The position numbers were made by a program, and so were the translations under genes. Source: Gracilimonas mengyeensis (lineage in GTDB: Bacteria > Bacteroidota > Rhodothermia > Balneolales > Balneolaceae). Taken from it: DNA of 64,000 nt. This document shows positions 1 through 64,000 of the stretch, piece after piece. The stretch's first letter is position 1, and each line of letters opens with the position of its first letter. The stretch covers positions 1-64,000 of the forward strand of contig NZ_FXTP01000012.1 of the NCBI RefSeq assembly GCF_900182705.1, read 5' to 3'. The notes beneath the pieces were generated by a model. The model was not told the DNA's origin. It searched no databases and saw only the letters and a list, made by a program, of their open reading frames with translations.

Positions 1-214
1 CCCATAAATCTTTGGGGTATAAAACACCGATAGAACTCTTAAATTAAACCGAACATTCTACTTTTAATTGGCCCAGTTTTTGGGGAAGCCGACAAAACCA
101 TCGTCACCCACCAATATGGAGAAACAGATTAATGAGTGCCGGTTGATCCAGCCCATTTTCTTAACGTCAGTTCGAGATAAGAATAGGTAAAACAGAGCTA
201 ATAGGAAGTTTTAA

Positions 215-340
215 GGTCATCCCTGCGAAAGCAGGGATCTAATTGTTGCGTTGAATTCAAATATTGATACCTGGCAATCAATAAGATTCCGGACCTCACC
301 GACAAGTTTGTCGGGACAGGTACGCCGCGGAATGACCACT
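215..340. repeat. Intergenic hairpin repeats at the window start (bases 1-429 hold no gene)
   Basis: I see no convincing gene in bases 1-429. Two short perfect inverted repeats are visible. One is an 8-bp stem ATCCCTGC/GCAGGGAT closed by GAAA (219-238). The other is a 7-bp stem CCGACAA/TTGTCGG (299-314). The first resembles the widespread REP-type palindromes that begin GTCATCCC. They lie downstream of the minus-strand gene that ends at 430, but neither has the U-run expected of a terminator in that direction. They are best read as dispersed palindromic repeats. Confidence 0.5.
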
Positions 341-429
341 AAACATATTTCTACATCCTTTTTTATCTCGAACTCACGTTAAACATCTATGACTTACCGC
401 AGTAACATATTTCCTGCAAAAGTATCACA

Positions 430-2883
430 TTAGAAAAAGCGGGCTATGCTTACGCCCAAAAATATACCGGGATTATCAATTCGGTAGGCCACATCTGCCC
501 TGAATAAATTGAAGATATTACTGAGTGAAAGTCCGGCTTCCAAATGAAGGTTTTCCGTGGTGTACGGCGTATACCCGTAGGATTGTTCAAATTGGTTAAC
601 CTGACTTTGCTTGATCCAGCTCTTCCCAACTCCCCCAAAAATAATCACGCTGAGGCCCGACTGCCCGGCATCCCTCCATCCCAACAGCTCCAGCGGTACG
701 CTCTTGAAATTGTGCTCCGCATTCAGTGCAAAATAGCTGGCACCTTCGTAGGGTATATAACGTGCCGCCCTAAAGGCTCCAAATGGGGTTATAGCACCAG
801 GTGCTACATCCAGAGTTCCATTTTTTTGGATGGGTAAGTCTCCTAAATAGGTTCCGGCGTTTAAGCGCATGTGCAAGCGGTTTGGAAAAAGCCTGCGTTG
901 ATAAAAGGTTTCGAAGCTCCGGTACACATCCATTTTAAAACGGGTGTAATTCCAGTCGCTGCCCATAAAAGTAGCCGACTGCTCTATAGAAAAGGCATAA
1001 TCATTAGCGCCAACTGCTCCGTATCCCTTTTTCTCATCGCCTTCACTTAACGTTAATTGAAAAGCACTTAAAGTCCCCTCGTCAATATCGGGATTTGGCC
1101 TAAAGCTGCTATTCTGCCCCAGAATATCATAATTGGTTATTTCACTCTCTATGTTGCTATGTTCCTGATATTTATAGCGGAGATCAAGCGTTCCTCCTCT
1201 GCGCAAACGGTAGGCAGTACCGGCATAAACCCCTTCTTTCCGGTAGTAATCAAAATAATCGCCATAGCCGAGTACGGCCGGAATACTGGTAATTGTTTTG
1301 GTAAATAACTGAGAATTATAACGGGTATCGGTTACCGATTGAAAACCGGCATATAATGCAAATCTTCGGCTATCTGGCAAGGGCCACCACCCCATCCTTA
1401 ACCCATAAGAAAATTCATCATAACCGATGCTGTACCCCCCAAATAATTCCGATGAAATGCGTTGATCTACATAGCGCCGCTCATGTTTCAATCCACCGTA
1501 CAAAGCATCAACCCTGTTATAGCGACCTTGCACACTCACATAACGCGTCATCTTGTTCCAAAGTGAAGGGCCACTTGATGCCGTAGAGTCTCCTCCCCGA
1601 GCACCTCCTGAGGAACCACTCACCGTAACCGTAGTTCCGGAATCATCGCTTTCTTCGTCCCAGTCAATAAAACGTGTGAAGAAACCAGTAGGCCGAAAAG
1701 CTTTCTCTAGCGTCACGGTACTGTCAATATTCTCGTACGCTTGCTGCTCTTGCGTATCCAGTGGAATCACATCAATCTCACTTACAAAGAGGGAGTCTCC
1801 GGCGTTGATGGTGGTGGAGTCCACCGAAAACAAATCCTGCTCTTCATATAAAGAATCAGGCAGTTCAACATTCACCTCGTAATCATTCAGTTTGGCAACC
1901 TGCTTAAAACCAATAGGTGGGAATCGCAAGCCAATCACTCCAACTTCAACCAGTCCTTCAATACGAACATCCACCGGCAGCCAAAATTCACCCCCGAAAT
2001 TGCTGAATTGCTGGGAATAGGTCAGATTAAAATCCTGTACCGGTGCCGGGAAAGCAACTACCGAATTGGGTTTCAAATCTACCTCAAGTAGTGCATATTC
2101 TTCGCCCAACACATAAATGGTTCCCTCAAATAGCGGCTGCAGTTTTCGGTTTGATGTGACTGAGAGTTCATAAACCACCTGTCCATCAAGGCTGAGGATA
2201 TCTTCCAGGTAAAACGTGTAGAATTTAAGAGCATCGGGATGGGTAACGCCTACCATGTTGAAGCCAGCGATATCGAGGTTGTCATCATAGAAATTGGGGA
2301 GATAACTCACTCCTGCAAAATTGGCTTCCTGCTCCAGGTTTGCCGTCTGACGTTTAGATCTCAATACTTCCCGGTGACCTTTCTCATGGTGCCAATAGGC
2401 TTCTGAAATACTTTCAGAGATAGATACAATAGAGGTGTCATTCTTGATCTGTTGGCGGGTGTAGGCTTCGGCTTTGTAGGTCTTTAAATCGGCCCGCCAT
2501 ATTTTTTTTCTGCGGATTACTTCCTTCATGATGGCAATGGCCGGGTCTTCCCCGGATACCACAATCTCTCCCATATCTGCAACGGACGGCTCCAGCTTGA
2601 TCTCAATCGGACTTTGAGCCTGCGCCGTGATGGTTACCTCTTTGCTTTGAAAACCAATGAAGCGAACCACAATAGTAGCTGGCAGACTGGGTACCATCAG
2701 CCGGAATTCACCGTCCTGATTGGTGATGGTGCCTTTATAGGTGTCTTTGATGATGACATGAGCGGAAGGCAAGGTCTCGCCGGTTTCAGCGTCCAGCACA
2801 GTGCCTTCAATTGTTTGTTGCGCACGGCTTTGCAGCGGCACGATCAATAACAGGGTGAGAATCAGAAAAGCGGCTTTTTGCAT
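430..2883 (-). CDS. DUF5686 family outer-membrane protein with carboxypeptidase-like regulatory domain
   Basis: 817 residues. An N-terminal signal peptide (about residues 1-22, ending SRAQ) is followed by a carboxypeptidase-D-like regulatory beta-sandwich (about 24-105, starting TIEGTVLDAETGETLPSA). This is the fold that precedes many TonB-dependent-like proteins in Bacteroidota. The rest is the DUF5686 region, rich in aromatic residues and alternating beta strands, and the protein ends in Phe (SIARFF) as outer-membrane barrels usually do. It is therefore probably an outer-membrane barrel protein with a periplasmic N-terminal domain. The biochemical role of DUF5686 is not established. The gene stands alone, divergent from the tRNA gene. 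The call to the family is firm; the function is unknown. Confidence 0.85.
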   Translation of the reverse strand: MQKAAFLILTLLLIVPLQSRAQQTIEGTVLDAETGETLPSAHVIIKDTYKGTITNQDGEFRLMVPSLPATIVVRFIGFQSKEVTITAQAQSPIEIKLEPSVADMGEIVVSGEDPAIAIMKEVIRRKKIWRADLKTYKAEAYTRQQIKNDTSIVSISESISEAYWHHEKGHREVLRSKRQTANLEQEANFAGVSYLPNFYDDNLDIAGFNMVGVTHPDALKFYTFYLEDILSLDGQVVYELSVTSNRKLQPLFEGTIYVLGEEYALLEVDLKPNSVVAFPAPVQDFNLTYSQQFSNFGGEFWLPVDVRIEGLVEVGVIGLRFPPIGFKQVAKLNDYEVNVELPDSLYEEQDLFSVDSTTINAGDSLFVSEIDVIPLDTQEQQAYENIDSTVTLEKAFRPTGFFTRFIDWDEESDDSGTTVTVSGSSGGARGGDSTASSGPSLWNKMTRYVSVQGRYNRVDALYGGLKHERRYVDQRISSELFGGYSIGYDEFSYGLRMGWWPLPDSRRFALYAGFQSVTDTRYNSQLFTKTITSIPAVLGYGDYFDYYRKEGVYAGTAYRLRRGGTLDLRYKYQEHSNIESEITNYDILGQNSSFRPNPDIDEGTLSAFQLTLSEGDEKKGYGAVGANDYAFSIEQSATFMGSDWNYTRFKMDVYRSFETFYQRRLFPNRLHMRLNAGTYLGDLPIQKNGTLDVAPGAITPFGAFRAARYIPYEGASYFALNAEHNFKSVPLELLGWRDAGQSGLSVIIFGGVGKSWIKQSQVNQFEQSYGYTPYTTENLHLEAGLSLSNIFNLFRADVAYRIDNPGIFLGVSIARFF

Positions 2884-2983
2884 CCCTCGAATTTTTAGAT
2901 AATTGATTGGGCACTTCTACTTATCAGAAGCTGATTTGTTACAATAAGCTACGTATATTTTCACGAAATATTTCCCAAGACCT

Positions 2984-3056
2984 GACCCTGTAGTTCAATC
3001 GGATAGAATAGGGACCTCCTAAGTCCTAGATCTGGGTTCGATTCCCGGCGGGGTCA
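2984..3056 (+). tRNA. tRNA-Arg (anticodon CCT)
   Basis: A full cloverleaf of 73 nt can be drawn by hand. The acceptor stem is GACCCTG with CGGGGTC (one G-U pair). The D stem is GTTC/GAAT, the anticodon stem GGGAC/GTCCT with loop CTCCTAA, and the T stem CTGGG/CCCGG with loop TTCGATT. The anticodon CCT (3018-3020) reads AGG, so this is a minor arginine tRNA. The discriminator base is A and CCA is not encoded. It sits alone in the gap between two divergent coding regions. Confidence 0.95.
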
Positions 3057-3307
3057 CATGAATATCGAATATTGAACATTCAATAGTGGATGTTGAAGTT
3101 TTTGAGGGACTTCTCTCGAATAGGATTTTGCTCCATAGTAGCAGAATATTTGTAAAAAGCCCGCCTCTACGCTATACTGCGCCATAGGTGCAATATGTTG
3201 TGCCTCCCCTGGTTCCCAACAAGGTTAATAAAACCTTACACCATGAAATAGCATTCAAAATGTAATTTTCGTTACTTGTTAGTCGAAGCTGATAAAGTGA
3301 TATCACT
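3057..3307. other. Intergenic gap with a dispersed AT-rich repeat phrase
   Basis: No gene is seen between the tRNA and the antitoxin-like gene. The first 40 bases contain the phrase GAATATTGAACATTCAATAG. A related phrase in the opposite orientation lies at about 18549-18580, just beyond the secA stop codon. This is a low-information repeat type and not a regulatory assignment. The promoter of the downstream toxin-antitoxin pair should be in this gap but I cannot point to it. Confidence 0.35.
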
Positions 3308-3502
3308 ATGAGCAACAAAGAACTGCTTTTAAGAGAAATTGAAGAACTTCCGGACGACAAGCTCAGAACCGTCATCAATTTTGTACGAGAATTAAAATCA
3401 AGAAATAGTCAGGAAAGTCTCGGAATAACCTTTGTAAGCGAACCTTCTCTCGAAAAAGACTGGAATAAACCCGAAGAGGATGAAGCATGGAGCGATTTGT
3501 AA
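3308..3502 (+). CDS. Small antitoxin-like protein (DUF2281-type)
   Basis: 64 residues with no signal peptide. The N-terminal half (about 3-33, LLLREIEELPDDKLRTVINF) is the amphipathic helix pattern of DUF2281 proteins, which occur as antitoxins or antitoxin-like partners of PIN and MazF toxins. The C-terminal tail is acidic and rich in Trp and Pro (DWNKPEEDEAWSDL), as expected for a disordered toxin-neutralising tail. Its stop codon overlaps the start of the next gene by 16 bp, the usual coupled arrangement of a type II toxin-antitoxin operon. The antitoxin role is inferred from size and coupling. Confidence 0.7.
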   Translation: MSNKELLLREIEELPDDKLRTVINFVRELKSRNSQESLGITFVSEPSLEKDWNKPEEDEAWSDL

Positions 3503-3900
3503 AAGGCGATGTGGTGGTCGTTCCTTTTCCATTTTCAGATTTAAGTAGCTCTAAACGTCGTCCCGCTTTAGTAATCCAACCGTTTGATGGAGAGGACCTA
3601 TTATTAGCTCAGATTACAAGCCAATCTATCCGGGACCATTACGCCGTGTTGCTCAAGGAGGCTGATTTCTTAGACGGCTCATTAAAACAACCAAGTAATA
3701 TTCGTCCTAATAAGCTTTTCACCTGTTCCAAAAATCTGATTCTTTTGTCTAGTTCCAAAGCTCCTGCTTGGGAACTTACATTTGAAGCTCCAGCTTCATT
3801 TTCTAAAATGTACGTAGCCCACTCTCACAACACACGGACCGGGAGGTCCGCCCTGGCATTCCCAACCGGGTGGTTGGGAACGAGCAGTACGAGTGGTTAG
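3487..3900 (+). CDS. MazF/PemK-family toxin with C-terminus replaced by repeat DNA, probably damaged
   Basis: 137 residues. Residues 4-33 (GDVVVVPFPFSDLSSSKRRP) and about 66-84 (QPSNIRPNKLFTC) are the two signature stretches of MazF/PemK endoribonucleases, which cleave mRNA and are held inactive by the antitoxin. Normal family members continue with a C-terminal helix after the second stretch. Here, from about residue 87 (nucleotide 3750), the reading frame runs through a series of hairpin repeats and codes for low-complexity sequence (KAPAWELTFEAPASF, NTRTGRSALAFPTGW). The final helix, about 25 residues, is missing and the tail is new. The gene could encode an inactive toxin, an altered one, or be a recent pseudogene. 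Family call sure; activity doubtful. Confidence 0.75.
   Translation: MERFVKGDVVVVPFPFSDLSSSKRRPALVIQPFDGEDLLLAQITSQSIRDHYAVLLKEADFLDGSLKQPSNIRPNKLFTCSKNLILLSSSKAPAWELTFEAPASFSKMYVAHSHNTRTGRSALAFPTGWLGTSSTSG
3750..3895. repeat. Multi-hairpin repeat element inserted in the 3' end of the mazF-like gene (family A copy)
   Basis: Four consecutive inverted repeats: GTTCCAAAGC/GCTTGGGAAC (3752-3775, loop TCCT, one mismatch), TGAAGC/GCTTCA (3783-3798, loop TCCA), CGGAC/GTCCG (3835-3850) and TTCCCAACC/GGTTGGGAA (3859-3880, loop GGGT). The first two match in loop sequence and in spacing (about 30 bp from stem to stem) the two-hairpin elements at 13026, 33287 and 60884. This copy overlaps protein-coding sequence. 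Confidence 0.75.
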
Positions 3901-3933
3901 ACAAGCAATGGATGGGATGGAATTAACCTCAGC

Positions 3934-4605
3934 TTACTTGTTGGGCTGAAGCTCCATGATTTCTTCCAATGACTCGAGGTTCAAGCTGGTGAAATCATCT
4001 ACTACCAGATGGCAGTCGCTCATTTCTTCATGGGTGTGAGTGGTTGCTATGCCGATTACCTTAGAACCGGCCGCCAGTCCTGATTTCACGCCAGAGATAG
4101 AATCTTCAATCACAATGCAATTAGCAGGATCAGCGCCGGCTACCTTGGCCCCTTTCAGATAAGGCTCGGGATGGGGTTTACTGTTCTGCACATCGGCAGA
4201 GCTGAGGACTGCTTCAAAACGGTCGGTAATGTTGAGCTCGGAGAGAATGTATTCGGCATTCTCCTTGGGGGCCGAAGTGGCTACCACCATCTTGATATCG
4301 TTTTCATCCAGCAGGTCCAGAAACTCATAAAGTCCGGGTACTACATTGGCTTGCGGATCAAAAGCCTCGCGGAACATTGCTTCTTTCTCGTCGGCAAAAG
4401 CGGTGATCACTTCCTGCGAAACATCCCCAAAAACATTGGGAATCCAGTCTTGATTGGTACGTCCGTACACTTTCTCCAGCAGCTGCTGGTCGGTAAGCTC
4501 CTGATCGTGTTTAGCGCAAAACTCTCTGAGAATAACTTTGTGGGTGGGGTTGCTGTGAACGATTACGCCGTCCATATCAAAAATCACAGCGGAAATAAAA
4601 TTCAT
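3934..4605 (-). CDS. HAD superfamily hydrolase, beta-phosphoglucomutase-like
   Basis: 223 residues, cytoplasmic. HAD motif I is FDMDGVIVHS (nucleophile Asp10, acid/base Asp12), motif II is at Thr110/Ser111 (VVATSAP), motif III Lys143 (SKPHPEPYL) and motif IV Glu167-Asp168 (VIEDSISGV). The helical cap between motifs I and II (about 16-90) and the ASAP-like and EDS motifs place it in subfamily IA, near beta-phosphoglucomutases and small-molecule phosphatases. The substrate cannot be told from sequence. It stands alone, convergent with the toxin-antitoxin pair. Confidence 0.88.
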   Translation of the reverse strand: MNFISAVIFDMDGVIVHSNPTHKVILREFCAKHDQELTDQQLLEKVYGRTNQDWIPNVFGDVSQEVITAFADEKEAMFREAFDPQANVVPGLYEFLDLLDENDIKMVVATSAPKENAEYILSELNITDRFEAVLSSADVQNSKPHPEPYLKGAKVAGADPANCIVIEDSISGVKSGLAAGSKVIGIATTHTHEEMSDCHLVVDDFTSLNLESLEEIMELQPNK

Positions 4606-4650
4606 AAATAATTAGGTATAGATTGAGTGTGATGAGTGAGTTCAAAAATA

Positions 4651-4680
4651 AGAAAAAGAGGGCTCTTTTAAGCCCTCTTA
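4651..4680 (-). terminator. Rho-independent terminator of the small membrane protein gene
   Basis: A perfect 9-bp stem AAGAGGGCT/AGCCCTCTT (4656-4679) with a 6-nt loop is followed, read on the minus strand, by a T-rich run (TTTTTCTTATTTTT). It lies about 40 bp beyond the stop codon of the gene at 4718-4993. Confidence 0.85.
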
Positions 4681-4717
4681 ACGATTTAATAATGATAATG
4701 TATGCAAGGTTTGGCCA

Positions 4718-4993
4718 TTATTTCCTGTTCCTCATAACAGCTCCAAGTATACCGGTAAACAGGGCTGCACCTATGATGGACCAGACAACGGGAAACTGAC
4801 TCCCGGAAACTTCGAGTGTCCAGAATGCCGGCAAGCTAAGTTCGGTGGCAATCCATGTACCAATAATCGCCCCCACGAAGCCAACGCCGGATGAAACAAG
4901 GCATCCGCCAAAACTGTATCCACTTATCGCCTGACCAATTCCACCGCAAATAGCGGCAATTAACAGTAAAATCAAAAAACCAACTAACGACAT
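4718..4993 (-). CDS. Small three-helix membrane protein, transglycosylase-associated (GlsB/YeaQ/YmgE-like)
   Basis: 91 residues, very hydrophobic, with three predicted membrane helices (about 3-25, 30-50 and 62-85) and glycine-rich packing (CGGIGQAISGYSFGGCLVSSG). The pattern of a Gly-rich first helix, a short loop after FGG and a final IIGA...GILGAV helix is that of the Transgly_assoc/GlsB family of stress-response inner-membrane proteins. The molecular function is not established. It lies 19 bp downstream of the ABC ATPase gene on the same strand, so the two may share a transcript that ends at the terminator near 4656. Confidence 0.7.
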   Translation of the reverse strand: MSLVGFLILLLIAAICGGIGQAISGYSFGGCLVSSGVGFVGAIIGTWIATELSLPAFWTLEVSGSQFPVVWSIIGAALFTGILGAVMRNRK

Positions 4994-5012
4994 AATTTCT
5001 CCTTTTTTAAGG

Positions 5013-6059
5013 TTATGCTTTTTGGTTTAATACAACAGCTGGCTCCAAAGGTTTCACAATTACATGTTCGTCCACATCAAAAAGCAAGCGGTTGTCGGTA
5101 TGCACAATATATTTATCACCTTTAAACAAAACATGGTAAGTAATATCATGCCCGCGGAACTCCCGCCCGGTGATAATGCCCGTCTCCTTGCCGTTTGGCT
5201 TACAACGCTCGAGAGTCAGGTGCTCGGGACGGATAGAGCATAAGATCAACCCTTCGGCTTCCCGGTTGATTTTTACCGGTCCAAGGCGCGTTTCTACATT
5301 ATCGGTTCCATCGGCATGAGCGCGAAATAAATTGGTACGCCCTAAAAACTGGGCTACAAACTGTGTTTTGGGGTGATAGTAGACTTCCTCGGGGGTGCCT
5401 ATTTGTTCAATCTGGCCGTTATTCATAACCGCGATTCGATCAGCAAAAGAAAGCGCCTCTTCCTGGTCGTGGGTTACCAGTATGGCACTCATCCCGGATT
5501 TTTTGAGAATAGCACGCACTTCTTTGCGGGTTGAATCCCGCAGCATGGCATCCAGACCTGAAAAAGGTTCGTCCATCAATACCAACCGGGGTTTGGGGGC
5601 AATGGCCCGGGCGAGGGCTACGCGTTGCTGCTGCCCGCCGGAAAGCTCATCGGGCATGCGGTGCTTGTACTTTTCCATTCCCGTTCGGCATAAAACCTCT
5701 TCCGCCAATACGGGGCGTTTCTTTCGGTCAACTTCCCGCAAGCTAAAGGCCACATTTTCGAGGGCTGTCATGTGCGGAAATAATGCATAATCCTGAAACA
5801 CAAAACCGATTTCCCGTTTCTGGGGATTGAGGCTTACCTGTGGACTTTCCACTAGCTCATCTTCAATATACACTTCACCGGCTTCGCAGTGTTCAAAGCC
5901 GGCTATGAGGCGCAAGGTGGTAGTTTTTCCGCATCCGCTGGGGCCCAGCAGTGCAAATATTTCGTTCTTTCCTACATCAAAACCGACCTGGTTTACCACC
6001 GGCCCGCTTTGATCAAAAGACTTCGTTAATCCTTGTATGTGTAAAAGAGGTTTTTCCAT
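5013..6059 (-). CDS. ABC transporter ATP-binding protein, FbpC/PotA-like
   Basis: 348 residues. The nucleotide-binding domain (about 5-235) has Walker A GPSGCGKT (39-46), Q-loop Gln89, signature LSGGQQQR (139-146), Walker B LVLMDEP (159-165) and switch His197. The C-terminal part (about 240-345) is a TOBE-type regulatory domain (LILCSIRPEHL). This two-domain layout is typical of importers for ferric iron, polyamines, sulfate or sugars, and the sequence reads closest to the ferric-iron FbpC type. No permease or binding protein is encoded in this window, so it is an orphan ATPase that must pair with membrane parts encoded elsewhere. The substrate is an inference. Confidence 0.88.
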   Translation of the reverse strand: MEKPLLHIQGLTKSFDQSGPVVNQVGFDVGKNEIFALLGPSGCGKTTTLRLIAGFEHCEAGEVYIEDELVESPQVSLNPQKREIGFVFQDYALFPHMTALENVAFSLREVDRKKRPVLAEEVLCRTGMEKYKHRMPDELSGGQQQRVALARAIAPKPRLVLMDEPFSGLDAMLRDSTRKEVRAILKKSGMSAILVTHDQEEALSFADRIAVMNNGQIEQIGTPEEVYYHPKTQFVAQFLGRTNLFRAHADGTDNVETRLGPVKINREAEGLILCSIRPEHLTLERCKPNGKETGIITGREFRGHDITYHVLFKGDKYIVHTDNRLLFDVDEHVIVKPLEPAVVLNQKA

Positions 6060-6234
6060 ATATGTACTGAACCAAAAAATCTTGATTTAGATTCAGTCTA
6101 CATAAGATACACACTATTAAGGGACTTGTGAAAGTTTTGAAGCGTGAATATTTGTGAAACAGTGAGGTATGACGTAAGTTTAATAAATGTTAAAAAGTTG
6201 CCATATCAACAACGATCATTAAACTATCAGAATT

Positions 6235-6723
6235 ATGAAAAGAATTAGCATCTACACCCTGTTATTGGCTGTGGCTTTGATCAGTATTCAAGCCTGTGGG
6301 CCGAGCGAAGAAGAACGACGTGCAGCTGAAGAAGCACGGCTCGATTCACTTCGGCAGGTAGAACAAGAGCGTATTGCGGAGCAGATGGAGCAAGCCCGCC
6401 AGGATAGTATCGCTAAAGCGGAAGAGATGAGAAGGCAAGAAGAGGAAGCAAAGCCGCAATTTGCTGAAGATGGTAATTATGTAGTACAAGTAGGTGCCTT
6501 CCGGTCCGAGGCTCTGGCCGAGTCGTATCTTGAGAACTGGAGCGACCGGGAATATCCTCACGCATATGTAGTTAAATACGGAAATGAAGAAACCGGCAAT
6601 GTGTGGTTCCGGCTCCGGGTTGGCTTTTTTGATTCAGAAGAAGAGGCCGCGGAACTGGGTAAGGAATTAGCTAAAGAAATTAATACCGGATATTGGGTAT
6701 CTGAAGTGCAACGTTCCTCCTGA
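6235..6723 (+). CDS. SPOR-domain lipoprotein
   Basis: 162 residues. A lipoprotein signal (MKRISIYTLLLAVALISIQAC) ends at lipid-attachment Cys21. Residues about 24-78 form a highly charged helical/coiled-coil region (EEERRAAEEARLDSLRQVEQ). Residues about 79-160 are a SPOR domain (NYVVQVGAFRSEALAESYL), the fold that binds glycan strands of peptidoglycan lacking stem peptides at division sites. The protein is therefore probably anchored to a membrane and linked to the cell wall. It is monocistronic, followed by a strong terminator at 6825. Confidence 0.88.
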   Translation: MKRISIYTLLLAVALISIQACGPSEEERRAAEEARLDSLRQVEQERIAEQMEQARQDSIAKAEEMRRQEEEAKPQFAEDGNYVVQVGAFRSEALAESYLENWSDREYPHAYVVKYGNEETGNVWFRLRVGFFDSEEEAAELGKELAKEINTGYWVSEVQRSS

Positions 6724-6824
6724 GATCGTTTCATTTTGTTAACTCTTAATTATTAGTTGTATATCTCCCAAGCATTTACTTAATTATAAGGGCGCTCAAG
6801 TAGCGTCTCTCTTGATGAATAGTC

Positions 6825-6864
6825 AGGGCATTGCATATGAAAAATGCAATGCCCTATTTTTTTG
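6825..6864 (+). terminator. Strong Rho-independent terminator
   Basis: A perfect 12-bp stem AGGGCATTGCAT/ATGCAATGCCCT (6825-6855) with a 7-nt loop is followed by ATTTTTTTGC and a second T-run. It lies about 100 bp after the SPOR gene stop, so the transcript has a long 3' end or a separate small RNA ends here. Confidence 0.9.
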
Positions 6865-6979
6865 CATCTTTTTTTTATGAGGGTCGTAACCCACCGTTTG
6901 CAAACACCCACTTTCCTAATTCTGAGGTTTACGTTATTATGCGTGTTCAACATCATCCGGAAAAATTAATCGAAGCGTA

Positions 6980-7327
6980 ATGAAAAACTTCAATATTGCT
7001 ACACGCCAACATCAACATGTAAGCATATTGGACATTAGCGGTGAGTTAGATGCACACACAGCCTCTCAGTTAGAAAATGCCCTCAAATCTCTAATCGATG
7101 AGGACAACTACGCTATTGTGGTAAACTGCACCGGACTGGAATATATAGCCAGTGCCGGGCTGGGTGTTTTTATGGCCTATATCGAGGATGTTCGGAACCT
7201 TGGAGGCGATATCAAACTTACAAATATGAACGACCGCGTTTACAATGTCTTCGATCTTCTTGGCTTCCCAAGCTTATACGATATTTTGGAAGATGAGCAG
7301 GAAGCGCTCGAACGCTTTTCAAATTAA
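6980..7327 (+). CDS. STAS-domain anti-anti-sigma factor (RsbV/SpoIIAA-like)
   Basis: 115 residues forming one STAS domain. The segment VVNCTGLEYIASAGLGVF aligns with the phosphorylation loop of SpoIIAA/RsbV, with Ser58 in the place of the kinase target serine. In known systems the unphosphorylated antagonist binds its anti-sigma kinase and frees a sigma factor or other target. It is the first gene of a three-gene run. The kinase-like gene begins 12 bp after its stop and the phosphatase follows that. The three are evidently one partner-switching operon. Confidence 0.92.
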   Translation: MKNFNIATRQHQHVSILDISGELDAHTASQLENALKSLIDEDNYAIVVNCTGLEYIASAGLGVFMAYIEDVRNLGGDIKLTNMNDRVYNVFDLLGFPSLYDILEDEQEALERFSN

Positions 7328-7338
7328 TCCGGATCAGA

Positions 7339-7761
7339 GTGGCAGGAACAAAACAAATACAAACCTTGTCAGTAGAGGCTTCTACCGAGCACTTGGCAGA
7401 AGTACGCGACTTTGTGGCGGCTCATGCTGAGAAGATCGGACTTAGCCAAAAGGATATTTCTGAAATCCGCTTAGCTGTTGATGAGGCCTACACCAATATC
7501 ATAAAACACGCCTACAAGAACTCGAACTCTAAAAAGGTTAATATTGAAATCGGGTCAGATTCTAACCAGCTATGGATTTCTTTGATGGATGAAGGTAAAG
7601 GCTTTGATCCAAGCTCCTACAGCGAACCAGACCTGATTAAGCGCATCAAGCAAAAGAAACGCGGAGGTATGGGCGTGTACCTCATCCGTAAACTAATGGA
7701 CCAAGTTCAATATACCCGCAAGGGGCAGACCAACGAAATTCGCATGGTCAAAAATCTTTAG
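7339..7761 (+). CDS. RsbW-like serine-kinase anti-sigma factor (GHKL ATPase)
   Basis: 140 residues; the start is GTG at 7339, giving MAGTKQ. The GHKL ATP-binding fold shows an N-box EAYTNIIKHAYK (Asn53), a G1 box DEGKGFDP (84-91) and a G2 box KRGGMGVYLIRKL (107-119). These are the marks of RsbW/SpoIIAB-type protein serine kinases that phosphorylate STAS antagonists and sequester a target. It lies between the STAS gene (12 bp upstream) and the SpoIIE-type phosphatase (6 bp downstream). No sigma factor gene is nearby, so the target encoded elsewhere is unknown. Confidence 0.92.
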   Translation: MAGTKQIQTLSVEASTEHLAEVRDFVAAHAEKIGLSQKDISEIRLAVDEAYTNIIKHAYKNSNSKKVNIEIGSDSNQLWISLMDEGKGFDPSSYSEPDLIKRIKQKKRGGMGVYLIRKLMDQVQYTRKGQTNEIRMVKNL

Positions 7762-7767
7762 TTAGCC

Positions 7768-9504
7768 GTGGATACCTCCTCAACCGATATCAACCCCAAC
7801 CAGGAAGAACGGCGAAGCCGGTTTGAATTACGCACGCTACTCGAAACCAGCCGGCTGCTCATCGAATCGCAGGAACCTGATTTTGTATTAAACAACTTGC
7901 TACTCATTACCATGGGCAAGCTATTGGTTCCCAAAGGCATGATTTTAATTAACCAGGGAAGTGATAAAAAATACCAGGTAAGTAAAGTTAAGGGCCGCTG
8001 CCCGTTTTCTGAGGGAGACATCATTAAGCTAAATTTTGATTCTAAACTTTTGGATCAGCCCACCCTGCGAGCTTCCGAAGTGCCTGAAGTTGCCGGCCAA
8101 ATGGATCTGCCCGACAACAGTATTTTCTTCAACCTGCGTACGACGAACCATCATCTTGGCTTTTTGTGCCTTGGCCCCAAAGGCAACAAGTCTGAGCTCA
8201 CCCAAAATGAGATTGAATTCATTGAAAGTCTCTCGATCATTTCTTCGGTAGCCATTGCCAATTCCCGGATGTTCCAGGAACTGCGCTTAATCAACCGAAA
8301 GCTGGACCGTAAAGTACATGACCTGCATACCCTGCTGGAACTCAGCAAGGATTTCAACATGATGGTGGATCAGCAGGATATTGCGCGCACTTTCAAATTT
8401 GCCATGCTGGGGCAAATGCTGATACGTACCTTCTTTTTTGCGCTGGAAGTGGAAGGTGAAAAATCTGTGGTAGCCAGCAGCGGTTTAAAGGAACAACCCA
8501 GCGAAAGAGAACTTGAGCGGCTTTTTGAACTTGATGATGTTTTCAGGTGTGATGAAGCCGAACATAACTGTCCTTTCCTGGAGAAAAATGGGCTCAAACT
8601 GGTGATAGCGCTGCGTTTTCAAAATGAAAAAATTGGCGTTGTGGGCGTAGGTGAACCTGCAAATAAAGCAACCTACGGGGAAGAAGAAGTCAACTTCCTG
8701 CAATCATTGGGGAACCTGGCACTGCTTAATATCCAAAAAACATACCTGCTGAAAGAGCGAATTGAAAAGCAGCGCATGGAAGAAGAACTGAACCTGGCCA
8801 AGACCATTCAGCAAGGGCTGCTTCCTTCCCCCCTGCCCACCATCCCAGGCTTTGATTTGGATGCCTCCAACGTATCTTCCTACCAGGTAGGCGGCGATTA
8901 TTTTGATGTGGTAGAAACTCCTGACGGTGGCCATGTACTCGCCATTGCCGATGTAACTGGTAAGGGCGTTCCAGCTTCCCTGCTCATGGCGAACCTTCAA
9001 TCCATGTTGCATGCCCTGGCCCCTATTGACGTAACCTTGCCTGAAGCTACCTCCAGTATCAACGATATCATTTACGAAAATACCCCGGCCGACAAATTCA
9101 TCACCTTCTTTTGGGGAAAAATTTCCGATGACGGTTCCCGGTTTGATTTCGTAAATGCAGGCCACAATCCCCCGCTTCTATTTCGGAAAGGAGAGGATTC
9201 TCCGAGACAGCTGGATGCGGGCGGTGTCATTTTAGGCGCTATGCCCTCTATGACACCCTATGATACCTCCTCTTTGGAATTCCAGCCCGGGGATGTACTC
9301 GTTTTTTTCACCGACGGGGTTACGGAAGCCATGAACCCGGATCAAACCGAAGAATATGAAGAAGAACGTCTGAAAGCATGCATTAGCAAGAATCTCGACA
9401 AAAGCTCTTCAGAGATTATGCAGGCCATTGTAGACGATGTACAGAATTTCTCCGACGGCATACAGTATGACGACATTACATTGATGGTGCTAAAAGTGCA
9501 TTAA
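7768..9504 (+). CDS. GAF-GAF-SpoIIE phosphatase (RsbU/RsbP-type PP2C)
   Basis: 578 residues with a GTG start at 7768. Two GAF-like sensor domains occupy about 20-168 and 190-325, joined through a helix (about 325-350, RIEKQRMEEELNLAKTIQQG) to a PP2C-type SpoIIE phosphatase (about 358-578). Metal-binding residues are visible: GGDYFD (Asp377), IADVTGKG (Asp395), FTDGVTEA (Asp516) and YDDIT (Asp568/569). Enzymes of this build remove the phosphate from the STAS antagonist in response to a signal. The GAF domains show no haem or chromophore motif that I can recognise, so the input is unknown. It completes the antagonist-kinase-phosphatase operon. Confidence 0.93.
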   Translation: MDTSSTDINPNQEERRSRFELRTLLETSRLLIESQEPDFVLNNLLLITMGKLLVPKGMILINQGSDKKYQVSKVKGRCPFSEGDIIKLNFDSKLLDQPTLRASEVPEVAGQMDLPDNSIFFNLRTTNHHLGFLCLGPKGNKSELTQNEIEFIESLSIISSVAIANSRMFQELRLINRKLDRKVHDLHTLLELSKDFNMMVDQQDIARTFKFAMLGQMLIRTFFFALEVEGEKSVVASSGLKEQPSERELERLFELDDVFRCDEAEHNCPFLEKNGLKLVIALRFQNEKIGVVGVGEPANKATYGEEEVNFLQSLGNLALLNIQKTYLLKERIEKQRMEEELNLAKTIQQGLLPSPLPTIPGFDLDASNVSSYQVGGDYFDVVETPDGGHVLAIADVTGKGVPASLLMANLQSMLHALAPIDVTLPEATSSINDIIYENTPADKFITFFWGKISDDGSRFDFVNAGHNPPLLFRKGEDSPRQLDAGGVILGAMPSMTPYDTSSLEFQPGDVLVFFTDGVTEAMNPDQTEEYEEERLKACISKNLDKSSSEIMQAIVDDVQNFSDGIQYDDITLMVLKVH

Positions 9505-9868
9505 AGAAAAAGATTATAGAGTTTGAAGGACTTTCAATCTTAGCACCTAACTAAACCACCCTGCACTGAAAGTGCAGGGGTTTGGTTGGAGACTGAAAGT
9601 CCCGGTCGCTCCACCATCCCGGTCATCCAGAGGGTACCCCCGATGGACCTTGCATTTTGCGGAGCATCTTCAACCAATTTCCTGAACTATATTTCCAGTG
9701 GCTCATGCGCTGTTGCCACTGGTTGGTTGGCAATCATTTCTTGGCTAAGGTTCTTCAGCGGTAGCTTCTGAATGACCCCATAATCTTAGCCATTAGATTT
9801 TTTTGGAATACTAACGTGCTGCACTAAAAGTGCAGGGTTTTTAACCCCCGGCTGGGACCAATAAAAAA
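9505..9868. repeat. Intergenic region bounded by a pair of near-identical hairpins
   Basis: No gene is seen. One hairpin is CCCTGCACT-GAA-AGTGCAGGG (9559-9579). A second, CTGCACT-AAA-AGTGCAG (9819-9835), shares the same stem and lies 260 bp away in the same orientation. Each is followed by GGGTTT-type bases. The interval lies between convergent genes. The intervening 240 bp has short inverted segments (for example CCAACCAGT type runs) but no reading frame I can support. Confidence 0.5.
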
Positions 9869-11380
9869 TTAGTTCAAAGTCTGGATACCCAACACCCCTT
9901 GCGTGGCACTGCCCCGGTTGTTGGAATAAGCCAGAATACTTTGGTAGGTATTGTATCGGTTCATGATCTCATTCACGTACCGCACCGTCTCAATTCCGCG
10001 GCAGAAACCGTATCTCGCATGCTGGTAGTATCGGCGCTGCATCAGTTTCAATAGCGACTCTGACACATGCTCCCAGCTGTTAGGATCGTCGTTATGATCG
10101 ATTGCGAGGCGCCGGGCATCGGCCAAGTGACCAGAACCGGCGTTGTAGGTAGCCAACGCAAATTGCCACTGGTTGGTGGAATCCATGTAGGAATAATGCT
10201 TGAGATGGGATGATAAAATCTTGGCCCCTTCACGGATATTCACTTCGGGGATATATAATGAGTCGGAGGAGATTTCAGAAAAACGTGGCATCACCTGCAT
10301 GATACCAACAGCTCCAGCCCAGCTAACAGACGAGGGGTTAAACTTCGACTCCTGCGCGGCAATAGCAGTAAGCATGACCCAGTCCAAGTCGTATTCCTCA
10401 GCCACCTCTTGAATCATATTATCATAGGGCGAGATGCTTTCGTAGGGATTGTTCTGATAAGCCGGATTGTAATAGTCTGCTATCTGATTGCCGCTTTCAA
10501 AGTACTTGCGTCGTAACACATTCAAAAAAGCAGAACGCTTGGGTTCGCCTTCCTCGTTAAAGCGAAAATGCTTGTATAAAAATTTATTTAGCTGATTCTC
10601 CAAGTCTGGCGCATTTCTGCGCACTGCCCAGGCAATCGTATCACTTTCGGCGATCACAGGTCCCTGCACCAGTTCTTCCATGTATTTGCTGGCTGCTTTG
10701 AACATGTTGTTATCAGCAACCGTGGCTTCATACTCGCCTTTGGCTACCTGGAATAAAGCAGACTCAGTATCCATATCATCAGGAATGATGCTGAGCTTTA
10801 TGGGGTATCCCTGTTCTTCCAATTCCTGCAGGCGTACAAAATAGGAGCTGTTCCGGCGAACACTAATTTGAATATTTCTTAAATCGGCAACATTTTCGGG
10901 TTTAAAACCGAGCTCTTCTGAAACCACCACCATTTGATTTACAATATTGTAGGGCCGGGTAAATTCAACAACTTCTTTTCGCTCGGGGGTGATGGTATAA
11001 TTTGCAGCAATGATGTCTCCCCGTCCACTATTCAACAAGTCATACGGACTTTCTTCGGGTCCCGGGATGATTACTTCCAAAGCCAAATCATTCTCTTGAG
11101 TAAACTTCTTGAGCAATTCATACTCAAAGCCTACTTGTAATCCTTTGTACAAAAAGTAAGAGCCTGTACTATAGCTGGTAATCATGCGCAGAACACCGTT
11201 GTTTTTTATGGTGCTCCAATCTCTGTCAACGGGTTCAGTAACCGTTACAGGCAATGAGGTGGGTACCGGAGATTTCTTTTCCGGTGTATCGGAAGAACAA
11301 CTGGCCAACATCAACAGACCGCATCCGCCCAAAAGCAGATACTTCGTCATTCCTCCTATGTTATTTCTACTTGACTGCAT
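9869..11380 (-). CDS. mltF: Membrane-bound lytic murein transglycosylase F-like lipoprotein
   Basis: 503 residues. A signal with lipobox LASC gives lipid-attachment Cys28; a start at the internal Met11 (nucleotide 11350) would also give a good lipoprotein signal. About 55-295 is a periplasmic solute-binding family 3 domain (LRMITSYSTGSYFLYKGLQVG). About 315-470 is a goose-lysozyme/SLT domain with AAQESKFNPSS (catalytic Glu344) and WAGAVGIMQVMP. This pairing is diagnostic of MltF, which cleaves peptidoglycan glycan strands to 1,6-anhydro products; the binding domain is thought to sense a muropeptide-like ligand. Monocistronic. Confidence 0.92.
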   Translation of the reverse strand: MQSSRNNIGGMTKYLLLGGCGLLMLASCSSDTPEKKSPVPTSLPVTVTEPVDRDWSTIKNNGVLRMITSYSTGSYFLYKGLQVGFEYELLKKFTQENDLALEVIIPGPEESPYDLLNSGRGDIIAANYTITPERKEVVEFTRPYNIVNQMVVVSEELGFKPENVADLRNIQISVRRNSSYFVRLQELEEQGYPIKLSIIPDDMDTESALFQVAKGEYEATVADNNMFKAASKYMEELVQGPVIAESDTIAWAVRRNAPDLENQLNKFLYKHFRFNEEGEPKRSAFLNVLRRKYFESGNQIADYYNPAYQNNPYESISPYDNMIQEVAEEYDLDWVMLTAIAAQESKFNPSSVSWAGAVGIMQVMPRFSEISSDSLYIPEVNIREGAKILSSHLKHYSYMDSTNQWQFALATYNAGSGHLADARRLAIDHNDDPNSWEHVSESLLKLMQRRYYQHARYGFCRGIETVRYVNEIMNRYNTYQSILAYSNNRGSATQGVLGIQTLN

Positions 11381-11596
11381 GCAAAGATTTTGGGTTCAAA
11401 ATCAAAAAAGCAACGTATAATGATTGTACAAACTCAGCTGTCACCAACAAATTATAGCGTTTATTATAACAAATACTGCTATTCATTATGAATAATTATT
11501 GCCACACCCCTTAACGAAAACTTTTTCCAAAAGATTCGCACATTTAATTATCTAAAATATTTTCAGATATTTATAAAAACCGAAAGCCCTAATTAA

Positions 11597-12505
11597 TTAC
11601 TTATCAGAAGATATAGATTTTTTCTTCCAGGTGAGCATCACCCCGCATAAAGTTACAAAAATAGCTATAAAGGATAGCACCGGAGGTAGCTCGTCGAGAA
11701 TAAAAAAGGCTAGTATCGTAGCAAAAACCGGTTCGGTTAAAATAAGGGTTGAAAGCAATGTTGCTGAGACGTACTTCACTGCATAGTTCAGTGAACCGTG
11801 GCCCATCAACTGCGGGCCTACCGAAAGTGCCAACCCTACCCAAAGCACCCTGACATCAATACTTTCCGGTACGCCTTCAATAACCAGCAATATAACCACA
11901 CAGGTAGCAGCCGCATAGCCGTAAACCGGGAACACATATCCCAACCAAGACCTGTTCTGACGTACTTTGCGGCCAATCAAAAAGTAAACAGCGAAAATAG
12001 CCGCCGCTGCAAAAGCCATACTATTCCCCAACAACGGGTTCTCGAAAATAGCCTCGGCATTATAATCGGAGATTCCCAATAGTACCGAACCTCCAAATGC
12101 AACAAAAACGCCCCACCAAACGGTGACGGGGAATTTCATTTTGTACAGGATACGCTCTGCCACAATAAGCATGATGGGATGGATAGTAACCAATACTGAG
12201 GCAGAAGCTACCGAGGTATAGAAAAGCGAGCTGGTCCATAGTGTGAAATGCAACCCAAGAGCGATTCCTGCAAGCACCATCCATTTACTGTCATTGCCCA
12301 CCGGTTTTAAATCGTACTGCTTGCTCTGCTTTTTATAGAGGTAAAAGGGCACCAGCATCAAAAAAGCCCCCACCGTACGGATGGTAACCAGTAATAAAGC
12401 TGAATAATCGGTTGCAAACTTTACCAGCACCGGGGCAAAGCCAAACGTAATGAGCCCCAGTACCAGGATACCATATACTTTTAATTTGGAATAGCTTTGC
12501 TCCAA
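11597..12505 (-). CDS. EamA/DMT-family transporter
   Basis: 302 residues with about ten hydrophobic helices in two EamA repeats (about 10-140 and 155-290). The first repeat begins LGLITFGFAPVLVKFATDYS and the second LLGNSMAFAAAAIFAVYFLI. Drug/metabolite transporters of this build export amino acids, nucleosides or other small metabolites; the substrate cannot be deduced. The DUF4293 gene lies only 6 bp upstream on the same strand, so the two form an operon. Confidence 0.88.
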   Translation of the reverse strand: MEQSYSKLKVYGILVLGLITFGFAPVLVKFATDYSALLLVTIRTVGAFLMLVPFYLYKKQSKQYDLKPVGNDSKWMVLAGIALGLHFTLWTSSLFYTSVASASVLVTIHPIMLIVAERILYKMKFPVTVWWGVFVAFGGSVLLGISDYNAEAIFENPLLGNSMAFAAAAIFAVYFLIGRKVRQNRSWLGYVFPVYGYAAATCVVILLVIEGVPESIDVRVLWVGLALSVGPQLMGHGSLNYAVKYVSATLLSTLILTEPVFATILAFFILDELPPVLSFIAIFVTLCGVMLTWKKKSISSDK

Positions 12506-12511
12506 AGCAAA

Positions 12512-12919
12512 TTACCTGATGCGATCCATCGACCGAACCAGTTCCTCATCTTTACGGATATTACGTAGTGCCAGAATTTGAAAAATCAGTCCTAAGAGTA
12601 CCAATCCTGTACCCAGAGCTTCATCCCATAAGTAGGTACCAATACCGCCCATAGACAACATCACACCCGCACAAAAGCCAAGGGCAATAACCTGCATCAA
12701 GCCAGACCGTTTGACCCAGCTCATTTGGTTCTTCCGGTTCTCATATAGAAAAATAGCTAATATGTTTATAGCCATGGGAATCAACAGGGAAATGGCCAGT
12801 CCGTAACCAATCCATTGCTGAGGATCGGCCATGGCTTTATCATAAATTGGAGTAAAATAGGCAGAGAGATTGAGAAGAGTAGCTACCGCCAAAAAAACGG
12901 TCTGTAATCGTTGTATCAC
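12512..12919 (-). CDS. DUF4293 family four-helix membrane protein
   Basis: 135 residues with four predicted membrane helices (about 5-25, 38-60, 73-92 and 97-118) and a charged tail (NIRKDEELVRSMDRIR). The opening MIQRLQTVFLAVATLLNLSAYFTP segment is characteristic of DUF4293, a family found across Bacteroidota. Its function is unknown. It is the first gene of a two-gene operon with the EamA transporter (6-bp gap). Confidence 0.8.
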   Translation of the reverse strand: MIQRLQTVFLAVATLLNLSAYFTPIYDKAMADPQQWIGYGLAISLLIPMAINILAIFLYENRKNQMSWVKRSGLMQVIALGFCAGVMLSMGGIGTYLWDEALGTGLVLLGLIFQILALRNIRKDEELVRSMDRIR

Positions 12920-13025
12920 GTAATTATGTTTTGGGTTGATTAGATTTCACCCAAAGATAAAGGTTTTGAAAGAATTAACCATGGCGAGTCCTAACCAATC
13001 AAGAGCGTTTCAACCTTAGAACTCG

Positions 13026-13072
13026 TTATGAAGGTCCTCCTTCGTAATGCATTCCCGGAAGCTCCGGCTTCC
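13026..13072 (+). repeat. Two-hairpin repeat, family A
   Basis: Hairpin 1 is TTATGAAGG/CCTTCGTAA (13026-13047, loop TCCT, one G-U pair). Hairpin 2 is GGAAGC/GCTTCC (13057-13072, loop TCCG). The start-to-start distance of 31 bp equals that of the copy at 33287. Hairpin 1 is followed by TGC as in the other copies. Confidence 0.75.
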
Positions 13073-13138
13073 CGTGTTTATACATCCACTCAACGTTAAC
13101 ATGAACTTGGTAGCGATACCCCACCAGGAAAACCTATT

Positions 13139-13187
13139 CAAGGCACAGCCTTGCCGTACTATTACTTTTTAAGTACAACTTCAAAAG
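13139..13187 (+). repeat. Two-hairpin repeat, family B (variant first stem)
   Basis: Hairpin 1 is CAAGGC/GCCTTG (13139-13153, loop ACA). Hairpin 2 is CTTTTTAAGT/ACTTCAAAAG (13165-13187, loop ACA). The second hairpin is nearly the same as in the family B copies at 16666, 17773 and 18210, and the first stem differs while remaining paired. Bases 12920-13299 hold this, the family A copy and a terminator, and no gene. Confidence 0.7.
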
Positions 13188-13245
13188 ATTCATATTGGTG
13201 GGAGTAGTTTTTGATACTGATATAAACCTCCGTTTTGGTTTTCCA

Positions 13246-13277
13246 TAAAAAAGGCGCAAGTAAATACCTGCGCCTTT
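13246..13277 (-). terminator. Rho-independent terminator of the tricorn-like protease gene
   Basis: A 9-bp perfect stem AAAGGCGCA/TGCGCCTTT (13250-13277) with a 10-nt loop, followed on the minus strand by a T-run. It lies about 25 bp past the stop codon of the gene at 13300. Confidence 0.9.
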
Positions 13278-13299
13278 AGAGTTTAATTAAATGTCTCTG

Positions 13300-16200
13300 C
13301 TAATTATTCCCGCTGTCAGGACGCTTCCAGCGAACGGGATCGTCTGGTGTGGGCACGATAGGATCGGGTTGATTTTCGAGTAATCGCAGGGCTTCTTCCA
13401 CCGCTTTTTCCAGCTGTGGATCATGCCCTTCTATAACTTCCTTGGGTGTCTGCATCACTTCAATATCGGGAGCAATACCAACGCCTTCCACGGCCCATTC
13501 GCCATCCAGGTTATAGAAGCCTCCTCGGGGCGCTACAAAATAGCCGCCGTCCACAAAAGGAGGCGTATCCCAGGTTCCAACCAAACCGCCCCAGGTTTGG
13601 GTACCTACCAGCGGACCGATTTCCATCTTACGGAACAGGTAAGGCAACAAATCCCCACCAGAACCGGCTCTTTCATTGATAACCATCACTTTGGGGCCCC
13701 AGATGCCTGCGCCGGGCGTAGTAAAGGGTTTGCGATCAGCCGCTTTGCTGTTGAAGAAACCATGCAGTTCTCTCGCCATGATGTCTACCATGTAGTCGGC
13801 AGCCGAACCACCGCCATTGTTGCGTTCGTCAATCACGGCACCGCGTTTATCCTGTTGTGCAAAATAGTAGCGATTAAAGTAGGTGTATCCGCCCTGACCG
13901 GTATTTGGCACCCAAACATAGGCCAGTTTGCCGTCCGACATTTCGTCTACCTTACGGCGGTTGCCTTCTACCCAGTCCCGGCTGCGCAGACCGTATTCAT
14001 TCGCTATCGGCACTACCGTTACCAATCGGGCACCCTCAGTATTCGGTTCATCATTCACCAATAGTTTTACCTGTCGGTTGACGGTTCCTTCGAAATGCTT
14101 GTAGAAGTTATCTTCGGGATTGATCTCTTCCCCGTTTACTTCCAAAATGTAGTCTCCTTCCTGCACATCAATACCAGGACCAGAAAGCGGGGCTCTTAAA
14201 TCAGGATTCCAGCTTTCGGCTGTCAAAATCTTGTCGATGCGATAGGCCCCGTTTTGCAGCGTGATATCTGCGCCAAGCAACCCTGCCTGCACATCCTCGA
14301 GATCCGGATAATCTCCGCCGCCAACATACGAGTGTCCAACGGCTACTTCACCGCTCATGATATCCAGCACGTAATTCAGATCGGAGCGGTGTTTGGCATG
14401 TTTCACCCAGGGCGCATACCAGTCGTACACATCTTGCCAAGGGGCACCGTGCATGTTATCCACGTACAGGAAGTCGCGCATGAAGCGCCAGCCATCGTTA
14501 TAAATCTGCATAAATTCTTCCTGCGGATTCACCTTCACTTTCACCCCTGAAATATCGATGGCGCCATCACCGGGATTTTTCTGTCCGGTGCCGGTATCCA
14601 AAATCCCCCAGGTGGTTCCACTTCTATAGAGTAAGCTGCTGCGATCGGCAGAAACCACGGCCTCGTTCACACCTGACAAAAACAAACTGCCTTCCCGTTT
14701 TTCCAGGTCATATTTGTGCAATTTGGTTCCTTCATTGGGAACTTCTTCCATGTAGAATACACTGCCATCCGGGCCGGGCAGTAACCCGGTGTAATTGCGT
14801 TCCGGGATATCCACGGCCAATGTACGCTCAGAAAGTCCTTCCAGATCGATAGTCACGGAAACGCCTTCATCATCCCCTGCTTTCGTTTCTTCTTTTTCTT
14901 CGGATGGGATCTCTTCATCGTCGCTTTTTGGAAGCAAGGGGGAAGGTTCGCCCTCCGCCAGCACCATCATATACAGAGCACGGGTTACCGGCATATTGTA
15001 CGAACTCATATCCAGCCAACCGGTATTGAGGCCGTAATCGGTACTGGCCAGGAAGTACAAGTATTTGCCGTCATCACTCCAAACCGGGGTAATGGCATCC
15101 GACATGCCATCTGTAAGTTGGTGGGTTTTACCGGTCCCGATATTATGCACATGCACAGCTTTAAACTGGTTATCCAGCAGTTTCACATAGGCAATCCACT
15201 TGCTATCGGGAGACCATACAGGATTTAGTGTACGGTTGGGATGCGCATAACTGTCCGTATCCACTTTCTCTGCTTCGCCAGATTCTACATTCACATACCA
15301 GAGATTGTAATCGGTATCGGTATAGGCAATGTGCTTGCCATCCGGCGACCAATCCGGGCGGAAGTAAAAGGTTGGATTGGGTAATGAAATAGATTTCGGC
15401 TCTTCCAGCCCAAACTGATCAGATATCACCAACTGGTACTCACCGCTGGCATCCGAGAACCAGGCCACTTTATCTCCTTTGGGAGACCAAATCGGATATC
15501 GCTCGGCACTGGCTGAAGAGTTGCTCAGGTTTCTCCAAGTACCATTTTCTTTAGGTACGGTGATGATTTCACCCCGGTATTGGAAAATAGCACGCTTGCC
15601 GGTCGGTGAAAGCTGGGCGTTGTCCAGGTTATAGGCACTGGGTTCTTCCCAACGCGGACGCCCATAGCTCATATCGCCGGCTACATGAATCTCAAGCTGA
15701 TTGGTCTCGCCGTTCTCGGGATTAAGCAAATGCAGGTAACCGCCCTGCTCGTACACAATCATTCCAAAACCGGCATCGATGGATTTAGCATCAAAGTCTG
15801 AATGAAAGGTCCACTGTTTCTCTTCGCCGGTTTCGATGTTGTAAGACCATACATTGTTGGCAAAATCCCGCTCGGAAAGATAGAATACTTCATCATCTCC
15901 CAACCAAACGGGATCGGTGTGGCGCTCGTTGTCGGTACGGGGCGTTTGTACCAAATCAAAGCTTTCCAGGTTTACAATCCAGATGGGCTGTGCCTGTCCG
16001 CCCCGGTAATTTCTCCATTCCGGATCCCAAAAGGTAATGGGATTGTAAGCGATGTACTGGCCGTCTTCGGATACTTCACCGGTTGCCGCACGCGGAATGG
16101 GCAGCACTTCCGGCGTCCCTCCTTCGGTGCTCACTTTCCAAATGCGATTGAGCTGGGTGGGATGGCCATCACGGGAAGAACGGAACAGAATTTCGCCTTC

Positions 16201-16554
16201 TGGTGTCCAGCCGGTCACGATGTCATCGCCCGGATGCCAGGTAAGGCGCTTTGGTGAGCCGCCTTCGGCCGGGATAACATAGACATCCTCGTTGCCGGAA
16301 TATTCGCCGGTAAAAGCAATCATGCTTCCATCCGGGGAATAATGCGGATAGGATTCTCCCCCAATGTTGCTGGTAAGGCGGATGGCATCTCCGCCATTTT
16401 TGTCGACTTGCCACAAATCGTTGGCATGAACGAAGACAATGTGGGTTTCAGAAATGGTGGGTTCGCGTAATAACTGCGTTCCTTGTGCAAAAACGCTGAC
16501 TGAACCGGTTATAAAGATGAGTGAAGTGAGTAAGACTCCAAATAGATGTTTCAT
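13300..16554 (-). CDS. Tricorn-like S41 family serine protease, secreted
   Basis: 1084 residues. After a signal peptide (about 1-24, ending VFAQG) come two stretches of TolB/WD40-like beta-propeller repeats (about 30-290 and 300-560), seen as repeating PxWSPDGKxIAY units such as PDWSPDGKHIAY. An acidic linker (about 545-560) precedes the tricorn C1 region, a PDZ domain (about 760-840, GPGIDVQEGDYILEVNGEEI) and the S41 catalytic domain. GHSYVGGGDYPD carries the candidate catalytic His, and NERAGSGGDLLPYLF carries the nucleophile Ser. Tricorn-type proteases degrade peptides produced by other proteases; the signal peptide places this one in the periplasm. It is monocistronic with its own terminator. 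Confidence 0.92.
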   Translation of the reverse strand: MKHLFGVLLTSLIFITGSVSVFAQGTQLLREPTISETHIVFVHANDLWQVDKNGGDAIRLTSNIGGESYPHYSPDGSMIAFTGEYSGNEDVYVIPAEGGSPKRLTWHPGDDIVTGWTPEGEILFRSSRDGHPTQLNRIWKVSTEGGTPEVLPIPRAATGEVSEDGQYIAYNPITFWDPEWRNYRGGQAQPIWIVNLESFDLVQTPRTDNERHTDPVWLGDDEVFYLSERDFANNVWSYNIETGEEKQWTFHSDFDAKSIDAGFGMIVYEQGGYLHLLNPENGETNQLEIHVAGDMSYGRPRWEEPSAYNLDNAQLSPTGKRAIFQYRGEIITVPKENGTWRNLSNSSASAERYPIWSPKGDKVAWFSDASGEYQLVISDQFGLEEPKSISLPNPTFYFRPDWSPDGKHIAYTDTDYNLWYVNVESGEAEKVDTDSYAHPNRTLNPVWSPDSKWIAYVKLLDNQFKAVHVHNIGTGKTHQLTDGMSDAITPVWSDDGKYLYFLASTDYGLNTGWLDMSSYNMPVTRALYMMVLAEGEPSPLLPKSDDEEIPSEEKEETKAGDDEGVSVTIDLEGLSERTLAVDIPERNYTGLLPGPDGSVFYMEEVPNEGTKLHKYDLEKREGSLFLSGVNEAVVSADRSSLLYRSGTTWGILDTGTGQKNPGDGAIDISGVKVKVNPQEEFMQIYNDGWRFMRDFLYVDNMHGAPWQDVYDWYAPWVKHAKHRSDLNYVLDIMSGEVAVGHSYVGGGDYPDLEDVQAGLLGADITLQNGAYRIDKILTAESWNPDLRAPLSGPGIDVQEGDYILEVNGEEINPEDNFYKHFEGTVNRQVKLLVNDEPNTEGARLVTVVPIANEYGLRSRDWVEGNRRKVDEMSDGKLAYVWVPNTGQGGYTYFNRYYFAQQDKRGAVIDERNNGGGSAADYMVDIMARELHGFFNSKAADRKPFTTPGAGIWGPKVMVINERAGSGGDLLPYLFRKMEIGPLVGTQTWGGLVGTWDTPPFVDGGYFVAPRGGFYNLDGEWAVEGVGIAPDIEVMQTPKEVIEGHDPQLEKAVEEALRLLENQPDPIVPTPDDPVRWKRPDSGNN

Positions 16555-16665
16555 AATCCCGATGATTTAGTTAGAAATGCGTTGGGAATATAAAGAATCA
16601 GTAAGGATGATATGCGGCTGTTGATGAATCTTTACAAGGTGAGTAGTGCTCCTGTTTCTCACTCC

Positions 16666-16725
16666 GTGTCGGGAGGTAAAACCTCCCATCGCTGTTGCTT
16701 TTCAAGTACAACTTGAAAAGATCTT
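16666..16725 (+). repeat. Two-hairpin repeat, family B copy 1
   Basis: Hairpin 1 is GGGAGGT/ACCTCCC (16671-16687, loop AAA). Hairpin 2 is CTTTTCAAGT/ACTTGAAAAG (16698-16720, loop ACA), followed by ATCTTTA. The start-to-start spacing of 27 bp is identical in the copies at 17778 and 18215. This is the left end of the repeat-rich island around vapBC. Confidence 0.85.
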
Positions 16726-16743
16726 TAATAATGTATTTAAGGC

Positions 16744-16830
16744 CGTAGCTCCATCATTCGGCTCAGCCGGACTGCCCTCCCTGAAAAATCAGCAAGCTGA
16801 TTTTCCGGTCCCTCCCGAAGGGACACAGAA
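16744..16830 (+). repeat. Palindromic repeats, including an AAAATCAGC hairpin (family F copy 1)
   Basis: A 9-bp stem AAAATCAGC/GCTGATTTT (16785-16804, loop AA) is followed by CCGG and a TCCCT/AGGGA hairpin (16811-16823). The same order, stem, CCGG spacer and a TCCCTC/GAGGGA hairpin recur at 33672-33713. The preceding phrase AGCTCCATCATTCGGCTCAG (16747-16766) recurs at 18064. An apparent reading frame through here is repeat DNA. Confidence 0.7.
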
Positions 16831-16882
16831 TTCTTCCCCTTACAAAAATCGGTTCATTCAACCCGAATTTATTCTTAGCAAA

Positions 16883-16952
16883 GAACCTATCTCTCTTTCG
16901 CCTGCTCCGAGCATTCGGAGGAGAGAGACAGAAATTGGCTCGCCATATTTCA
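16883..16952 (+). repeat. 70-bp direct repeat, left copy (family C), beside vapBC
   Basis: These 70 bases are repeated without a single difference at 17865-17934, 982 bp away in the same orientation. The unit contains a nested hairpin whose core is CTCCGA/TCGGAG (loop GCAT) inside CTCTCT/AGAGAG arms. The vapBC operon lies between the two copies. Confidence 0.9.
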
Positions 16953-17029
16953 TAGAGAGGGAAGCCAGGAGCAACTTTCTTTCATTAAACTGCTAAATGC
17001 CTATCGGATGATATAGCTATTCTTTTCCA

Positions 17030-17425
17030 TTACCCGGAATAAACCTGAAGTGGCAACACAGCGGCTATATGATTAAAATCTTTATCGCGGAGCAAAAGTT
17101 CTACCTCATTTTCTATGCACCAGGTTCCAATAAGCATGTCCACCGTTTTGCGTACAGTTACCCCTTTGGAACGAAGAAATCTAAAGTTTGAAGCAGCCTT
17201 TACTGCCAGATCCTTCCCTCCCAGACGTACACAATCCAGGGGATCCAATGCCTTTTTCGCTTGTTCAAAATCCTTGTCGCTGGCAAAGCCCTGTAAAATT
17301 TCGGTAAGAATAATATCTCCAATCAGAACTGTTTCTTCCAATAAGCATTGATCCAGATACTCCGTTTGAGCACTTTCTACCCCATTGAAGTAATCAACCC
17401 AAACACTGGTATCTACCAAAATCAT
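17030..17425 (-). CDS. vapC: PIN-domain toxin (VapC-like)
   Basis: 131 residues forming one PIN domain. The acidic residues expected at the metal site are present: Asp5 (MILVDTSVWVDYF), Glu42 (IILTEILQGF), Asp96 (KTVDMLIG) and Asp114/Asp116 (LLRDKDFNHI). VapC toxins are Mg-dependent ribonucleases that cut tRNA or rRNA sites. The start codon overlaps the vapB stop by 4 bp (ATGA type), the usual coupling. The operon sits inside a repeat-rich island between identical 70-bp direct repeats, which suggests it arrived or can leave as a unit. Confidence 0.9.
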   Translation of the reverse strand: MILVDTSVWVDYFNGVESAQTEYLDQCLLEETVLIGDIILTEILQGFASDKDFEQAKKALDPLDCVRLGGKDLAVKAASNFRFLRSKGVTVRKTVDMLIGTWCIENEVELLLRDKDFNHIAAVLPLQVYSG

Positions 17426-17619
17426 GGTTGATCCGACCGCATTTTGTCCAGATCACCGCTCCAGTTCAGTTTTCCTCGTAGGTTCCGGATATTCTCTTGC
17501 TTCTTGCGTTGTACCAGTAGCTTTAAGCCGGCCTCAACTGCATCTTTCTTGGTTTTTAACTGGCTGACTTTTAAAGCTTCATCCATCAAATCATAGTCAA
17601 TAACTACATTGGTTCTCAT
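17422..17619 (-). CDS. vapB: Antitoxin of the VapBC pair
   Basis: 65 residues. The N-terminus MRTNVVIDYDLMDEALKVSQ followed by KTKKDAVEAGLKLLVQRKKQ is the short ribbon-helix-helix-like DNA-binding and dimerisation region of VapB antitoxins of the DUF2191 type. The C-terminal RGKLNWSGDLDKMRSDQ is the toxin-binding tail. It is the first gene of the operon and overlaps vapC by 4 bp. The family normally represses its own promoter; no operator is proposed here. Confidence 0.87.
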   Translation of the reverse strand: MRTNVVIDYDLMDEALKVSQLKTKKDAVEAGLKLLVQRKKQENIRNLRGKLNWSGDLDKMRSDQP

Positions 17620-17772
17620 AACGATCGAGCTTTATTAATGTGTATTATTTTTCAATCTATACACAAAACCTTTGAAATGCTATTTTATTTTTTGATGGGA
17701 TTGTGTTTTGGACTACCCTCCCTGAGGGACACAAGTTTTTAGGCTATTTCAAGCAAATTCTACTCTATCTCA

Positions 17773-17832
17773 TTTTCGGGAGGTTTAACCTCTCATCTCT
17801 GTTGCTTTTCAAGTACAACTTGAAAAGATCTT
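17773..17832 (+). repeat. Two-hairpin repeat, family B copy 2
   Basis: Hairpin 1 is GGGAGGT/ACCTCTC (17778-17794, loop TTA, one G-U pair). Hairpin 2 is CTTTTCAAGT/ACTTGAAAAG (17805-17827). The spacing of 27 bp is the same as in copies 1 and 3. Confidence 0.85.
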
Positions 17833-17864
17833 AAAACTTTATAACTCAAATCCATTTATGGTGT

Positions 17865-17934
17865 GAACCTATCTCTCTTTCGCCTGCTCCGAGCATTCGG
17901 AGGAGAGAGACAGAAATTGGCTCGCCATATTTCA
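17865..17934 (+). repeat. 70-bp direct repeat, right copy (family C)
   Basis: Identical over 70 bases to 16883-16952, same orientation. With the family B copies it forms a B...C cassette on each side of vapBC. Confidence 0.9.
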
Positions 17935-18294
17935 GAGAGAGTGAGGTCAGAGCCCAACATTCCCCTTTAAAAAAATAATAGTGAATACATCATCCACCAC
18001 CCTCACTTTTACTACTACAGAACTCGTGTATCCGGGAAACAGAATAATGGATTTGAGACTATAGCTCCATCATTCGGCTCAGCTGGAATAAGAAAGAATG
18101 CCTTCACAAAAACGAGCCGGGTGATGGAAGCGGGCCAGAGGCTTGTGTTTGTACCCATGTCCCCGATTATATCGACAAAGTAGCAAGCAACTCACACTGC
18201 TCTATCTCAGTGTCGGGAGGTGAAACCTCCCATCGCTATTGCTTTTCAAGTACAACTTGAAAAGATTCTGGGAAAAAAGTTTTTACTAAAGAAA
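17935..18294. repeat. Repeat-rich gene-free DNA with family B copy 3 (18210-18269)
   Basis: Bases 17620-18582 hold no supported gene. Besides the two elements listed separately, this part holds the phrase AGCTCCATCATTCGGCTCAG (18064-18083, also at 16747) and a third family B element: GGGAGGT/ACCTCCC (18215-18231, loop GAA) and CTTTTCAAGT/ACTTGAAAAG (18242-18264). The phrase TCCATCCGCTCTGCGGTGGA at about 18356 has a relative at about 34785. Confidence 0.75.
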
Positions 18295-18315
18295 AGGGCG
18301 CATGCGATGCGCCCT
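18287..18315 (-). terminator. Rho-independent terminator downstream of secA
   Basis: A perfect 9-bp stem AGGGCGCAT/ATGCGCCCT with a 3-nt loop (18295-18315), followed on the minus strand by TTTTCTTT. It lies about 270 bp past the secA stop, so the secA message would carry repeat sequence in its 3' end. Confidence 0.75.
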
Positions 18316-18582
18316 AACTCAATGAGAGGTATTATAAATTTTAAACTACTCGTTCCATCCGCTCTGCGGTGGAATGTATTTTCCAAGCAGTGGTTATTTC
18401 TCTACCAAACCGCAGAGATCTTGGTAAGAAAGTTTTTTCGACTCTCCGAGACTTGGCTTTACTGGGAACATCTACCACAAACTTACGACCGTAACCACTA
18501 TCTGTCATTCCTGAAGGGATTCTTGGACATGTCCCGACTCACTTCAATGTTCCTTGTTGGATGTTCGATATTCAATATTATT

Positions 18583-21500
18583 TCACTTCTCTACCAATAC
18601 CCAGCCATCTTCGTCAATCATGCGCTTGGCGTATTTCCACTTCACTTCTTTGGTTTCGCCGGAGCTCATGTTTTGAACGGTCACGTAATCATTACGACCA
18701 GGTTCGTCGGCTACCTCAACGGGTTGTGGTTTTGCATTGCCGCCCTGCGGTTTCTGCTGCTGTCCACCATTTTGCTGTCCCTGGCCGGCTTTGAGCCCCA
18801 TACCGGTAGAATCGGCATGCTGTGTTTCCATAGAGGCAGTATCAAAGCGGGATTTCTGACGCTTGGCCTGCTCCAGCTTGCCGTCTTCAGCTTGTACTTC
18901 AGGCACAGCCTTCCAGATCAGCGATATAGATTCCTGGTTGATATCATCCAACAGCATCTTGAACATGTCAAAAGCTTCTTTCTTGTATTCAAGCAGCGGA
19001 TCTTTTTGAGCAAACGAACGCAAGCCGATACCTTCTTTAACGGAATCCAGCTCACGCAGGTGTTCCATCCATTTCTGATCAATGATAGATAAAATAGAGC
19101 TTTTCTCGAGTGAACGCGCCACTTCGCGACCTTCGTTTTCGAGGGCTTTCTCTACATCAACCACAATCCGCATGCGTCGGATGCCATCGGTAAAAATCAC
19201 CTGCACCTTCTCGGGACGGTTTTCCGGATTGGCTTCGTTAATGCGCTGCATCACCTGATACAGCGGCTGAGCCATGCGCTCTTCTTTCTTGCGGTACATT
19301 TCCAGCGCCTTGTCCACAATCATGTCTTTCAGCTCATCTTCGCGCATGTTAAACCACTTCTCGCGGTCATATTCCACATCCACGGCAAGGTTGCGCAGTA
19401 CGGTTTCGTGCAATCCTTCATAGTCGCCGGATGCCACATGCTGTTCTACCATGTTTTCAACCAGATCATCCAGCATATCCAGGATGTCGGTACGCAGTTG
19501 CTCGCCCGATAGCGCGTGCTTGCGGCGGGCATAAATTACATTACGCTGGTTGTTCAGTACATCATCATACTCCAGTTGCCGCTTACGGATGCTAAAGTTG
19601 TTTTGCTCTACTTTGCTCTGTGCACGTTCCAGTGATTTGGTAATCCATGGATGGGTAATAACCTCACCTTCTTCAAAGCTGAGTTTGTCCATCACATTGG
19701 CCACGCGATCACTCATAAACATCGCCATGAGGTCATCTTCCAACGATACATAGAATTGCGTTTCGCCGGGATCACCCTGACGACCGGCACGACCACGCAG
19801 CTGCAAGTCAATACGCCGGGATTCGTGACGCTCAGTACCCAGAATAGCCAGGCCGCCTTTTTCTTTCACGCCCTTGGCCAGCTTAATATCGGTACCACGA
19901 CCGGCCATATTGGTAGCCACCGTTACGGCACCGATCTCACCGGCCTGCTTTACAATTTCACTCTCACGGGCATGTTGCTTCGCGTTCAGTACGTTATGTG
20001 AAATACCAGCCCGTTTCAGCATACGGCTCACGGTTTCCGATACGTCTACACTCGTTGTTCCCACCAGCACCGGCTGTCCTTTATCGTGATATTCCTGAAT
20101 TTTCTGGATAGCTGCGTTGAATTTCTCACGCTTGGTTTTGAAGACTAAATCTTCTTTATCATCCCGGGCAATCGGTTTGTTTGTAGGGATAACCACCACG
20201 TCCAATTCATAAATCTCGTTAAATTCACCCTCTTCCGTTTCAGCCGTACCGGTCATACCAGCCAGCTTGTTGTACATACGGAAGTAATTCTGCAAGGTGA
20301 TGGTAGCATAGGTCTGCGTAGAGGCTTCTACTTTCACCTGCTCTTTGGCCTCAATAGCCTGGTGGAGTCCGTCAGAATAGCGGCGCCCGGAAAGCACACG
20401 ACCGGTGTGCTCATCCACAATGTTTACCTTGCCGTCCTGAACAATGTATTCTTCCTCTCGCTCAAAATTGGTATAAGCCTTCAGCAGCTGGTTTACGGTG
20501 TGGATACGGTCGCCACGCTCGGCAAACAGTCGGTGCAATTCATTAAACTTGCGCTCGCGCTCCTGCCGGATCTCCTGCTTGGCCTCTTCAATTTTTTCTT
20601 CTTTATACTCTTCGCTGTATTCGTCGTTATTCTTGATTTCCTCCAGTGTCTTCTCTTCGAGTTTCTCCACTTCTTTCTCAATCTGAGCCGTCTCCTCACC
20701 CAAATCAGGAATCACAAAAAACTCTTCGTCTTCACCTTTTTTAGTGATGAATTCCCGGCCCTTCTCAGTCATTTCAATGGAATTCATCTTAGGATCTACC
20801 GCATAGAACAAATACTCATCCACGATGGGCATGTTCTTGGCGTTATCCTGCAGATAGAAATTCTCAGTCTTCTGAATCAGTTTCTGGATCTTGGGATCCT
20901 GCTGCAGCTTACGCAACTGGGTATTCTTGGGGAAACCACGCACGGCACGGAACAGCGCCAGACCGGCTTTTTCCTCATCGCCCTGATCCAATAATTCTTT
21001 ACCCTCTTTCACCAGGTTAGCTACCAGTTTCTTTTGGGCATTTACCAGGGATTCAACCCGGGGCTTCATCTCCACATACTTGTCGGATTTGTTATCCTGC
21101 GGTACGGGACCGGAAATAATCAGCGGAGTACGAGCCTCATCAATCAGAATAGAATCCACCTCATCAATAATGGTAAAGTGATGATCACGCTGAACCAGTT
21201 GTTCCTGCTCAATCACCATGTTATCACGCAGGTAATCGAAGCCAAATTCGTTATTGGTTCCGTAGGTAATGTCAGCCTTGTATGCCTTGCGGCGCTGCTC
21301 AGTACTCGGCTTGTAATGGTCGATACAGTCAACGTGCAGCCCGTGGAAGTTGAAGATCGGCTCGTTCCACTCAGCATCACGTTTAGCCAGGTAATCGTTT
21401 ACGGTAATGATGTGCACGCCTTTGCCGGCCAGTGCATTCAGGTAAGCCGGGAAGATAGCCACCAACGTTTTACCTTCACCGGTTTTCATCTCAGCCACTT

Positions 21501-21981
21501 TGCCCTGGTGCAATACAATGGCACCAATCAGCTGTACATCGTAAGGAATCATTTCCCAGGTGGTTTCATTACCACCCACTTTCCAGGATTTACCCACAAA
21601 ACGGCGACACGTATCTTTAAGCACTGCAAAGGCTTCCGGCAGCAACTCGTCGAGCACTTCTTCAATAATGTCCAGTTCTTTTGCTTCCAGCTCATCCAGA
21701 TATTCCGCCATTTCACGGTGTTCGGCCGGACTTAGACCCTCAATATCATCCAGCTGCTCTTTAATCTCTTTGATCTCAGCTACAGTATCGGCCGTGGCAT
21801 CTTTAATCTTCTGCCTGAATTCATCGGTCTTGGCTTTCAGCTCTTCATCGCTCAGCTGCTTCATCTCCTCTTCGTAGCTCTTGATTTCATCTACGATGGG
21901 CTGAATTTTTTTAATGTCTTTCTCGCTCTTGGAGCCAAAAACTTTGGTAATTACTTTACCGACTTTATCTAATAAATCCAT
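18583..21981 (-). CDS. secA: Preprotein translocase ATPase SecA
   Basis: 1132 residues, long for SecA because of an expanded helical insertion in the preprotein-binding region (about 300-490, very rich in Glu and Lys), as in other Bacteroidota. Walker A MKTGEGKT (165-172), DEVD box (273-276), motif TNMAGRGTDIKL, and helicase end QLRGRAGRQGDPG are present. SecA drives proteins through SecYEG using ATP. The usual C-terminal zinc-binding motif (CxCxSGx8CH) is absent. The protein instead ends in a Gln/Gly-rich linker and a short basic segment (SSGETKEVKWKYAKRMIDED) ending in VLVEK. Monocistronic. Confidence 0.97.
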   Translation of the reverse strand: MDLLDKVGKVITKVFGSKSEKDIKKIQPIVDEIKSYEEEMKQLSDEELKAKTDEFRQKIKDATADTVAEIKEIKEQLDDIEGLSPAEHREMAEYLDELEAKELDIIEEVLDELLPEAFAVLKDTCRRFVGKSWKVGGNETTWEMIPYDVQLIGAIVLHQGKVAEMKTGEGKTLVAIFPAYLNALAGKGVHIITVNDYLAKRDAEWNEPIFNFHGLHVDCIDHYKPSTEQRRKAYKADITYGTNNEFGFDYLRDNMVIEQEQLVQRDHHFTIIDEVDSILIDEARTPLIISGPVPQDNKSDKYVEMKPRVESLVNAQKKLVANLVKEGKELLDQGDEEKAGLALFRAVRGFPKNTQLRKLQQDPKIQKLIQKTENFYLQDNAKNMPIVDEYLFYAVDPKMNSIEMTEKGREFITKKGEDEEFFVIPDLGEETAQIEKEVEKLEEKTLEEIKNNDEYSEEYKEEKIEEAKQEIRQERERKFNELHRLFAERGDRIHTVNQLLKAYTNFEREEEYIVQDGKVNIVDEHTGRVLSGRRYSDGLHQAIEAKEQVKVEASTQTYATITLQNYFRMYNKLAGMTGTAETEEGEFNEIYELDVVVIPTNKPIARDDKEDLVFKTKREKFNAAIQKIQEYHDKGQPVLVGTTSVDVSETVSRMLKRAGISHNVLNAKQHARESEIVKQAGEIGAVTVATNMAGRGTDIKLAKGVKEKGGLAILGTERHESRRIDLQLRGRAGRQGDPGETQFYVSLEDDLMAMFMSDRVANVMDKLSFEEGEVITHPWITKSLERAQSKVEQNNFSIRKRQLEYDDVLNNQRNVIYARRKHALSGEQLRTDILDMLDDLVENMVEQHVASGDYEGLHETVLRNLAVDVEYDREKWFNMREDELKDMIVDKALEMYRKKEERMAQPLYQVMQRINEANPENRPEKVQVIFTDGIRRMRIVVDVEKALENEGREVARSLEKSSILSIIDQKWMEHLRELDSVKEGIGLRSFAQKDPLLEYKKEAFDMFKMLLDDINQESISLIWKAVPEVQAEDGKLEQAKRQKSRFDTASMETQHADSTGMGLKAGQGQQNGGQQQKPQGGNAKPQPVEVADEPGRNDYVTVQNMSSGETKEVKWKYAKRMIDEDGWVLVEK

Positions 21982-22607
21982 GTAACTCTTTGAATAATAT
22001 TTTTAGCCTTTCAAAAAACTAATAACAGTTCAAAATTAAACAACTGAATACCTTCAGATTAGCTGACGCATAAGCCAACTCATAGTAAAAACTTTTTGAA
22101 AGACAAATTAGTGTGGTTGAAGTTAACCTTATATTGGGGGCTGTTCAACTGTTAACAATGCTAAAGATTACAAATATCCTGCCACTTTCCTCTCTGGCAG
22201 TAAAAGAGGGTAAAAAACAGACAGCTTGGCGGGGAGGAGTGCGGGTTGCGTGCTTCATGTTGCGGGTTTTGAGCACGGAAAAGCATCTGTGCCCTTGTCT
22301 CCAAAACCCAGCCCCTGTCCCCTCCCTACTGCGGCTGCGCCTTGCATGGGAGGGGGACTCCCATAGAAGCTCAATGCTTGCTGTTTTTAATTATCTGCAA
22401 GATGAACGTGCCCAAAGGAGTTGTTGCACTAACCGAGCTACATGCTAACCAACGAGTCCTCTTTCCCTTGATGCATACGGTATGCGCAAGCAAAACTGGA
22501 GCCATTACTACCTTAGTTTAAAAAACACAAAACTTAACCATCAAGTGCATTAGGGAAAGAGACAGAGATAGGGTCCTGTAGCCAAGGGACAAAACTCCCA
22601 AAACAAA
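21982..22607. other. Gene-free interval upstream of secA with scattered repeat fragments
   Basis: No gene is supported between secA and the sorting-domain protein gene. The part nearest secA (21982-22110) is AT-rich and must hold the secA promoter, though no clear box is seen. Further on there are C-rich tracts (CCCCTCCCTACTGC), a GCATAC/GTATGC palindrome near 22472, and the phrase GTCCTGTAGCCAAGGGACAA at 22573, which recurs with changes at about 28303. A 111-residue frame here is not protein-like. Confidence 0.4.
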
Positions 22608-22640
22608 AACCCTCCAAGGGTTTTAAACCCTTGGAGGGTT
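22608..22640 (-). terminator. Palindromic terminator (AACCCTCCAAGGGTTT stem)
   Basis: An almost perfect palindrome: 16-base arms 22608-22623 and 22625-22640. On the minus strand it is followed by TTTTTGTTTTGGG. It ends the transcript of the gene at 22670. A near copy with the same upstream phrase lies at 28336-28368 after sodC. Confidence 0.85.
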
Positions 22641-22669
22641 GTATAACGTTAACAACTAATAGCTAATTT

Positions 22670-25510
22670 CTACTTCACCAAAGTCATTCTTCCGGACACC
22701 ACCTTATTTCCGGCCTGCAGGCGGTACAGGTAGATGCCGCTGGATAGCTGACTTGCATCAAAAGAGACGCTATGGGAGCCTGCTGACTGGGATTGATTGA
22801 CCAACTCGGCAACCTGACGCCCCAGCATATCATACACCACCAGCGAGACCTGGCTGCGTTCGGGCAAACTGTAACTGATCTCAGTAACCGGGTTAAAGGG
22901 ATTCGGATAATTGGAGAGACTTAGCTCTTCGGGACTTTGCTCCACTTCTTCAGAATCTTCGTAATCAGAAAGCCGTGCAATTTTAAAGCTGTAGGCCTCG
23001 GCCAGACTACCGGCTTGTTGGGAAAGGGAAGATTCGGGATAACGCCGTTGCAGTTCAGCCAAATAATGGCCGCCTGCCCTGGCATCTTTGTTCACCAAGC
23101 TATAAATGTAACCAAGACCGAACAGCGCCTGCTGGTGAAGCATCGGATCGTCGGCAAAGATTTTGCGAAGAATTTGATAATTGGCAATCGCCTGCTTGTA
23201 GTTACCCTCATCCATCAGGAACAGGTTCTCCAGTTCTAAGGTCGTGGCATACAGGCGGCTTTTTTTAGACAGTCCGGGACGGATTTCCTTATTAAGGTAT
23301 TCTATAAATCCGGGCTTGCCGCTGGCTCGCCAGCACGCAGCTTTGGTAGTGAGAAGAGCTCGCTGGTTGCCTTCATTAGATTGTCGACTTAAAAACTCGC
23401 TTACCTGTTGGTAGGTTTCTTCACAGCTTTGCGCTTTGGGAGCACCAGAGGATTGGCCTCCGGTTTTTTGAGCCATTTTTGCCGGTGAATAATACGGAGT
23501 ATAATTAGTAGATGACTGTGGCAGGTAGGTAATTTGGGCCCCATTTGTAGCGTAAAAATAACCAGAGGTTGCGTTAGACCAAAAGTTAGGGGAAGCATAA
23601 ACGGTAGCATCGTATTTTGCCCGTACCAGGTAATCAGTACTGCCTGAGCTGGGAAGAATATCATTGTGTTGGGCCACCACAGTAACCGGACTTTCAACAT
23701 GTATAGCAGTCGTAAAAATAGAATTTAGAAAATTGCCTGAAATGTTTTGCACCGCACTACCATTAAGCAAATATAGCCCATAATTTGCATTAATGATTTC
23801 ATTGCCAGTAATACTTGCTGTAGAACCCAAACCAAAAAAAGCAGAGTTGGAACTGTCAAATATAAAGTTGTCCTCAACAGTTGGAGATGAATAGTAACTG
23901 GCGATACCATGGGTGCTGTTATTCAGTATCCTGTTATCTATAATTTCCGCACCTGAACCCACACCGCTGTTTACCCACACGCCGGTGGAGTTATCCTTGA
24001 TGGTATTGTCTTCAATAAGTGGCGTGGTATTACCGTTTAACTCGATGCCCCGGCTGGCATTTTTGATGACGGAGCCGGTAATTTGGCCGTCCGAGCCGCT
24101 GTTAAACACCAGACCCTCCCCGTCTAAGGTGAGGCCATTAGCCATAAGTTCCCCGCCATTTTCCATGATTACTTCTACATCCTTCAGGGTGGTAACTGAA
24201 TTAAAGGTTAAATCTCCTGATGAAACAATGGAGGAACCCGAAGAACCATTTACAGTGCCGTCTATATTTAATGATCCATTACTGTTTATCTCTATTTTGG
24301 AGTTTTGGCCTAAAAATACTTCAGCATCATCCAGGTTTACCGAGCCGGTATAGGTTAGGGTTACGTTGTCTGCAACATAAATTTTACTTCCGCTTGGATA
24401 GGTGTAGCTGCCTATAGTTTGGTTGGAGGAGTAAAAATAGCCGGGTTGGGTTATGTTAACTTTATAATCATCATCAATCATCCAAAACTGTCCAGACTTT
24501 TTCAGTCGAGCAAACCCAAAATCTTTGTTAGCTGCTAAACTGAATTCTACGTCTTCAATTTCAAAATTAATTACTTGAGGAGTGTAACTGCCCATTGATG
24601 CATACTTAAAACCACTTCTCACAATCAATATATCTTTTGTATTACTATCAATGTCCCATGTATACATTTGTTCAATTTTTTCTTGATTTGACGTCAAGTG
24701 CCTCTCGGGTACACTTGTCAAATTAGGGCTTGATAAAAGCGTAGATTCGCTGACACCAGTTATGGGCTTAATGAATGCAATATTTGTTGAGGCATAATCA
24801 TAAAGAGTTGCGTCTGAAAGATCCTGAGAGTATACATTCAATCTTTTTATATCAATTTCAGGACTATTTCTTTCTCGGGCTTCATCTGCATAGAAAGTAG
24901 CATTAGCAGGAGTGCTTGTTGCTACTAATCCTTCTACATTATCTGGATATAGAAATAAATGTTTATCAGACTCTCCATCTATTTTAGTCCACAAAGCAAA
25001 ATTTGAATTTTCAAGATTCTTTGGCAAAAGATTAGTATTACCATGATACAAATTCATAAAGAAAGCCGGCTCATTCCATTTATTTGTATAAGCCATGCTA
25101 ATGTCAATTAAATAGGGATCATCTGAATCTTTTATAAATATTACTCTTCTTCTATTCTCTGCATAATCTGTTGCAGGTTCAGCAGCTATATTTATTCCTT
25201 CTAAATAAATTTTACCATAAGCAACTTCTATATTTTCAGGGCTTTGATTATCATAGTATAACTCTCTCACACTTTGATGATCTGATGTTACCCTCGGTAG
25301 TGTACCTTGCCTCTCAGGATGGTCAATCCCCCCAAGAAGATCTGCATCTGGATTTGGTAATATATCATTCATATCTACCCAAGGAGAGTATGCTACCATT
25401 ACATTATGATCTCTATAATTATTCCAGCTTGAGCGGTTATAATCATTGCCAGTTATAACATTTATAATACCTCCATTACCGTCAGCTTGATCATACCCGG
25501 AATCAATCAA
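22670..25510 (-). CDS. C-terminal part of a frameshifted secreted heparinase-like/beta-helix protein with type IX sorting domain
   Basis: 946 residues from a TTG codon that is probably not the true start. The in-frame sequence continues upstream to about 25618 (GEGHEQPDQLQLLYSVDEHS) and joins the upstream fragment after a frame change. About 1-330 resembles the beta-sandwich half of heparinase II/III-like lyases (IDSGYD, NYRDHNVMV). About 380-640 is a right-handed parallel beta-helix with repeating IxxNxIxxNxxGI turns. About 700-840 carries TPR-like helices (GNYKQAIANYQ). The last 83 residues are a type IX sorting domain (LSNYPNPFNPVTEISYSL ... GRMTLVK). It should be a secreted or surface polysaccharide-acting protein. 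Lyase identity is tentative. Confidence 0.75.
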   Translation of the reverse strand: MIDSGYDQADGNGGIINVITGNDYNRSSWNNYRDHNVMVAYSPWVDMNDILPNPDADLLGGIDHPERQGTLPRVTSDHQSVRELYYDNQSPENIEVAYGKIYLEGINIAAEPATDYAENRRRVIFIKDSDDPYLIDISMAYTNKWNEPAFFMNLYHGNTNLLPKNLENSNFALWTKIDGESDKHLFLYPDNVEGLVATSTPANATFYADEARERNSPEIDIKRLNVYSQDLSDATLYDYASTNIAFIKPITGVSESTLLSSPNLTSVPERHLTSNQEKIEQMYTWDIDSNTKDILIVRSGFKYASMGSYTPQVINFEIEDVEFSLAANKDFGFARLKKSGQFWMIDDDYKVNITQPGYFYSSNQTIGSYTYPSGSKIYVADNVTLTYTGSVNLDDAEVFLGQNSKIEINSNGSLNIDGTVNGSSGSSIVSSGDLTFNSVTTLKDVEVIMENGGELMANGLTLDGEGLVFNSGSDGQITGSVIKNASRGIELNGNTTPLIEDNTIKDNSTGVWVNSGVGSGAEIIDNRILNNSTHGIASYYSSPTVEDNFIFDSSNSAFFGLGSTASITGNEIINANYGLYLLNGSAVQNISGNFLNSIFTTAIHVESPVTVVAQHNDILPSSGSTDYLVRAKYDATVYASPNFWSNATSGYFYATNGAQITYLPQSSTNYTPYYSPAKMAQKTGGQSSGAPKAQSCEETYQQVSEFLSRQSNEGNQRALLTTKAACWRASGKPGFIEYLNKEIRPGLSKKSRLYATTLELENLFLMDEGNYKQAIANYQILRKIFADDPMLHQQALFGLGYIYSLVNKDARAGGHYLAELQRRYPESSLSQQAGSLAEAYSFKIARLSDYEDSEEVEQSPEELSLSNYPNPFNPVTEISYSLPERSQVSLVVYDMLGRQVAELVNQSQSAGSHSVSFDASQLSSGIYLYRLQAGNKVVSGRMTLVK

Positions 25511-25602
25511 ATACGAATGTTCATCTACTGAATATAGTAATTGGAGTTGATCCGGTTGTTCATGTCCTTCACCTCGGACTATTGCATCTCCAACCTCTCC
25601 AT

Positions 25603-27078
25603 TTAAATAAAGTGCTCTCTTCCTAAATTATCTTTATACCTGAAAACAATCTCATGTTTTCCGGTTTGAGAAGGAATTCCAGGGGTAGTATTTCCCCATA
25701 TTTCATCTGGAGCAGTTTTTGATAACGTCCGGGGAATAGCCAATTCAAAAACTCTCATATTAGAGTTTAACCCTATTCCTTCATCCGAAGGCCGAATTTC
25801 AGCCGCAATATGAGAAAACCGTTTTCCAATTTCTTCATCCCCATAATCAGAACTCCACCTTAAAAAACTGGAAGCGGCTATTGTAGATTTATTCCCATCA
25901 TCAATAGGAGCTGTAAAACCACCAGGCTCATACGTTTGGGCTAACCATATTAGTGGCTTTCTTGCCATCGAATTACTTGAATGAAAAGGATCTATATAAG
26001 TAAAATTTGTTGATATATTATTAATCCTTTTAGCATGCCAAAGTGAGACAACATTCCTCAATGCAAACCTAAAATAATATTGCCCTTCTGCCCAAAACCG
26101 TTCACCATCTGCGGTTTGATATCCCCAGTAATAATTACTATTTGTACCAGCAGACTTACTTGTCTTTTTTAGTGCTTCTTCTATTAACTCATCAACATCA
26201 ATATTTGGTAATAGACCAATAAATTCAATTGGATGTTGTAGAACCAAACTCGAATATGCAATTGAAGAATATATTATAAGCGGACGGTTTCCCGGCTCAG
26301 CTTCATCAGTAGTAACCCCCAATGCTCCGTCTTTTAGGTGATCATACATTTTATCCAGACTTTCTTTAACGAGAGACATTAATTGTGCTTTTTGGCTGGA
26401 ATTTAAAAAGTAGGAGTAACTATAGTTCCAGGATGATAGATTCTCATAGTGTTTATATGCGTTTTCCAAGGCCAGATATAAATCAATAGCCTTTGCTGTA
26501 TTCATAATTGATCGTTGCCGGTGTACTTGATCTTTACACGTCATGCCAAATACTCCATAGCTGAGCATCCGTATAAAAGCCGTTTTTAAATTACTCATGG
26601 CTTGGGTGGGTGACGGTAAAGCAGCCGCTCCGTTTGGCGGGTTTTGAACGTTTATGCCTTCTTTATCAGCCACATAAGAGATTAGGGCTACAAAGGCTAA
26701 GTTTTGTAGCATTCGAGAATTTTCATCTACTTTATCCCTGTCAAAAGAACAGTCATTACTTACACTTGGGTCTACCACCAATGATAATTTTGCATCATCT
26801 ACAACATCCTCAAACAAATCTCTGATCAATTTTATATCATTCGGATTGCTGCTGTAGTAAATTTTATTGATAATAGATTCAATACTGTACCCGAAATTAT
26901 CATTGGATGATTTAAAGCCGTTAAACGTTAAGCTTGGATGCTGATCTACATATGCCCGGGACTGGCTATCCGCAAAACGATAGTTGACCATGTCCATGGT
27001 TTCACTAAGCGTTATTTGTGCGTTAGCTGTACCACCAAATAGTATCATAAAGAATGTTATTAACTTTATTGCTTTCAT
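25603..27078 (-). CDS. N-terminal part of the frameshifted heparinase-like secreted protein
   Basis: 491 residues from the ATG at 27078, chosen because it gives a signal peptide MKAIKLITFFMILFGGTANAQ; the frame is open to 27153. The body is helical with aromatic-rich repeats (WAEGQYYFRFALRNVVSLWH, LIWLAQTYEPGGFTAPIDD), as in the alpha/alpha toroid of polysaccharide lyases of the alginate/heparin group. The frame ends at 25603 in NLGREHFI. One frame over, the sequence continues directly into the downstream fragment (RALYLNGEVGDAIVRGEGHE). The gene follows the small lipoprotein gene by 13 bp. It is noticeably AT-rich. Confidence 0.75.
   Translation of the reverse strand: MKAIKLITFFMILFGGTANAQITLSETMDMVNYRFADSQSRAYVDQHPSLTFNGFKSSNDNFGYSIESIINKIYYSSNPNDIKLIRDLFEDVVDDAKLSLVVDPSVSNDCSFDRDKVDENSRMLQNLAFVALISYVADKEGINVQNPPNGAAALPSPTQAMSNLKTAFIRMLSYGVFGMTCKDQVHRQRSIMNTAKAIDLYLALENAYKHYENLSSWNYSYSYFLNSSQKAQLMSLVKESLDKMYDHLKDGALGVTTDEAEPGNRPLIIYSSIAYSSLVLQHPIEFIGLLPNIDVDELIEEALKKTSKSAGTNSNYYWGYQTADGERFWAEGQYYFRFALRNVVSLWHAKRINNISTNFTYIDPFHSSNSMARKPLIWLAQTYEPGGFTAPIDDGNKSTIAASSFLRWSSDYGDEEIGKRFSHIAAEIRPSDEGIGLNSNMRVFELAIPRTLSKTAPDEIWGNTTPGIPSQTGKHEIVFRYKDNLGREHFI
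25612..25622 (-). other. Frameshift site joining the two fragments of the heparinase-like gene
   Basis: On the minus strand the site reads GAAGAGAGCAC. Removing one GA from the AGAGAG tract turns LGREHFI-stop into LGRALYLNGEVGDAIVRGE, which runs on into the downstream frame for about 38 residues before its first listed start codon. A dinucleotide slip (gain of GA) is the simplest cause. A sequencing error cannot be excluded. Confidence 0.75.
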
Positions 27079-27091
27079 AGTAATTTCCCCG

Positions 27092-27487
27092 TTAGTTCGT
27101 AATTGTAAGTTTAAAATCATCTCTTTCAAGTTTTTCGCAGTCATCTGTTGCAATTATCGTTCCCTCAAAAGTCCCTGTTTCTTCTAATATTACTAATGCT
27201 TCTTTCCCCAATTCAGGATTTCTATTTTTATATCTTTGCGTAATCCTAGCCGTACCACCAAAACTAAAAATCATTCCTTTTCCGGCTGTATGCCTAAATA
27301 CTGAATCATTACTCCCAGAAAGATCTATGAACAAAGTGTCCTGGCTTAGGGCTACTGTGGTATCTGGTATGGGATTGATGAGTTTAGGATAACCATCGCA
27401 GTCTTCCCGGTCGTTAATTCCACCCAAGCATTGGGTAAATAAAAAAGCAATGAATGTTAGTAATATGAGGTTTAGAATATTTTTCAT
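27092..27487 (-). CDS. Small lipoprotein of unknown function
   Basis: 131 residues from the ATG at 27487, which has a good ribosome-binding sequence (AAAGGAGAAATT) just upstream; the frame is open to 27520. The signal MKNILNLILLTFIAFLFTQC ends in a lipobox with Cys20. The mature part reads as a small beta-rich domain (INPIPDTTVALSQDTLFIDL, ILEETGTFEGTIIATDDCE). I do not recognise the family. It lies 13 bp upstream of the heparinase-like gene and may be co-transcribed. A degenerate relative lies just upstream at 27513-27678. Confidence 0.6.
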   Translation of the reverse strand: MKNILNLILLTFIAFLFTQCLGGINDREDCDGYPKLINPIPDTTVALSQDTLFIDLSGSNDSVFRHTAGKGMIFSFGGTARITQRYKNRNPELGKEALVILEETGTFEGTIIATDDCEKLERDDFKLTITN

Positions 27488-27512
27488 TGTAATTTCTCCT
27501 TTAAAGCAATTC

Positions 27513-27678
27513 TCAGACATCCCTTCGAAACGGTTTCTGGCCTATCACAAGTGTGGTATCAGGAATTGGGTTCTCTATTAATTATAATTTCTTCTTCGCA
27601 CTCGGTTTGCACCGTGCAAGAGTTCAATATCACACAGGCTACTGCAAGCGCGGCAAATAAGAAGGGCAATGTTCTCAT
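27513..27678 (-). pseudogene. Degenerate paralogue of the small lipoprotein gene
   Basis: From the ATG at 27678 there is a lipoprotein signal (MRTLPFLFAALAVACVILNSC) and then TVQTECEEEIIINREPNS before a stop at 27559. Skipping one base just before that stop continues the protein as ENPIPDTTLVIGQKPF to a stop at 27513. This matches INPIPDTTVALSQ at the same distance from the lipid Cys in the intact gene downstream. So this looks like a tandem duplicate damaged by a frameshift and truncated after about 55 codons. The alternative, an intact 39-residue lipoprotein, is possible but less likely. Confidence 0.6.
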
Positions 27679-28101
27679 AATTAGGATCTGTTTCTTCTTT
27701 TCGGTTTCTCTATAGTTAAATTTTCGACAGATACTCGAATTCTCTTTTAGCAATTTTTGCTCATTTCTAGATCACCTGTAATACAAAAAAAGAAAGGGAT
27801 ACTTTAAAATCTCTTGATGTATGGCTAATTTCATGCTATAAAACTTCTCTTTACTCTCCCGTTGCATATACAAGAGTAAACCAAACGGCATTTGTTACAA
27901 AATTTTTCAAAAAACTTTACCTGACAGATAAAAAGCTTTCAATAATTGCAACACTATGGCAGCATAATGAATGTAGTCTGAGAAGTTGCTACAGGAGTAA
28001 TAAGCAAGCAGATTATTTTCCGCATTTGGACTTTACCAAACCATCCAGATACTATCCCTCCATTACCGCTCCAATATCGCTCTATTTCCGGAAACATTTT
28101 A

Positions 28102-28156
28102 ACTGGAGTTGTACTGGACTTATACTGGAGGGGTACTGGAGTTGTATTGTGGCGGT
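28102..28156 (+). repeat. Five-unit imperfect tandem repeat with 11-bp period
   Basis: Units are ACTGGAGTTGT, ACTGGACTTAT, ACTGGAGGGGT, ACTGGAGTTGT and ATTGTGGCGGT. On the opposite strand, bases about 28049-28076 contain related units (ATTGGAGCGGT, AATGGAGGGAT), so the array has an inverted, weaker counterpart on its left, with the palindrome TTTCCGGAAA (28085-28094) between them. Confidence 0.6.
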
Positions 28157-28215
28157 GATTAGTAAATCAACAGCCATAATTATTCCTTTGGCAACTAAAC
28201 CCAGAATTTTGTACT

Positions 28216-28264
28216 GAAGGCTTAGCCTTCTCTTGCTTTTTCTTTTGAAGTGCAACTTCGAAAG
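28216..28264 (+). repeat. Two-hairpin repeat, family B variant
   Basis: Hairpin 1 is GAAGGC/GCCTTC (28216-28230, loop TTA). Hairpin 2 is CTTTTGAAGT/ACTTCGAAAG (28242-28264, loop GCA), followed by ATCTTT as in the other copies. The spacing is 26 bp. The first stem differs from all other copies but is fully paired. Confidence 0.7.
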
Positions 28265-28335
28265 ATCTTTAGTGAACCTCGGGTAGAGTCAGGATGAGAC
28301 CCTGTAGCCAAGGGCAAAAAGCTCCAAAACTAAAA

Positions 28336-28368
28336 AACCCTCCAAGGGTTTAAAATCCTTGGAGGGTT
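28336..28368 (-). terminator. Terminator downstream of sodC
   Basis: A 12-bp perfect stem AACCCTCCAAGG/CCTTGGAGGGTT (28336-28368), followed on the minus strand by TTTTTTAGTTTT. It lies 30 bp past the sodC stop and is a near copy of the terminator at 22608. Confidence 0.88.
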
Positions 28369-28397
28369 GGCTTAATTAATAGTCAATTAATAAATCG

Positions 28398-28946
28398 TTA
28401 CTGTCCTTGCGCCACGCCAATTACGCCACAGGCAAGGCGACTTCCGGCTGCTCCGGTAGGCTGAGAAGTCAGATCATCTTCACCGGCATGAATAATCAAT
28501 CCCCGACCCAGAATTTGACTCATGTCAATAACAGAATCGGTGTAATCAATAGTGGCTTCGCCGTTTTCGTTGGCTTCCAGGTTCCCGAGGTCGCCCATGT
28601 GTCGGCTGCTATCGGTTGGAGCGGCGTGGTCGTTTCCTGCGGGATTAAAATGTCCGCCCGCGCTGGTCCCGTCATCCGCACTGCAATCGCCATATTGGTG
28701 GATATGAAATCCGTGCATTCCTGGCTCTAATCCAGCGAAATTTCCTTGCACTTGCACACCATCGTTAGCTTTGGTGAACGTTACAGTTCCGCTTACGCCA
28801 CTTTCGCCTACCGCCATCACGGTGGCAGTGAGTTCATCAAAATCGTGCTCGCTTACGGTTTTCACCACTTCTTTTTCTACGGTTTGCGTTTCGGTACATC
28901 CCACGGCAAATAATGCGGCTGCAAAAACAAAAGTCAAAAATCTCAT
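28398..28946 (-). CDS. sodC: Cu/Zn superoxide dismutase, lipoprotein form
   Basis: 182 residues from the ATG at 28946, chosen because it gives a lipoprotein signal (MRFLTFVFAAALFAVGC, Cys17); the frame is open to 29009. Metal ligands are all present: copper His81, His83 and His153, bridging His99, zinc His107, His116 and Asp119. The structural disulfide Cys88/Cys173 and the active-site Arg170 are also in place. It converts superoxide to oxygen and hydrogen peroxide outside the cytoplasm, probably in the periplasm. It lies 55 bp downstream of the acyltransferase gene and has its own terminator. Confidence 0.95.
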   Translation of the reverse strand: MRFLTFVFAAALFAVGCTETQTVEKEVVKTVSEHDFDELTATVMAVGESGVSGTVTFTKANDGVQVQGNFAGLEPGMHGFHIHQYGDCSADDGTSAGGHFNPAGNDHAAPTDSSRHMGDLGNLEANENGEATIDYTDSVIDMSQILGRGLIIHAGEDDLTSQPTGAAGSRLACGVIGVAQGQ

Positions 28947-29001
28947 AGCTGATAATTTGGTTTGGTTAATATTTGTCCCTGAAACACTAAAACCCTGTGC
29001 T

Positions 29002-30267
29002 TCATTCATTTATAATAGAATGACGTAAACTACGAAATGTTTCCAACCGGTTTGTTAAATCCTCAAAAAGTTGGGGCTTCTTTTTCTTTAATGTTTGGGT
29101 TGAACCGAGACGGAATACCTCTTTAGCCCTGATGAACGCCGGGGCCGAAATCACACTCACCCCAAAATAAGCCGCCAGCCAGCTGCCCTCTACGCCCGCC
29201 AGGGCCAGTATGCCGCACATCACCAAATAAAAAAGCGGTAGAAGTAACACGCCAGTCAAAAATTTAATGGACGCATCGAAGGCGTGATCTTTAATCACCT
29301 TGGTCGTGAGATGCCGCACCGCCTGATAGGGAATAGCATTATTCGCCAGCGAAAAACCATACACCGGCAGCATTAGTGCATCTTTCCAGCTAAATGACTG
29401 GGGATGAGCCAATGCCCGTAAATCAACATCGTGTTTCTCGGCAAGCTCCGTTAGCGCTTTGGCCTCCTCCTTCAACGCCTCCGTAATATGCGGGCGCGTT
29501 TGCTTGATTCGTTTATTGGAAGTTGCCGGGTCGGTCAGTACGGCATCATCCGGTTCCAAAACTTCCCACAGCAACTTTTGCACCGGGTACGTATCCAGGT
29601 TAGGCGCATGAAATACCAGCTTTTTCATAGCTTTAGATACCTCCGCTTTCATACGATCGGTGGCGGCTTTCTCGTCTTCTTTAAACTCGGCGTGGTATTT
29701 TTTTACGGGGATGGGCTTTCCGTAACACACATGTGCAATGTTACGGGGTTCGCGATGGGCAGTATAATTCAAGCCTACTGGTACAATCTGTAAATCCAAC
29801 TCCCAATCGTAATATTCTTCTCCCCCAAACGCCAGGCGGGTAAAGCCTTTGCTAAGCGGACGAATACGCCGTTTAAGATTGTGATTAGCCTCCGGAAAAA
29901 TCAGCACAGCATCGTTACGGCCATAGTAGCGGAAGCACTCCTCAAAAATGGCGTTGTTCTTTTGTATGGAACTGAAGCCATCGCGCACGCGGTATACCGG
30001 TAGCATATTCAGCGTACCCAAAAACCACCCCTGCAGGGGTGGACGAAACGCCTCGGCCCTGGTTAAAAAATAGATAAAAGGCCGCACCGTACACACCACC
30101 AGCAACGCATCCATAAACGAATTCTGATGGTTGGGCACAAAAAGGATGGGCTTATTTTTGGGGAAATACTCCCGTCCGGTCACTTTTAGTTTTTTGTAAT
30201 AAAGACGCAGCGCGCCCCCCACAATGGGATACCGAAACAGCTGATACCACAAATAATTTTTACGCAT
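29002..30267 (-). CDS. PlsC-like lysophospholipid acyltransferase with C-terminal membrane helices
   Basis: 421 residues. An acyltransferase domain occupies about 35-240. The catalytic motif NHQNSFMD has His47 and Asp53 with five residues between them, a spacing used by several acyltransferases of this superfamily in place of HX4D. FPEANHNLK is the glycerol-phosphate-binding motif. The C-terminal third has two or three hydrophobic helices (about 300-390). Its likely role is acylation of lysophosphatidic acid or a related lipid at the inner membrane. Its start overlaps the end of the BASS transporter gene by 8 bp, so the two are co-translated. Confidence 0.85.
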   Translation of the reverse strand: MRKNYLWYQLFRYPIVGGALRLYYKKLKVTGREYFPKNKPILFVPNHQNSFMDALLVVCTVRPFIYFLTRAEAFRPPLQGWFLGTLNMLPVYRVRDGFSSIQKNNAIFEECFRYYGRNDAVLIFPEANHNLKRRIRPLSKGFTRLAFGGEEYYDWELDLQIVPVGLNYTAHREPRNIAHVCYGKPIPVKKYHAEFKEDEKAATDRMKAEVSKAMKKLVFHAPNLDTYPVQKLLWEVLEPDDAVLTDPATSNKRIKQTRPHITEALKEEAKALTELAEKHDVDLRALAHPQSFSWKDALMLPVYGFSLANNAIPYQAVRHLTTKVIKDHAFDASIKFLTGVLLLPLFYLVMCGILALAGVEGSWLAAYFGVSVISAPAFIRAKEVFRLGSTQTLKKKKPQLFEDLTNRLETFRSLRHSIINE

Positions 30268-31186
30268 TACTGAACACGCGGTGTAAAGTTGATTTTCCGA
30301 CCGACCAATACCATCCGATAGTGAGCCCGGCTACGATATGCCAGATGCCCCACCAGGCAGCCACCAAGGCCATGCCTCCGAGGCCGTCAAAGAAATTAAA
30401 AATCAGCAGCAATCCTAATCCTGAGTTTTGAATGCCGGTTTCTATGGCAATAGATTTTCGGTCTTTGCGTGGAAGTTTAAAAAGGTAGCCCATGCCGTAG
30501 CCGCTCATCAGCGCAAAAGCATTGTGGAAAAAGACGAGCACTATCACCAAATGGACGTAATTGATAAAATTGTCGAAATTCATGCTGAAGGCCACGAGCA
30601 CAAATCCCGCAAAAAACAGGATACCAAAATTTTTGATATAGGGAGAAATAGTTTGGGCAAGTTCATCTTTAAAATAACGGAAACTCATCCCCAAAACTAA
30701 CGGGATACCGAGGATAAGCACGATGATGCGAAACACCTCAAACAGGTCAAGATGAATTTCGGTGAGAATGGCGTTTGTGGGCCCATACATACTGGCCCAA
30801 AAGGTGAAGTTGAAGGGCGTCATCACAATAGAAAGTAAGGTAGCAAAGGCCGTCATACTTACAGACAGGGCCGCATTGCCACGAGCAAGCAGCGAAAAGA
30901 AATTAGAGATGTTGCCCCCGGGGCAGGCTGCTATCATCATCATTCCCAACGCAAAACTGGGGTGGGGTTCCAAAATTATCACCATCAGCCAGGTGATAAA
31001 AGGAAGCACCAGAAACTGGCAGGCCAGCCCCACCAGTGTGCCTTTGGGGTTTTTGGCTACTTTCTTAAAATCGTTTATGGTAAGCTCCAGGGCTACTCCA
31101 AACATAATGACGGCTAAAGACACGTTCATCACGTGCAGGCCGCCACTATCCAGGTTGAGCCGAAGCGCATCTATCGATTCGTTCAT
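30260..31186 (-). CDS. Bile acid:sodium symporter (BASS) family protein
   Basis: 308 residues from ATG at 31186 (the frame is open to 31240). There are nine or ten hydrophobic helices and the motif CPGGNISNFFSLLARGN, which matches the discontinuous sodium/substrate-binding helix of ASBT-type transporters; the second such segment is ETGIQNSGLGLLL. Bacterial members carry organic anions such as pantoate or bile-acid-like compounds with sodium; the substrate here is unknown. It is the first gene of an operon with the acyltransferase (8-bp overlap). Confidence 0.87.
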   Translation of the reverse strand: MNESIDALRLNLDSGGLHVMNVSLAVIMFGVALELTINDFKKVAKNPKGTLVGLACQFLVLPFITWLMVIILEPHPSFALGMMMIAACPGGNISNFFSLLARGNAALSVSMTAFATLLSIVMTPFNFTFWASMYGPTNAILTEIHLDLFEVFRIIVLILGIPLVLGMSFRYFKDELAQTISPYIKNFGILFFAGFVLVAFSMNFDNFINYVHLVIVLVFFHNAFALMSGYGMGYLFKLPRKDRKSIAIETGIQNSGLGLLLIFNFFDGLGGMALVAAWWGIWHIVAGLTIGWYWSVGKSTLHRVFSNA

Positions 31187-31446
31187 GTATAACGTTCTAC
31201 CTCGTAAGTTCTGAAAGCCGCCAACAACCCTGCCCTTCACTCATTAATAAGTTGATAAGCTGCGATTTTAACTGGGGTGTGCTGGCTATAACCCAAGGAT
31301 ACAAAACTTTTGGGATGTTTGGAGCAGGAAATAATTGGTCGGTTATATCATCGTTTAGCGGAATAGAAGCTATTCACATTTAGCATTCTTAGCTTCAAAA
31401 TCCTACATTCTTTTAGATTTAAAAACCTTTTAAGCACAGACTTCCT

Positions 31447-31869
31447 ATGAGCACCATTTCTCCTTTTCACCTCGCTTTTCCCGTCAAAGATCTTGAAGAA
31501 ACCTATGCCTTTTACCATGACCTGCTGGGCTGCGAAACCGGTCGCAGTTCCGACAGCTGGATCGATTTCAATATGTGGGGCCACCAGGTAGTGGCGCACC
31601 TAAGTCCGGATGAAGCCAAAGAATCCGCCATGAATGCCGTGGACGGCCACGGCGTACCGGTCCGTCATTTTGGGGTGATACTTGAAATGGACGAATGGAA
31701 CAAACTGGCCGAAAAGCTGAAAGCCGAAGGCATCGAGTTTGTAATTGAACCCTACACTCGTTTTAAAGGCGAACCCGGCGAGCAGTCTACTATGTTCTTT
31801 TTAGACCCAAGTGGAAACGCACTCGAGTTCAAGGCTTTTGCCAATAAAGAGCAAATTTTTGCGAAGTGA
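31447..31869 (+). CDS. VOC family (glyoxalase/dioxygenase fold) protein
   Basis: 140 residues. Two beta-alpha-beta-beta-beta units are visible (about 4-62 and 72-135). [23 protein letters not shown] begins the first, with His8 a likely metal ligand, and [20 protein letters not shown] begins the second (His74). The end [12 protein letters not shown] supplies the last conserved Glu. The enzyme type (lyase, dioxygenase, isomerase or resistance protein) cannot be told. Transcribed alone, 99 bp before the NADH dehydrogenase gene. Confidence 0.85.
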
Positions 31870-31875
31870 GTGATT

Positions 31876-31966
31876 GTCTTTTTTATTGAAGATTGAAAGA
31901 TGGAAGATTAAAGATTGTTGCCTCCACACTATAACACTGTCGCACTTTAACACCCTAACACCCCCA
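31876..31966 (+). repeat. Dispersed AT-rich and ACACC-type repeat phrases
   Basis: GATTGAAAGATGGAAGATTA (31890-31909) is followed by TAACACTGTCGCACTTTAAC and ACCCTAACACC (31932-31962). The first phrase recurs near 33249-33280 and 42654. The second recurs inverted at about 62536-62572. Such phrases recur between genes in this window without coding sense. Confidence 0.5.
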
Positions 31967-31968
31967 AA

Positions 31969-33219
31969 ATGGCCAAGAAAGTAGTAATAGTTGGCGGTGG
32001 CTTTGCCGGCATCTCTGCAGCAAAAAAACTCGCTGACACCGACTATGAAGTTGTAATCGTTGATAAATCCAATCACCACCTTTTTCAACCGCTGCTGTAC
32101 CAAGTGGCAACGGCTGCTCTTTCGCCGGGAGATATTGCCACGCCAATCCGGGCAATATTTTCTAAAAAAGACAACATTCGAGTGTTACTTGGAGAAGTAA
32201 CAGGGGTGAATAAACAAGAAAACACGTTGTCGTTGAAAGACGGTACTACACTTGATTTTGACTTCCTGGTTTTGGCGCCCGGAGCCCGGTACAACTACTT
32301 CGGAAACAAGGACTGGGAGAAACACGCCCCGGGCCTGAAATCTCTCAATGATGCTCTGGACATTCGTGAACGCATCCTGCTTTCCCTGGAAAAAGCGGAA
32401 CAGATTACGGATCCCCAAAAGCGAAAACCCTATTTAACCTACGTAGTCATTGGTGGCGGACCAACAGGTGTGGAGATGGCCGGCTCGATTGCAGAAATTG
32501 CCAAACGCAACATGATGCGCGACTACCGCAATTTCAAAAAAGGTGAAACCCAAATACACCTGGTTGAAGCCGCGCCGGGCATTTTAAATGGCTTTGATGA
32601 ACCTCTTCCTGAAAAAGGCCATGCCACGCTGGAGAAAATGGGCGTAAATGTGCTGCTGAATTCACCGGTTCAGGAAATCAAAGAAAATGGTGTTCAACTC
32701 AGTGACCGCTTTATCGAAACGCCAAATATTATTTGGGCGGCCGGAGTGTCGGCTTCTCCCATGCTGGAAACCCTGAATGCTGAAACGGATCGTGGCGGAC
32801 GCGTAAAAGTGAATCCTGATTTATCCCTTCCCGATCACTCTAACATTTTTGTGCTTGGGGATGCCGCTTATCTCGAAGATAAAAACGGCAAACCCCTACC
32901 CGGACTGGCCCCGGTGGCCATGCAGCAGGGAAGATTCCTTGGCGACCTGTTGCGCAATCCCCAAAAGCTAAAAGAACGACCACCTTTCCATTACACGGAT
33001 AAAGGCTCTATGGCTACCATTGGCCGGGCCAAAGCCGTTGCCGATGTGCGGGGTTTTAAATTCAGCGGGTTCTTCGCCTGGTTGCTGTGGGGCTTTATCC
33101 ACATCTTCTTTCTGATTGGCTTCCGAAATCGTTTTAGGGTATTTGCCGAGTGGATGTGGCATTACCTGACGTTTAAACGAGGTGTAAGGTTGATTAAATC
33201 GGACGCTAAAGAGGATTGA
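31969..33219 (+). CDS. ndh: Type II NADH dehydrogenase (NDH-2), FAD-dependent
   Basis: 416 residues. The FAD-binding Rossmann motif VVIVGGGFAGISAA (5-18) and a second nucleotide-binding motif YVVIGGGPTGVEMAG (158-172) flank the core. NIFVLGDAAY is the second FAD contact. A C-terminal amphipathic/hydrophobic segment (about 365-400, FAWLLWGFIHIFFLIGFRNR) fits the monotopic membrane anchor of NDH-2. The enzyme passes electrons from NADH to quinone without pumping protons. No SD sequence is apparent; the ATG at 31969 begins directly at the Rossmann strand. Confidence 0.93.
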   Translation: MAKKVVIVGGGFAGISAAKKLADTDYEVVIVDKSNHHLFQPLLYQVATAALSPGDIATPIRAIFSKKDNIRVLLGEVTGVNKQENTLSLKDGTTLDFDFLVLAPGARYNYFGNKDWEKHAPGLKSLNDALDIRERILLSLEKAEQITDPQKRKPYLTYVVIGGGPTGVEMAGSIAEIAKRNMMRDYRNFKKGETQIHLVEAAPGILNGFDEPLPEKGHATLEKMGVNVLLNSPVQEIKENGVQLSDRFIETPNIIWAAGVSASPMLETLNAETDRGGRVKVNPDLSLPDHSNIFVLGDAAYLEDKNGKPLPGLAPVAMQQGRFLGDLLRNPQKLKERPPFHYTDKGSMATIGRAKAVADVRGFKFSGFFAWLLWGFIHIFFLIGFRNRFRVFAEWMWHYLTFKRGVRLIKSDAKED

Positions 33220-33248
33220 TTACAGATTGCAAATTTCAGATTGGAGAT

Positions 33249-33345
33249 TGGAGATTAAAAATTGAAAGATGGAAAATTGGTGCTCGTTACCAAGCTCTTG
33301 CTTGGTAATGCAGTCCGGGAAGCTCCAGCTTCCTTTGTCGGAATG
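33249..33345 (+). repeat. AT-rich phrase plus two-hairpin repeat, family A (33287-33333)
   Basis: Hairpin 1 is TTACCAAGC/GCTTGGTAA (33287-33308, loop TCTT, perfect). Hairpin 2 is GGAAGC/GCTTCC (33318-33333, loop TCCA). The spacing is 31 bp. It is preceded by the GATTGAAAGATGGAAAATTG phrase. Bases 33220-33913 contain no gene. Confidence 0.78.
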
Positions 33346-33671
33346 GGGGCAGAGCCTCTATTAGGCATTCCGCAACAGAGGAGTGCAAAGAGTGCATTTC
33401 TCTTTGGTGTTTTCAGATATCATTTTCAATATTTGCATCTACCGGTTGATACATGATAACTCTCCCGACCGGTTGAGAGCTTTAGCTCGAAACCAGAGGG
33501 ATGTACGATAGCTGATTTAAGCGCCTTTGATCTATGCGATTCTGCCAGACTCGATATGCTTGTGCTTTTCCCTCATTCCCCATATTACACGTTGAAGCGA
33601 AGTGATATTTACTTACTACGTATTCAGGTATAGGTTTACCGGACGTAAGTTATCATCTCACATCCCCCTGC

Positions 33672-33820
33672 AAAATCAGCGAGCTGATTTTCCGGTCCCT
33701 CTTCAAAGAGGGAATTTTAGTACTCGCTATCAAGCTCTTGCTTCCCATTTTCTCAAAGCCACACAAGTCTGGAGGCTTGTAATGCTTGTGCTTTCCAGTC
33801 ACCGCTTCGCAGAAGATGAA
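33672..33820 (+). repeat. Family F (33672-33713) and family E (33763-33820) hairpin repeats
   Basis: AAAATCAGC/GCTGATTTT (33672-33691, loop GA) with CCGG and a TCCCTC/GAGGGA hairpin repeats the arrangement seen at 16785. Next comes ACAAGTC/GGCTTGT (33763-33780, loop TGGA, one G-U pair) followed by AATGC and CTTTCCAGTC at 33791. This aligns with the element at 34598, in which the same loop TGGA closes a different but paired stem. Confidence 0.7.
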
Positions 33821-33913
33821 AAAAACATCCCGACAACTTATAAATCAGAGACTTTAGAAAGAGGATTCAAAATGGATTAAAGATTGGAAAAAAAAATATC
33901 GTACGATCTATAT

Positions 33914-34303
33914 TCAAACTTCAAACAACTCAAAAGTGAGATGATCTTGCATGAGTTTAAAATGTTTATCAAAACTACATAAGGTGATTTTTTCAGCAAT
34001 AACTTGCTGGACTATAATCAGATCAGGAATGCCTACTTTGTTGATTCCATGCTGGAGATTTATCAGCTGATATTCCCTTATAATTTCCCAGTCGATGGAA
34101 AGGTGAATTTTTTCAATAGCCAGCAGATCCTGAAAAACTTCTGATTCTTTTTGATGAACCAAGGCGGGCCCTAATTCCGTAAGTATCAGATCGTTGGTGC
34201 AAGCTAAACCTTCTTCAATCAGTAGATCAAGTTTCGGCAAACCTCCATTTTTGAAATATTCAATCCAAACCGAACTGTCTATTAGTACTTTATACTTAGA
34301 CAT
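33914..34303 (-). CDS. vapC: PIN-domain toxin (VapC-like), second copy
   Basis: 129 residues, one PIN domain. Expected acidic residues are Asp9 (VLIDSSVWIEYF), Glu43 (LILTELGPAL), Asp94 (VGIPDLIIVQ) and Asp112 (CSFDKHFKLM). It differs in most positions from the VapC at 17030, so it is a separate family member and not a recent duplicate. The start codon shares one base with the vapB stop (TAATG). The operon is flanked on both sides by hairpin repeat islands, like the first vapBC. Confidence 0.9.
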   Translation of the reverse strand: MSKYKVLIDSSVWIEYFKNGGLPKLDLLIEEGLACTNDLILTELGPALVHQKESEVFQDLLAIEKIHLSIDWEIIREYQLINLQHGINKVGIPDLIIVQQVIAEKITLCSFDKHFKLMQDHLTFELFEV

Positions 34304-34497
34304 TACTTCCTGTTGCGTATTGTATCAAGATCAATGTCTAAGTCGATGCTTCCCTTGCGGGTTATGAGGCGTTTTCTCTTAGCTCGATCGATTTGAGCCT
34401 GCAGGGCATCTTTAACCAGTTGACTTTTGGTTTTTGAACCGGTTGCCTCCATCGCTTCATCCATAAGTTTTTTGGGGATATCAAGAGTTGTTCTCAT
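34303..34497 (-). CDS. vapB: Antitoxin of the second VapBC pair
   Basis: 64 residues. MRTTLDIPKKLMDEAMEATG followed by KTKSQLVKDALQAQIDRAKR is the ribbon-helix-helix-like DNA-binding part of VapB antitoxins, and KGSIDLDIDLDTIRNRK is the acidic/basic toxin-binding tail. The stop overlaps the vapC start by one base. Autoregulation is expected for the family but no operator is proposed. Confidence 0.88.
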   Translation of the reverse strand: MRTTLDIPKKLMDEAMEATGSKTKSQLVKDALQAQIDRAKRKRLITRKGSIDLDIDLDTIRNRK

Positions 34498-34597
34498 AAT
34501 ATATTACATATTGATGCATAGGTTTTTATGCATAATACAAAATTGTCCATTTAAAGTCAGGCAAGGGTAGAATTTCAGATTACCAATTTCATCCCAC

Positions 34598-34743
34598 GCG
34601 AGTCTGGAGACTCGCAATGCTTGTACTTTTCAGTCACCGCTTCGCTAAAGACTGAAAAGATCCGGGGTCCTCTTTTTTGTTGCAATTCCAATGTTGAGCT
34701 TTGGAGACATCTCACCCACCCCTTAATCCCCTCCAAGGAGGGG
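34598..34743 (+). repeat. Family E two-hairpin repeat (34598-34659) and a CCCCTCC palindrome (34728-34743)
   Basis: Hairpin 1 is GCGAGTC/GACTCGC (34598-34615, loop TGGA, perfect), then AATGC, then hairpin 2 CTTTTCAGTC/GACTGAAAAG (34626-34659, 14-nt loop, perfect). The spacing of 28 bp equals that of the copy at 33763. A separate palindrome CCCCTCC-AA-GGAGGGG lies at 34728-34743. Bases 34498-34904 hold these and a terminator, and no gene. Confidence 0.75.
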
Positions 34744-34842
34744 AAACTTTTCATTCACTTCCTCACAAGCTGACCTTCCCCTCCCTCGTTCCACACGCTC
34801 TGCGTTGGAGCGAATATTATTTGGCTGAGAAATCAATCAAAC

Positions 34843-34878
34843 AAAAAAAGCCCTGCTCAATTAAATGAACAAGGCTTT
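34843..34878 (-). terminator. Terminator of the tlpA-like/ahcY operon
   Basis: A 13-bp stem AAAGCCCTGCTCA/TGAACAAGGCTTT (34847-34878, two G-U pairs, 6-nt loop), followed on the minus strand by a T-run. It starts 27 bp past the ahcY stop. Confidence 0.88.
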
Positions 34879-34904
34879 AATTTTATCAAACAACAACTAA
34901 CCGA

Positions 34905-36218
34905 TTAGTACCGGTACTGATCTGATTTGTACGGACCCGTAATAGGTACGCCAATATACTCGGCTTGATCTTCGGTCAGGGTATCCAGCTCTACACCAAT
35001 TTTGGAGAGGTGCAGACGCGCTACTTTCTCATCCAGAGATTTTGGCAGCACATGTACACCGGGCTCAAATTCCTCGGGACGATTCCAAAGGGCAATCTGT
35101 GCCAGTGTCTGGTTGGTAAAACTGTTGCTCATCACAAAAGAAGGATGACCGGTTGCATTACCCAGGTTCATCAAGCGGCCTTGGGAAAGCAGTACAATCT
35201 GCTTGCCGGAGTCCTTCATGGTAAACAGATCTACCTGAGGCTTAATGTTTTCTTCCTCGGCATTTTTCTTCAGCCAGGCTACGTCAATCTCGTTATCAAA
35301 GTGACCAATGTTGCCCACAATGGCTTTGTCTTTCATTTTCTTGAAATGTCGGTCTTTGATGATGTCTTTGTTTCCGGTAGCCGTTACAAATATATCGCCT
35401 TCTTCGGCGGCGTCATCCATTTTCTTCACTTCGAATCCATCCATAGCAGCCTGCAGCGCACAGATGGGATCGATTTCAGTCACGATCACGCGGGCACCGG
35501 CTCCCCGAAGCGAAGCAGCGGTTCCTTTGCCTACATCACCATAACCACCAACAACGGCTACTTTGCCAGCCATCATTACGTCGGTGGCGCGACGGATAGC
35601 ATCAGCAGCAGATTCACGGCAGCCATACTTGTTATCAAACTTGGACTTGGTCACAGAGTCGTTCACGTTGATGGCAGGCAGGCTCAGTGTGCCTTTCCGC
35701 TCGCGCTCAACCAGGCGAAGAACGCCGGTTGTAGTTTCTTCAGAAATTCCGTTGATGCCTTCCACCAATTCAGGGTACTCATCAAGCACCATGTTGGTGA
35801 GGTCGCCGCCGTCATCCAAAATCATATTAAGAGGCTGTCCATCCGGGAAGAACAGGGTTTGTTCGATGGCCCAGTTGAATTCCTCTTCGCTCATTCCTTT
35901 CCAGGCATACACGGGCACGCCGGCTTCAGCCATAGCTGCAGCGGCATGATCCTGCGTAGAATAAATGTTACAAGAAGACCATGTTACATCCGCCCCCAGT
36001 TCAATCAGGGTTTCAATCAATACGGCGGTTTGGATAGTCATGTGCAGGCAACCGGCAATGCGGGCGCCTTTAAGGGGTTGTTCGTCTTTGTATTCCTCGC
36101 GGAGTGCCATCAATCCGGGCATTTCCGCTTCAGCCAGCTCAATTTCCTGGCGTCCCCATTTGGCAAGGGAGATGTCTTTTACTTTATAGGGTAATTTTTC
36201 TTCTTTTACTTCTGCCAT
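34905..36218 (-). CDS. ahcY: Adenosylhomocysteinase
   Basis: 437 residues, the usual length. It hydrolyses S-adenosylhomocysteine to adenosine and homocysteine, keeping the methylation cycle running. Visible landmarks are the substrate region [14 protein letters not shown], the NAD-binding motif [20 protein letters not shown], the conserved [20 protein letters not shown], and the C-terminal Lys-Tyr (ending [10 protein letters not shown]) that reaches into the neighbouring subunit. It lies 5 bp downstream of the thioredoxin-like lipoprotein gene and is probably co-transcribed with it. A long frame on the opposite strand is only a shadow of its codon use. Confidence 0.97.
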
Positions 36219-36223
36219 AGTGC

Positions 36224-36760
36224 TTATGATGTTTTGTTTTGTTCTATAATTTCTTTCGCTTTGCGATAATCACCTTCCGTTCCAGATGAACCTAACTCCG
36301 TTGTAATCAAATAGCCTTCCGGATCTACAAAAACTTTAAAGGGAATACCGAGCTTTATGATTTGATTACCTACATTTTCATTGTCAATGGTGTACACAAA
36401 ATCGTACTCATTCCCTTCCTTAAAATCTTCCACATCTTCGGGGCTGTCCGAATCATTTAAATTAACGGCTATTACAACAAAATCTTCCGGATATTCATTC
36501 TGAAGAGAGTCCATGGCAGGGAACACTTGCAAGCAGGGCCCGCACCAGGTTTCCCAAAAATCAATAAGTACCACTTTTCCTGCAAAGTCTGATACTTGTA
36601 CCGCATTGCCTTCTAAATCCTGGAATGAAGCTTCACTAATGATTTTATCAATATTCTGCTCTTCTTCACTTAGCTCACGTGGATTTTGACGCGGGGATTC
36701 CGAGCAGGCAGAAATCGCCAACATTACAATACAAAGGGATGACAATAAAAATGATTTCAT
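36224..36760 (-). CDS. TlpA-like thioredoxin-fold lipoprotein
   Basis: 178 residues. The signal with lipobox ISAC gives lipid-attachment Cys19. A thioredoxin fold of the TlpA/ResA type occupies about 45-175, with [14 protein letters not shown] containing the redox pair Cys73/Cys76, and [12 protein letters not shown] containing the cis-proline. Such proteins reduce disulfides in the periplasm, for example during cytochrome c maturation. It is the first gene of an operon with ahcY and divergent from susC. Confidence 0.9.
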
Positions 36761-36999
36761 AGGGTATAGTGTGATAGTTTCTTATTACAACTGGTAAAGA
36801 TACGATTTTTAAACGGGAAACAAGGGACATGATTCTTGATGTGAAACTCAGATTATGAACCAAGCATTCATATACATCTTAAAATTTTTAGGGCTGATGC
36901 CTATGCTTGTTTATTAAATATAAATTGACAATAATGGCAAGTGCTACGATTTCCTTAAAAAAAGGGCTACTACTTAAACATAAACTAAAATAAAATGCT

Positions 37000-39999
37000 A
37001 TGAGTAAAAGCTACTATCTAAAGTTGCTGGCTATGGTATGTGTGTATCTTGTAAGTACACAAATGACCTTGGCTCAGTTTACAGTAACAGGTACAGTAAC
37101 GGATGCCTCTACGGGAGAAACCCTGGTAGGTGTTACCGTTTTTAATCCCGCCACCAATACGGGAGCATCCACCGATATCGACGGCAACTACAGCCTCGAA
37201 TTACCGGAAGGGGAAGCTACCCTCCGTTTTTCTTCTATCGGATATGTAACCCGAAATATTGAAGTAAGCGGCATGGACGGTGAGGATGTAACACTTGATG
37301 TAGAAATGCTGCCTGATGTCGCAAATCTTGAAGAGCTGGTTGTAACCGGTTTAGCAAGTACGGTGAAACGCTCAAACCTTGCCAACGCTATTACCACCGT
37401 TGACGCGGCTGATTTGGTTGAACGCACCCAGCCCCAAACGCTTGACGGTGCCTTCAAAGGTAAAATCCCGGGCGTCTCCATTCGTTCTCAAAGTGGCGCT
37501 CCCGGTGGCGGTATCAATGTACAGATGCGCGGTATCAGCACCCTGGGTGCCGGTTCTTCACAGCCACTCTACATCATTGACGGTGTGTATGTGAATAACG
37601 ACGCCATTTCAAACTCCCGCTATCTCACTACCGGTGCCAACAGCACGGCTGAAGACAACTCTTCCAACCGCCTGGCTGATATCAACCCGGAAGACATTGA
37701 AAGTGTGGAGGTACTGAAAGGTCCTTCTGCTGCAGCCATTTACGGTCAGCGTGCTAATGCCGGTGTGGTTATTATCAACACCAAGCGCGGAACCGCTGGC
37801 GGAACTTCGGTTTCTTTCTCCCAAGATGTGGGTTTTAACAGCGCTCTGAATCTTTTAGGAGTACCCTCCTGGAGCGAAGAGAAAATTGATATTCGCTGGT
37901 CTGGCGACCGTGCGGAATTAGAAAAAGAGCGGTATAGACAAGCCGTGGCAAACGGGAATATTTACGATTATGAAGAAGAGCTATATGGAAACATCGGGCT
38001 CATCAATCAAACCAATATTGGCATTTCCGGCGGTAACCGTACCACTACTTTCTATTTATCAGGTACGGTACGCAGTGAAGATGGTATTATTGAGAATACC
38101 GGATTTGACCGGAATTCCGTCCGCCTGAATATTGACCATAGCATTTCAGAGAAAATCCGCGTTGCGTCGCGTTCCAGCTACACACATTCGGATAACCAAC
38201 GTGGATTCACGGGTAACCAAAATGGTAGTGGTGGATCTATAGGATATGCACTTGCGTATACACCTACTTATGCTCAGCTCTTCCCAGATGCCCAGGGCAA
38301 CTATCCTGATAATCCATATTTCGCAGACAACATGCTGTCGATCGTAAACAATGCGGTTAATGAGCAGACTGTTCAGCGCTATATACAAGGATTATCTGTT
38401 AACGCAGATTTACTGAGCACGGACAACTCCTTACTATCTCTTTCTGTAGATGGTGGTATTGATTACCTCACTTTCGAAAGTATGGTATGGATGCCTACCT
38501 ACCTGCAACATCAGGTAAGTTCAGCCAACCCCGGTGATGTGGTTCACACCCTGGAAGATAATTTCCAATACAACATCCAAACTGTATTGAGTTTTGCCAC
38601 TACCGTAAATGCGGGTGGAAATATGCTGGATTTAAATACACAGTTTGGATTCGCCCGCTTTGATCAGCTCCAGAACCGAAATGTTGTTCGCGGACAAGGT
38701 TTAGTGGCCGGACAAACGACTATTCCTAACGCCACCATCCAGTCTGTAATCACCCAAAATACGGTGGATGTATATGACCTAAGCTGGTTTGGACAGCAGG
38801 AAATTAACTGGGAAGATAAATTGATTGCTACCGTTGGTGGTCGTCTTGACCGTTCTTCATTGAATGCAGATCAGGGGGAATATTATTTTTATCCCAAAGC
38901 TTCTCTGGCTATCAACCTGATGAACTTTGATTTCATCGAAACTGATATCTTGAATCAATTGAAACCCCGTATTGCCTATGGTGAAACCGGCGGGCTGGCT
39001 AATTTTGGTGCTACCTTCCGTTCCCTTACCGGCGGTAACATTGGCGGATTCCTTGCTACTTACGCCAGTAACCGGAGTATTGACCCCAACCTGAAGCCAG
39101 AAAGCGCTCAGGAACTGGAGTTTGGTGTTGATCTTGCGGCTTTTGATAATCGGGTATCGCTGGAAGCTACCTACTACAACAAAGTAGTGGATGATCTGAT
39201 TCTGGACGAACAAGTTCCAACTTCTTCCGGTATTTCTGTAATTGCTACTAATGCAGCGACCCTCGAAAACAAAGGGATTGAACTTACCCTGAACCTGAAC
39301 CCGGTTCGGAAATCCAATTTCCTCTGGAACTCAACCGTCCTTTTTTGGAATAACGATTCTGAAATCACCGACCTATCTATTGACGGATTCACTACCGGTG
39401 GTTTCGGTACCAGTTTGGGTAACTACCTGATTCAGGAGGGTTATTCTCCTTCTACCATCGTAGGTATACCCGCTATTGAGGGAGACCAGCTTTACACGAA
39501 GTATGGAAACGCCCAACCTGATTTTGAAATGTCGTTTTCCAACGAATTCAACATTTATAAGAACTGGGATTTCAGTTTCCTATGGCACTGGAAGAAAGGA
39601 GGCGACAACGTGAACCTTTCCATGTATTTGTGGGATGTCGGTGGAACTTCGCCTGACTGGAACAAAGGTATCGAAAGCGGAACGCCTAAAGGTAGAGAGC
39701 GTCTTACAAACCCGAACGGCCCTGCAGATTCCTATGTACAGGATGCATCATACCTAAAACTGCGTGAAGTAGGCTTGTACTACACCGTTCCTGCAACTGC
39801 CTTGAGTGGTTTATTCGGTAATGCAGTGGAAGGAATCAAACTGGGAGCTTCAGCTAATAACGTATTGCTGTTTAGCGATTACCCAAGTTACGATCCCGAG
39901 ACTTCGGTATTTGGTACACAAGCCATCAACAGTTCGGTGGAAGTGACCCCATACCCAACCTCTCGCCAGGTTCTTTTCCATGTTAATATTGACTTTTAA
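37000..39999 (+). CDS. SusC/RagA-type TonB-linked outer-membrane protein
   Basis: 999 residues. A signal peptide (about 1-25) leads to a carboxypeptidase-like regulatory domain (about 27-110, TGTVTDASTGETLVGVTVFN), then a TonB-dependent plug (about 120-265) with the SusC signature SQPLYIIDGVYVNND and INPEDIESVEVLKGPSAAA, then a 22-strand-type barrel ending in Phe (LFHVNIDF). With the SusD-like lipoprotein encoded 18 bp downstream it should form an outer-membrane importer for glycans or peptides powered by TonB. No glycoside hydrolase or sensor-regulator is adjacent, so the substrate cannot be guessed. Confidence 0.95.
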   Translation: MSKSYYLKLLAMVCVYLVSTQMTLAQFTVTGTVTDASTGETLVGVTVFNPATNTGASTDIDGNYSLELPEGEATLRFSSIGYVTRNIEVSGMDGEDVTLDVEMLPDVANLEELVVTGLASTVKRSNLANAITTVDAADLVERTQPQTLDGAFKGKIPGVSIRSQSGAPGGGINVQMRGISTLGAGSSQPLYIIDGVYVNNDAISNSRYLTTGANSTAEDNSSNRLADINPEDIESVEVLKGPSAAAIYGQRANAGVVIINTKRGTAGGTSVSFSQDVGFNSALNLLGVPSWSEEKIDIRWSGDRAELEKERYRQAVANGNIYDYEEELYGNIGLINQTNIGISGGNRTTTFYLSGTVRSEDGIIENTGFDRNSVRLNIDHSISEKIRVASRSSYTHSDNQRGFTGNQNGSGGSIGYALAYTPTYAQLFPDAQGNYPDNPYFADNMLSIVNNAVNEQTVQRYIQGLSVNADLLSTDNSLLSLSVDGGIDYLTFESMVWMPTYLQHQVSSANPGDVVHTLEDNFQYNIQTVLSFATTVNAGGNMLDLNTQFGFARFDQLQNRNVVRGQGLVAGQTTIPNATIQSVITQNTVDVYDLSWFGQQEINWEDKLIATVGGRLDRSSLNADQGEYYFYPKASLAINLMNFDFIETDILNQLKPRIAYGETGGLANFGATFRSLTGGNIGGFLATYASNRSIDPNLKPESAQELEFGVDLAAFDNRVSLEATYYNKVVDDLILDEQVPTSSGISVIATNAATLENKGIELTLNLNPVRKSNFLWNSTVLFWNNDSEITDLSIDGFTTGGFGTSLGNYLIQEGYSPSTIVGIPAIEGDQLYTKYGNAQPDFEMSFSNEFNIYKNWDFSFLWHWKKGGDNVNLSMYLWDVGGTSPDWNKGIESGTPKGRERLTNPNGPADSYVQDASYLKLREVGLYYTVPATALSGLFGNAVEGIKLGASANNVLLFSDYPSYDPETSVFGTQAINSSVEVTPYPTSRQVLFHVNIDF

Positions 40000-40017
40000 T
40001 CCAGAGGGAATAAATCC

Positions 40018-41352
40018 ATGAAATACTTAAGTAAATTATTTTTAGCAGCACTGCTTATAGCAGGTATTTCGGCGTGCGACTTTCTGGACCCGGAGCCCAT
40101 CTCCGATCCTAACAACCCGTCGGTTGAAGGGGTCCTGAATAACGCATCCAAAGCACAGCTCCAAAATCTGGTAACAGGACTTGAATTCCGTCACCGAGCT
40201 TCTACCGGAGCAAACAACATCATGAGCACTTTCGGGCGCGAAATCTATCCGCTCTTTGGCTCTGACCCACGCTTCATTGAGCAATGGATTGGAACAGCAG
40301 CAAGTGCCGATGCAGAAAATGATCCTACATTTTTCGGATCTGCAGGAACATATACCACCCCTTACCGGGCGGTTTTACAGGGTAATGTTCTAATTGAATC
40401 AGCCAACAATACCGATGCTATTACCGATCAGGAACGCAACGGGTATCTTGGCTTTGCCAAAACCATTCAGGCTTATCAATACTTGATACCACTCAACACC
40501 CAATATTCCAACGGAATCCGGTTTGAAGTGAGTGATATCGAGAATCTGGGACCTTTCCTGGGATATGATGAGGCACTGACAGAAATCAATAACCTTCTGG
40601 ATGAAGGTCTTTCCGACCTCAATGCAGCAGGCGGAAGTTTTGCTTTCAGCCTCACAACTGGCTTAGAACAGTTCAATACTCCGTCTACCATGGCAGACCT
40701 GAACCGTGCTATTGCTGCACGCGTAGCTATTTACCAGGAAGACTGGGATGCGGCTCAGCAAGCGGTTGAAGACGCAGCTCCGTTTTTCGAGCTGGCTGAA
40801 GGTGCAGACGTGATGAATAAAGGCGGTTACTTCGTATATGGTGATCCGCCGGATATTTTCAACCCGTTCTATTATGTTCCCAACACTTCATCTACTCAGT
40901 TACCGATGGCACACCCATCGCTTATTGATGATGCTGAGGAAGGAGACCTTCGCATAGAGAATAAAATCTTTGTACGCGAGGAAGCTGTAGCACTGCAGGG
41001 CTTAAGTTCTCTGTACCAAGACGGCCGTTTTGAAGGAACGGGAGACTCCTTTCCTTTCTTCCGGAATGAAGAACTGATCCTGATTTATGCTGAAGCCCTA
41101 GCTCAGCAAAATGATCTTCCTGGCGCCATCGACGCGATCAACACCATTCGAGGCACATGGGGGCTGGACGATTTTGCCAGTACCAGTCAGGCAGAAGTGA
41201 TCGACCAGATCCTTCACGAACGCCGGTACTCGCTCTGGTTTGAAGGCGGACACCGTTGGGTAGACATGCGCCGGTACGACCGTCTTGACGAACTGCCTCT
41301 CGATGGTGGCAAGATATATAACTATATCGAGCGTCCACTGAGCGAACAATAA
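40018..41352 (+). CDS. SusD/RagB-type surface lipoprotein
   Basis: 444 residues. The lipoprotein signal ends ISAC (Cys20), followed by DFLDPEPISDPNNPS. The body is helical with TPR-like pairs, and the C-terminal part has EELILIYAEALAQQNDLPGAID, AINTIRGTWGL and LHERRYSLWFEGGHRWVDMR, the standard end pattern of SusD proteins. It caps the SusC barrel and captures substrate. It is the second gene of the pair and is followed by a strong terminator at 41386. Confidence 0.95.
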   Translation: MKYLSKLFLAALLIAGISACDFLDPEPISDPNNPSVEGVLNNASKAQLQNLVTGLEFRHRASTGANNIMSTFGREIYPLFGSDPRFIEQWIGTAASADAENDPTFFGSAGTYTTPYRAVLQGNVLIESANNTDAITDQERNGYLGFAKTIQAYQYLIPLNTQYSNGIRFEVSDIENLGPFLGYDEALTEINNLLDEGLSDLNAAGGSFAFSLTTGLEQFNTPSTMADLNRAIAARVAIYQEDWDAAQQAVEDAAPFFELAEGADVMNKGGYFVYGDPPDIFNPFYYVPNTSSTQLPMAHPSLIDDAEEGDLRIENKIFVREEAVALQGLSSLYQDGRFEGTGDSFPFFRNEELILIYAEALAQQNDLPGAIDAINTIRGTWGLDDFASTSQAEVIDQILHERRYSLWFEGGHRWVDMRRYDRLDELPLDGGKIYNYIERPLSEQ

Positions 41353-41385
41353 ATTACCAGGCAATTATTTATTGCTGATATTTTA

Positions 41386-41418
41386 AAAGAGCCTCCAAAT
41401 CGGGGGCTCTTTTTTTAT
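41386..41418 (+). terminator. Terminator of the susC-susD operon
   Basis: An 11-bp stem AAAGAGCCTCC/GGGGGCTCTTT (41386-41412, one G-U pair, 5-nt loop) with a T-run (TTTTTTTATTT). It starts 34 bp past the susD stop. Confidence 0.95.
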
Positions 41419-41444
41419 TTATAAATGATATCTTAAGCGCCATC

Positions 41445-42647
41445 ATGAAGTACGACTTTACTATTGTTGGGGCTGGCATCGTCGGCCTTTCTACGGCTTA
41501 TAAATTATCCCTTTCATATCCCGAAGCGCAGATCCTGGTGCTGGAAAAAGAAGACCGGGTCGCGGCGCATCAAACCGGAAAAAACTCCGGGGTTATTCAT
41601 TCGGGCATCTATTACAAACCCGGCAGCTACAAAGCCCGAAACTGCGTAGATGGACGTCACCAGCTGGTAGACTTTTGCAAAAAACATGATGTGGCGGTGG
41701 ATGTATGCGGTAAGGTTATTGTAGCCACCGACGAAAGTGAATTACCCAAATTAGAAGAAATTTACCAGCGTGGACTCCAAAACGAAATTGAAGGCATTGA
41801 GCTAATTGATAAGGAAAGGCTGCACGAACTGGAGCCTCATGTAAACGGCGTTGCAGCCATCCACGTACCCTGTACCGGTATTGTAGATTATGCAGGTATG
41901 TGCCGTAAGCTAATGGAGCTGCTGGAAGAAAGAAATGGCAAGGTGCAGTTCAATAGTGCCGTAACCAACATTTCCAATAAAGGAGATGAAGTACATGTGA
42001 TTGCCGGCAAAAAAACGATTCGCACCCGGTTTTTGGTAAACTGCGCCGGACTCTATTCCGACCATGTGGCTGAATATGCAGGCGTTCATTCACCGGTCAA
42101 AATTGTGCCTTTCAAAGGTGAATATTATGAACTTAAGCCTGAAGCAGAATACTTGGTTAAAGACCTCATCTACCCCCTTCCCAATCCCGAATTCCCTTTT
42201 CTGGGCGTACACTTTACCCGGATGGCACTAGGCGGTATAGAATGCGGTCCTAATGCGGTTTTTGCCTTCAAACGCGAAGGCTACAGCAAGTTCGCTTTTG
42301 ATCTGCAGGAAACCACCGAGACTTTTAACTTCCCCGGTTTCTGGCGAATGGCCAAACAACACTGGCGCATGGGCTTGGATGAATACCGCCGTTCTTTTTC
42401 TAAAAAAGCCTTCGTAAAAGGACTGCAAAAACTCATTCCTGCCGTGCGGGAACATCACTTACAAGTCTCCCCCTCCGGCATTCGCGCCATGGCGTTACAG
42501 CCTAACGGAGAAATCCTGGATGATTTCTATTTCGAAGTCGTAGACCGGCAGATTCATGTACTCAATGCCCCAAGCCCCGCTGCAACGGCTGGCCTTGCTA
42601 TAGGCGATGAAATTGTAAACCGGGTGAATACGCACTTTGAGGTTTGA
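41445..42647 (+). CDS. lhgO: L-2-hydroxyglutarate oxidase/dehydrogenase
   Basis: 400 residues of the DAO family. The FAD motif DFTIVGAGIVGLSTAYKL (Gly9, Gly11, Gly14) opens the protein. AAHQTGKNSGVIHSGIYYKPG is the conserved second stretch of L-2-hydroxyglutarate oxidases, and APSPAATAGLAIGDEI closes the FAD site. The enzyme oxidises L-2-hydroxyglutarate to 2-oxoglutarate at the membrane. It begins 27 bp after the susCD terminator and stands alone. Confidence 0.93.
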   Translation: MKYDFTIVGAGIVGLSTAYKLSLSYPEAQILVLEKEDRVAAHQTGKNSGVIHSGIYYKPGSYKARNCVDGRHQLVDFCKKHDVAVDVCGKVIVATDESELPKLEEIYQRGLQNEIEGIELIDKERLHELEPHVNGVAAIHVPCTGIVDYAGMCRKLMELLEERNGKVQFNSAVTNISNKGDEVHVIAGKKTIRTRFLVNCAGLYSDHVAEYAGVHSPVKIVPFKGEYYELKPEAEYLVKDLIYPLPNPEFPFLGVHFTRMALGGIECGPNAVFAFKREGYSKFAFDLQETTETFNFPGFWRMAKQHWRMGLDEYRRSFSKKAFVKGLQKLIPAVREHHLQVSPSGIRAMALQPNGEILDDFYFEVVDRQIHVLNAPSPAATAGLAIGDEIVNRVNTHFEV

Positions 42648-42653
42648 TTCTTA

Positions 42654-42897
42654 GATTAAAGATTAAAAGATGGAAGATTGATAAGCCCAGTATTTCGTCC
42701 GACCGCTTCGGGAAAAAGTCTAAAACGGCACAACGTTATAGCGGTCTGACGATTTTACTACCTCATATCCCTTCTAAGGCATCAGGAATAAAAAATCATC
42801 AGACGGCTACAAGCAGCATTTAGCGTACGAAAAGGAAAGCCAGCCGTCAGATGATGGACGGGGCTAATCTTAAATTTTAAATCTTTAATCTTGAATT
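42654..42897. repeat. Twin-hairpin element bounded by inverted AT-rich phrases
   Basis: Hairpin 1 has arms GTCCGACCGCT (42697-42707) and AGCGGTCTGAC (42740-42750), one mismatch, with a 32-nt loop. Hairpin 2 has arms ATCATCAGACGGCT (42795-42808) and AGCCGTCAGATGAT (42842-42855), one mismatch, with a 33-nt loop. All four arms are versions of one motif (RTCNGACSGCT). The phrase AGATTAAAGATTAAAAGATG (42654-42673) on the left has an inverted partner at 42865-42897, which runs into the last codons of the gene on the right. The element lies between convergent genes. Confidence 0.7.
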
Positions 42898-44972
42898 ATC
42901 TTTTCTTCCTTCGCCAGTTCTTCTAAAGGATAAGGCCCGTTAAAGATCGTTTTGATGATGATATCAATATCCATCCACAGCGAATAATTTTGCAGATAGT
43001 ACAGGGCAAAGCTTTCTACTTCCTCTTCTTGCTGAATGCGGTGACGGCTGATTTGTACCAAACCGGTAATCCCCTTCTCTGTCGGACCTTCCCTCTCCTC
43101 TTTGGATTCTGTAATTGGAGCTCCAACCAGGCTCAGCTTGCCTGATAACACATAACCCAGCAATCTCCACCGGTTTTTCCATTTATTTTTGGTGATATCG
43201 CTGTATAAATTAAAGCCGTCTACTTGTACCTGCCTTCTATTTCCAAACAATAGTGATGGCCATATCACAACCAAAACAGCAAGGTATATGGGCAGGGCTA
43301 TTCCGATATCAAATAATCGTTTCAGGCCTCTATTCAGTGGTTTAGAGTATTCAAATTCTACTTCAACCAAAGGGATCGCTTCCAGGTATTCCACATGTGA
43401 TTTCCCAAGAATGAAATCCATTGAATCGGGGATCAGTTTAAACACCACATCCTTTTTCTGAAGACTGGCAATCTCTTTCAACATCTGTTTATAGCTGATG
43501 GAATTCAGGGCAAAGAACACCTGATCGATATTGTAGGCCTTTACCAAATCCTGCAACTGGCTCAAACTTCCCAACCGGCTCTTACCGTTATCTTTACTGC
43601 TTACCCCCACGCTGCCCACCACTTCATAGCTCCAGTCGGGCCGGGAATGGATTTTACTAATGATCTCCGAGGTCTGGTCTCCATCCCCCACAATAAGCAC
43701 GCGCGGACTTCGGATTTTGCCCCGGTTGTATTCTCCGGAACTGCTCCGGTTTACCATAATCAGTTTGTAGGCCACGAAAAATATCACCCCAAAAATAAAA
43801 CCGAGAATAAGCCCCAACCTGGAATAGGCCAGATTACGAACGAAAAAGGTGATAACAACCAACCCGGTATAAGTGATGGTAAGAGCTTTTAAGGTTGTAG
43901 AGATAGAGTCCCGCTTTTGACGAAACATCCCCAACAAGCTGCCTGAAAACAAAAACAATAGCGAGCTCAGAGCGTTGATCCAAAGGTGCTTCATGCCCTC
44001 AGGATTCAGTATCCACTCGCCCAGCAGCCCGTAACGCACCACATACCCCACGGCCACCGACAGGTTTAACACAAGCAGATCGATGAGCACCATCCTGATC
44101 TTTTTGAAATTGGATGAAATAAATGACATCCCCGTTTTCAGCCAGATAGCCAAATAAATGAGCACCCGGAAAAAGGTGCTGTACCGCGAGCTGAAGTGCT
44201 TATCGAAAAATTGGTAGAGCGCCTTGTTGAAAATACGGATGTAGCGAAGGTCTCCTTTCTTCGTGCTCTCACCCTTGTAATGGATGATGGAAGTGTCAGG
44301 CACATAATCGATGTGATAGTCCGTTTCCTGCACGCGATAGCAAAGGTCGATATCCTCGCCGTACATGAAGAAGCGCTCGTCGAAACCATCCAGTTTTTGC
44401 AGTAATTCAGTTCGCCAAAACATAAAAGAACCGGATAGTACGGGTACTTCTGAGGCTTCATCCTCGTGCAACCAACTTAGGTAATACCGGCCGAACAGCT
44501 TACTTTTTGGAAACAGAGCGTTCAGCCCAAACACTTTGGTGCAGGCCGTCCAGATATTGGGCACAGAGCGCCGGGACTCGGGGGCAAAGGTGCCATCGGG
44601 ATTTAGGATTTTACACCCCGCAGCCCCGCAATCAGGATTTTGCTGCATATGCTCAATCAGCACTTCCAGGGTATCCTCACTCACCAGGGTATCCGGGTTG
44701 ATGATAAGTGTGTACTCACCCTGTGCTTGACGAATGGCCTGGTTGTTGGCTTTAGCAAAGCCCACATTCTCCTGGTTGGCGATGTAGTTTACGTCCGGAT
44801 ATCGCTTTTTGAGGTAAGGGATGGAGTCATCACCGGAAGCATTATCTACCACAAATATCTCAAGCTCCAGCTGATGCCGGGCTTTGTCAAGCGAGTTAAG
44901 GAGGTTGGCTATGTATTCCTTAACCTTATAGTTAACAATAACTACGGAAATATGGGGCTTCGCGTTTTGCAC
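42885..44972 (-). CDS. GT2 glycosyltransferase fused to a phosphoglycosyltransferase-like membrane domain
   Basis: 695 residues. About 1-255 is a GT-A family 2 transferase (VVIVNYKVKEYIANLL, metal site INPDTLVSED, acceptor region MYGEDIDLCYR), of the rhamnosyltransferase-like kind. About 290-410 holds four membrane helices. About 420-530 is a Rossmann-like domain (VLIVGDGDQTSEII), and about 548-680 resembles the sugar-transferase domain of polyprenyl-phosphate sugar transferases (RGLKRLFDIGIAL, LSGKLSLVGAPI, ITGLVQISRH). The stretch that normally carries the KFRSM and SLDELPQ motifs is shortened and reads DITKNKWKNRWRLLGYV, so the catalytic Asp-Glu pair is missing. The last codons overlap repeat DNA. 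A role in surface glycan assembly is likely. Confidence 0.85.
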   Translation of the reverse strand: MQNAKPHISVVIVNYKVKEYIANLLNSLDKARHQLELEIFVVDNASGDDSIPYLKKRYPDVNYIANQENVGFAKANNQAIRQAQGEYTLIINPDTLVSEDTLEVLIEHMQQNPDCGAAGCKILNPDGTFAPESRRSVPNIWTACTKVFGLNALFPKSKLFGRYYLSWLHEDEASEVPVLSGSFMFWRTELLQKLDGFDERFFMYGEDIDLCYRVQETDYHIDYVPDTSIIHYKGESTKKGDLRYIRIFNKALYQFFDKHFSSRYSTFFRVLIYLAIWLKTGMSFISSNFKKIRMVLIDLLVLNLSVAVGYVVRYGLLGEWILNPEGMKHLWINALSSLLFLFSGSLLGMFRQKRDSISTTLKALTITYTGLVVITFFVRNLAYSRLGLILGFIFGVIFFVAYKLIMVNRSSSGEYNRGKIRSPRVLIVGDGDQTSEIISKIHSRPDWSYEVVGSVGVSSKDNGKSRLGSLSQLQDLVKAYNIDQVFFALNSISYKQMLKEIASLQKKDVVFKLIPDSMDFILGKSHVEYLEAIPLVEVEFEYSKPLNRGLKRLFDIGIALPIYLAVLVVIWPSLLFGNRRQVQVDGFNLYSDITKNKWKNRWRLLGYVLSGKLSLVGAPITESKEEREGPTEKGITGLVQISRHRIQQEEEVESFALYYLQNYSLWMDIDIIIKTIFNGPYPLEELAKEEKIIQD

Positions 44973-45033
44973 GCTCTAAAATCCTAAGGTTTTGGGGTGA
45001 TAGTCAACCGGTCTTTTGGCTGGCACTTTTGGC

Positions 45034-47355
45034 TCATCGGATGATCACCACTTTACCCAAGCCCCGTTCGCCACCACTACTTTCATAGGCCACCACATAA
45101 TACACGCCGCTTCCCAGCTGATTTCCGTTGTAATCGTGGCCGTCCCAGCTTATGCGCCCTCCGGTAGCTTCGAGCTCATTCACTACTACGCCATCCACAC
45201 CTAAAATCTTCACCTGGGTGGATCCGGATAAGCCCTCAATCACTATTTGATTGTGACGGCTGTACTGGAAAGGATTGGGGAACACCTTCAGGTTATCCAT
45301 GCTTTTTACGGGTTTGAGGGGAACATCCTGCAAGCTAACTAGTCCCTGGTCTGTAGCAACAAACACCTGCCCTGTTTCACTGTTTATGGAAATGGACTCG
45401 ATGGTATTGGAAATCAAGTCACTGTTCTCGGTCGTGTAGCGAGCTTCAATGCGGCTTCCTTCGGCGTTTAACAGCCATAAACCCTGGCTTTGGCTACCTA
45501 TCCATTTCTGGTTGGCATCATTGACCGCAATGGCTGTTACATTCACATCCCGCAATAAATAGCGAGAGCTGGCCAGAGTGTCTTCATTGATTAACCATTG
45601 AGCCTCCCTTTGACTTGGACTACGCTCAATAAACTTTTCAGGAAAAACAAATTTTGCAATGCCCCGGCCGGTCCCAATCCAAATGTCACCACCTCTATCT
45701 TCAACAATAACATTTACTTTTTCATCCGGGAGCCTCCCATTGTTGGATGCAGAAGTTAGCTTTACGGATTGATCATCTTGTGCGGTTTCAGGATCGCCGG
45801 TATCCACCACCAGCAATCCCAAGCCTGCGTTGCCCTCACTTCTTAATGAAATCCATTTCTGATCATAGGAATCAACCAGCATATTAAAATAATGATCGCC
45901 TCCGGTATGACTTCTAAACGGGATCCATTCATCACTTCCCTCCAACTTCACATTTAGCGGAAATTCAGACCAGAAACTGGTGGCCCAAACGTTACCATCA
46001 GAGTCAATATCAATACCGGGAACTACTATATAATCAGGATCAATACCTATTCCCGATAGTGCAGAGTTATTTTCGTTATACACCGTTATATCATTAGTGG
46101 ATTTCTGATGCTCCACGATGCCACCGCCCCAGGTACCAATGTAGTAGGCCGAATCGGATTGCCCCACTGCAAAAGCATTGCTTACCTGGTTATCCCTCAA
46201 TACCTCATTGGTGTTACGGTTAAAATTATGCCAAACATCATCCTCAAAAATATAATAACCGCGGACCGGGTTAAGCGGATCAGTTTGCGGGAAGGCACTT
46301 GAAGAGGTGGCCAGCAAGGTCTGTCCATCTACCAACATGTTGTTAAAGAAATTCAGGTAAGGACCCGTTGGTTGAAACTTTTGCGGGGTTGCATCCCTGC
46401 TTTCAAGTTTTGAGAACCCCTCATTGGTAGTACCCAGGTAAATGGTTTCACCCTGGAAAAATATCCCGTTAATAGTACTTCCCAACTGAAGCCTGATAGT
46501 CTCTTGCCCGCCTGTATCCTGCGCCAGTACAATGGTATTCCCATCGGATATTGCCAGTTGCGAACCGTCAGAGTTTCTGCCCAACACTTCAATATTTTCA
46601 CTATTCAGTATGTCACTAAGTGCCCATTCCGAATCCTGCAGGGTAAACACACTGTCGCTGGATAACGCAAAAACCCCTTGATTTACTTTCACAATTTGTT
46701 CCACCAAGCTGGCCCGAAGTCCATCATCGGTACTGTAACTTTGCCAGCTATCATTCTCTACCAAATTATCGCTTAGCGCCCCGATGGCAACGCCCTGTTC
46801 CGTGGCTGCGTAGATGGTATCCTGGACGATATCAAAATCTAAAACGGCCGTTCCTGCATTAAAATCACCTAAACGAAGAAAACTGTTCTCTACAAAAAGC
46901 TCGTCCATATCATACACCACAATGCCGAAACTGGTAGCCACATACAGGCTCCCTTCATAGATGATGAACTTATTTACCGAGCGGGAGGTAAACCGGGAAA
47001 CGCGGTTAATATCACGCACCCTTTCGATATTGGGGACGTCGTTAGGTTCAATCACGTCAATCATGCCATCAATATATCCGGCAAATAACCGGTTGCCGGC
47101 TTCATCATATATAAGGGCTCTTGGATTAGAGCGGTAGAGCCCGTCCATGGTAGAAATCTGGGCACGGATTTCTTCATCCTCCACCATATAAATCCCTCCC
47201 AGGGTCGCCCCATAAACCACACCCCCTGCAAAAGCCATGTCCGTTATAGTTGAATGGGAAGGATAGACCTTCCACTCCCCGAGTTCCTGAGCCTGCAAAC
47301 CGGCGGTTCCAACAACCAAACCCATCAACAAGCATAATAATTTGTTCCGCATCAT
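45034..47355 (-). CDS. porZ: PorZ-like type IX secretion component (beta-propeller protein with sorting domain)
   Basis: 773 residues from the ATG at 47355, chosen because it gives a signal peptide (MMRNKLLCLLMGLVVGTAGLQAQ); the frame is open to 47445. The mature start GEWKVYPSHSTITDMAFAGG is the hallmark opening of PorZ. It is followed by two seven-bladed-type propellers of Reg_prop-like repeats (GTGRGIAKFVFP, WIGSQSQGLWLL) and a C-terminal sorting domain (about 690-773, NLKVFPNPFQYSRHNQIVIE ... GKVVIIR). In Porphyromonas PorZ sits on the cell surface and helps attach secreted cargo to anionic lipopolysaccharide. Together with the sorting-domain protein at 22670 it shows that the organism has type IX secretion. 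Monocistronic. Confidence 0.87.
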   Translation of the reverse strand: MMRNKLLCLLMGLVVGTAGLQAQELGEWKVYPSHSTITDMAFAGGVVYGATLGGIYMVEDEEIRAQISTMDGLYRSNPRALIYDEAGNRLFAGYIDGMIDVIEPNDVPNIERVRDINRVSRFTSRSVNKFIIYEGSLYVATSFGIVVYDMDELFVENSFLRLGDFNAGTAVLDFDIVQDTIYAATEQGVAIGALSDNLVENDSWQSYSTDDGLRASLVEQIVKVNQGVFALSSDSVFTLQDSEWALSDILNSENIEVLGRNSDGSQLAISDGNTIVLAQDTGGQETIRLQLGSTINGIFFQGETIYLGTTNEGFSKLESRDATPQKFQPTGPYLNFFNNMLVDGQTLLATSSSAFPQTDPLNPVRGYYIFEDDVWHNFNRNTNEVLRDNQVSNAFAVGQSDSAYYIGTWGGGIVEHQKSTNDITVYNENNSALSGIGIDPDYIVVPGIDIDSDGNVWATSFWSEFPLNVKLEGSDEWIPFRSHTGGDHYFNMLVDSYDQKWISLRSEGNAGLGLLVVDTGDPETAQDDQSVKLTSASNNGRLPDEKVNVIVEDRGGDIWIGTGRGIAKFVFPEKFIERSPSQREAQWLINEDTLASSRYLLRDVNVTAIAVNDANQKWIGSQSQGLWLLNAEGSRIEARYTTENSDLISNTIESISINSETGQVFVATDQGLVSLQDVPLKPVKSMDNLKVFPNPFQYSRHNQIVIEGLSGSTQVKILGVDGVVVNELEATGGRISWDGHDYNGNQLGSGVYYVVAYESSGGERGLGKVVIIR

Positions 47356-47488
47356 GAATGATTTATTTAAATGATCAAGCAATAATAAAATCTCTATTCT
47401 ACCATACAACCAATATAACCGATGTTTATTTGGCAAATAAAACAAAAGGTAATCATTATCCTTTTCAAATTTGATGTTTGATTGGAAT

Positions 47489-47520
47489 TTTGACGTAAGA
47501 ATACCCCATTAATAATTTTG
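47489..47520 (+). promoter_or_regulatory. Possible Bacteroidota-type promoter before gatC
   Basis: TTTG (47489-47492) and TAATTTTG (47513-47520) fit the Bacteroidota sigma-A consensus TTTG-N19/20-TAnnTTTG with a 20-base spacer. It lies about 130 bp before gatC in the gap to the divergent porZ gene. This is a pattern match only, and AT-rich gaps give chance matches. Confidence 0.3.
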
Positions 47521-47651
47521 GGTTGATTACCTTCAAACAGTTAGAAAATCATTCATTCTGTAAAAACCATCTTCTTATCTTACATCTTTCTTTTAAATAG
47601 GGGGTAATGTTTCTTAAATTCGGCATTCTAAACCCAAAACGTATTTAATTT

Positions 47652-47939
47652 ATGTCTGTAACTGAAAAAGATGTACGATACATGGCCGGACTGGCCCGGC
47701 TTCAGCTTTCCGAAGAAGAGGTTAAAACCTTTAAAGAGGATATGAATGATATTCTCGGTTACATGGACCTGCTTGAAGAAGTAGATACCGAGAACGTTGA
47801 GCCGCTGGAGCACGTCATTGAGTTGGAAAGCCGGCTGCGCAAAGACGAAGCCAAAGAGCCCCTCGCGCACGAAGACGCCCTCAAAAATGCACCCGATGCC
47901 GACAGTGACTATTTCCGTGTTCCAAAAGTGATTGAATAA
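47652..47939 (+). CDS. gatC: Asp-tRNA(Asn)/Glu-tRNA(Gln) amidotransferase subunit C
   Basis: 95 residues, the usual length. VRYMAGLARLQLSEEEVKTF and ILGYMDLLEEVDTENVEPLE are the conserved helical stretches, and the end DSDYFRVPKVIE matches the family tail. GatC stabilises the GatA-GatB complex that makes Gln-tRNA (and Asn-tRNA where needed) by amidation. gatA and gatB are not in this window. It is the first gene of a long same-strand run and is 15 bp from the next gene. Confidence 0.95.
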   Translation: MSVTEKDVRYMAGLARLQLSEEEVKTFKEDMNDILGYMDLLEEVDTENVEPLEHVIELESRLRKDEAKEPLAHEDALKNAPDADSDYFRVPKVIE

Positions 47940-47954
47940 CCCTCATTTTGTTTT

Positions 47955-50426
47955 ATGGCCAACCCTGACGCAGCCTCATCCACTGATTTCTTTTCCAAAC
48001 TTTCAGAAACCAAGCAGCACATTATTGCGCTGCTCATCTTATTTCTGATTCCTTTTTTTCTGTTTACCGCCACCACTATTGGCGGAAAGGAATTTCAACG
48101 CCATGATACTACCCAATGGCGTGCCGGGGCTGAGTCAGTCATTGACTACCGCGAGACCTACGATAAAGAACCCCTGTGGGTAAATAACATGTTTGGCGGC
48201 ATGCCTGCATTTGTGGTATCTGCCCAAAAACAAGTTCCCCATCTCGACGATATAAAATCATGGTTCAGTGGCATCTATCCGGCTTTTCAATACTGGGTGT
48301 TATTTTCGGGGATGTACTTTTTGCTGGTAATTATGGGCTTCCGGCCATTGGTTTCCGCCTTTGGCAGTTTGATGATGGGGCTCACCACCTATTTGCCCAT
48401 TATCATCGCAGCGGGGCATAACACCAAATTTATTACGCTAACGTACATTCCATGGGTTATTGCCGGCTACTGGCTGCTAACCCGACGGGATAAGAAACTA
48501 CCTGGTCTGTTGTTATTTGCGGTAGCCATGACCTTGAACCTCCGCGCGGGTCATCCACAAATAACCTATTATTTTTTCTATCTGCTTGGTTTTCTGTGGA
48601 TTTTCGATACCTGGCAGGCAATCAAAAAGCAAGAACTCAAAGACTGGGGCATTGTCACCGGTTTACTGGCTTTGGGTGCCATACTTGGTTTAATGGGACA
48701 TGCCGAGCGTTTCCTCGCCTTACAGGAATATGCCCAATACAGCCTTCGTGGCGGATCTGCTCTGGATGATTCTTCCGGCCTGACTTCGAGTTATGCATTT
48801 GCCTGGTCGCAAGGCATCAAAGAAACATGGACCCTGTTAGTGCCCAATTACTTTGGCGGAGCTTCCCCGGAATATTGGGGACCAAAATCCTTTACCTCCG
48901 GCCCGCATTACCTTGGGGCACTCAGTCTGCCTTTTATATTGCTTGCACTCTTTCGTGAACGCAGTAAAGTAATGTATGTGTTTTTTGTGGTCGGCACGCT
49001 TGGGATGATGTTTTCCTGGGGACAGCATTTCCCGATTTTAAATGAATTTGCTTTCGACTACATCCCCTACTTTGATAAATTCCGTGCGCCGGAGACCTGG
49101 CTTACGCTCACAGTATTTTGCTATACCGTAGTAAGTGTGTATGGACTTAGCTGGTTTGTTGATTTTGTCCGGGAAAAGAAATCTACCCTTAAGAAATTGT
49201 ATGTACCACTGGGCATCAGTGCTGCAGTACTGGTCTTGTTGTTTGTACAACTTAACTCATCTGATTACACTCGTCCCAACGAGGTACAACAGATTGCCAA
49301 CCAGATTGCCCAACAAAACCAGGTGAATCCCAATAATCCTCAGGTACAACAACGTGCTCAACAATATGTAAACAGCCGTATGGTGCCCGAGCGGGAAGAT
49401 AAAGCCAAAGCCGACCTGCTGCGCTTTGCTATCATTCTGGCATTAGGCACCGGTTTGATTTACTTGGCCTTCGCACGTAAAATCCCTCTTTCGCTGGCTT
49501 TGTTTGGTTTTATTTTGATTACCGGCTACGACCTTTTAAGCGTGGATAAACGATACATACCTGAAAATGTAATTGTAGCTGGGAACGTAAGTCCCGAAAA
49601 AACCCTGGAATCACAACGGCGTGAAATAGACACGTACATTCAAGATAATATTTCTGAAAATACCGAATACCCTTACCGCGTCTTTCCGCTGCTTGATAAT
49701 CCTTACAGTAACGCTACTCCCTCTTATTTCTATCCGCAAATTGGTGGGTATACCGGAGCCAAACTAAGTATCGTTCAGGATGTAATGTATAACGGTGGGC
49801 CGCTGGATGTGCAAAGCCAGAATTTCAATCCCCGGCTGCTGGACTTGTTAAATGTGAAGTATGTCACCTACTCGCAAGGACTCCCGCTGCCCGGCTTCCG
49901 TCCTGTGTTTAACGGCAATCAAGGTGTGGTGTACGAAAACCAAAATGTTCTGCCCAAAGCGTTCTTTGTGGATTCAGTGATTACTACCACCGATCCGCGT
50001 GAGGCTTTCAATTACCTGAAACCCAATCGACTGAATTTTGCCCAAACTGCCGTAGTTGAAACATCAGAAGATCTTGCTTCTGCCACAGATACAACTTCAT
50101 CTGTCACGGTAACCAATTATACTGGCCCTGAGATGACATTGGAAGTGAGCCGCAGCCAGCCCGGCTTCCTGGTGCTAAGTGAAATTTATTACCCTGCTGG
50201 CTGGATAGCTGAACTGAACGGGGAAGAGATTCAGATCTACAAAACCAATTACCTGCTACGCGGACTTGAAATCCCTGCCGGCGACTATACTTTAGAACTC
50301 CGGTTTGAACCACAGAGTTGGAGCACCGGTGTTACCTTGGCCTGGATTTCATTAGCAATACAAATTTTACTGGCCGGAGCCCTGGTTTTTATGGGCTTCA
50401 AAAACCGCCAAGACGGTGGCTCGTAA
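47955..50426 (+). CDS. YfhO family membrane protein (GT-C fold-like)
   Basis: 823 residues with about twelve or thirteen membrane helices and a large periplasmic C-terminal domain (about 560-790). NNMFGGMPAFVVSA near the start is the conserved YfhO motif, and PAGWIAELNGEEIQIYKTNY near the end is its conserved C-terminal segment. In Gram-positive bacteria YfhO takes part in adding sugars to cell-envelope polymers; here a comparable transferase role with a polyprenyl-phosphate-sugar donor is inferred. Its end overlaps the next gene by 11 bp, which ties it to the glycan operon. Confidence 0.87.
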   Translation: MANPDAASSTDFFSKLSETKQHIIALLILFLIPFFLFTATTIGGKEFQRHDTTQWRAGAESVIDYRETYDKEPLWVNNMFGGMPAFVVSAQKQVPHLDDIKSWFSGIYPAFQYWVLFSGMYFLLVIMGFRPLVSAFGSLMMGLTTYLPIIIAAGHNTKFITLTYIPWVIAGYWLLTRRDKKLPGLLLFAVAMTLNLRAGHPQITYYFFYLLGFLWIFDTWQAIKKQELKDWGIVTGLLALGAILGLMGHAERFLALQEYAQYSLRGGSALDDSSGLTSSYAFAWSQGIKETWTLLVPNYFGGASPEYWGPKSFTSGPHYLGALSLPFILLALFRERSKVMYVFFVVGTLGMMFSWGQHFPILNEFAFDYIPYFDKFRAPETWLTLTVFCYTVVSVYGLSWFVDFVREKKSTLKKLYVPLGISAAVLVLLFVQLNSSDYTRPNEVQQIANQIAQQNQVNPNNPQVQQRAQQYVNSRMVPEREDKAKADLLRFAIILALGTGLIYLAFARKIPLSLALFGFILITGYDLLSVDKRYIPENVIVAGNVSPEKTLESQRREIDTYIQDNISENTEYPYRVFPLLDNPYSNATPSYFYPQIGGYTGAKLSIVQDVMYNGGPLDVQSQNFNPRLLDLLNVKYVTYSQGLPLPGFRPVFNGNQGVVYENQNVLPKAFFVDSVITTTDPREAFNYLKPNRLNFAQTAVVETSEDLASATDTTSSVTVTNYTGPEMTLEVSRSQPGFLVLSEIYYPAGWIAELNGEEIQIYKTNYLLRGLEIPAGDYTLELRFEPQSWSTGVTLAWISLAIQILLAGALVFMGFKNRQDGGS

Positions 50427-51714
50427 AGTCCTGCTGATTGCTTACTACTGGCCTCCCAGCGGGGGAGCAGGGGTACAGCGGTGGGTCAAGTTTTGCAAGT
50501 ACCTGCCAGAGTTTGGCATTGAGCCTGTGGTGCTTACGGTAGCCAACGGTACTTATCCCATGCTGGATGAATCTTTGGCTGATGAGCTCCCTGCAGACCT
50601 CGAAGTACATCAAGCCAAAAGCATTGAGCCCTACACCATTTTTGGCAAATTGACCGGAAAAACTGACAAGCAGGTATCTACTCCATCCACTGCCTTTTCT
50701 ACCGATGGAGGATGGATGCAGAAACTGGGGGTTTGGGTGCGCTCGAACTTTTTTATCCCAGATGCCCGTATCGGTTGGATCCCCGGGGCATTTTCCAAAG
50801 CGAAAGATATTATCACCAACCAAAAAATTGATACAGTAATTACCACCGGCCCGCCCAATTCTACCCACGTGATTGGGAAAAAACTCAAAAACTGGCGTCC
50901 GGGTGTTCAGTGGATTATGGATATGCGTGATCCCTGGTCCCAAATTTTCTATAATGAAACGCTGCCCCGTACTTCCCTGGCTCAGCACATTGACGAAAAC
51001 ATGGAGCTGAAAGCCCTAAAAACTGCCGATGATGTGATCGTTGTTTCAAATAGCATGGCAGAGTTGGAAAAGAACATTTACAAGCGGTATTACCATGTAA
51101 TTTCCAATGGTTTCGATCATGAGGATTTCCCTGAATCACACAAGAAAAACACAAAGGAAAGCAATACGTTTACGATCCGGTATGTGGGAAGCATGACGGA
51201 ACCGGCCATTCCCCATCAGTTTTTTAAGGCACTCGCATCCCTCAACAATCAGCAAAAAGCCATGCTGAATATTGAATTCTTTGGCTCTTATAATTCTAAA
51301 GTCCATAAGGCCATTGCAGATAACGAGCTTGAAGCACTGATTTCTTTCAAAGGATACGTCCCTCATCAGGAGGCTACTGAAGCCATGCAATCAGCTAATT
51401 TGCTATTGCTTGTGATTCCCGATACCAAAGACAACGAGTTGATTTTAACCGGCAAGCTGTTTGATTATCTTGCAGCTCAGACGCCTATTTTATTCATTGG
51501 TCCCAAGCAAGGGGATGCAGCCCATATTATTCGCAACTATAAACTGGGACGCTGTTTTGATTATGCAGAGTTTGAAGCGATGGGTGATTTTCTGGAAGGT
51601 GCATTGCATGGCAACGACATCCCCTATAAAAAGTGGAAAGGAGATTTTAAATCACACCCTTATTCCAGATATCAGCTGACCAGCCGACTCGCCCAGATTT
51701 TAGATCAGCCCTGA
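50416..51714 (+). CDS. GT4-type glycosyltransferase
   Basis: 432 residues with a GTG start at 50416, 11 bp inside the end of the YfhO gene. The GT-B fold is shown by the N-terminal AYYWPPSGGAGVQRWVKFCK (glycine-rich acceptor loop) and the C-terminal TIRYVGSMTEP, SFKGYVPHQEATEAMQSANL and GKLFDYLAAQTPILFIGPKQ, where the donor-binding Glu-x7-Glu is replaced by a Lys-Leu-type end as in several GT4 subgroups. It transfers a sugar from a nucleotide donor in the cytoplasm during surface-glycan assembly. Confidence 0.88.
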   Translation: MARKVLLIAYYWPPSGGAGVQRWVKFCKYLPEFGIEPVVLTVANGTYPMLDESLADELPADLEVHQAKSIEPYTIFGKLTGKTDKQVSTPSTAFSTDGGWMQKLGVWVRSNFFIPDARIGWIPGAFSKAKDIITNQKIDTVITTGPPNSTHVIGKKLKNWRPGVQWIMDMRDPWSQIFYNETLPRTSLAQHIDENMELKALKTADDVIVVSNSMAELEKNIYKRYYHVISNGFDHEDFPESHKKNTKESNTFTIRYVGSMTEPAIPHQFFKALASLNNQQKAMLNIEFFGSYNSKVHKAIADNELEALISFKGYVPHQEATEAMQSANLLLLVIPDTKDNELILTGKLFDYLAAQTPILFIGPKQGDAAHIIRNYKLGRCFDYAEFEAMGDFLEGALHGNDIPYKKWKGDFKSHPYSRYQLTSRLAQILDQP

Positions 51715-51719
51715 ACAAC

Positions 51720-53015
51720 GTGAGTTACTATTTTGAATACATATTGGAAACTTTTGACCGCCTTTATGAAAGGCCGGAAGGCATACGTATTGGCTACTCA
51801 AAACAGGCTGATATTCAACTGGTACAGCATTCTGAAGCTTTTTTCCAATCTAAAAAAGCTCAACCCGAAACACTCATTTGGAAAGTATGGGAAGGCACTA
51901 GGATTCCTTTTCTATTTGCTGACGATGACTCCGAACCCATTATTTCTTCAACAGAGGGAGGCCTTCGTATAAATTACGACCTTATTGGCAACGCCTTCTT
52001 TTTTCTGAGCGGGTGGCAAGAATTTTACTCGGATGAGCGCGACTCACACGGTCGATATCCTTATTCTGAAAGCCTGCAACATCACCATAATTTTACTTCC
52101 CTGCCCGTTGTTAATTACTATTTTGACATCTTGAAAACAGCCCTTGAAGAGCTGCATGGAGCTGAGCTTCCTCGCAAGCTTTGGCCTAATAGTCCCTTGG
52201 CTGTTTTTCTTTCGCATGATATCGACAAAATTAAAAGTGGCTGGTTGGAAGAGGCTTTTACCGCCCTGAAACAAGGAAGAATACTGCCAGGGCTGAAGTA
52301 TGCGGCAACCAAAGTATCCGGGAAAGACCCATGGGATAATGTGCTTGAGATATTGCAATTGGAGAAAGAGCTTGGTGTTTCCAGTACCTGGTTTTTCATC
52401 CCCGAGCAAGGTAATGGTAATGCCGATTATCCTTTACGCCAAATTGAACCTTTTGCAGAACCCATTCTTAATCAAAAAGGAGAACTTGCCCTGCATGGAA
52501 GTTTATATAGTGCTGCAAGTGGTAAAAAACTCCTGCAGGAAAAGGAGATGTTTCCACGAAGCATTACCGGCAACCGGTTTCATTATCTTAAGTTTGAGCC
52601 AAAGAAATTTACGGAAGTCCTGGAAAAATCTAAGCTTGATTATGACTCCTCCCTGGGATTCGCCGAACACGTTGGATTTCGTAATGGATTTTGTTTTCCC
52701 TTTCAGCCCTATCATATTTCTCAAAAAAAACCGGCAGACTTTTTTGAATTTCCACTTATGGTCATGGATGCTACGCTGCGCCAAAAAAATTACATGGGAG
52801 ATCATCCCGAAAGGATGAAGGAAGTGAACAAAGTTATTAAGGAGGTGAAAAAGTTTAGCGGTATGCTGAGTATTCTCTGGCATAATAACTATTTCTCTGA
52901 GTGTAAATATGCCGGCTGGGGAGAAATGTATATTAACCTGGTTAAAAGCCTTCAAAAAGAAGGTGTTCAGTTTTTCACGGGACAACAAATGATGGAGTTA
53001 CTTAATGAGTCCTAA
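51720..53015 (+). CDS. Polysaccharide deacetylase-like protein (divergent NodB fold)
   Basis: 431 residues with a GTG start at 51720, 5 bp after the previous stop. VFLSHDIDKIKSG (His166, Asp167, Asp169) fits the first metal/catalytic motif of NodB-type deacetylases, and ELALHGSLYSAASGKKLLQE (His in LHG) fits the second. The N-terminal 150 residues form a separate domain seen ahead of many such proteins in surface-polysaccharide clusters. It would remove acetyl groups from a sugar or act as a related carbohydrate hydrolase. There is no signal peptide, so it should act in the cytoplasm on lipid-linked intermediates. It overlaps the next gene by 11 bp. Confidence 0.75.
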   Translation: MSYYFEYILETFDRLYERPEGIRIGYSKQADIQLVQHSEAFFQSKKAQPETLIWKVWEGTRIPFLFADDDSEPIISSTEGGLRINYDLIGNAFFFLSGWQEFYSDERDSHGRYPYSESLQHHHNFTSLPVVNYYFDILKTALEELHGAELPRKLWPNSPLAVFLSHDIDKIKSGWLEEAFTALKQGRILPGLKYAATKVSGKDPWDNVLEILQLEKELGVSSTWFFIPEQGNGNADYPLRQIEPFAEPILNQKGELALHGSLYSAASGKKLLQEKEMFPRSITGNRFHYLKFEPKKFTEVLEKSKLDYDSSLGFAEHVGFRNGFCFPFQPYHISQKKPADFFEFPLMVMDATLRQKNYMGDHPERMKEVNKVIKEVKKFSGMLSILWHNNYFSECKYAGWGEMYINLVKSLQKEGVQFFTGQQMMELLNES

Positions 53016-54144
53016 AAAAGTGGCTATTACGCAAAACCGTTTTCAACGTGGCGGTCGCATGCAAGTAACAATTCAAATGGTTAAGGTACTCAATAAAAGA
53101 GGCATCACCCCTGATCTGGTTTGTTTCAAAAGTAACATCTCAAAAAAGGATATAAACGAAGCATACGGAGCAGACATCTCATTCAACTTCCGGGAAATTT
53201 TTGTGGATCCTAAAATCCCATTTGAATGGAATATTTTGCTATTCAACCTGATAGCATCTTTTTATCTAAAGTCATACGATCTGGTGATCAATAGCAATAA
53301 CACCAGTTTTTTGCTTTCTGACACCTTGAACGTCCTTAGTTATGTGCATTTTCCCCGGAAAAAGAGAAATATCATTCCACATAAAGACATCCATTTCCCG
53401 GAAGGAGCAAAAAAAAGTGTATGGGATTTCAAAAGTGACTTCCTGAAAGCGGCTCATTTTCTATACCGTTTTGATAACTCTATTCCCAAAAATGATTTAC
53501 AGGTTGCCAATTCGGATTTCACAAAAAAAACATTGACTGAAATCTATAATTTGCCGCCCGAAAAGATCGAGGTCATTTACCCACCGGTAAATATCTCGTC
53601 AGCAATAAATCAGGCGAATAAGAAAAAACAAGTTGTAAGCCTTGGACGCTTTTCGAGAGATAAACGCCAACTGGAACAGATAAAAATTGCCCGAAAGCTC
53701 CCGGAGCTGGACTTCCATCTTTATGGTTTTGTGAATGCACGGGATTACTATCAAACCTTAGAGCACTATATTCACGAGCACCAAATTCAAAATGTTTATC
53801 TGCATCCGGATGCCCCTTTTTCTGAAATCGAAAAGGCTTTGTCTGAGTCTGCCTTTTTTATTCACAGCCTTCGTAACGAGCCTTTTGGCATCACCAGCGT
53901 GCAGGCTATACAGCATGGTTGTGTTCCGGTAGTACATAATTCGGGCGGACAGATGGAGATTGTCTCCGAGCCCAAATTGCGATATAATAATGCTAAAGAG
54001 GCCATAGAGATTCTTAGAAAATTAACTACTGAACAAACCGTCGAATTGCAGCGATTACGTGATATATTGAAAAGTGGACTTCAGGCTTATTCAGCCGAAG
54101 CTTTTGACCGGCAGTTTGAGACCTTGCTGGAGGCTAAACTATGA
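53005..54144 (+). CDS. GT4-type glycosyltransferase
   Basis: 379 residues of GT-B fold. VVSLGRFSRDKRQLEQIKIA is the donor-side beta-strand motif. FIHSLRNEPFGITSVQAIQH carries the conserved Glu residues for nucleotide-sugar binding, and GCVPVVHNSGGQMEIV completes the motif. It transfers a sugar with retention of configuration in the cytoplasm. The start overlaps the deacetylase-like gene by 11 bp and the end overlaps the next gene by 4 bp, the tightest part of the operon. Confidence 0.9.
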   Translation: MSPKKVAITQNRFQRGGRMQVTIQMVKVLNKRGITPDLVCFKSNISKKDINEAYGADISFNFREIFVDPKIPFEWNILLFNLIASFYLKSYDLVINSNNTSFLLSDTLNVLSYVHFPRKKRNIIPHKDIHFPEGAKKSVWDFKSDFLKAAHFLYRFDNSIPKNDLQVANSDFTKKTLTEIYNLPPEKIEVIYPPVNISSAINQANKKKQVVSLGRFSRDKRQLEQIKIARKLPELDFHLYGFVNARDYYQTLEHYIHEHQIQNVYLHPDAPFSEIEKALSESAFFIHSLRNEPFGITSVQAIQHGCVPVVHNSGGQMEIVSEPKLRYNNAKEAIEILRKLTTEQTVELQRLRDILKSGLQAYSAEAFDRQFETLLEAKL

Positions 54145-54974
54145 CCCTGCTCGAGATCCTTAAAAGTTTTTATGAAGCTAACAAAGAACATTATGAGTTG
54201 CTTAAGAAGCAAAGTAATGTAGCGCATTTGGAACACCTTGAAGCTTCTGAAATTTACAGCAAGGTGCATAGCAAGGCAGGACCTGTTTTTGTGCTTTCTA
54301 CTGGCAGATGCGGTACAAAATTACTTACACAAATACTGACAGAGAATAAGCAACTGGAAGTTCATCACGAACCTTATCCAACTTTTACCTGGCATTGCAA
54401 GTATGCTTTTGAGAACCATGCCAACAAGCCGGAAACAGTCCGTATGATGTTTGATGTGGCTCGATATGAATTGATTCGGGATGCGTATTTGAATAAGAAA
54501 ACCTATGTTGAAACCAACAACCGCATTACCTTTTTTGCACATCAGCTGGCCGAATTATATCCACATGCGCGGTTTGTACATTTGATCCGTGAGCCGGTGT
54601 CTTTTGTAAAAAGCGGATTGTCACGCAACTGGTACTCCGGCAAAGAAATATACGATGAAGGACGCATCACTGACACAGAGAACCCGGATACCTGGGGCAG
54701 TTACAGTCAGGCCGAAAAAATTGCCTGGCTCTGGAAAGCCACCAATTCCTTTATCGAAGATTTCAAAAAAGAACAGGAAGTATTTACCCTCTATTCCAGG
54801 CAACTATTTTCTGATCCGACAGCAGTAAATGAGCTTTTGGAGTTTCTGGAGCTCCCACATCTTACTTCCACCACGCTACAAAAACATCAGGCCACACCCG
54901 TTAATAAGAATAAAAAAGACCTGACCTTAAGCGACCCTCAAATTCAATCCATCAAAGATATTACAGAAACATAG
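54141..54974 (+). CDS. Sulfotransferase family protein 1
   Basis: 277 residues. PVFVLSTGRCGTKLLTQIL (49-66) is the 5'-phosphosulfate-binding loop for the PAPS donor and ARFVHLIREPVSFVKSGL (143-160) is the 3'-phosphate-binding site (Arg150, Ser158). It should transfer sulfate to a sugar hydroxyl of the glycan under construction. No signal or membrane helix is seen. It overlaps the upstream glycosyltransferase by 4 bp and is followed 12 bp later by a second, different sulfotransferase. Confidence 0.85.
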   Translation: MTLLEILKSFYEANKEHYELLKKQSNVAHLEHLEASEIYSKVHSKAGPVFVLSTGRCGTKLLTQILTENKQLEVHHEPYPTFTWHCKYAFENHANKPETVRMMFDVARYELIRDAYLNKKTYVETNNRITFFAHQLAELYPHARFVHLIREPVSFVKSGLSRNWYSGKEIYDEGRITDTENPDTWGSYSQAEKIAWLWKATNSFIEDFKKEQEVFTLYSRQLFSDPTAVNELLEFLELPHLTSTTLQKHQATPVNKNKKDLTLSDPQIQSIKDITET

Positions 54975-54986
54975 CACTCCATTACC

Positions 54987-55931
54987 ATGAATATATTTGT
55001 AACCGGATTACGACGTTCTGGTACTACTATTTTATTTGATATACTTTCAGAGCAGGCCAAAATCAAAGCTTTTTATGAGCCACTGAGCGCTGCCTATGAA
55101 ACTATTGGGGGTGGTAGTGGGGAGAAGGATTTTGATTTAAATGAACGAATCCGTGTGTATCGCGAAGAAGTCATTGAGAAAAAGGACCTTTCGGTTGAAC
55201 CCGACCATTTTAATTATGGTGCTCCAAAAAATTATCACCTTGAGCTGTCCTCCAAAAAGTTTGACGATCACCATAAAGAGTACCTGGAGTACCTGATCGA
55301 ATCAACCGATCAAACGCTGCTCAAGTTTGTACGCGCTACTTTTTTAATGCCCTACCTGAACGACATTGCACCGGACTCTTATCTGATCCACATCCAAAAA
55401 AATCCACTGCGTTTTGCTACTTCCCATATTTTTGGAATCCGGTTTAAAAGGCAGAGCTTTCGGGGTAAGGTTGCGATGATATTGGATTACCTGAAACCCG
55501 GAAAAGGGCTACAATTTGAAAACACTGATCCCGATTATTTCTTTAGTCTAATAGATGGCTTCAACTCCTGGAGCCAAGAAAACCTGGTTCATTCTTATTT
55601 GGATGAAACAGGACGCTCGCATTTAAAACAAAAACCGGCTTACTACAAACTACTCTTGCTATGGAAAGAGTGGAACGAGAAGATGGTTACTGACGGGAGA
55701 AAGCTATTTGGTGACCGATTCATTTCAATTGAGCATGAACAGCTCTGCCGAAATACAAAGGCAAAATTAGCTGAGCTTTCTGACTTTTTAGATATTGAAT
55801 TTGATGACAAACTCATGGATTGGGCCCTAACCAACCTCCGGAGACCACGCCCCATTTACGCTCAAAACGATCCCAGATGGGAACAGGCCCTAAAAGAGCT
55901 GGACATGGACCTTAGATATTTAGAAAAATAG
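54987..55931 (+). CDS. Sulfotransferase family protein 2
   Basis: 314 residues. MNIFVTGLRRSGTTILFDIL is the phosphosulfate-binding loop right at the N-terminus. DSYLIHIQKNPLRFATSHI fills the position of the 3'-phosphate site, with the usual Arg replaced by Lys-Asn. It is clearly different from its neighbours at 54141 and 56924, so the three are not tandem duplicates. A different acceptor position on the glycan is likely. It is followed by a 102-bp gap, the largest within this operon. Confidence 0.83.
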   Translation: MNIFVTGLRRSGTTILFDILSEQAKIKAFYEPLSAAYETIGGGSGEKDFDLNERIRVYREEVIEKKDLSVEPDHFNYGAPKNYHLELSSKKFDDHHKEYLEYLIESTDQTLLKFVRATFLMPYLNDIAPDSYLIHIQKNPLRFATSHIFGIRFKRQSFRGKVAMILDYLKPGKGLQFENTDPDYFFSLIDGFNSWSQENLVHSYLDETGRSHLKQKPAYYKLLLLWKEWNEKMVTDGRKLFGDRFISIEHEQLCRNTKAKLAELSDFLDIEFDDKLMDWALTNLRRPRPIYAQNDPRWEQALKELDMDLRYLEK

Positions 55932-56033
55932 GAGCATACATTTTTAGAAATTAAAAAAACAAAGCGTTGATACTTTTGTCTACTCGTAAATAACTTACAA
56001 GTAGTAACCTCAACTATTTTAATCCTTTTATAT

Positions 56034-56918
56034 ATGGGTCTACTTGAATCATTTAACAGATGGGAAAAAATTTTATGGAGTTTAAAGACTCATGAGAGAA
56101 GGTTTGAGCTCATTGAAAATAATATTGAAAATTTAGTTAATGCTAAATACAAAGCACTAAAGAAGAACGTTGATCATAACCTGGCTTCAAAAGAATATTC
56201 CATCTATTCTCAAAATGGAGAGGATGGTATTTTACTTTACATTTTCAGTGTAATTGGAGTAGAGAATCGACGATTTATAGAGTTTGGCATTGGAGATGGC
56301 CAACAATGCAACAGTGCAAACCTGATTCTAAATTTTGGATGGAAAGGGTTGATGATTGAAGGCAACCAAACAAAAGCCGAAATGGCTGAGCTCTTCTATT
56401 CAAATACTAGCAAAACAAAACAGAATGAAGTTATCATTTTAAATGAATTCATTACAAAGGAGAACATTAATGAATTATTTGAATCAGCTAACAGCACTGG
56501 AGAGATAGATCTCCTTTCAATTGATATTGATGGTAATGATTACTGGGTTTTTGAGGCCATAAAGAATGTGGATCCACGCGTTATTGTAATTGAGTATAAT
56601 GCCTCCTTTGGACCTGATAAATCTGTAACTGTAGAGTATGATCCATCCTTTTCAAGATTCAAAAAACATCCTTCCGGCTGGTATCATGGGGCATCACTTA
56701 AAGCTCTAACCAAGCTTGCTAATGATAAAGGCTATGAATTGATTGGCTGTGATTCTTGTGGTGTTAATGCTTTTTTTGTGAAAAGAGAGCTCCTGAACGA
56801 TAAATTGGAAAAAATCAGCCCTGAGGAAGCCTACTATAAAGAAAAGAAGAGATCAAAAACTCATACACCTTCTGAACAATTTGATTTAATTAAGCACCTT
56901 CCATTGATTAAAGTATAA
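56034..56918 (+). CDS. FkbM-like SAM-dependent methyltransferase
   Basis: 294 residues. SIYSQNGEDGILLYIFSVIG followed by FIEFGIGDGQQCNSANL (SAM-binding motif I, 81-97) and IDLLSIDIDGNDYWVFEAI is the pattern of FkbM-type methyltransferases that O-methylate sugars in bacterial glycans. The conserved WYHGASLKALTKLANDKGYE near the C-terminus supports it. The gene is visibly more AT-rich than its neighbours and follows the only sizeable gap in the operon, so it may have been acquired separately. Confidence 0.78.
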   Translation: MGLLESFNRWEKILWSLKTHERRFELIENNIENLVNAKYKALKKNVDHNLASKEYSIYSQNGEDGILLYIFSVIGVENRRFIEFGIGDGQQCNSANLILNFGWKGLMIEGNQTKAEMAELFYSNTSKTKQNEVIILNEFITKENINELFESANSTGEIDLLSIDIDGNDYWVFEAIKNVDPRVIVIEYNASFGPDKSVTVEYDPSFSRFKKHPSGWYHGASLKALTKLANDKGYELIGCDSCGVNAFFVKRELLNDKLEKISPEEAYYKEKKRSKTHTPSEQFDLIKHLPLIKV

Positions 56919-56923
56919 TCGGT

Positions 56924-57931
56924 TTGATTCAGCAACCAATTTTCATATTAGGACTCCATAAATCAGGGACAACCTTACTAAGAAATTTATTAGACGGGCA
57001 TCCCGATCTCGGAGTGATACCCTTTGAGTCTCACACCTTTCAATTGCTCAATTATTGGGTAGATCTTGAATATCGCAGACAACGACCCAATCAAACCATT
57101 ACGCCCTCAGACCTGGAAAGTGATATCAATGATTTTATAGCATCTATTAACTCAAATAATAACACCTATGCTGATGCCCATATTGAGGGCAAAATTGATG
57201 AAAAAAGATTTGAGGATAGTTTTTCTGTACCAAGAGAAGGTGCTAAAGAGCCAAAAAAATTAATCGTGAATTACTTCAATGCAATTTATAAGTCGCTTTA
57301 CAGTTCGGCTCCGGGTGAAAGCATACGATTTGTAGAAAAATCTGTTGAAAACGCAGAATTTGCTGCTTTTATACATAAGCTATTTCCGGAAGTAAAATTT
57401 ATTAGAATAGTTAGAAACCCTTACTCCAATATTGTTTCTTTTAGAAAATTTCAGATAAATAATCACGCCTTTCCACTTATGCACCGGCTCCTTGCAACGA
57501 TGGAAAAGAGTTATCATCAGTTGTATAAGAATAAACTTTTATTCACGCCTGATACTTATAAAATCATTCGCTACGAAGACCTGGTTTCAAAACCAAAAGA
57601 AACCATGGAACAAATAGCTCAATTCCTGGGAATATCATTTGAACCCAGTCTTTTAGAACCAACGGTTTTGGGCAAACCCTGGAAAGGAAACAGCATGAGT
57701 AATAGAAAATTTGAAGGCATAAGTTCTTCCCGTTTACATCAGTGGAAAAAAGAAATTTTGCCCATGGAGGTCTATTATATCAATAAATTATTTCCTTTTA
57801 TGATCAAAGATTTTGGCTACAAATATATAAAAGCTTATAAAAAGGGAGCTTTTTTAAAACCTGCCCCAAAAGAAAACCCGGCCCGCTATGTTGTAAACAG
57901 GTTGTATAGAATATACCTTCGCCATATTTAA
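56924..57931 (+). CDS. Sulfotransferase family protein 3
   Basis: 335 residues. The start is TTG at 56924, 5 bp after the previous stop; no ATG gives the conserved N-terminus. PIFILGLHKSGTTLLRNLL is the phosphosulfate loop and VKFIRIVRNPYSNIVSFRKF is the 3'-phosphate site (Arg164, Ser168). The end carries a conserved Trp-rich stretch (KPWKGNSMSNRKFEG) seen in glycan sulfotransferases. Third of three sulfotransferase-like genes in the operon, each in a different subfamily by eye. Confidence 0.87.
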   Translation: MIQQPIFILGLHKSGTTLLRNLLDGHPDLGVIPFESHTFQLLNYWVDLEYRRQRPNQTITPSDLESDINDFIASINSNNNTYADAHIEGKIDEKRFEDSFSVPREGAKEPKKLIVNYFNAIYKSLYSSAPGESIRFVEKSVENAEFAAFIHKLFPEVKFIRIVRNPYSNIVSFRKFQINNHAFPLMHRLLATMEKSYHQLYKNKLLFTPDTYKIIRYEDLVSKPKETMEQIAQFLGISFEPSLLEPTVLGKPWKGNSMSNRKFEGISSSRLHQWKKEILPMEVYYINKLFPFMIKDFGYKYIKAYKKGAFLKPAPKENPARYVVNRLYRIYLRHI

Positions 57932-57947
57932 CTCACCAACCCATCCC

Positions 57948-59420
57948 ATGGGAATCATTAAAAAACAAAGCATTACCAATTCTATCATCACCTATATAGG
58001 TATTGGTTTGGGATTTATTACTACTATCTATCTCTATCCCAACTTCCTTGAAGCTAATGAATACGGTCTTACACGGCTATTGCTTTCTGTTTCCTTTATT
58101 TTTACCCAGTTTGCCCACTTGGGCATGAAGAATACCGCTATCCGCTTTTTCCCCTATTTTGAAAATGATGAGAAGCAGCATAACGGATTTCTGTTCCTGA
58201 CCCTCACTATACCCTTAGCTGGCTTTTTGTTTTTCCTGGGCGTGCTCTTTTTATTTGATGACCTTCTGCTCTCCTATTATGATAGATCTTCACTTTTTGA
58301 ATCTTACTACTGGTTTCTGATTCCCATAGTATTTGGTCAACTCTACTTCGAGGTGCTTAACAGCTACGTACGTGCCCGGCTGCATTCTGTTCCCGGTTCG
58401 GTGATTAGCGAAATTATATTACGTCTGTTCGCAATTGTTCTTCTCTTGGCTTTTTGGTTTAATTGGCTTTCTTTCCGGGAATTCATGATTGGCTTTGTGA
58501 TTTCCTATATCATACAACCCGTTTTGCTATTACTCTTTTTGTTTTTCAAGGGAGAGTTATTCTTGAAACCCAACTTTGCTTACCTCAAAACATCCCTGGT
58601 AAAACGAATGGCTAATTATGGGCTATTTGCTCTTTTAGGGGGCATGACTACCCTGATCGTAAATAATATCGATATCATCATGCTGGGATCGCTATCCGGA
58701 CTTACAGAAACCGGTATTTATGCCATTGCTTTTTATATTGGCAGCGTAATTATTGTGCCACAGCGATCTATTGGAAAAATTGCACCCTCTTTGGTAGCAA
58801 AATACATCAAAGAAAAAAAAATGGGTGAGGTTGAAAAAATCTACAAAAGCTCATCCATCAACCAGATGATCCCCGGATTTTTAATCTTTGTCGGTGTGGT
58901 GGCCAACATTCATAACCTGAACGATATACTGCCAGCGGAGTATGCATCTGCTTCTTCTGTTATCGTGGTCATTGGTATCTCTAAGCTCATTGATATGTCG
59001 GCAGGTATCAATGGTTCAATCATTCTAAACTCCAAGTATTACCGGTTTGATTTGATTTCGATGCTATTCCTGATTTTATTTTCTGTCGGGTTGAATTACT
59101 GGCTTATTCCACTCCTTGGTATTACCGGGGCCGCAATTGCTACAGCGGCCTCTCTCTTCCTGTACAATTTGATTAAAGGTATTTATGTCTGGATTAAATT
59201 CAGGATGCAACCACTAAGTTCCAAAATGCTGATCGTAATTTTGTTAAGCCTCGCCATACTATGGGGAAGCCTGCAAATAGATCGTATTGGTAACCTCTAC
59301 TTTGATATTGCCTTGCGGTCTTTGGTGATAGCTGTTGTATACAGCGCGGGTATTTTAGCATTTAACATCTCCGACGAAGTAAACAAGCTGTGGGCAGATT
59401 TCAGAAATAAAATCCACTAA
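57948..59420 (+). CDS. Polysaccharide flippase (Wzx/MATE-like, oligosaccharide exporter)
   Basis: 490 residues with about fourteen membrane helices. IGIGLGFITTIYLYPNFLEA near the start and NYGLFALLGGMTTLIVNNID in the middle are typical of the polysaccharide_synt/RfbX flippases that turn lipid-linked repeat units across the inner membrane. It lies 16 bp after the third sulfotransferase and is the last glycan gene before hisS. Its presence shows that the product of the cluster is exported. Confidence 0.9.
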   Translation: MGIIKKQSITNSIITYIGIGLGFITTIYLYPNFLEANEYGLTRLLLSVSFIFTQFAHLGMKNTAIRFFPYFENDEKQHNGFLFLTLTIPLAGFLFFLGVLFLFDDLLLSYYDRSSLFESYYWFLIPIVFGQLYFEVLNSYVRARLHSVPGSVISEIILRLFAIVLLLAFWFNWLSFREFMIGFVISYIIQPVLLLLFLFFKGELFLKPNFAYLKTSLVKRMANYGLFALLGGMTTLIVNNIDIIMLGSLSGLTETGIYAIAFYIGSVIIVPQRSIGKIAPSLVAKYIKEKKMGEVEKIYKSSSINQMIPGFLIFVGVVANIHNLNDILPAEYASASSVIVVIGISKLIDMSAGINGSIILNSKYYRFDLISMLFLILFSVGLNYWLIPLLGITGAAIATAASLFLYNLIKGIYVWIKFRMQPLSSKMLIVILLSLAILWGSLQIDRIGNLYFDIALRSLVIAVVYSAGILAFNISDEVNKLWADFRNKIH

Positions 59421-59490
59421 GAAACTCTCCCCCGCACCCCTTATCTTTGAAGCGCTCAAAAATTTATTTCACATCAATCCAAAAACACAC

Positions 59491-60753
59491 ATGGCTAAAC
59501 CCAAATACACTTCGCACGTTGGAATGGTAGATATTCTGCCCGATGAATCTCCAAAATGGAGAGCTTTGGAGGAGATCATCCACGAGGAAGCCGCCAAGTT
59601 CAATTTTGAGGAAATCCGCACGCCTATCATGGAGCAAACGGAACTGATTGTGCGGGGTATCGGTCAGCTCACAGATATCGTTTCCAAAGAGATTTTTGCC
59701 TTTGAGAAAGGCGATAGTCATTATGTATTGCGCCCGGAACTTACGGCTCCCGTTGTTCGGTCATATGTAGAACATCACCTTGACCAGCGCGGCGGCTCGC
59801 AAAAGTTATATTACATTGGTCCCATGTTTCGGGCCGAGAAGCCTCAGAAAGGTCGGCAGCGACAATTCCACCAGTTTGGCGCTGAGGTTATTGGGAGTGA
59901 TGATCCCGTGGCGGATGTGGAAATCATTGCCCTGATGATGCGTGTGTACGAACGGATTGGTATCACCAATTTTGAATTAAAACTGAATTCTGTGGGCGAT
60001 CCTGAAAGCCGGGAAGCGTATAAAGAAGCGCTGCGAGATTACCTGCGTCCTAATCTGGATAAAATGAGTGACGTATCGCAGGAACGCTTTGAGAAGAATC
60101 CAATGCGTATCCTTGATTCCAAGGAAGAGCAGGATCAAGCCTTTATTGAAGATGCACCTGTTATTAGTGATTATCTAAATGAAGAGTCCCAACAACATTT
60201 TACGCTGGTTAAAGAGTATTTAGACGATTTGGGTATTGACTACACCTTAGATCCGCACTTGGTTCGGGGAATGGACTATTATACCCGAACGGCTTTTGAA
60301 TTGACTTCCCCCGACCTTGGCTCACAAGATGCCCTCGCTGGTGGTGGTCGTTATGATCTTTTGGTGGAAGAGATTGGCGGACAACCTACCCCTGCCGTAG
60401 GTTTTGCTGCCGGTATGGAACGCCTGATGATTGCCTGTGAAGAACTGGATATCAGCTTGGCGGATGAAAAATCAGTTGATGTTTATTTTGTGACTTTAGG
60501 GGATGCTGCTCGCAAATTCGCCCTTACCCATCTCCCAAAAGTTCGTGAGGCCGGGCTCTCCGCCACCATGGATTACAAAGGCCGCTCCATGAAAGCCCAA
60601 ATGAAAGATGCTGACCGGGAAAATGCCCGATACGCCATCATTATCGGTGATAACGAGTTGGCAGAGGGCAAATACAGCCTCCGCAATATGAAAGCCAGCG
60701 AAGAGGATTCTCTGACTTTTGAAAAGATTTTGTCTAAGCTGGCGGGGGTTTAA
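59491..60753 (+). CDS. hisS: Histidyl-tRNA synthetase
   Basis: 420 residues. Class II motifs are visible: VLRPELTAPVVRSYVEHH (with motif 1 region), motif 2 GPMFRAEKPQKGRQRQFHQFG, and the histidine-specific LVRGMDYYTRTAFEL followed by GGGRYDLLVEEIGG and GFAAGMERLM (motif 3). It attaches histidine to its tRNA. It follows the flippase by 70 bp and may be read through from the glycan operon. Confidence 0.97.
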   Translation: MAKPKYTSHVGMVDILPDESPKWRALEEIIHEEAAKFNFEEIRTPIMEQTELIVRGIGQLTDIVSKEIFAFEKGDSHYVLRPELTAPVVRSYVEHHLDQRGGSQKLYYIGPMFRAEKPQKGRQRQFHQFGAEVIGSDDPVADVEIIALMMRVYERIGITNFELKLNSVGDPESREAYKEALRDYLRPNLDKMSDVSQERFEKNPMRILDSKEEQDQAFIEDAPVISDYLNEESQQHFTLVKEYLDDLGIDYTLDPHLVRGMDYYTRTAFELTSPDLGSQDALAGGGRYDLLVEEIGGQPTPAVGFAAGMERLMIACEELDISLADEKSVDVYFVTLGDAARKFALTHLPKVREAGLSATMDYKGRSMKAQMKDADRENARYAIIIGDNELAEGKYSLRNMKASEEDSLTFEKILSKLAGV

Positions 60754-60929
60754 AACCGCTAAGACGCGAAGAGCGCAAAGTTTTTTTAGGTTGTTAGAGG
60801 ATTAGTAAAATCATGGTAATCCTATTAATCCTGTACAATCCTGGTTCGCCCTCTTTTCTCTGTATCAAGGGTTGCTATGAAGAGGAAGCTGGAGCTTCCC
60901 TGCCTGCGTTACGAAGGTGGACTTCGTAA
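60753..60929 (-). repeat. Dispersed repeat phrases and a family A two-hairpin element (60884-60929, minus orientation)
   Basis: AAACCGCTAAGACGCGAAGA (60753-60772) has an inverted relative at 62643-62673. Further on, read on the minus strand, hairpin 1 is TTACGAAG/CTTCGTAA (60909-60929) and hairpin 2 is GGAAGC/GCTTCC (60884-60899, loop TCCA). The spacing of 30 bp fits family A. Bases 60754-61120 contain no gene; a perfect palindrome CGCCCCGA/TCGGGGCG lies at 61091-61110. Confidence 0.7.
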
Positions 60930-61120
60930 CGAGTTCCTAATTGGCAATGCTTATAACTTGCTAACATCCTCTGCCGCAAGCGTCCGCTTGTGGCATTGTT
61001 GTTTTCGGCATCATATCTTCCCAAGCAATGGACCAAGCAGACGATTGAACTACTGGCTTCTATAAGAACTTTTCTTCCCTTTGCGCACTTCGCCCCGAGA
61101 ATTCGGGGCGGTTAAAAAAA

Positions 61121-62467
61121 TTACTGCTTAGCAGGCACCCTTGGTATGGTCATTATTTCTCGCTGACGTCCATCAATGTACCACACACCGCTGGAGTCAA
61201 AAAAGGCATCCTCTTCCAGCATAATGCGGATTTCTTTGCCCCATTCTTCAATGTAAGTAGCCGCGTTTAATTCAATGGAGTACGCCGTGTTAAGCTGAAG
61301 TGGATAATCGCCATCGCCGGGCACGCCATCTTGTGCATCCCACATACCCAGCGTAGTACCTGCCGCATGGCCATGATATCCTATCGGGTGAGTATAGATG
61401 CTGGGCTTCAGTCCCTCATCAATGGCTTGCTTACGCGACATCGCCAATACTTCATTCCCGGTTCGGCCTTCTTTAAAATTATTGGTAAAGATATCCTGCA
61501 CCCGATTGCCGTTTTCAAATGCGTTCACCAGGTAATCCGGCACTTCGGTTTCGCCGGGACGTAGCACATAGGCGTGCTGCTGGGTATCGGTATTCAGGCG
61601 CAGGTATTTGATTCCGAAATCCACGTGGAGTAAATCGCCGGGCATAATCACATTTTCACCGGGCCGGCTGTCAAAGGTTCGCAGGTGATCAAAGGATTCA
61701 GGATCACCCCGCTGAATCGATACACTGGGATGGAACCAGGTAATCAGCTTGAGCTCACGGATTTTCTCGCGATACCACCAAACCACATCTTCGGTGGTAG
61801 TGACCCCGGGCTGAATCACACGATCTGAAAAACCCTCTGCTATAATTTCATGAGCAATACGCACAATCTGTGGGTAGATCTGCATCTCTTTGGGCGTACG
61901 GGTTTCCAGCCAACCCACAGCCAGCTTCTCGGCTGATACCAACCGCTCACTGTATTCATCCCCAATGGCTTCTTTCATTTCTTCGTAATCCGTTACCACT
62001 AAGCCATCTGCATGTCCCCATATGGCAGAGGTGTTGATACCAATCCGTTCCGGATCACGCTCTTCAATAATCTGCGCAAGCCTTGCCCACTGATCGGGCT
62101 GCTCTTCAGGATCCCAAGCCCTCTTGAACATCTCTCCTACATCATAGCGGGCTACAGCCAGCGTTTCTATGCCTTTGCCCTCGCCCAGGTCGTGCATCAC
62201 CAAAATGGTACGCCTTCGGGCAGCCAGCCAGGTTGCCGGCAACATCGTTTCAATCACCGGGTCCTCGTTGTATTCACGCGATACCACAATCCACAAGTCG
62301 ATGTCGGTTTTACGCATCAAATCGGGCAGAACTGTTTGAATTTTGTCTTTCAACAATTCATCAATGACTGCCGCACGTTCTTTCATGGGCAGAATGTGCG
62401 GATAATCTTGAGCCTGAGCAGACACAGTGAGAAACAGAACAACCAGGGAAAGCAGAATCTTTTTCAT
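61121..62467 (-). CDS. M24 family Xaa-Pro aminopeptidase, secreted
   Basis: 448 residues from the ATG at 62467, chosen because it gives a signal peptide (MKKILLSLVVLFLTVSAQAQ); the frame is open to 62527. The N-terminal creatinase-like domain (about 30-190) precedes the pita-bread catalytic domain. Metal-site residues lie in LLHVDFGIKY (Asp), LNTDTQQHAY (Asp), HPIGYHGH (His), AYSIELNAAT (Glu) and IMLEEDAFFD (Glu). It removes N-terminal residues before proline or acts on short peptides in the periplasm. Monocistronic, with repeat DNA on both sides. Confidence 0.88.
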   Translation of the reverse strand: MKKILLSLVVLFLTVSAQAQDYPHILPMKERAAVIDELLKDKIQTVLPDLMRKTDIDLWIVVSREYNEDPVIETMLPATWLAARRRTILVMHDLGEGKGIETLAVARYDVGEMFKRAWDPEEQPDQWARLAQIIEERDPERIGINTSAIWGHADGLVVTDYEEMKEAIGDEYSERLVSAEKLAVGWLETRTPKEMQIYPQIVRIAHEIIAEGFSDRVIQPGVTTTEDVVWWYREKIRELKLITWFHPSVSIQRGDPESFDHLRTFDSRPGENVIMPGDLLHVDFGIKYLRLNTDTQQHAYVLRPGETEVPDYLVNAFENGNRVQDIFTNNFKEGRTGNEVLAMSRKQAIDEGLKPSIYTHPIGYHGHAAGTTLGMWDAQDGVPGDGDYPLQLNTAYSIELNAATYIEEWGKEIRIMLEEDAFFDSSGVWYIDGRQREIMTIPRVPAKQ

Positions 62468-62535
62468 AGGTAGGTTTGTGTGATTTGAGAACGCCGTGAA
62501 TATGGAGAGCTTTGTTGTGAGGTGCAAGGGGGCTA

Positions 62536-62673
62536 AGGTGTTACGGTGTTAAAGTGTGTTAGTGTTAAGGTACTTTGTGCTTTGTGCTTTGTGCTTTGTG
62601 CTTTGTGCTTAGAATATGTGTTTTACAAAGGTAACCCTCAAAAACCTTTGCGTTCTTTGCGTCTTTGCGGTTT
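62536..62673. repeat. Short tandem repeat (TTTGTGC x5) and dispersed phrases
   Basis: TTTGTGC is repeated five times without change at 62574-62608. It is preceded by GTGTTAAAGTGTGTTAGTGT (62547-62566), the inverse of the phrase at 31932-31962, and followed by AACCTTTGCGTTCTTTGCGT (62643-62662), the inverse of the phrase at 60753. No gene is supported between 62468 and 62679. Confidence 0.7.
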
Positions 62674-62679
62674 ATCTTT

Positions 62680-63012
62680 TCATCCCACGCATTGAACACA
62701 TCGCGTGGTGTGAGGCATGTATTCAAGTCGACCGTATGGAATCTCATTACCGCATTTAGTGCAGATGCCAAAATCTTTCGTATCTGCTCTTTCCTTCGCT
62801 TTTTCCAGCCGTTGCAACAGCTTCTTTTTCTCCCGCAATGATGCCTCATTGATGGTTTTGTTGTTGATAGCATCCATCCTTGAAATCCGCCCTATGGAAG
62901 CATCCAACGGAATGGGCTTGGTCAATTCCTGCAGTTCCTTGATGTCTTCTTTCAGGACTACTATCTGATCGTCAATAACTTTCTTCAGCTTTTCTTTTTC
63001 GGATGAGGTCAT
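62680..63012 (-). CDS. DksA/TraR-type C4 zinc-finger protein
   Basis: 110 residues. A helical N-terminal hairpin (about 1-75) leads to a zinc finger FGICTKCGNEIPYGRLEY ... TRCVQC with Cys84, Cys87, Cys105 and Cys108. DksA-like proteins bind RNA polymerase through the secondary channel and adjust transcription, often with ppGpp. The N-terminal Asp residues thought essential at the coiled-coil tip are not in the usual DxxDxA form, so function as a true DksA is uncertain. It lies 24 bp downstream of the Crp/Fnr-like gene and is probably co-transcribed. Confidence 0.85.
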   Translation of the reverse strand: MTSSEKEKLKKVIDDQIVVLKEDIKELQELTKPIPLDASIGRISRMDAINNKTINEASLREKKKLLQRLEKAKERADTKDFGICTKCGNEIPYGRLEYMPHTTRCVQCVG

Positions 63013-63036
63013 GGTAGGAAATGATATAAATCTATT

Positions 63037-63618
63037 TTATTTGCCTGCCCTTCTGCGGCGAATCTTGCTTAAAAACTCTGGCGTAATGCCTAAATAGGAG
63101 GCAATGTATTTTTGGGGCACCAATTGTTCTACATCAGGATAAGCTTGTCGGAAAGCCGTGTATTTCTCCTCGGCGGTAAAGGAAATATTGCTGATAATCC
63201 TACGCTGATGACTTATCAATGAATTCTGAAAAATGATTCGGAAATATCGTTCATAACAAGGGGCTTCAGCCAAAAGCTTTTCAAAAGCCTCCGCATTCAA
63301 CACATACACCTCCGTTTCTGTCATTGCTTTGATGCTGTAGCCTGAAGGTTGATGATTCTGGAAAGCAAAAAGATCTGTCGTCCACCACATATCCCGTCCA
63401 AATTGAATCACATGCTGCGTTTCATCAGTGCACGTGTGATAAGTCATCAGGCAACCAGATGCGATCAGACATAAGGGACACTCTTCTTCCCCCTGATCGA
63501 TCAATAATTCATTTTTGGACAGATGCTTTTTTTCAGCAATCTCAAAAAAACGCCCCGCTTGCTCATCGGATAGCTTAACATACTTTCTGAAGTTTTCTAT
63601 GATCTCAGGTTTCTCCAT
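63037..63618 (-). CDS. Crp/Fnr-family transcription regulator
   Basis: 193 residues. A cyclic-nucleotide-binding-type beta-roll occupies about 20-125 (LLIDQGEEECPLCLIASGCL and AFQNHQPSGYSIKAMTETEV). A short C-terminal helix-turn-helix (about 150-193) reads VPQKYIASYLGITPEFLSKI followed by RRRRAGK. This compact form is common in Bacteroidota and its effector is usually unknown. A Cys-Pro-Leu-Cys (48-51) in the sensor domain could be redox-active, but that is speculation. First gene of an operon with the DksA/TraR-like gene. Confidence 0.88.
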   Translation of the reverse strand: MEKPEIIENFRKYVKLSDEQAGRFFEIAEKKHLSKNELLIDQGEEECPLCLIASGCLMTYHTCTDETQHVIQFGRDMWWTTDLFAFQNHQPSGYSIKAMTETEVYVLNAEAFEKLLAEAPCYERYFRIIFQNSLISHQRRIISNISFTAEEKYTAFRQAYPDVEQLVPQKYIASYLGITPEFLSKIRRRRAGK

Positions 63619-63733
63619 AACAAATGATAAGAAATAACCATCAAAGGTGTTTCAGCACTTGATGTGAACTTTTTTAGCTCAAGGATACGCATACACTTTA
63701 TAGCAATCCCCAACTCCATAAAAGCTCATAATC

Positions 63734-64000
63734 ATGCACTCATATCAACGTTCTAAAGCCTTCTTATTTTCTTTGATAATATCTTCACTTCTTCTTAGCA
63801 GCTGCGGCGATCCCACTGCCCGGTTACTAAATAAGGTCCCCATCAATTCTGTGGATGTGGAAGTACTGGATGCAAATGGCAACCCCATTCAAGGCGCACA
63901 AGTTGAAGCCTCGAACGGCAGAAAATCTTCTACGGATGAAAAGGGAATGGCTTCTATTCGATTTGGCTCCATAGGCATTCATAATATCACCGTTCTGGCG
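63734..64000 (+). CDS. Partial lipoprotein with carboxypeptidase-like regulatory domain (cut by window end)
   Basis: 89 codons are visible from the ATG at 63734 and the frame is open at the window edge. The signal MHSYQRSKAFLFSLIISSLL ends in LLSSC (Cys24), a lipobox. After it comes an immunoglobulin-like or carboxypeptidase-regulatory sandwich (VDVEVLDANGNPIQGAQVEA). The rest of the protein lies outside the window, so the family remains open. It is divergent from the Crp/Fnr-like gene, with a 115-bp gap between them. Confidence 0.75.
   Translation, partial: MHSYQRSKAFLFSLIISSLLLSSCGDPTARLLNKVPINSVDVEVLDANGNPIQGAQVEASNGRKSSTDEKGMASIRFGSIGIHNITVLA

Follow-up and report, generated by a model that had tools for sequence, protein, structure and literature searches.

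A protein encoded in the analysed window, a stretch of 64,000 nucleotides from Gracilimonas mengyeensis, joins a GT2 glycosyltransferase domain to the body of a large monotopic, WbaP-type phosphoglycosyltransferase (Lg-PGT) whose own phosphoglycosyltransferase (PGT) activity has almost certainly been lost, judging from the catalytic residues that are absent. According to the comparison of homologous sequences, this loss is old and common to a large clade spanning several phyla. The GT2 domain itself appears very likely to be catalytically active, and the best reading of the whole protein, to which about even weight is given, is that a pseudo-Lg-PGT docks an active glycosyltransferase of the second step onto an initiating PGT. 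The finding bears on whether the enzymes of polyprenyl-linked glycan assembly act as physical complexes.

The gene occupies positions 42885..44972 on the minus strand, as do all features of the protein given below, and its frame is open, without internal stops, from a GTG start at 44972 to the stop at 42885, encoding 695 amino acids. The GT2 domain (residues ~6-265; 44178..44957) is matched by Pfam PF00535 at 81.9 bits (cut-off 23.3) and by the GT2 structure 6p61 with a Z score of 22.7; the conserved Asp residues that mark GT2 membership are present, and N92 P93 D94, E206 D207 D209 and H231 are invariant across 36 aligned rows. It is followed by a bundle of four helices in the AF2 models (residues 288-420; 43713..44111), which would span the membrane, to go by the match to Lg-PGTs. 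Next comes a Rossmann-like CoA_binding_3 DUF (residues ~421-519; 43416..43712), modelled as strands and helices and matched by PF13727 at 49.8 bits, and then the hairpin FILGKSHVEY (520-529; 43386..43415), with model strands at 520-522 and 527-529, whose position suggests that it is the counterpart of the dimerisation hairpin of the WbaP DUF. The PGT domain includes a re-entrant membrane helix in the AF2 model (545-576; 43245..43340) bearing KRLFD (551-555), and continues through a shortened stretch (577-598; 43179..43244), the dyad-equivalent N600-R601 (43170..43175) and SLVGAPI (614-620; 43113..43133) to a conserved C-terminal PGT segment running from GITGLVQ to YYLQNYSLWMDIDI (634-671; 42960..43073).

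The motifs by which the sequence-only reading had recognised the family frame were all located, namely RGLKRLFDIG at 548-557, SLVGAPI, GITGLVQ at 634-640 and YYLQNYSLWMDIDI at 658-671. Its description of a GT2 domain joined to a degenerate membrane domain was right as to the fusion and too narrow as to what is fused, which comprises the TM bundle, the CoA_binding_3 DUF and the PGT fold of an Lg-PGT, the last recognised in the predicted model. Profile matches to the tail are partial: Bac_transf (PF02397) scores 38.6 bits and covers only profile positions 97-175 of 179, and the EPS_sugtrans and WcaJ models (TIGR03025/TIGR03023) stay below their cut-offs (150.3/295.55 and 133.3/410.75 bits). A label of polyprenyl glycosylphosphotransferase, as drawn from such family matches, would be wrong about the activity of the tail.

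In alignments with canonical rows and WbaP, the PGT domain of the window protein has no KFRSM, no Asp-Glu dyad, where Asn600-Arg601 stands instead, and no Arg in SLVGAPI, the equivalent of SLVGPRP. The stretch at about 565-610 had been noticed as shortened and devoid of KFRSM, which the spacing from the (KR.F)D motif to the dyad bears out, being 44 residues in the window protein, a median of 84 in canonical Lg-PGTs (81-106, n=57) and a median of 30 in the family tails (16-57, n=100). Likewise, WbaP shows an insertion of ~55 residues at the place of KFRSM when compared with the tail profile. The reported absence of SLDELPQ is correct for the catalytic Asp-Glu and not for the helix that carries it, which still aligns with both catalytic residues swapped; the absent part is the preceding segment that bears KFRSM.

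The same loss was found throughout the relatives, as the earlier reading had proposed to check. Neither a KFRSM-like motif nor VGPRP was present in any of the 112 distinct long members, window included, a long member being at least 530 aa with the profile reached to position 515 or beyond (two of them, L031 and L034, stop before the PGT remnant). Asp-Glu at the dyad columns was found in 0 of 100 aligned tails, compared with 57 of 57 canonical Lg-PGTs; this alignment omits 12 of the 112 long members, in which the cutting motif was missing or the tail length odd. The commonest pair at these columns is NR (22 tails), with D kept in two rows and E in one. The KFRSM Lys is present in all 57 canonical rows and in 0 of the 100 pseudo rows, and the canonical rows also share without exception the K, D, E and P together with the VGPRP Arg, a column in which R occurs in six of the 100 tails. 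At the start of the re-entrant helix, the first position of KR.FD is K in 87 tails and R in 10, and the last is D in 88 and E in 10. The canonical rows were collected by similarity to a live Lg-PGT (>150 bits), a 166-aa fragment being dropped, and the set favours intact enzymes because seven of the 57 were found by the pattern VG[PA]RP.

In an unrooted tree built from 60 pseudo, 38 canonical and three WecA-fused tails, a single branch (SH-aLRT 99) sets the pseudo tails apart from the rest; its rows were picked for spread from the 100 pseudo and 57 canonical tails, and L073 is a long row. A contig scan revealed long relatives in Balneolota, Calditrichota, Marinimicrobia, Ignavibacteriota and Bacteroidota, and among 394 genomes searched in the window's phylum the profile matched 317 at 1e-30, some in the GT2 domain only, with 67 weaker matches re-inspected. 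The window itself was most similar to named genomes of Balneolaceae and Balneolia, so that its family, f1, is probably Balneolaceae. Besides the protein studied here, PF02397 is found in two others of the window's own genome, a live Lg-PGT and a small PGT, making three in all.

Structure prediction, another check that had been suggested, models the tail as a WbaP/PglC fold. The mean pLDDT of the AF2 models was 85.0 for the full-length protein and 82.1 for the tail alone, which was folded separately because the full-model matches listed by VIA-align were of the dominating GT2 domain alone. The tail model matched WbaP 8t53 with a Z score of 17.6 (353 residues, rmsd 6.4) and PglC with Z scores of 11.7 and 11.4 (137 and 136 residues). 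Foldseek ranked WbaP top for both the full and the tail model, and searching with a profile built from 28 tails recovered WbaP chains at ~3e-34. With regard to selection, dN/dS in the pair L103/L010 was ~0.12 for the tail, 0.08 for the PGT remnant and 0.08 for GT2, this being the one usable pair of eight close pairs, with dS saturated in the others. The hairpin is no better conserved than the DUF (JSD 0.357 vs 0.348), and its conservation is not counted for docking because it equals that of the rest of the DUF.

A tail retained simply as a membrane anchor, a relic of a fused Lg-PGT that tethers the GT2 domain to the bilayer and binds no particular partner, is an unlikely explanation and the foremost of the alternatives. 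It would agree with the retention of the re-entrant helix and TM bundle in long members, with the faster divergence of the tail (dN 0.24 vs 0.09 for GT2 between the window and two same-genus relatives), and with the disappearance of much of the tail in several lineages. What the shorter relatives have kept is the opposite of what an anchor predicts. These proteins of ~350-440 aa mostly have neither the TM bundle nor the PGT remnant, and a simple hydropathy count found no TM segment in 44 of the 49 whose tails are at least 70 aa, yet 23 of the 49 match the pseudo-DUF HMM at E<0.01, which none of the 62 reversed or 62 shuffled control sequences does. The remaining 26 lie above that threshold, 19 of them failing even E<1. 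In addition, a hairpin-like motif (e.g. IIGSN) occurs in the last 45 residues of 22 of the 49, compared with a mean of 3.1 and a maximum of 9 in 500 shufflings; its position and the HMM alignment indicate that it is probably the same hairpin. The short relatives suggest that the DUF and hairpin are the part of the tail that matters. Two members of the window's family, L188 and L190, have shed TM bundle and PGT remnant with porZ still upstream, and in the genome of one of them (G100) an Lg-PGT-like match lies another 1.6 kb along; most of the tail is therefore dispensable in these loci.

A second fusion, found next to the gene in Calditrichota, also argues against a mere anchor, as it owns a membrane domain and still retains a dead Lg-PGT. 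Here a neighbouring gene encodes a WecA-type PGT (PF00953) fused to an Lg-PGT body, and a match across this fusion was counted by eye in 34 of 40 genomes of the phylum, to which L020 belongs. Neither KFRSM nor DE was found in any of 35 WecA-fused rows (32 distinct); Tyr-Lys stands at the dyad in 34 and VGPR is kept in all 35. Of the WecA motifs, DD was present by pattern in 35 rows, N..NLLDG in 33 and a GDSG-like motif in 21. A GT2-pseudo-PGT profile match adjoins the fusion in 31 of the 35 rows, often clipped by the end of the stretch, and the three WecA-fused rows included in the tree nest in its canonical part. Because live-looking PF02397 proteins exist at other sites in the genomes of L020 and L027, the loss there is not genome-wide. 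The combination of a dead Lg-PGT with a fused WecA means that the Lg-PGT body in Calditrichota outlasted its own catalysis and gained another PGT.

A live Lg-PGT is a frequent neighbour of the GT2-pseudo-PGT gene. In locus L008 the order is porZ, GT2-pseudo-PGT, tgt (on the opposite strand), live Lg-PGT, DPM-like GT and accA, and several relatives are arranged alike. The window's genome has this block in two places, porZ and the GT2-pseudo-PGT being on contig C12 and the live Lg-PGT on C5, where it is surrounded by frames resembling tgt, DPM and accA. Among 59 well-flanked loci (distinct members flanked by no less than 2.9 kb at either end, a non-random selection made for spread), a live Lg-PGT was in view in 28, always on the same strand, and a dead one in two, giving 30 with either. 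A DPM-like GT was present in 29 (within 150 nt upstream in 25) and accA in 42, and in 12 loci Lg-PGT, DPM and accA were all absent from view.

A regulatory role, in which the DUF acts as a sensor of UMP or UDP-sugars that governs the GT2 domain while the PGT remnant stays passive, seems rather improbable. The DUF is indeed kept in long forms (PF13727 in 22 of 28 tails), and nucleotide binding has a precedent in WbaP, whose DUF is stabilised by uridine nucleotides and which is inhibited by UMP, according to PMC10942596. Nevertheless, such regulation leaves unexplained both the WecA fusion and the frequent sharing of a locus with a live Lg-PGT.

It is very improbable that the PGT domain is still an active PGT with migrated active-site residues. 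The tail does contain conserved polar residues (K551, R552, Y659 and D668), of which Y659 and D668 fall within the C-terminal segment, a part matched by canonical PGTs too; moreover, the KFRSM segment is missing, no acidic pair occupies the site in the 100 tails, and the VGPRP Arg column holds R in so few of them. An Asp-Glu pair at another position of the region, which the sequence-only reading had named as the finding that would overturn it, was sought as 'DE' anywhere between KRxFD and VG and occurs in only two of 100 tails (L020 and L155), in unlike contexts. Strings of the form DE.P in L117, L130 and L147 were considered as dyads and rejected, being located in the pre-helix linker or the DUF. 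The suggestion of a different chemistry likewise found no support, as the site and its surroundings hold no conserved acid pair, and the GT2 domain is where plausible chemistry lies. Finally, an artefact of frameshift, mis-assembly or decay in a single genome has next to no probability and is refuted by the homologues, given the open frame, 111 further distinct long members that are alike, and low dN/dS in the one usable pair.

The gene adjoining upstream (45034..47445, minus strand, 61 nt away) encodes PorZ, a T9SS anionic-LPS delivery protein (NF052228, 438.2 bits, cut-off 260). In each of the 18 same-family loci among L089-L112, porZ precedes the gene on the same strand, as it does in the window and in L125; its distance in those 18 loci is 4-82 nt in eight and 617-724 nt in ten. 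For the seven loci of other families of the order in L088-L117, at most 483 nt of upstream sequence was available, so adjacency is mostly invisible there, the contigs breaking off before the upstream neighbour would be reached. Just two cases outside the window's family are clear: L012 has no PorZ within 5.9 kb upstream, and in G112 PorZ lies on the same contig at a separate place.

At the genome level, 69 of the 98 genomes of the window's class contain both GT2 and PorZ, 27 contain neither, two contain only GT2 (G058 and G159) and none contains only PorZ, with thresholds (GT2 E<=1e-50, PorZ E<=1e-40) chosen after the lists had been viewed. This co-occurrence supports the GT2 gene and not the dead tail, because GT2 was counted with or without the tail, and it ignores phylogeny, 18 of the 27 double absences coming from genera g6 and g8 and seven from family f11. 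A same-genus relative (G061) is without both genes, and no PorZ was found in the genome of L181 (G159), a member of the same family. Beyond the class, exceptions in both directions, read by eye, include G012 and G049, with PorZ and merely a generic GT2 match, and G007, with GT2 and without PorZ. Among 11 genomes of loci outside the sample, two pass the PorZ cut-off and others have matches below it. The adjacency of porZ and the class counts speak for a T9SS link, and the exceptions in the wider phylum limit it. A T9SS-glycan pathway for the GT2-pseudo-PGT in the window's family is put at slightly better than even, and the protein may be considered a candidate for making a T9SS-related glycan in this family.

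In the preferred reading, docking to an Lg-PGT-type partner, a role for the tail that we infer at even chances, would proceed as follows. By means of the DUF with its hairpin and of the TM bundle, the tail would hold the GT2 domain in place at the initiating PGT; the Und-PP-sugar made by the initiating PGT would be handed directly to the GT2 domain, which would then add the second sugar. With less assurance, the product might form part of a glycan for anchoring T9SS cargo (PorZ/A-LPS-like) in the window's family. The strongest support for docking comes from the WecA swap and the DUF remnants of short forms, and the kept WbaP/PglC fold, the low dN/dS in the one usable pair and the live Lg-PGT in 28 of 59 loci also favour a scaffold. 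Counted against docking are, as a main weakness, the presence of an Lg-PGT in view at only 30 of 59 loci, the location of the own-genome Lg-PGT on another contig, the loss of most of the tail in L188 and L190, its fast dN, and the 26 of 49 short forms without a DUF match at E<0.01. Of the roles that the sequence-only reading had offered, the scaffold is the best supported, and a regulator is conceivable through the DUF.

More generally, the Lg-PGT body can tentatively be viewed, at somewhat less than even odds, as a docking platform open to reuse, which on two or more occasions persisted beyond the loss of its own catalysis, in the fusion with GT2 and in that with an unrelated polytopic PGT of WecA type in Calditrichota. 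Two dead Lg-PGTs, or a dead and a live one, might pair via DUF and hairpin to form an initiation complex in which the Und-PP-sugar passes from the first enzyme to the second. A dead initiating-enzyme body carried by a later enzyme in several phyla would mark the site of such a complex and the part to cut.

Among the literature matches listed, the titles and opening lines of abstracts contain no description of a pseudo-PGT, a GT2-PGT fusion or a WecA-WbaP fusion. For F. psychrophilum FpgA, considered as an orthologue, no link is claimed, the neighbour reported for it differing (PMC4293000; pointer PMC9950754). The window protein resembles the GT2 enzymes of PF00535 (6p61, RmlT 8bz8 and WrtF 9omm) in fold and in the NPD and ED.D residues, and differs from them in bearing an Lg-PGT tail. 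With Lg-PGTs (WbaP 8t53; WcaJ/EPS_sugtrans) it shares the TM bundle, CoA_binding_3 DUF, re-entrant helix and C-terminal PGT segment, whereas the KFRSM segment is missing, Asp-Glu is replaced, the VGPRP Arg is lost and a GT2 domain is added at the N-terminus. The Bi-PGTs, a class named in PMC10942596, likewise have a functional domain fused to a monoPGT domain; the window protein is not bifunctional in that sense because its PGT half lacks the catalytic residues and is dead as far as sequence can tell. The same paper states that the WbaP dimer rests largely on the DUF hairpin. EpsZ is described in PMC12802240 as an Lg-PGT without the DUF hairpin that is activated by its partner EpsW, and is similar in that an active Lg-PGT complex relies on a second protein, which is a response regulator in that case and a dead, GT-bearing Lg-PGT in the present proposal. 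In the A-LPS pathway of P. gingivalis, which is tied to the T9SS, the first sugar appears to be added by WbaP and the second by GtfC (PMC7468200), an order of steps that matches the one proposed here.

Among the relatives of the GT2-pseudo-PGT protein, some short members (about 350-440 residues) have lost the TM bundle and the PGT remnant of the large phosphoglycosyltransferase (Lg-PGT) body, and have kept a remnant of the CoA_binding_3 domain (DUF) together with a hairpin-like C terminus (loci L188, L190, L198, L204, L044, L192, and others). A different architecture, in which a WecA-type polytopic PGT is fused to an Lg-PGT body, was found at L020 (3479-5992, from Calditrichota), L027 (2595-5138), and L028 (3521-6007), and in 29 more distinct rows from L223-L254. 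The Asp-Glu dyad is replaced by Tyr-Lys in 34 of 35 rows of this fusion, which is, as predicted from sequence, a dead PGT joined to a PGT non-homologous with it.

At G159:C4:79209-80003, in a genome of the same genus as the window, the GT2 part is embedded in a 1939-codon open frame, and no match to PorZ was found in this genome; this arrangement may be an assembly fault. By eye only, rRNA operon-like DNA was seen upstream of porZ at L008 (2689-2976) and at the contig ends of several related loci, which may explain why many contigs stop right upstream of porZ.

In the window, a glycan cluster (47955-59420, plus strand) lies divergently from porZ and encodes a YfhO-type membrane protein, two GT1-type glycosyltransferases, three sulfotransferases, one FkbM methyltransferase, and one polysaccharide-flippase-like protein. 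The protein encoded at 51720-53015 (plus strand) scored 131 bits against the model of the deacetylase VimE, below the cut-off of 440; according to PMC7468200, VimE is the enzyme that putatively deacetylates the linking sugar of the T9SS in P. gingivalis.
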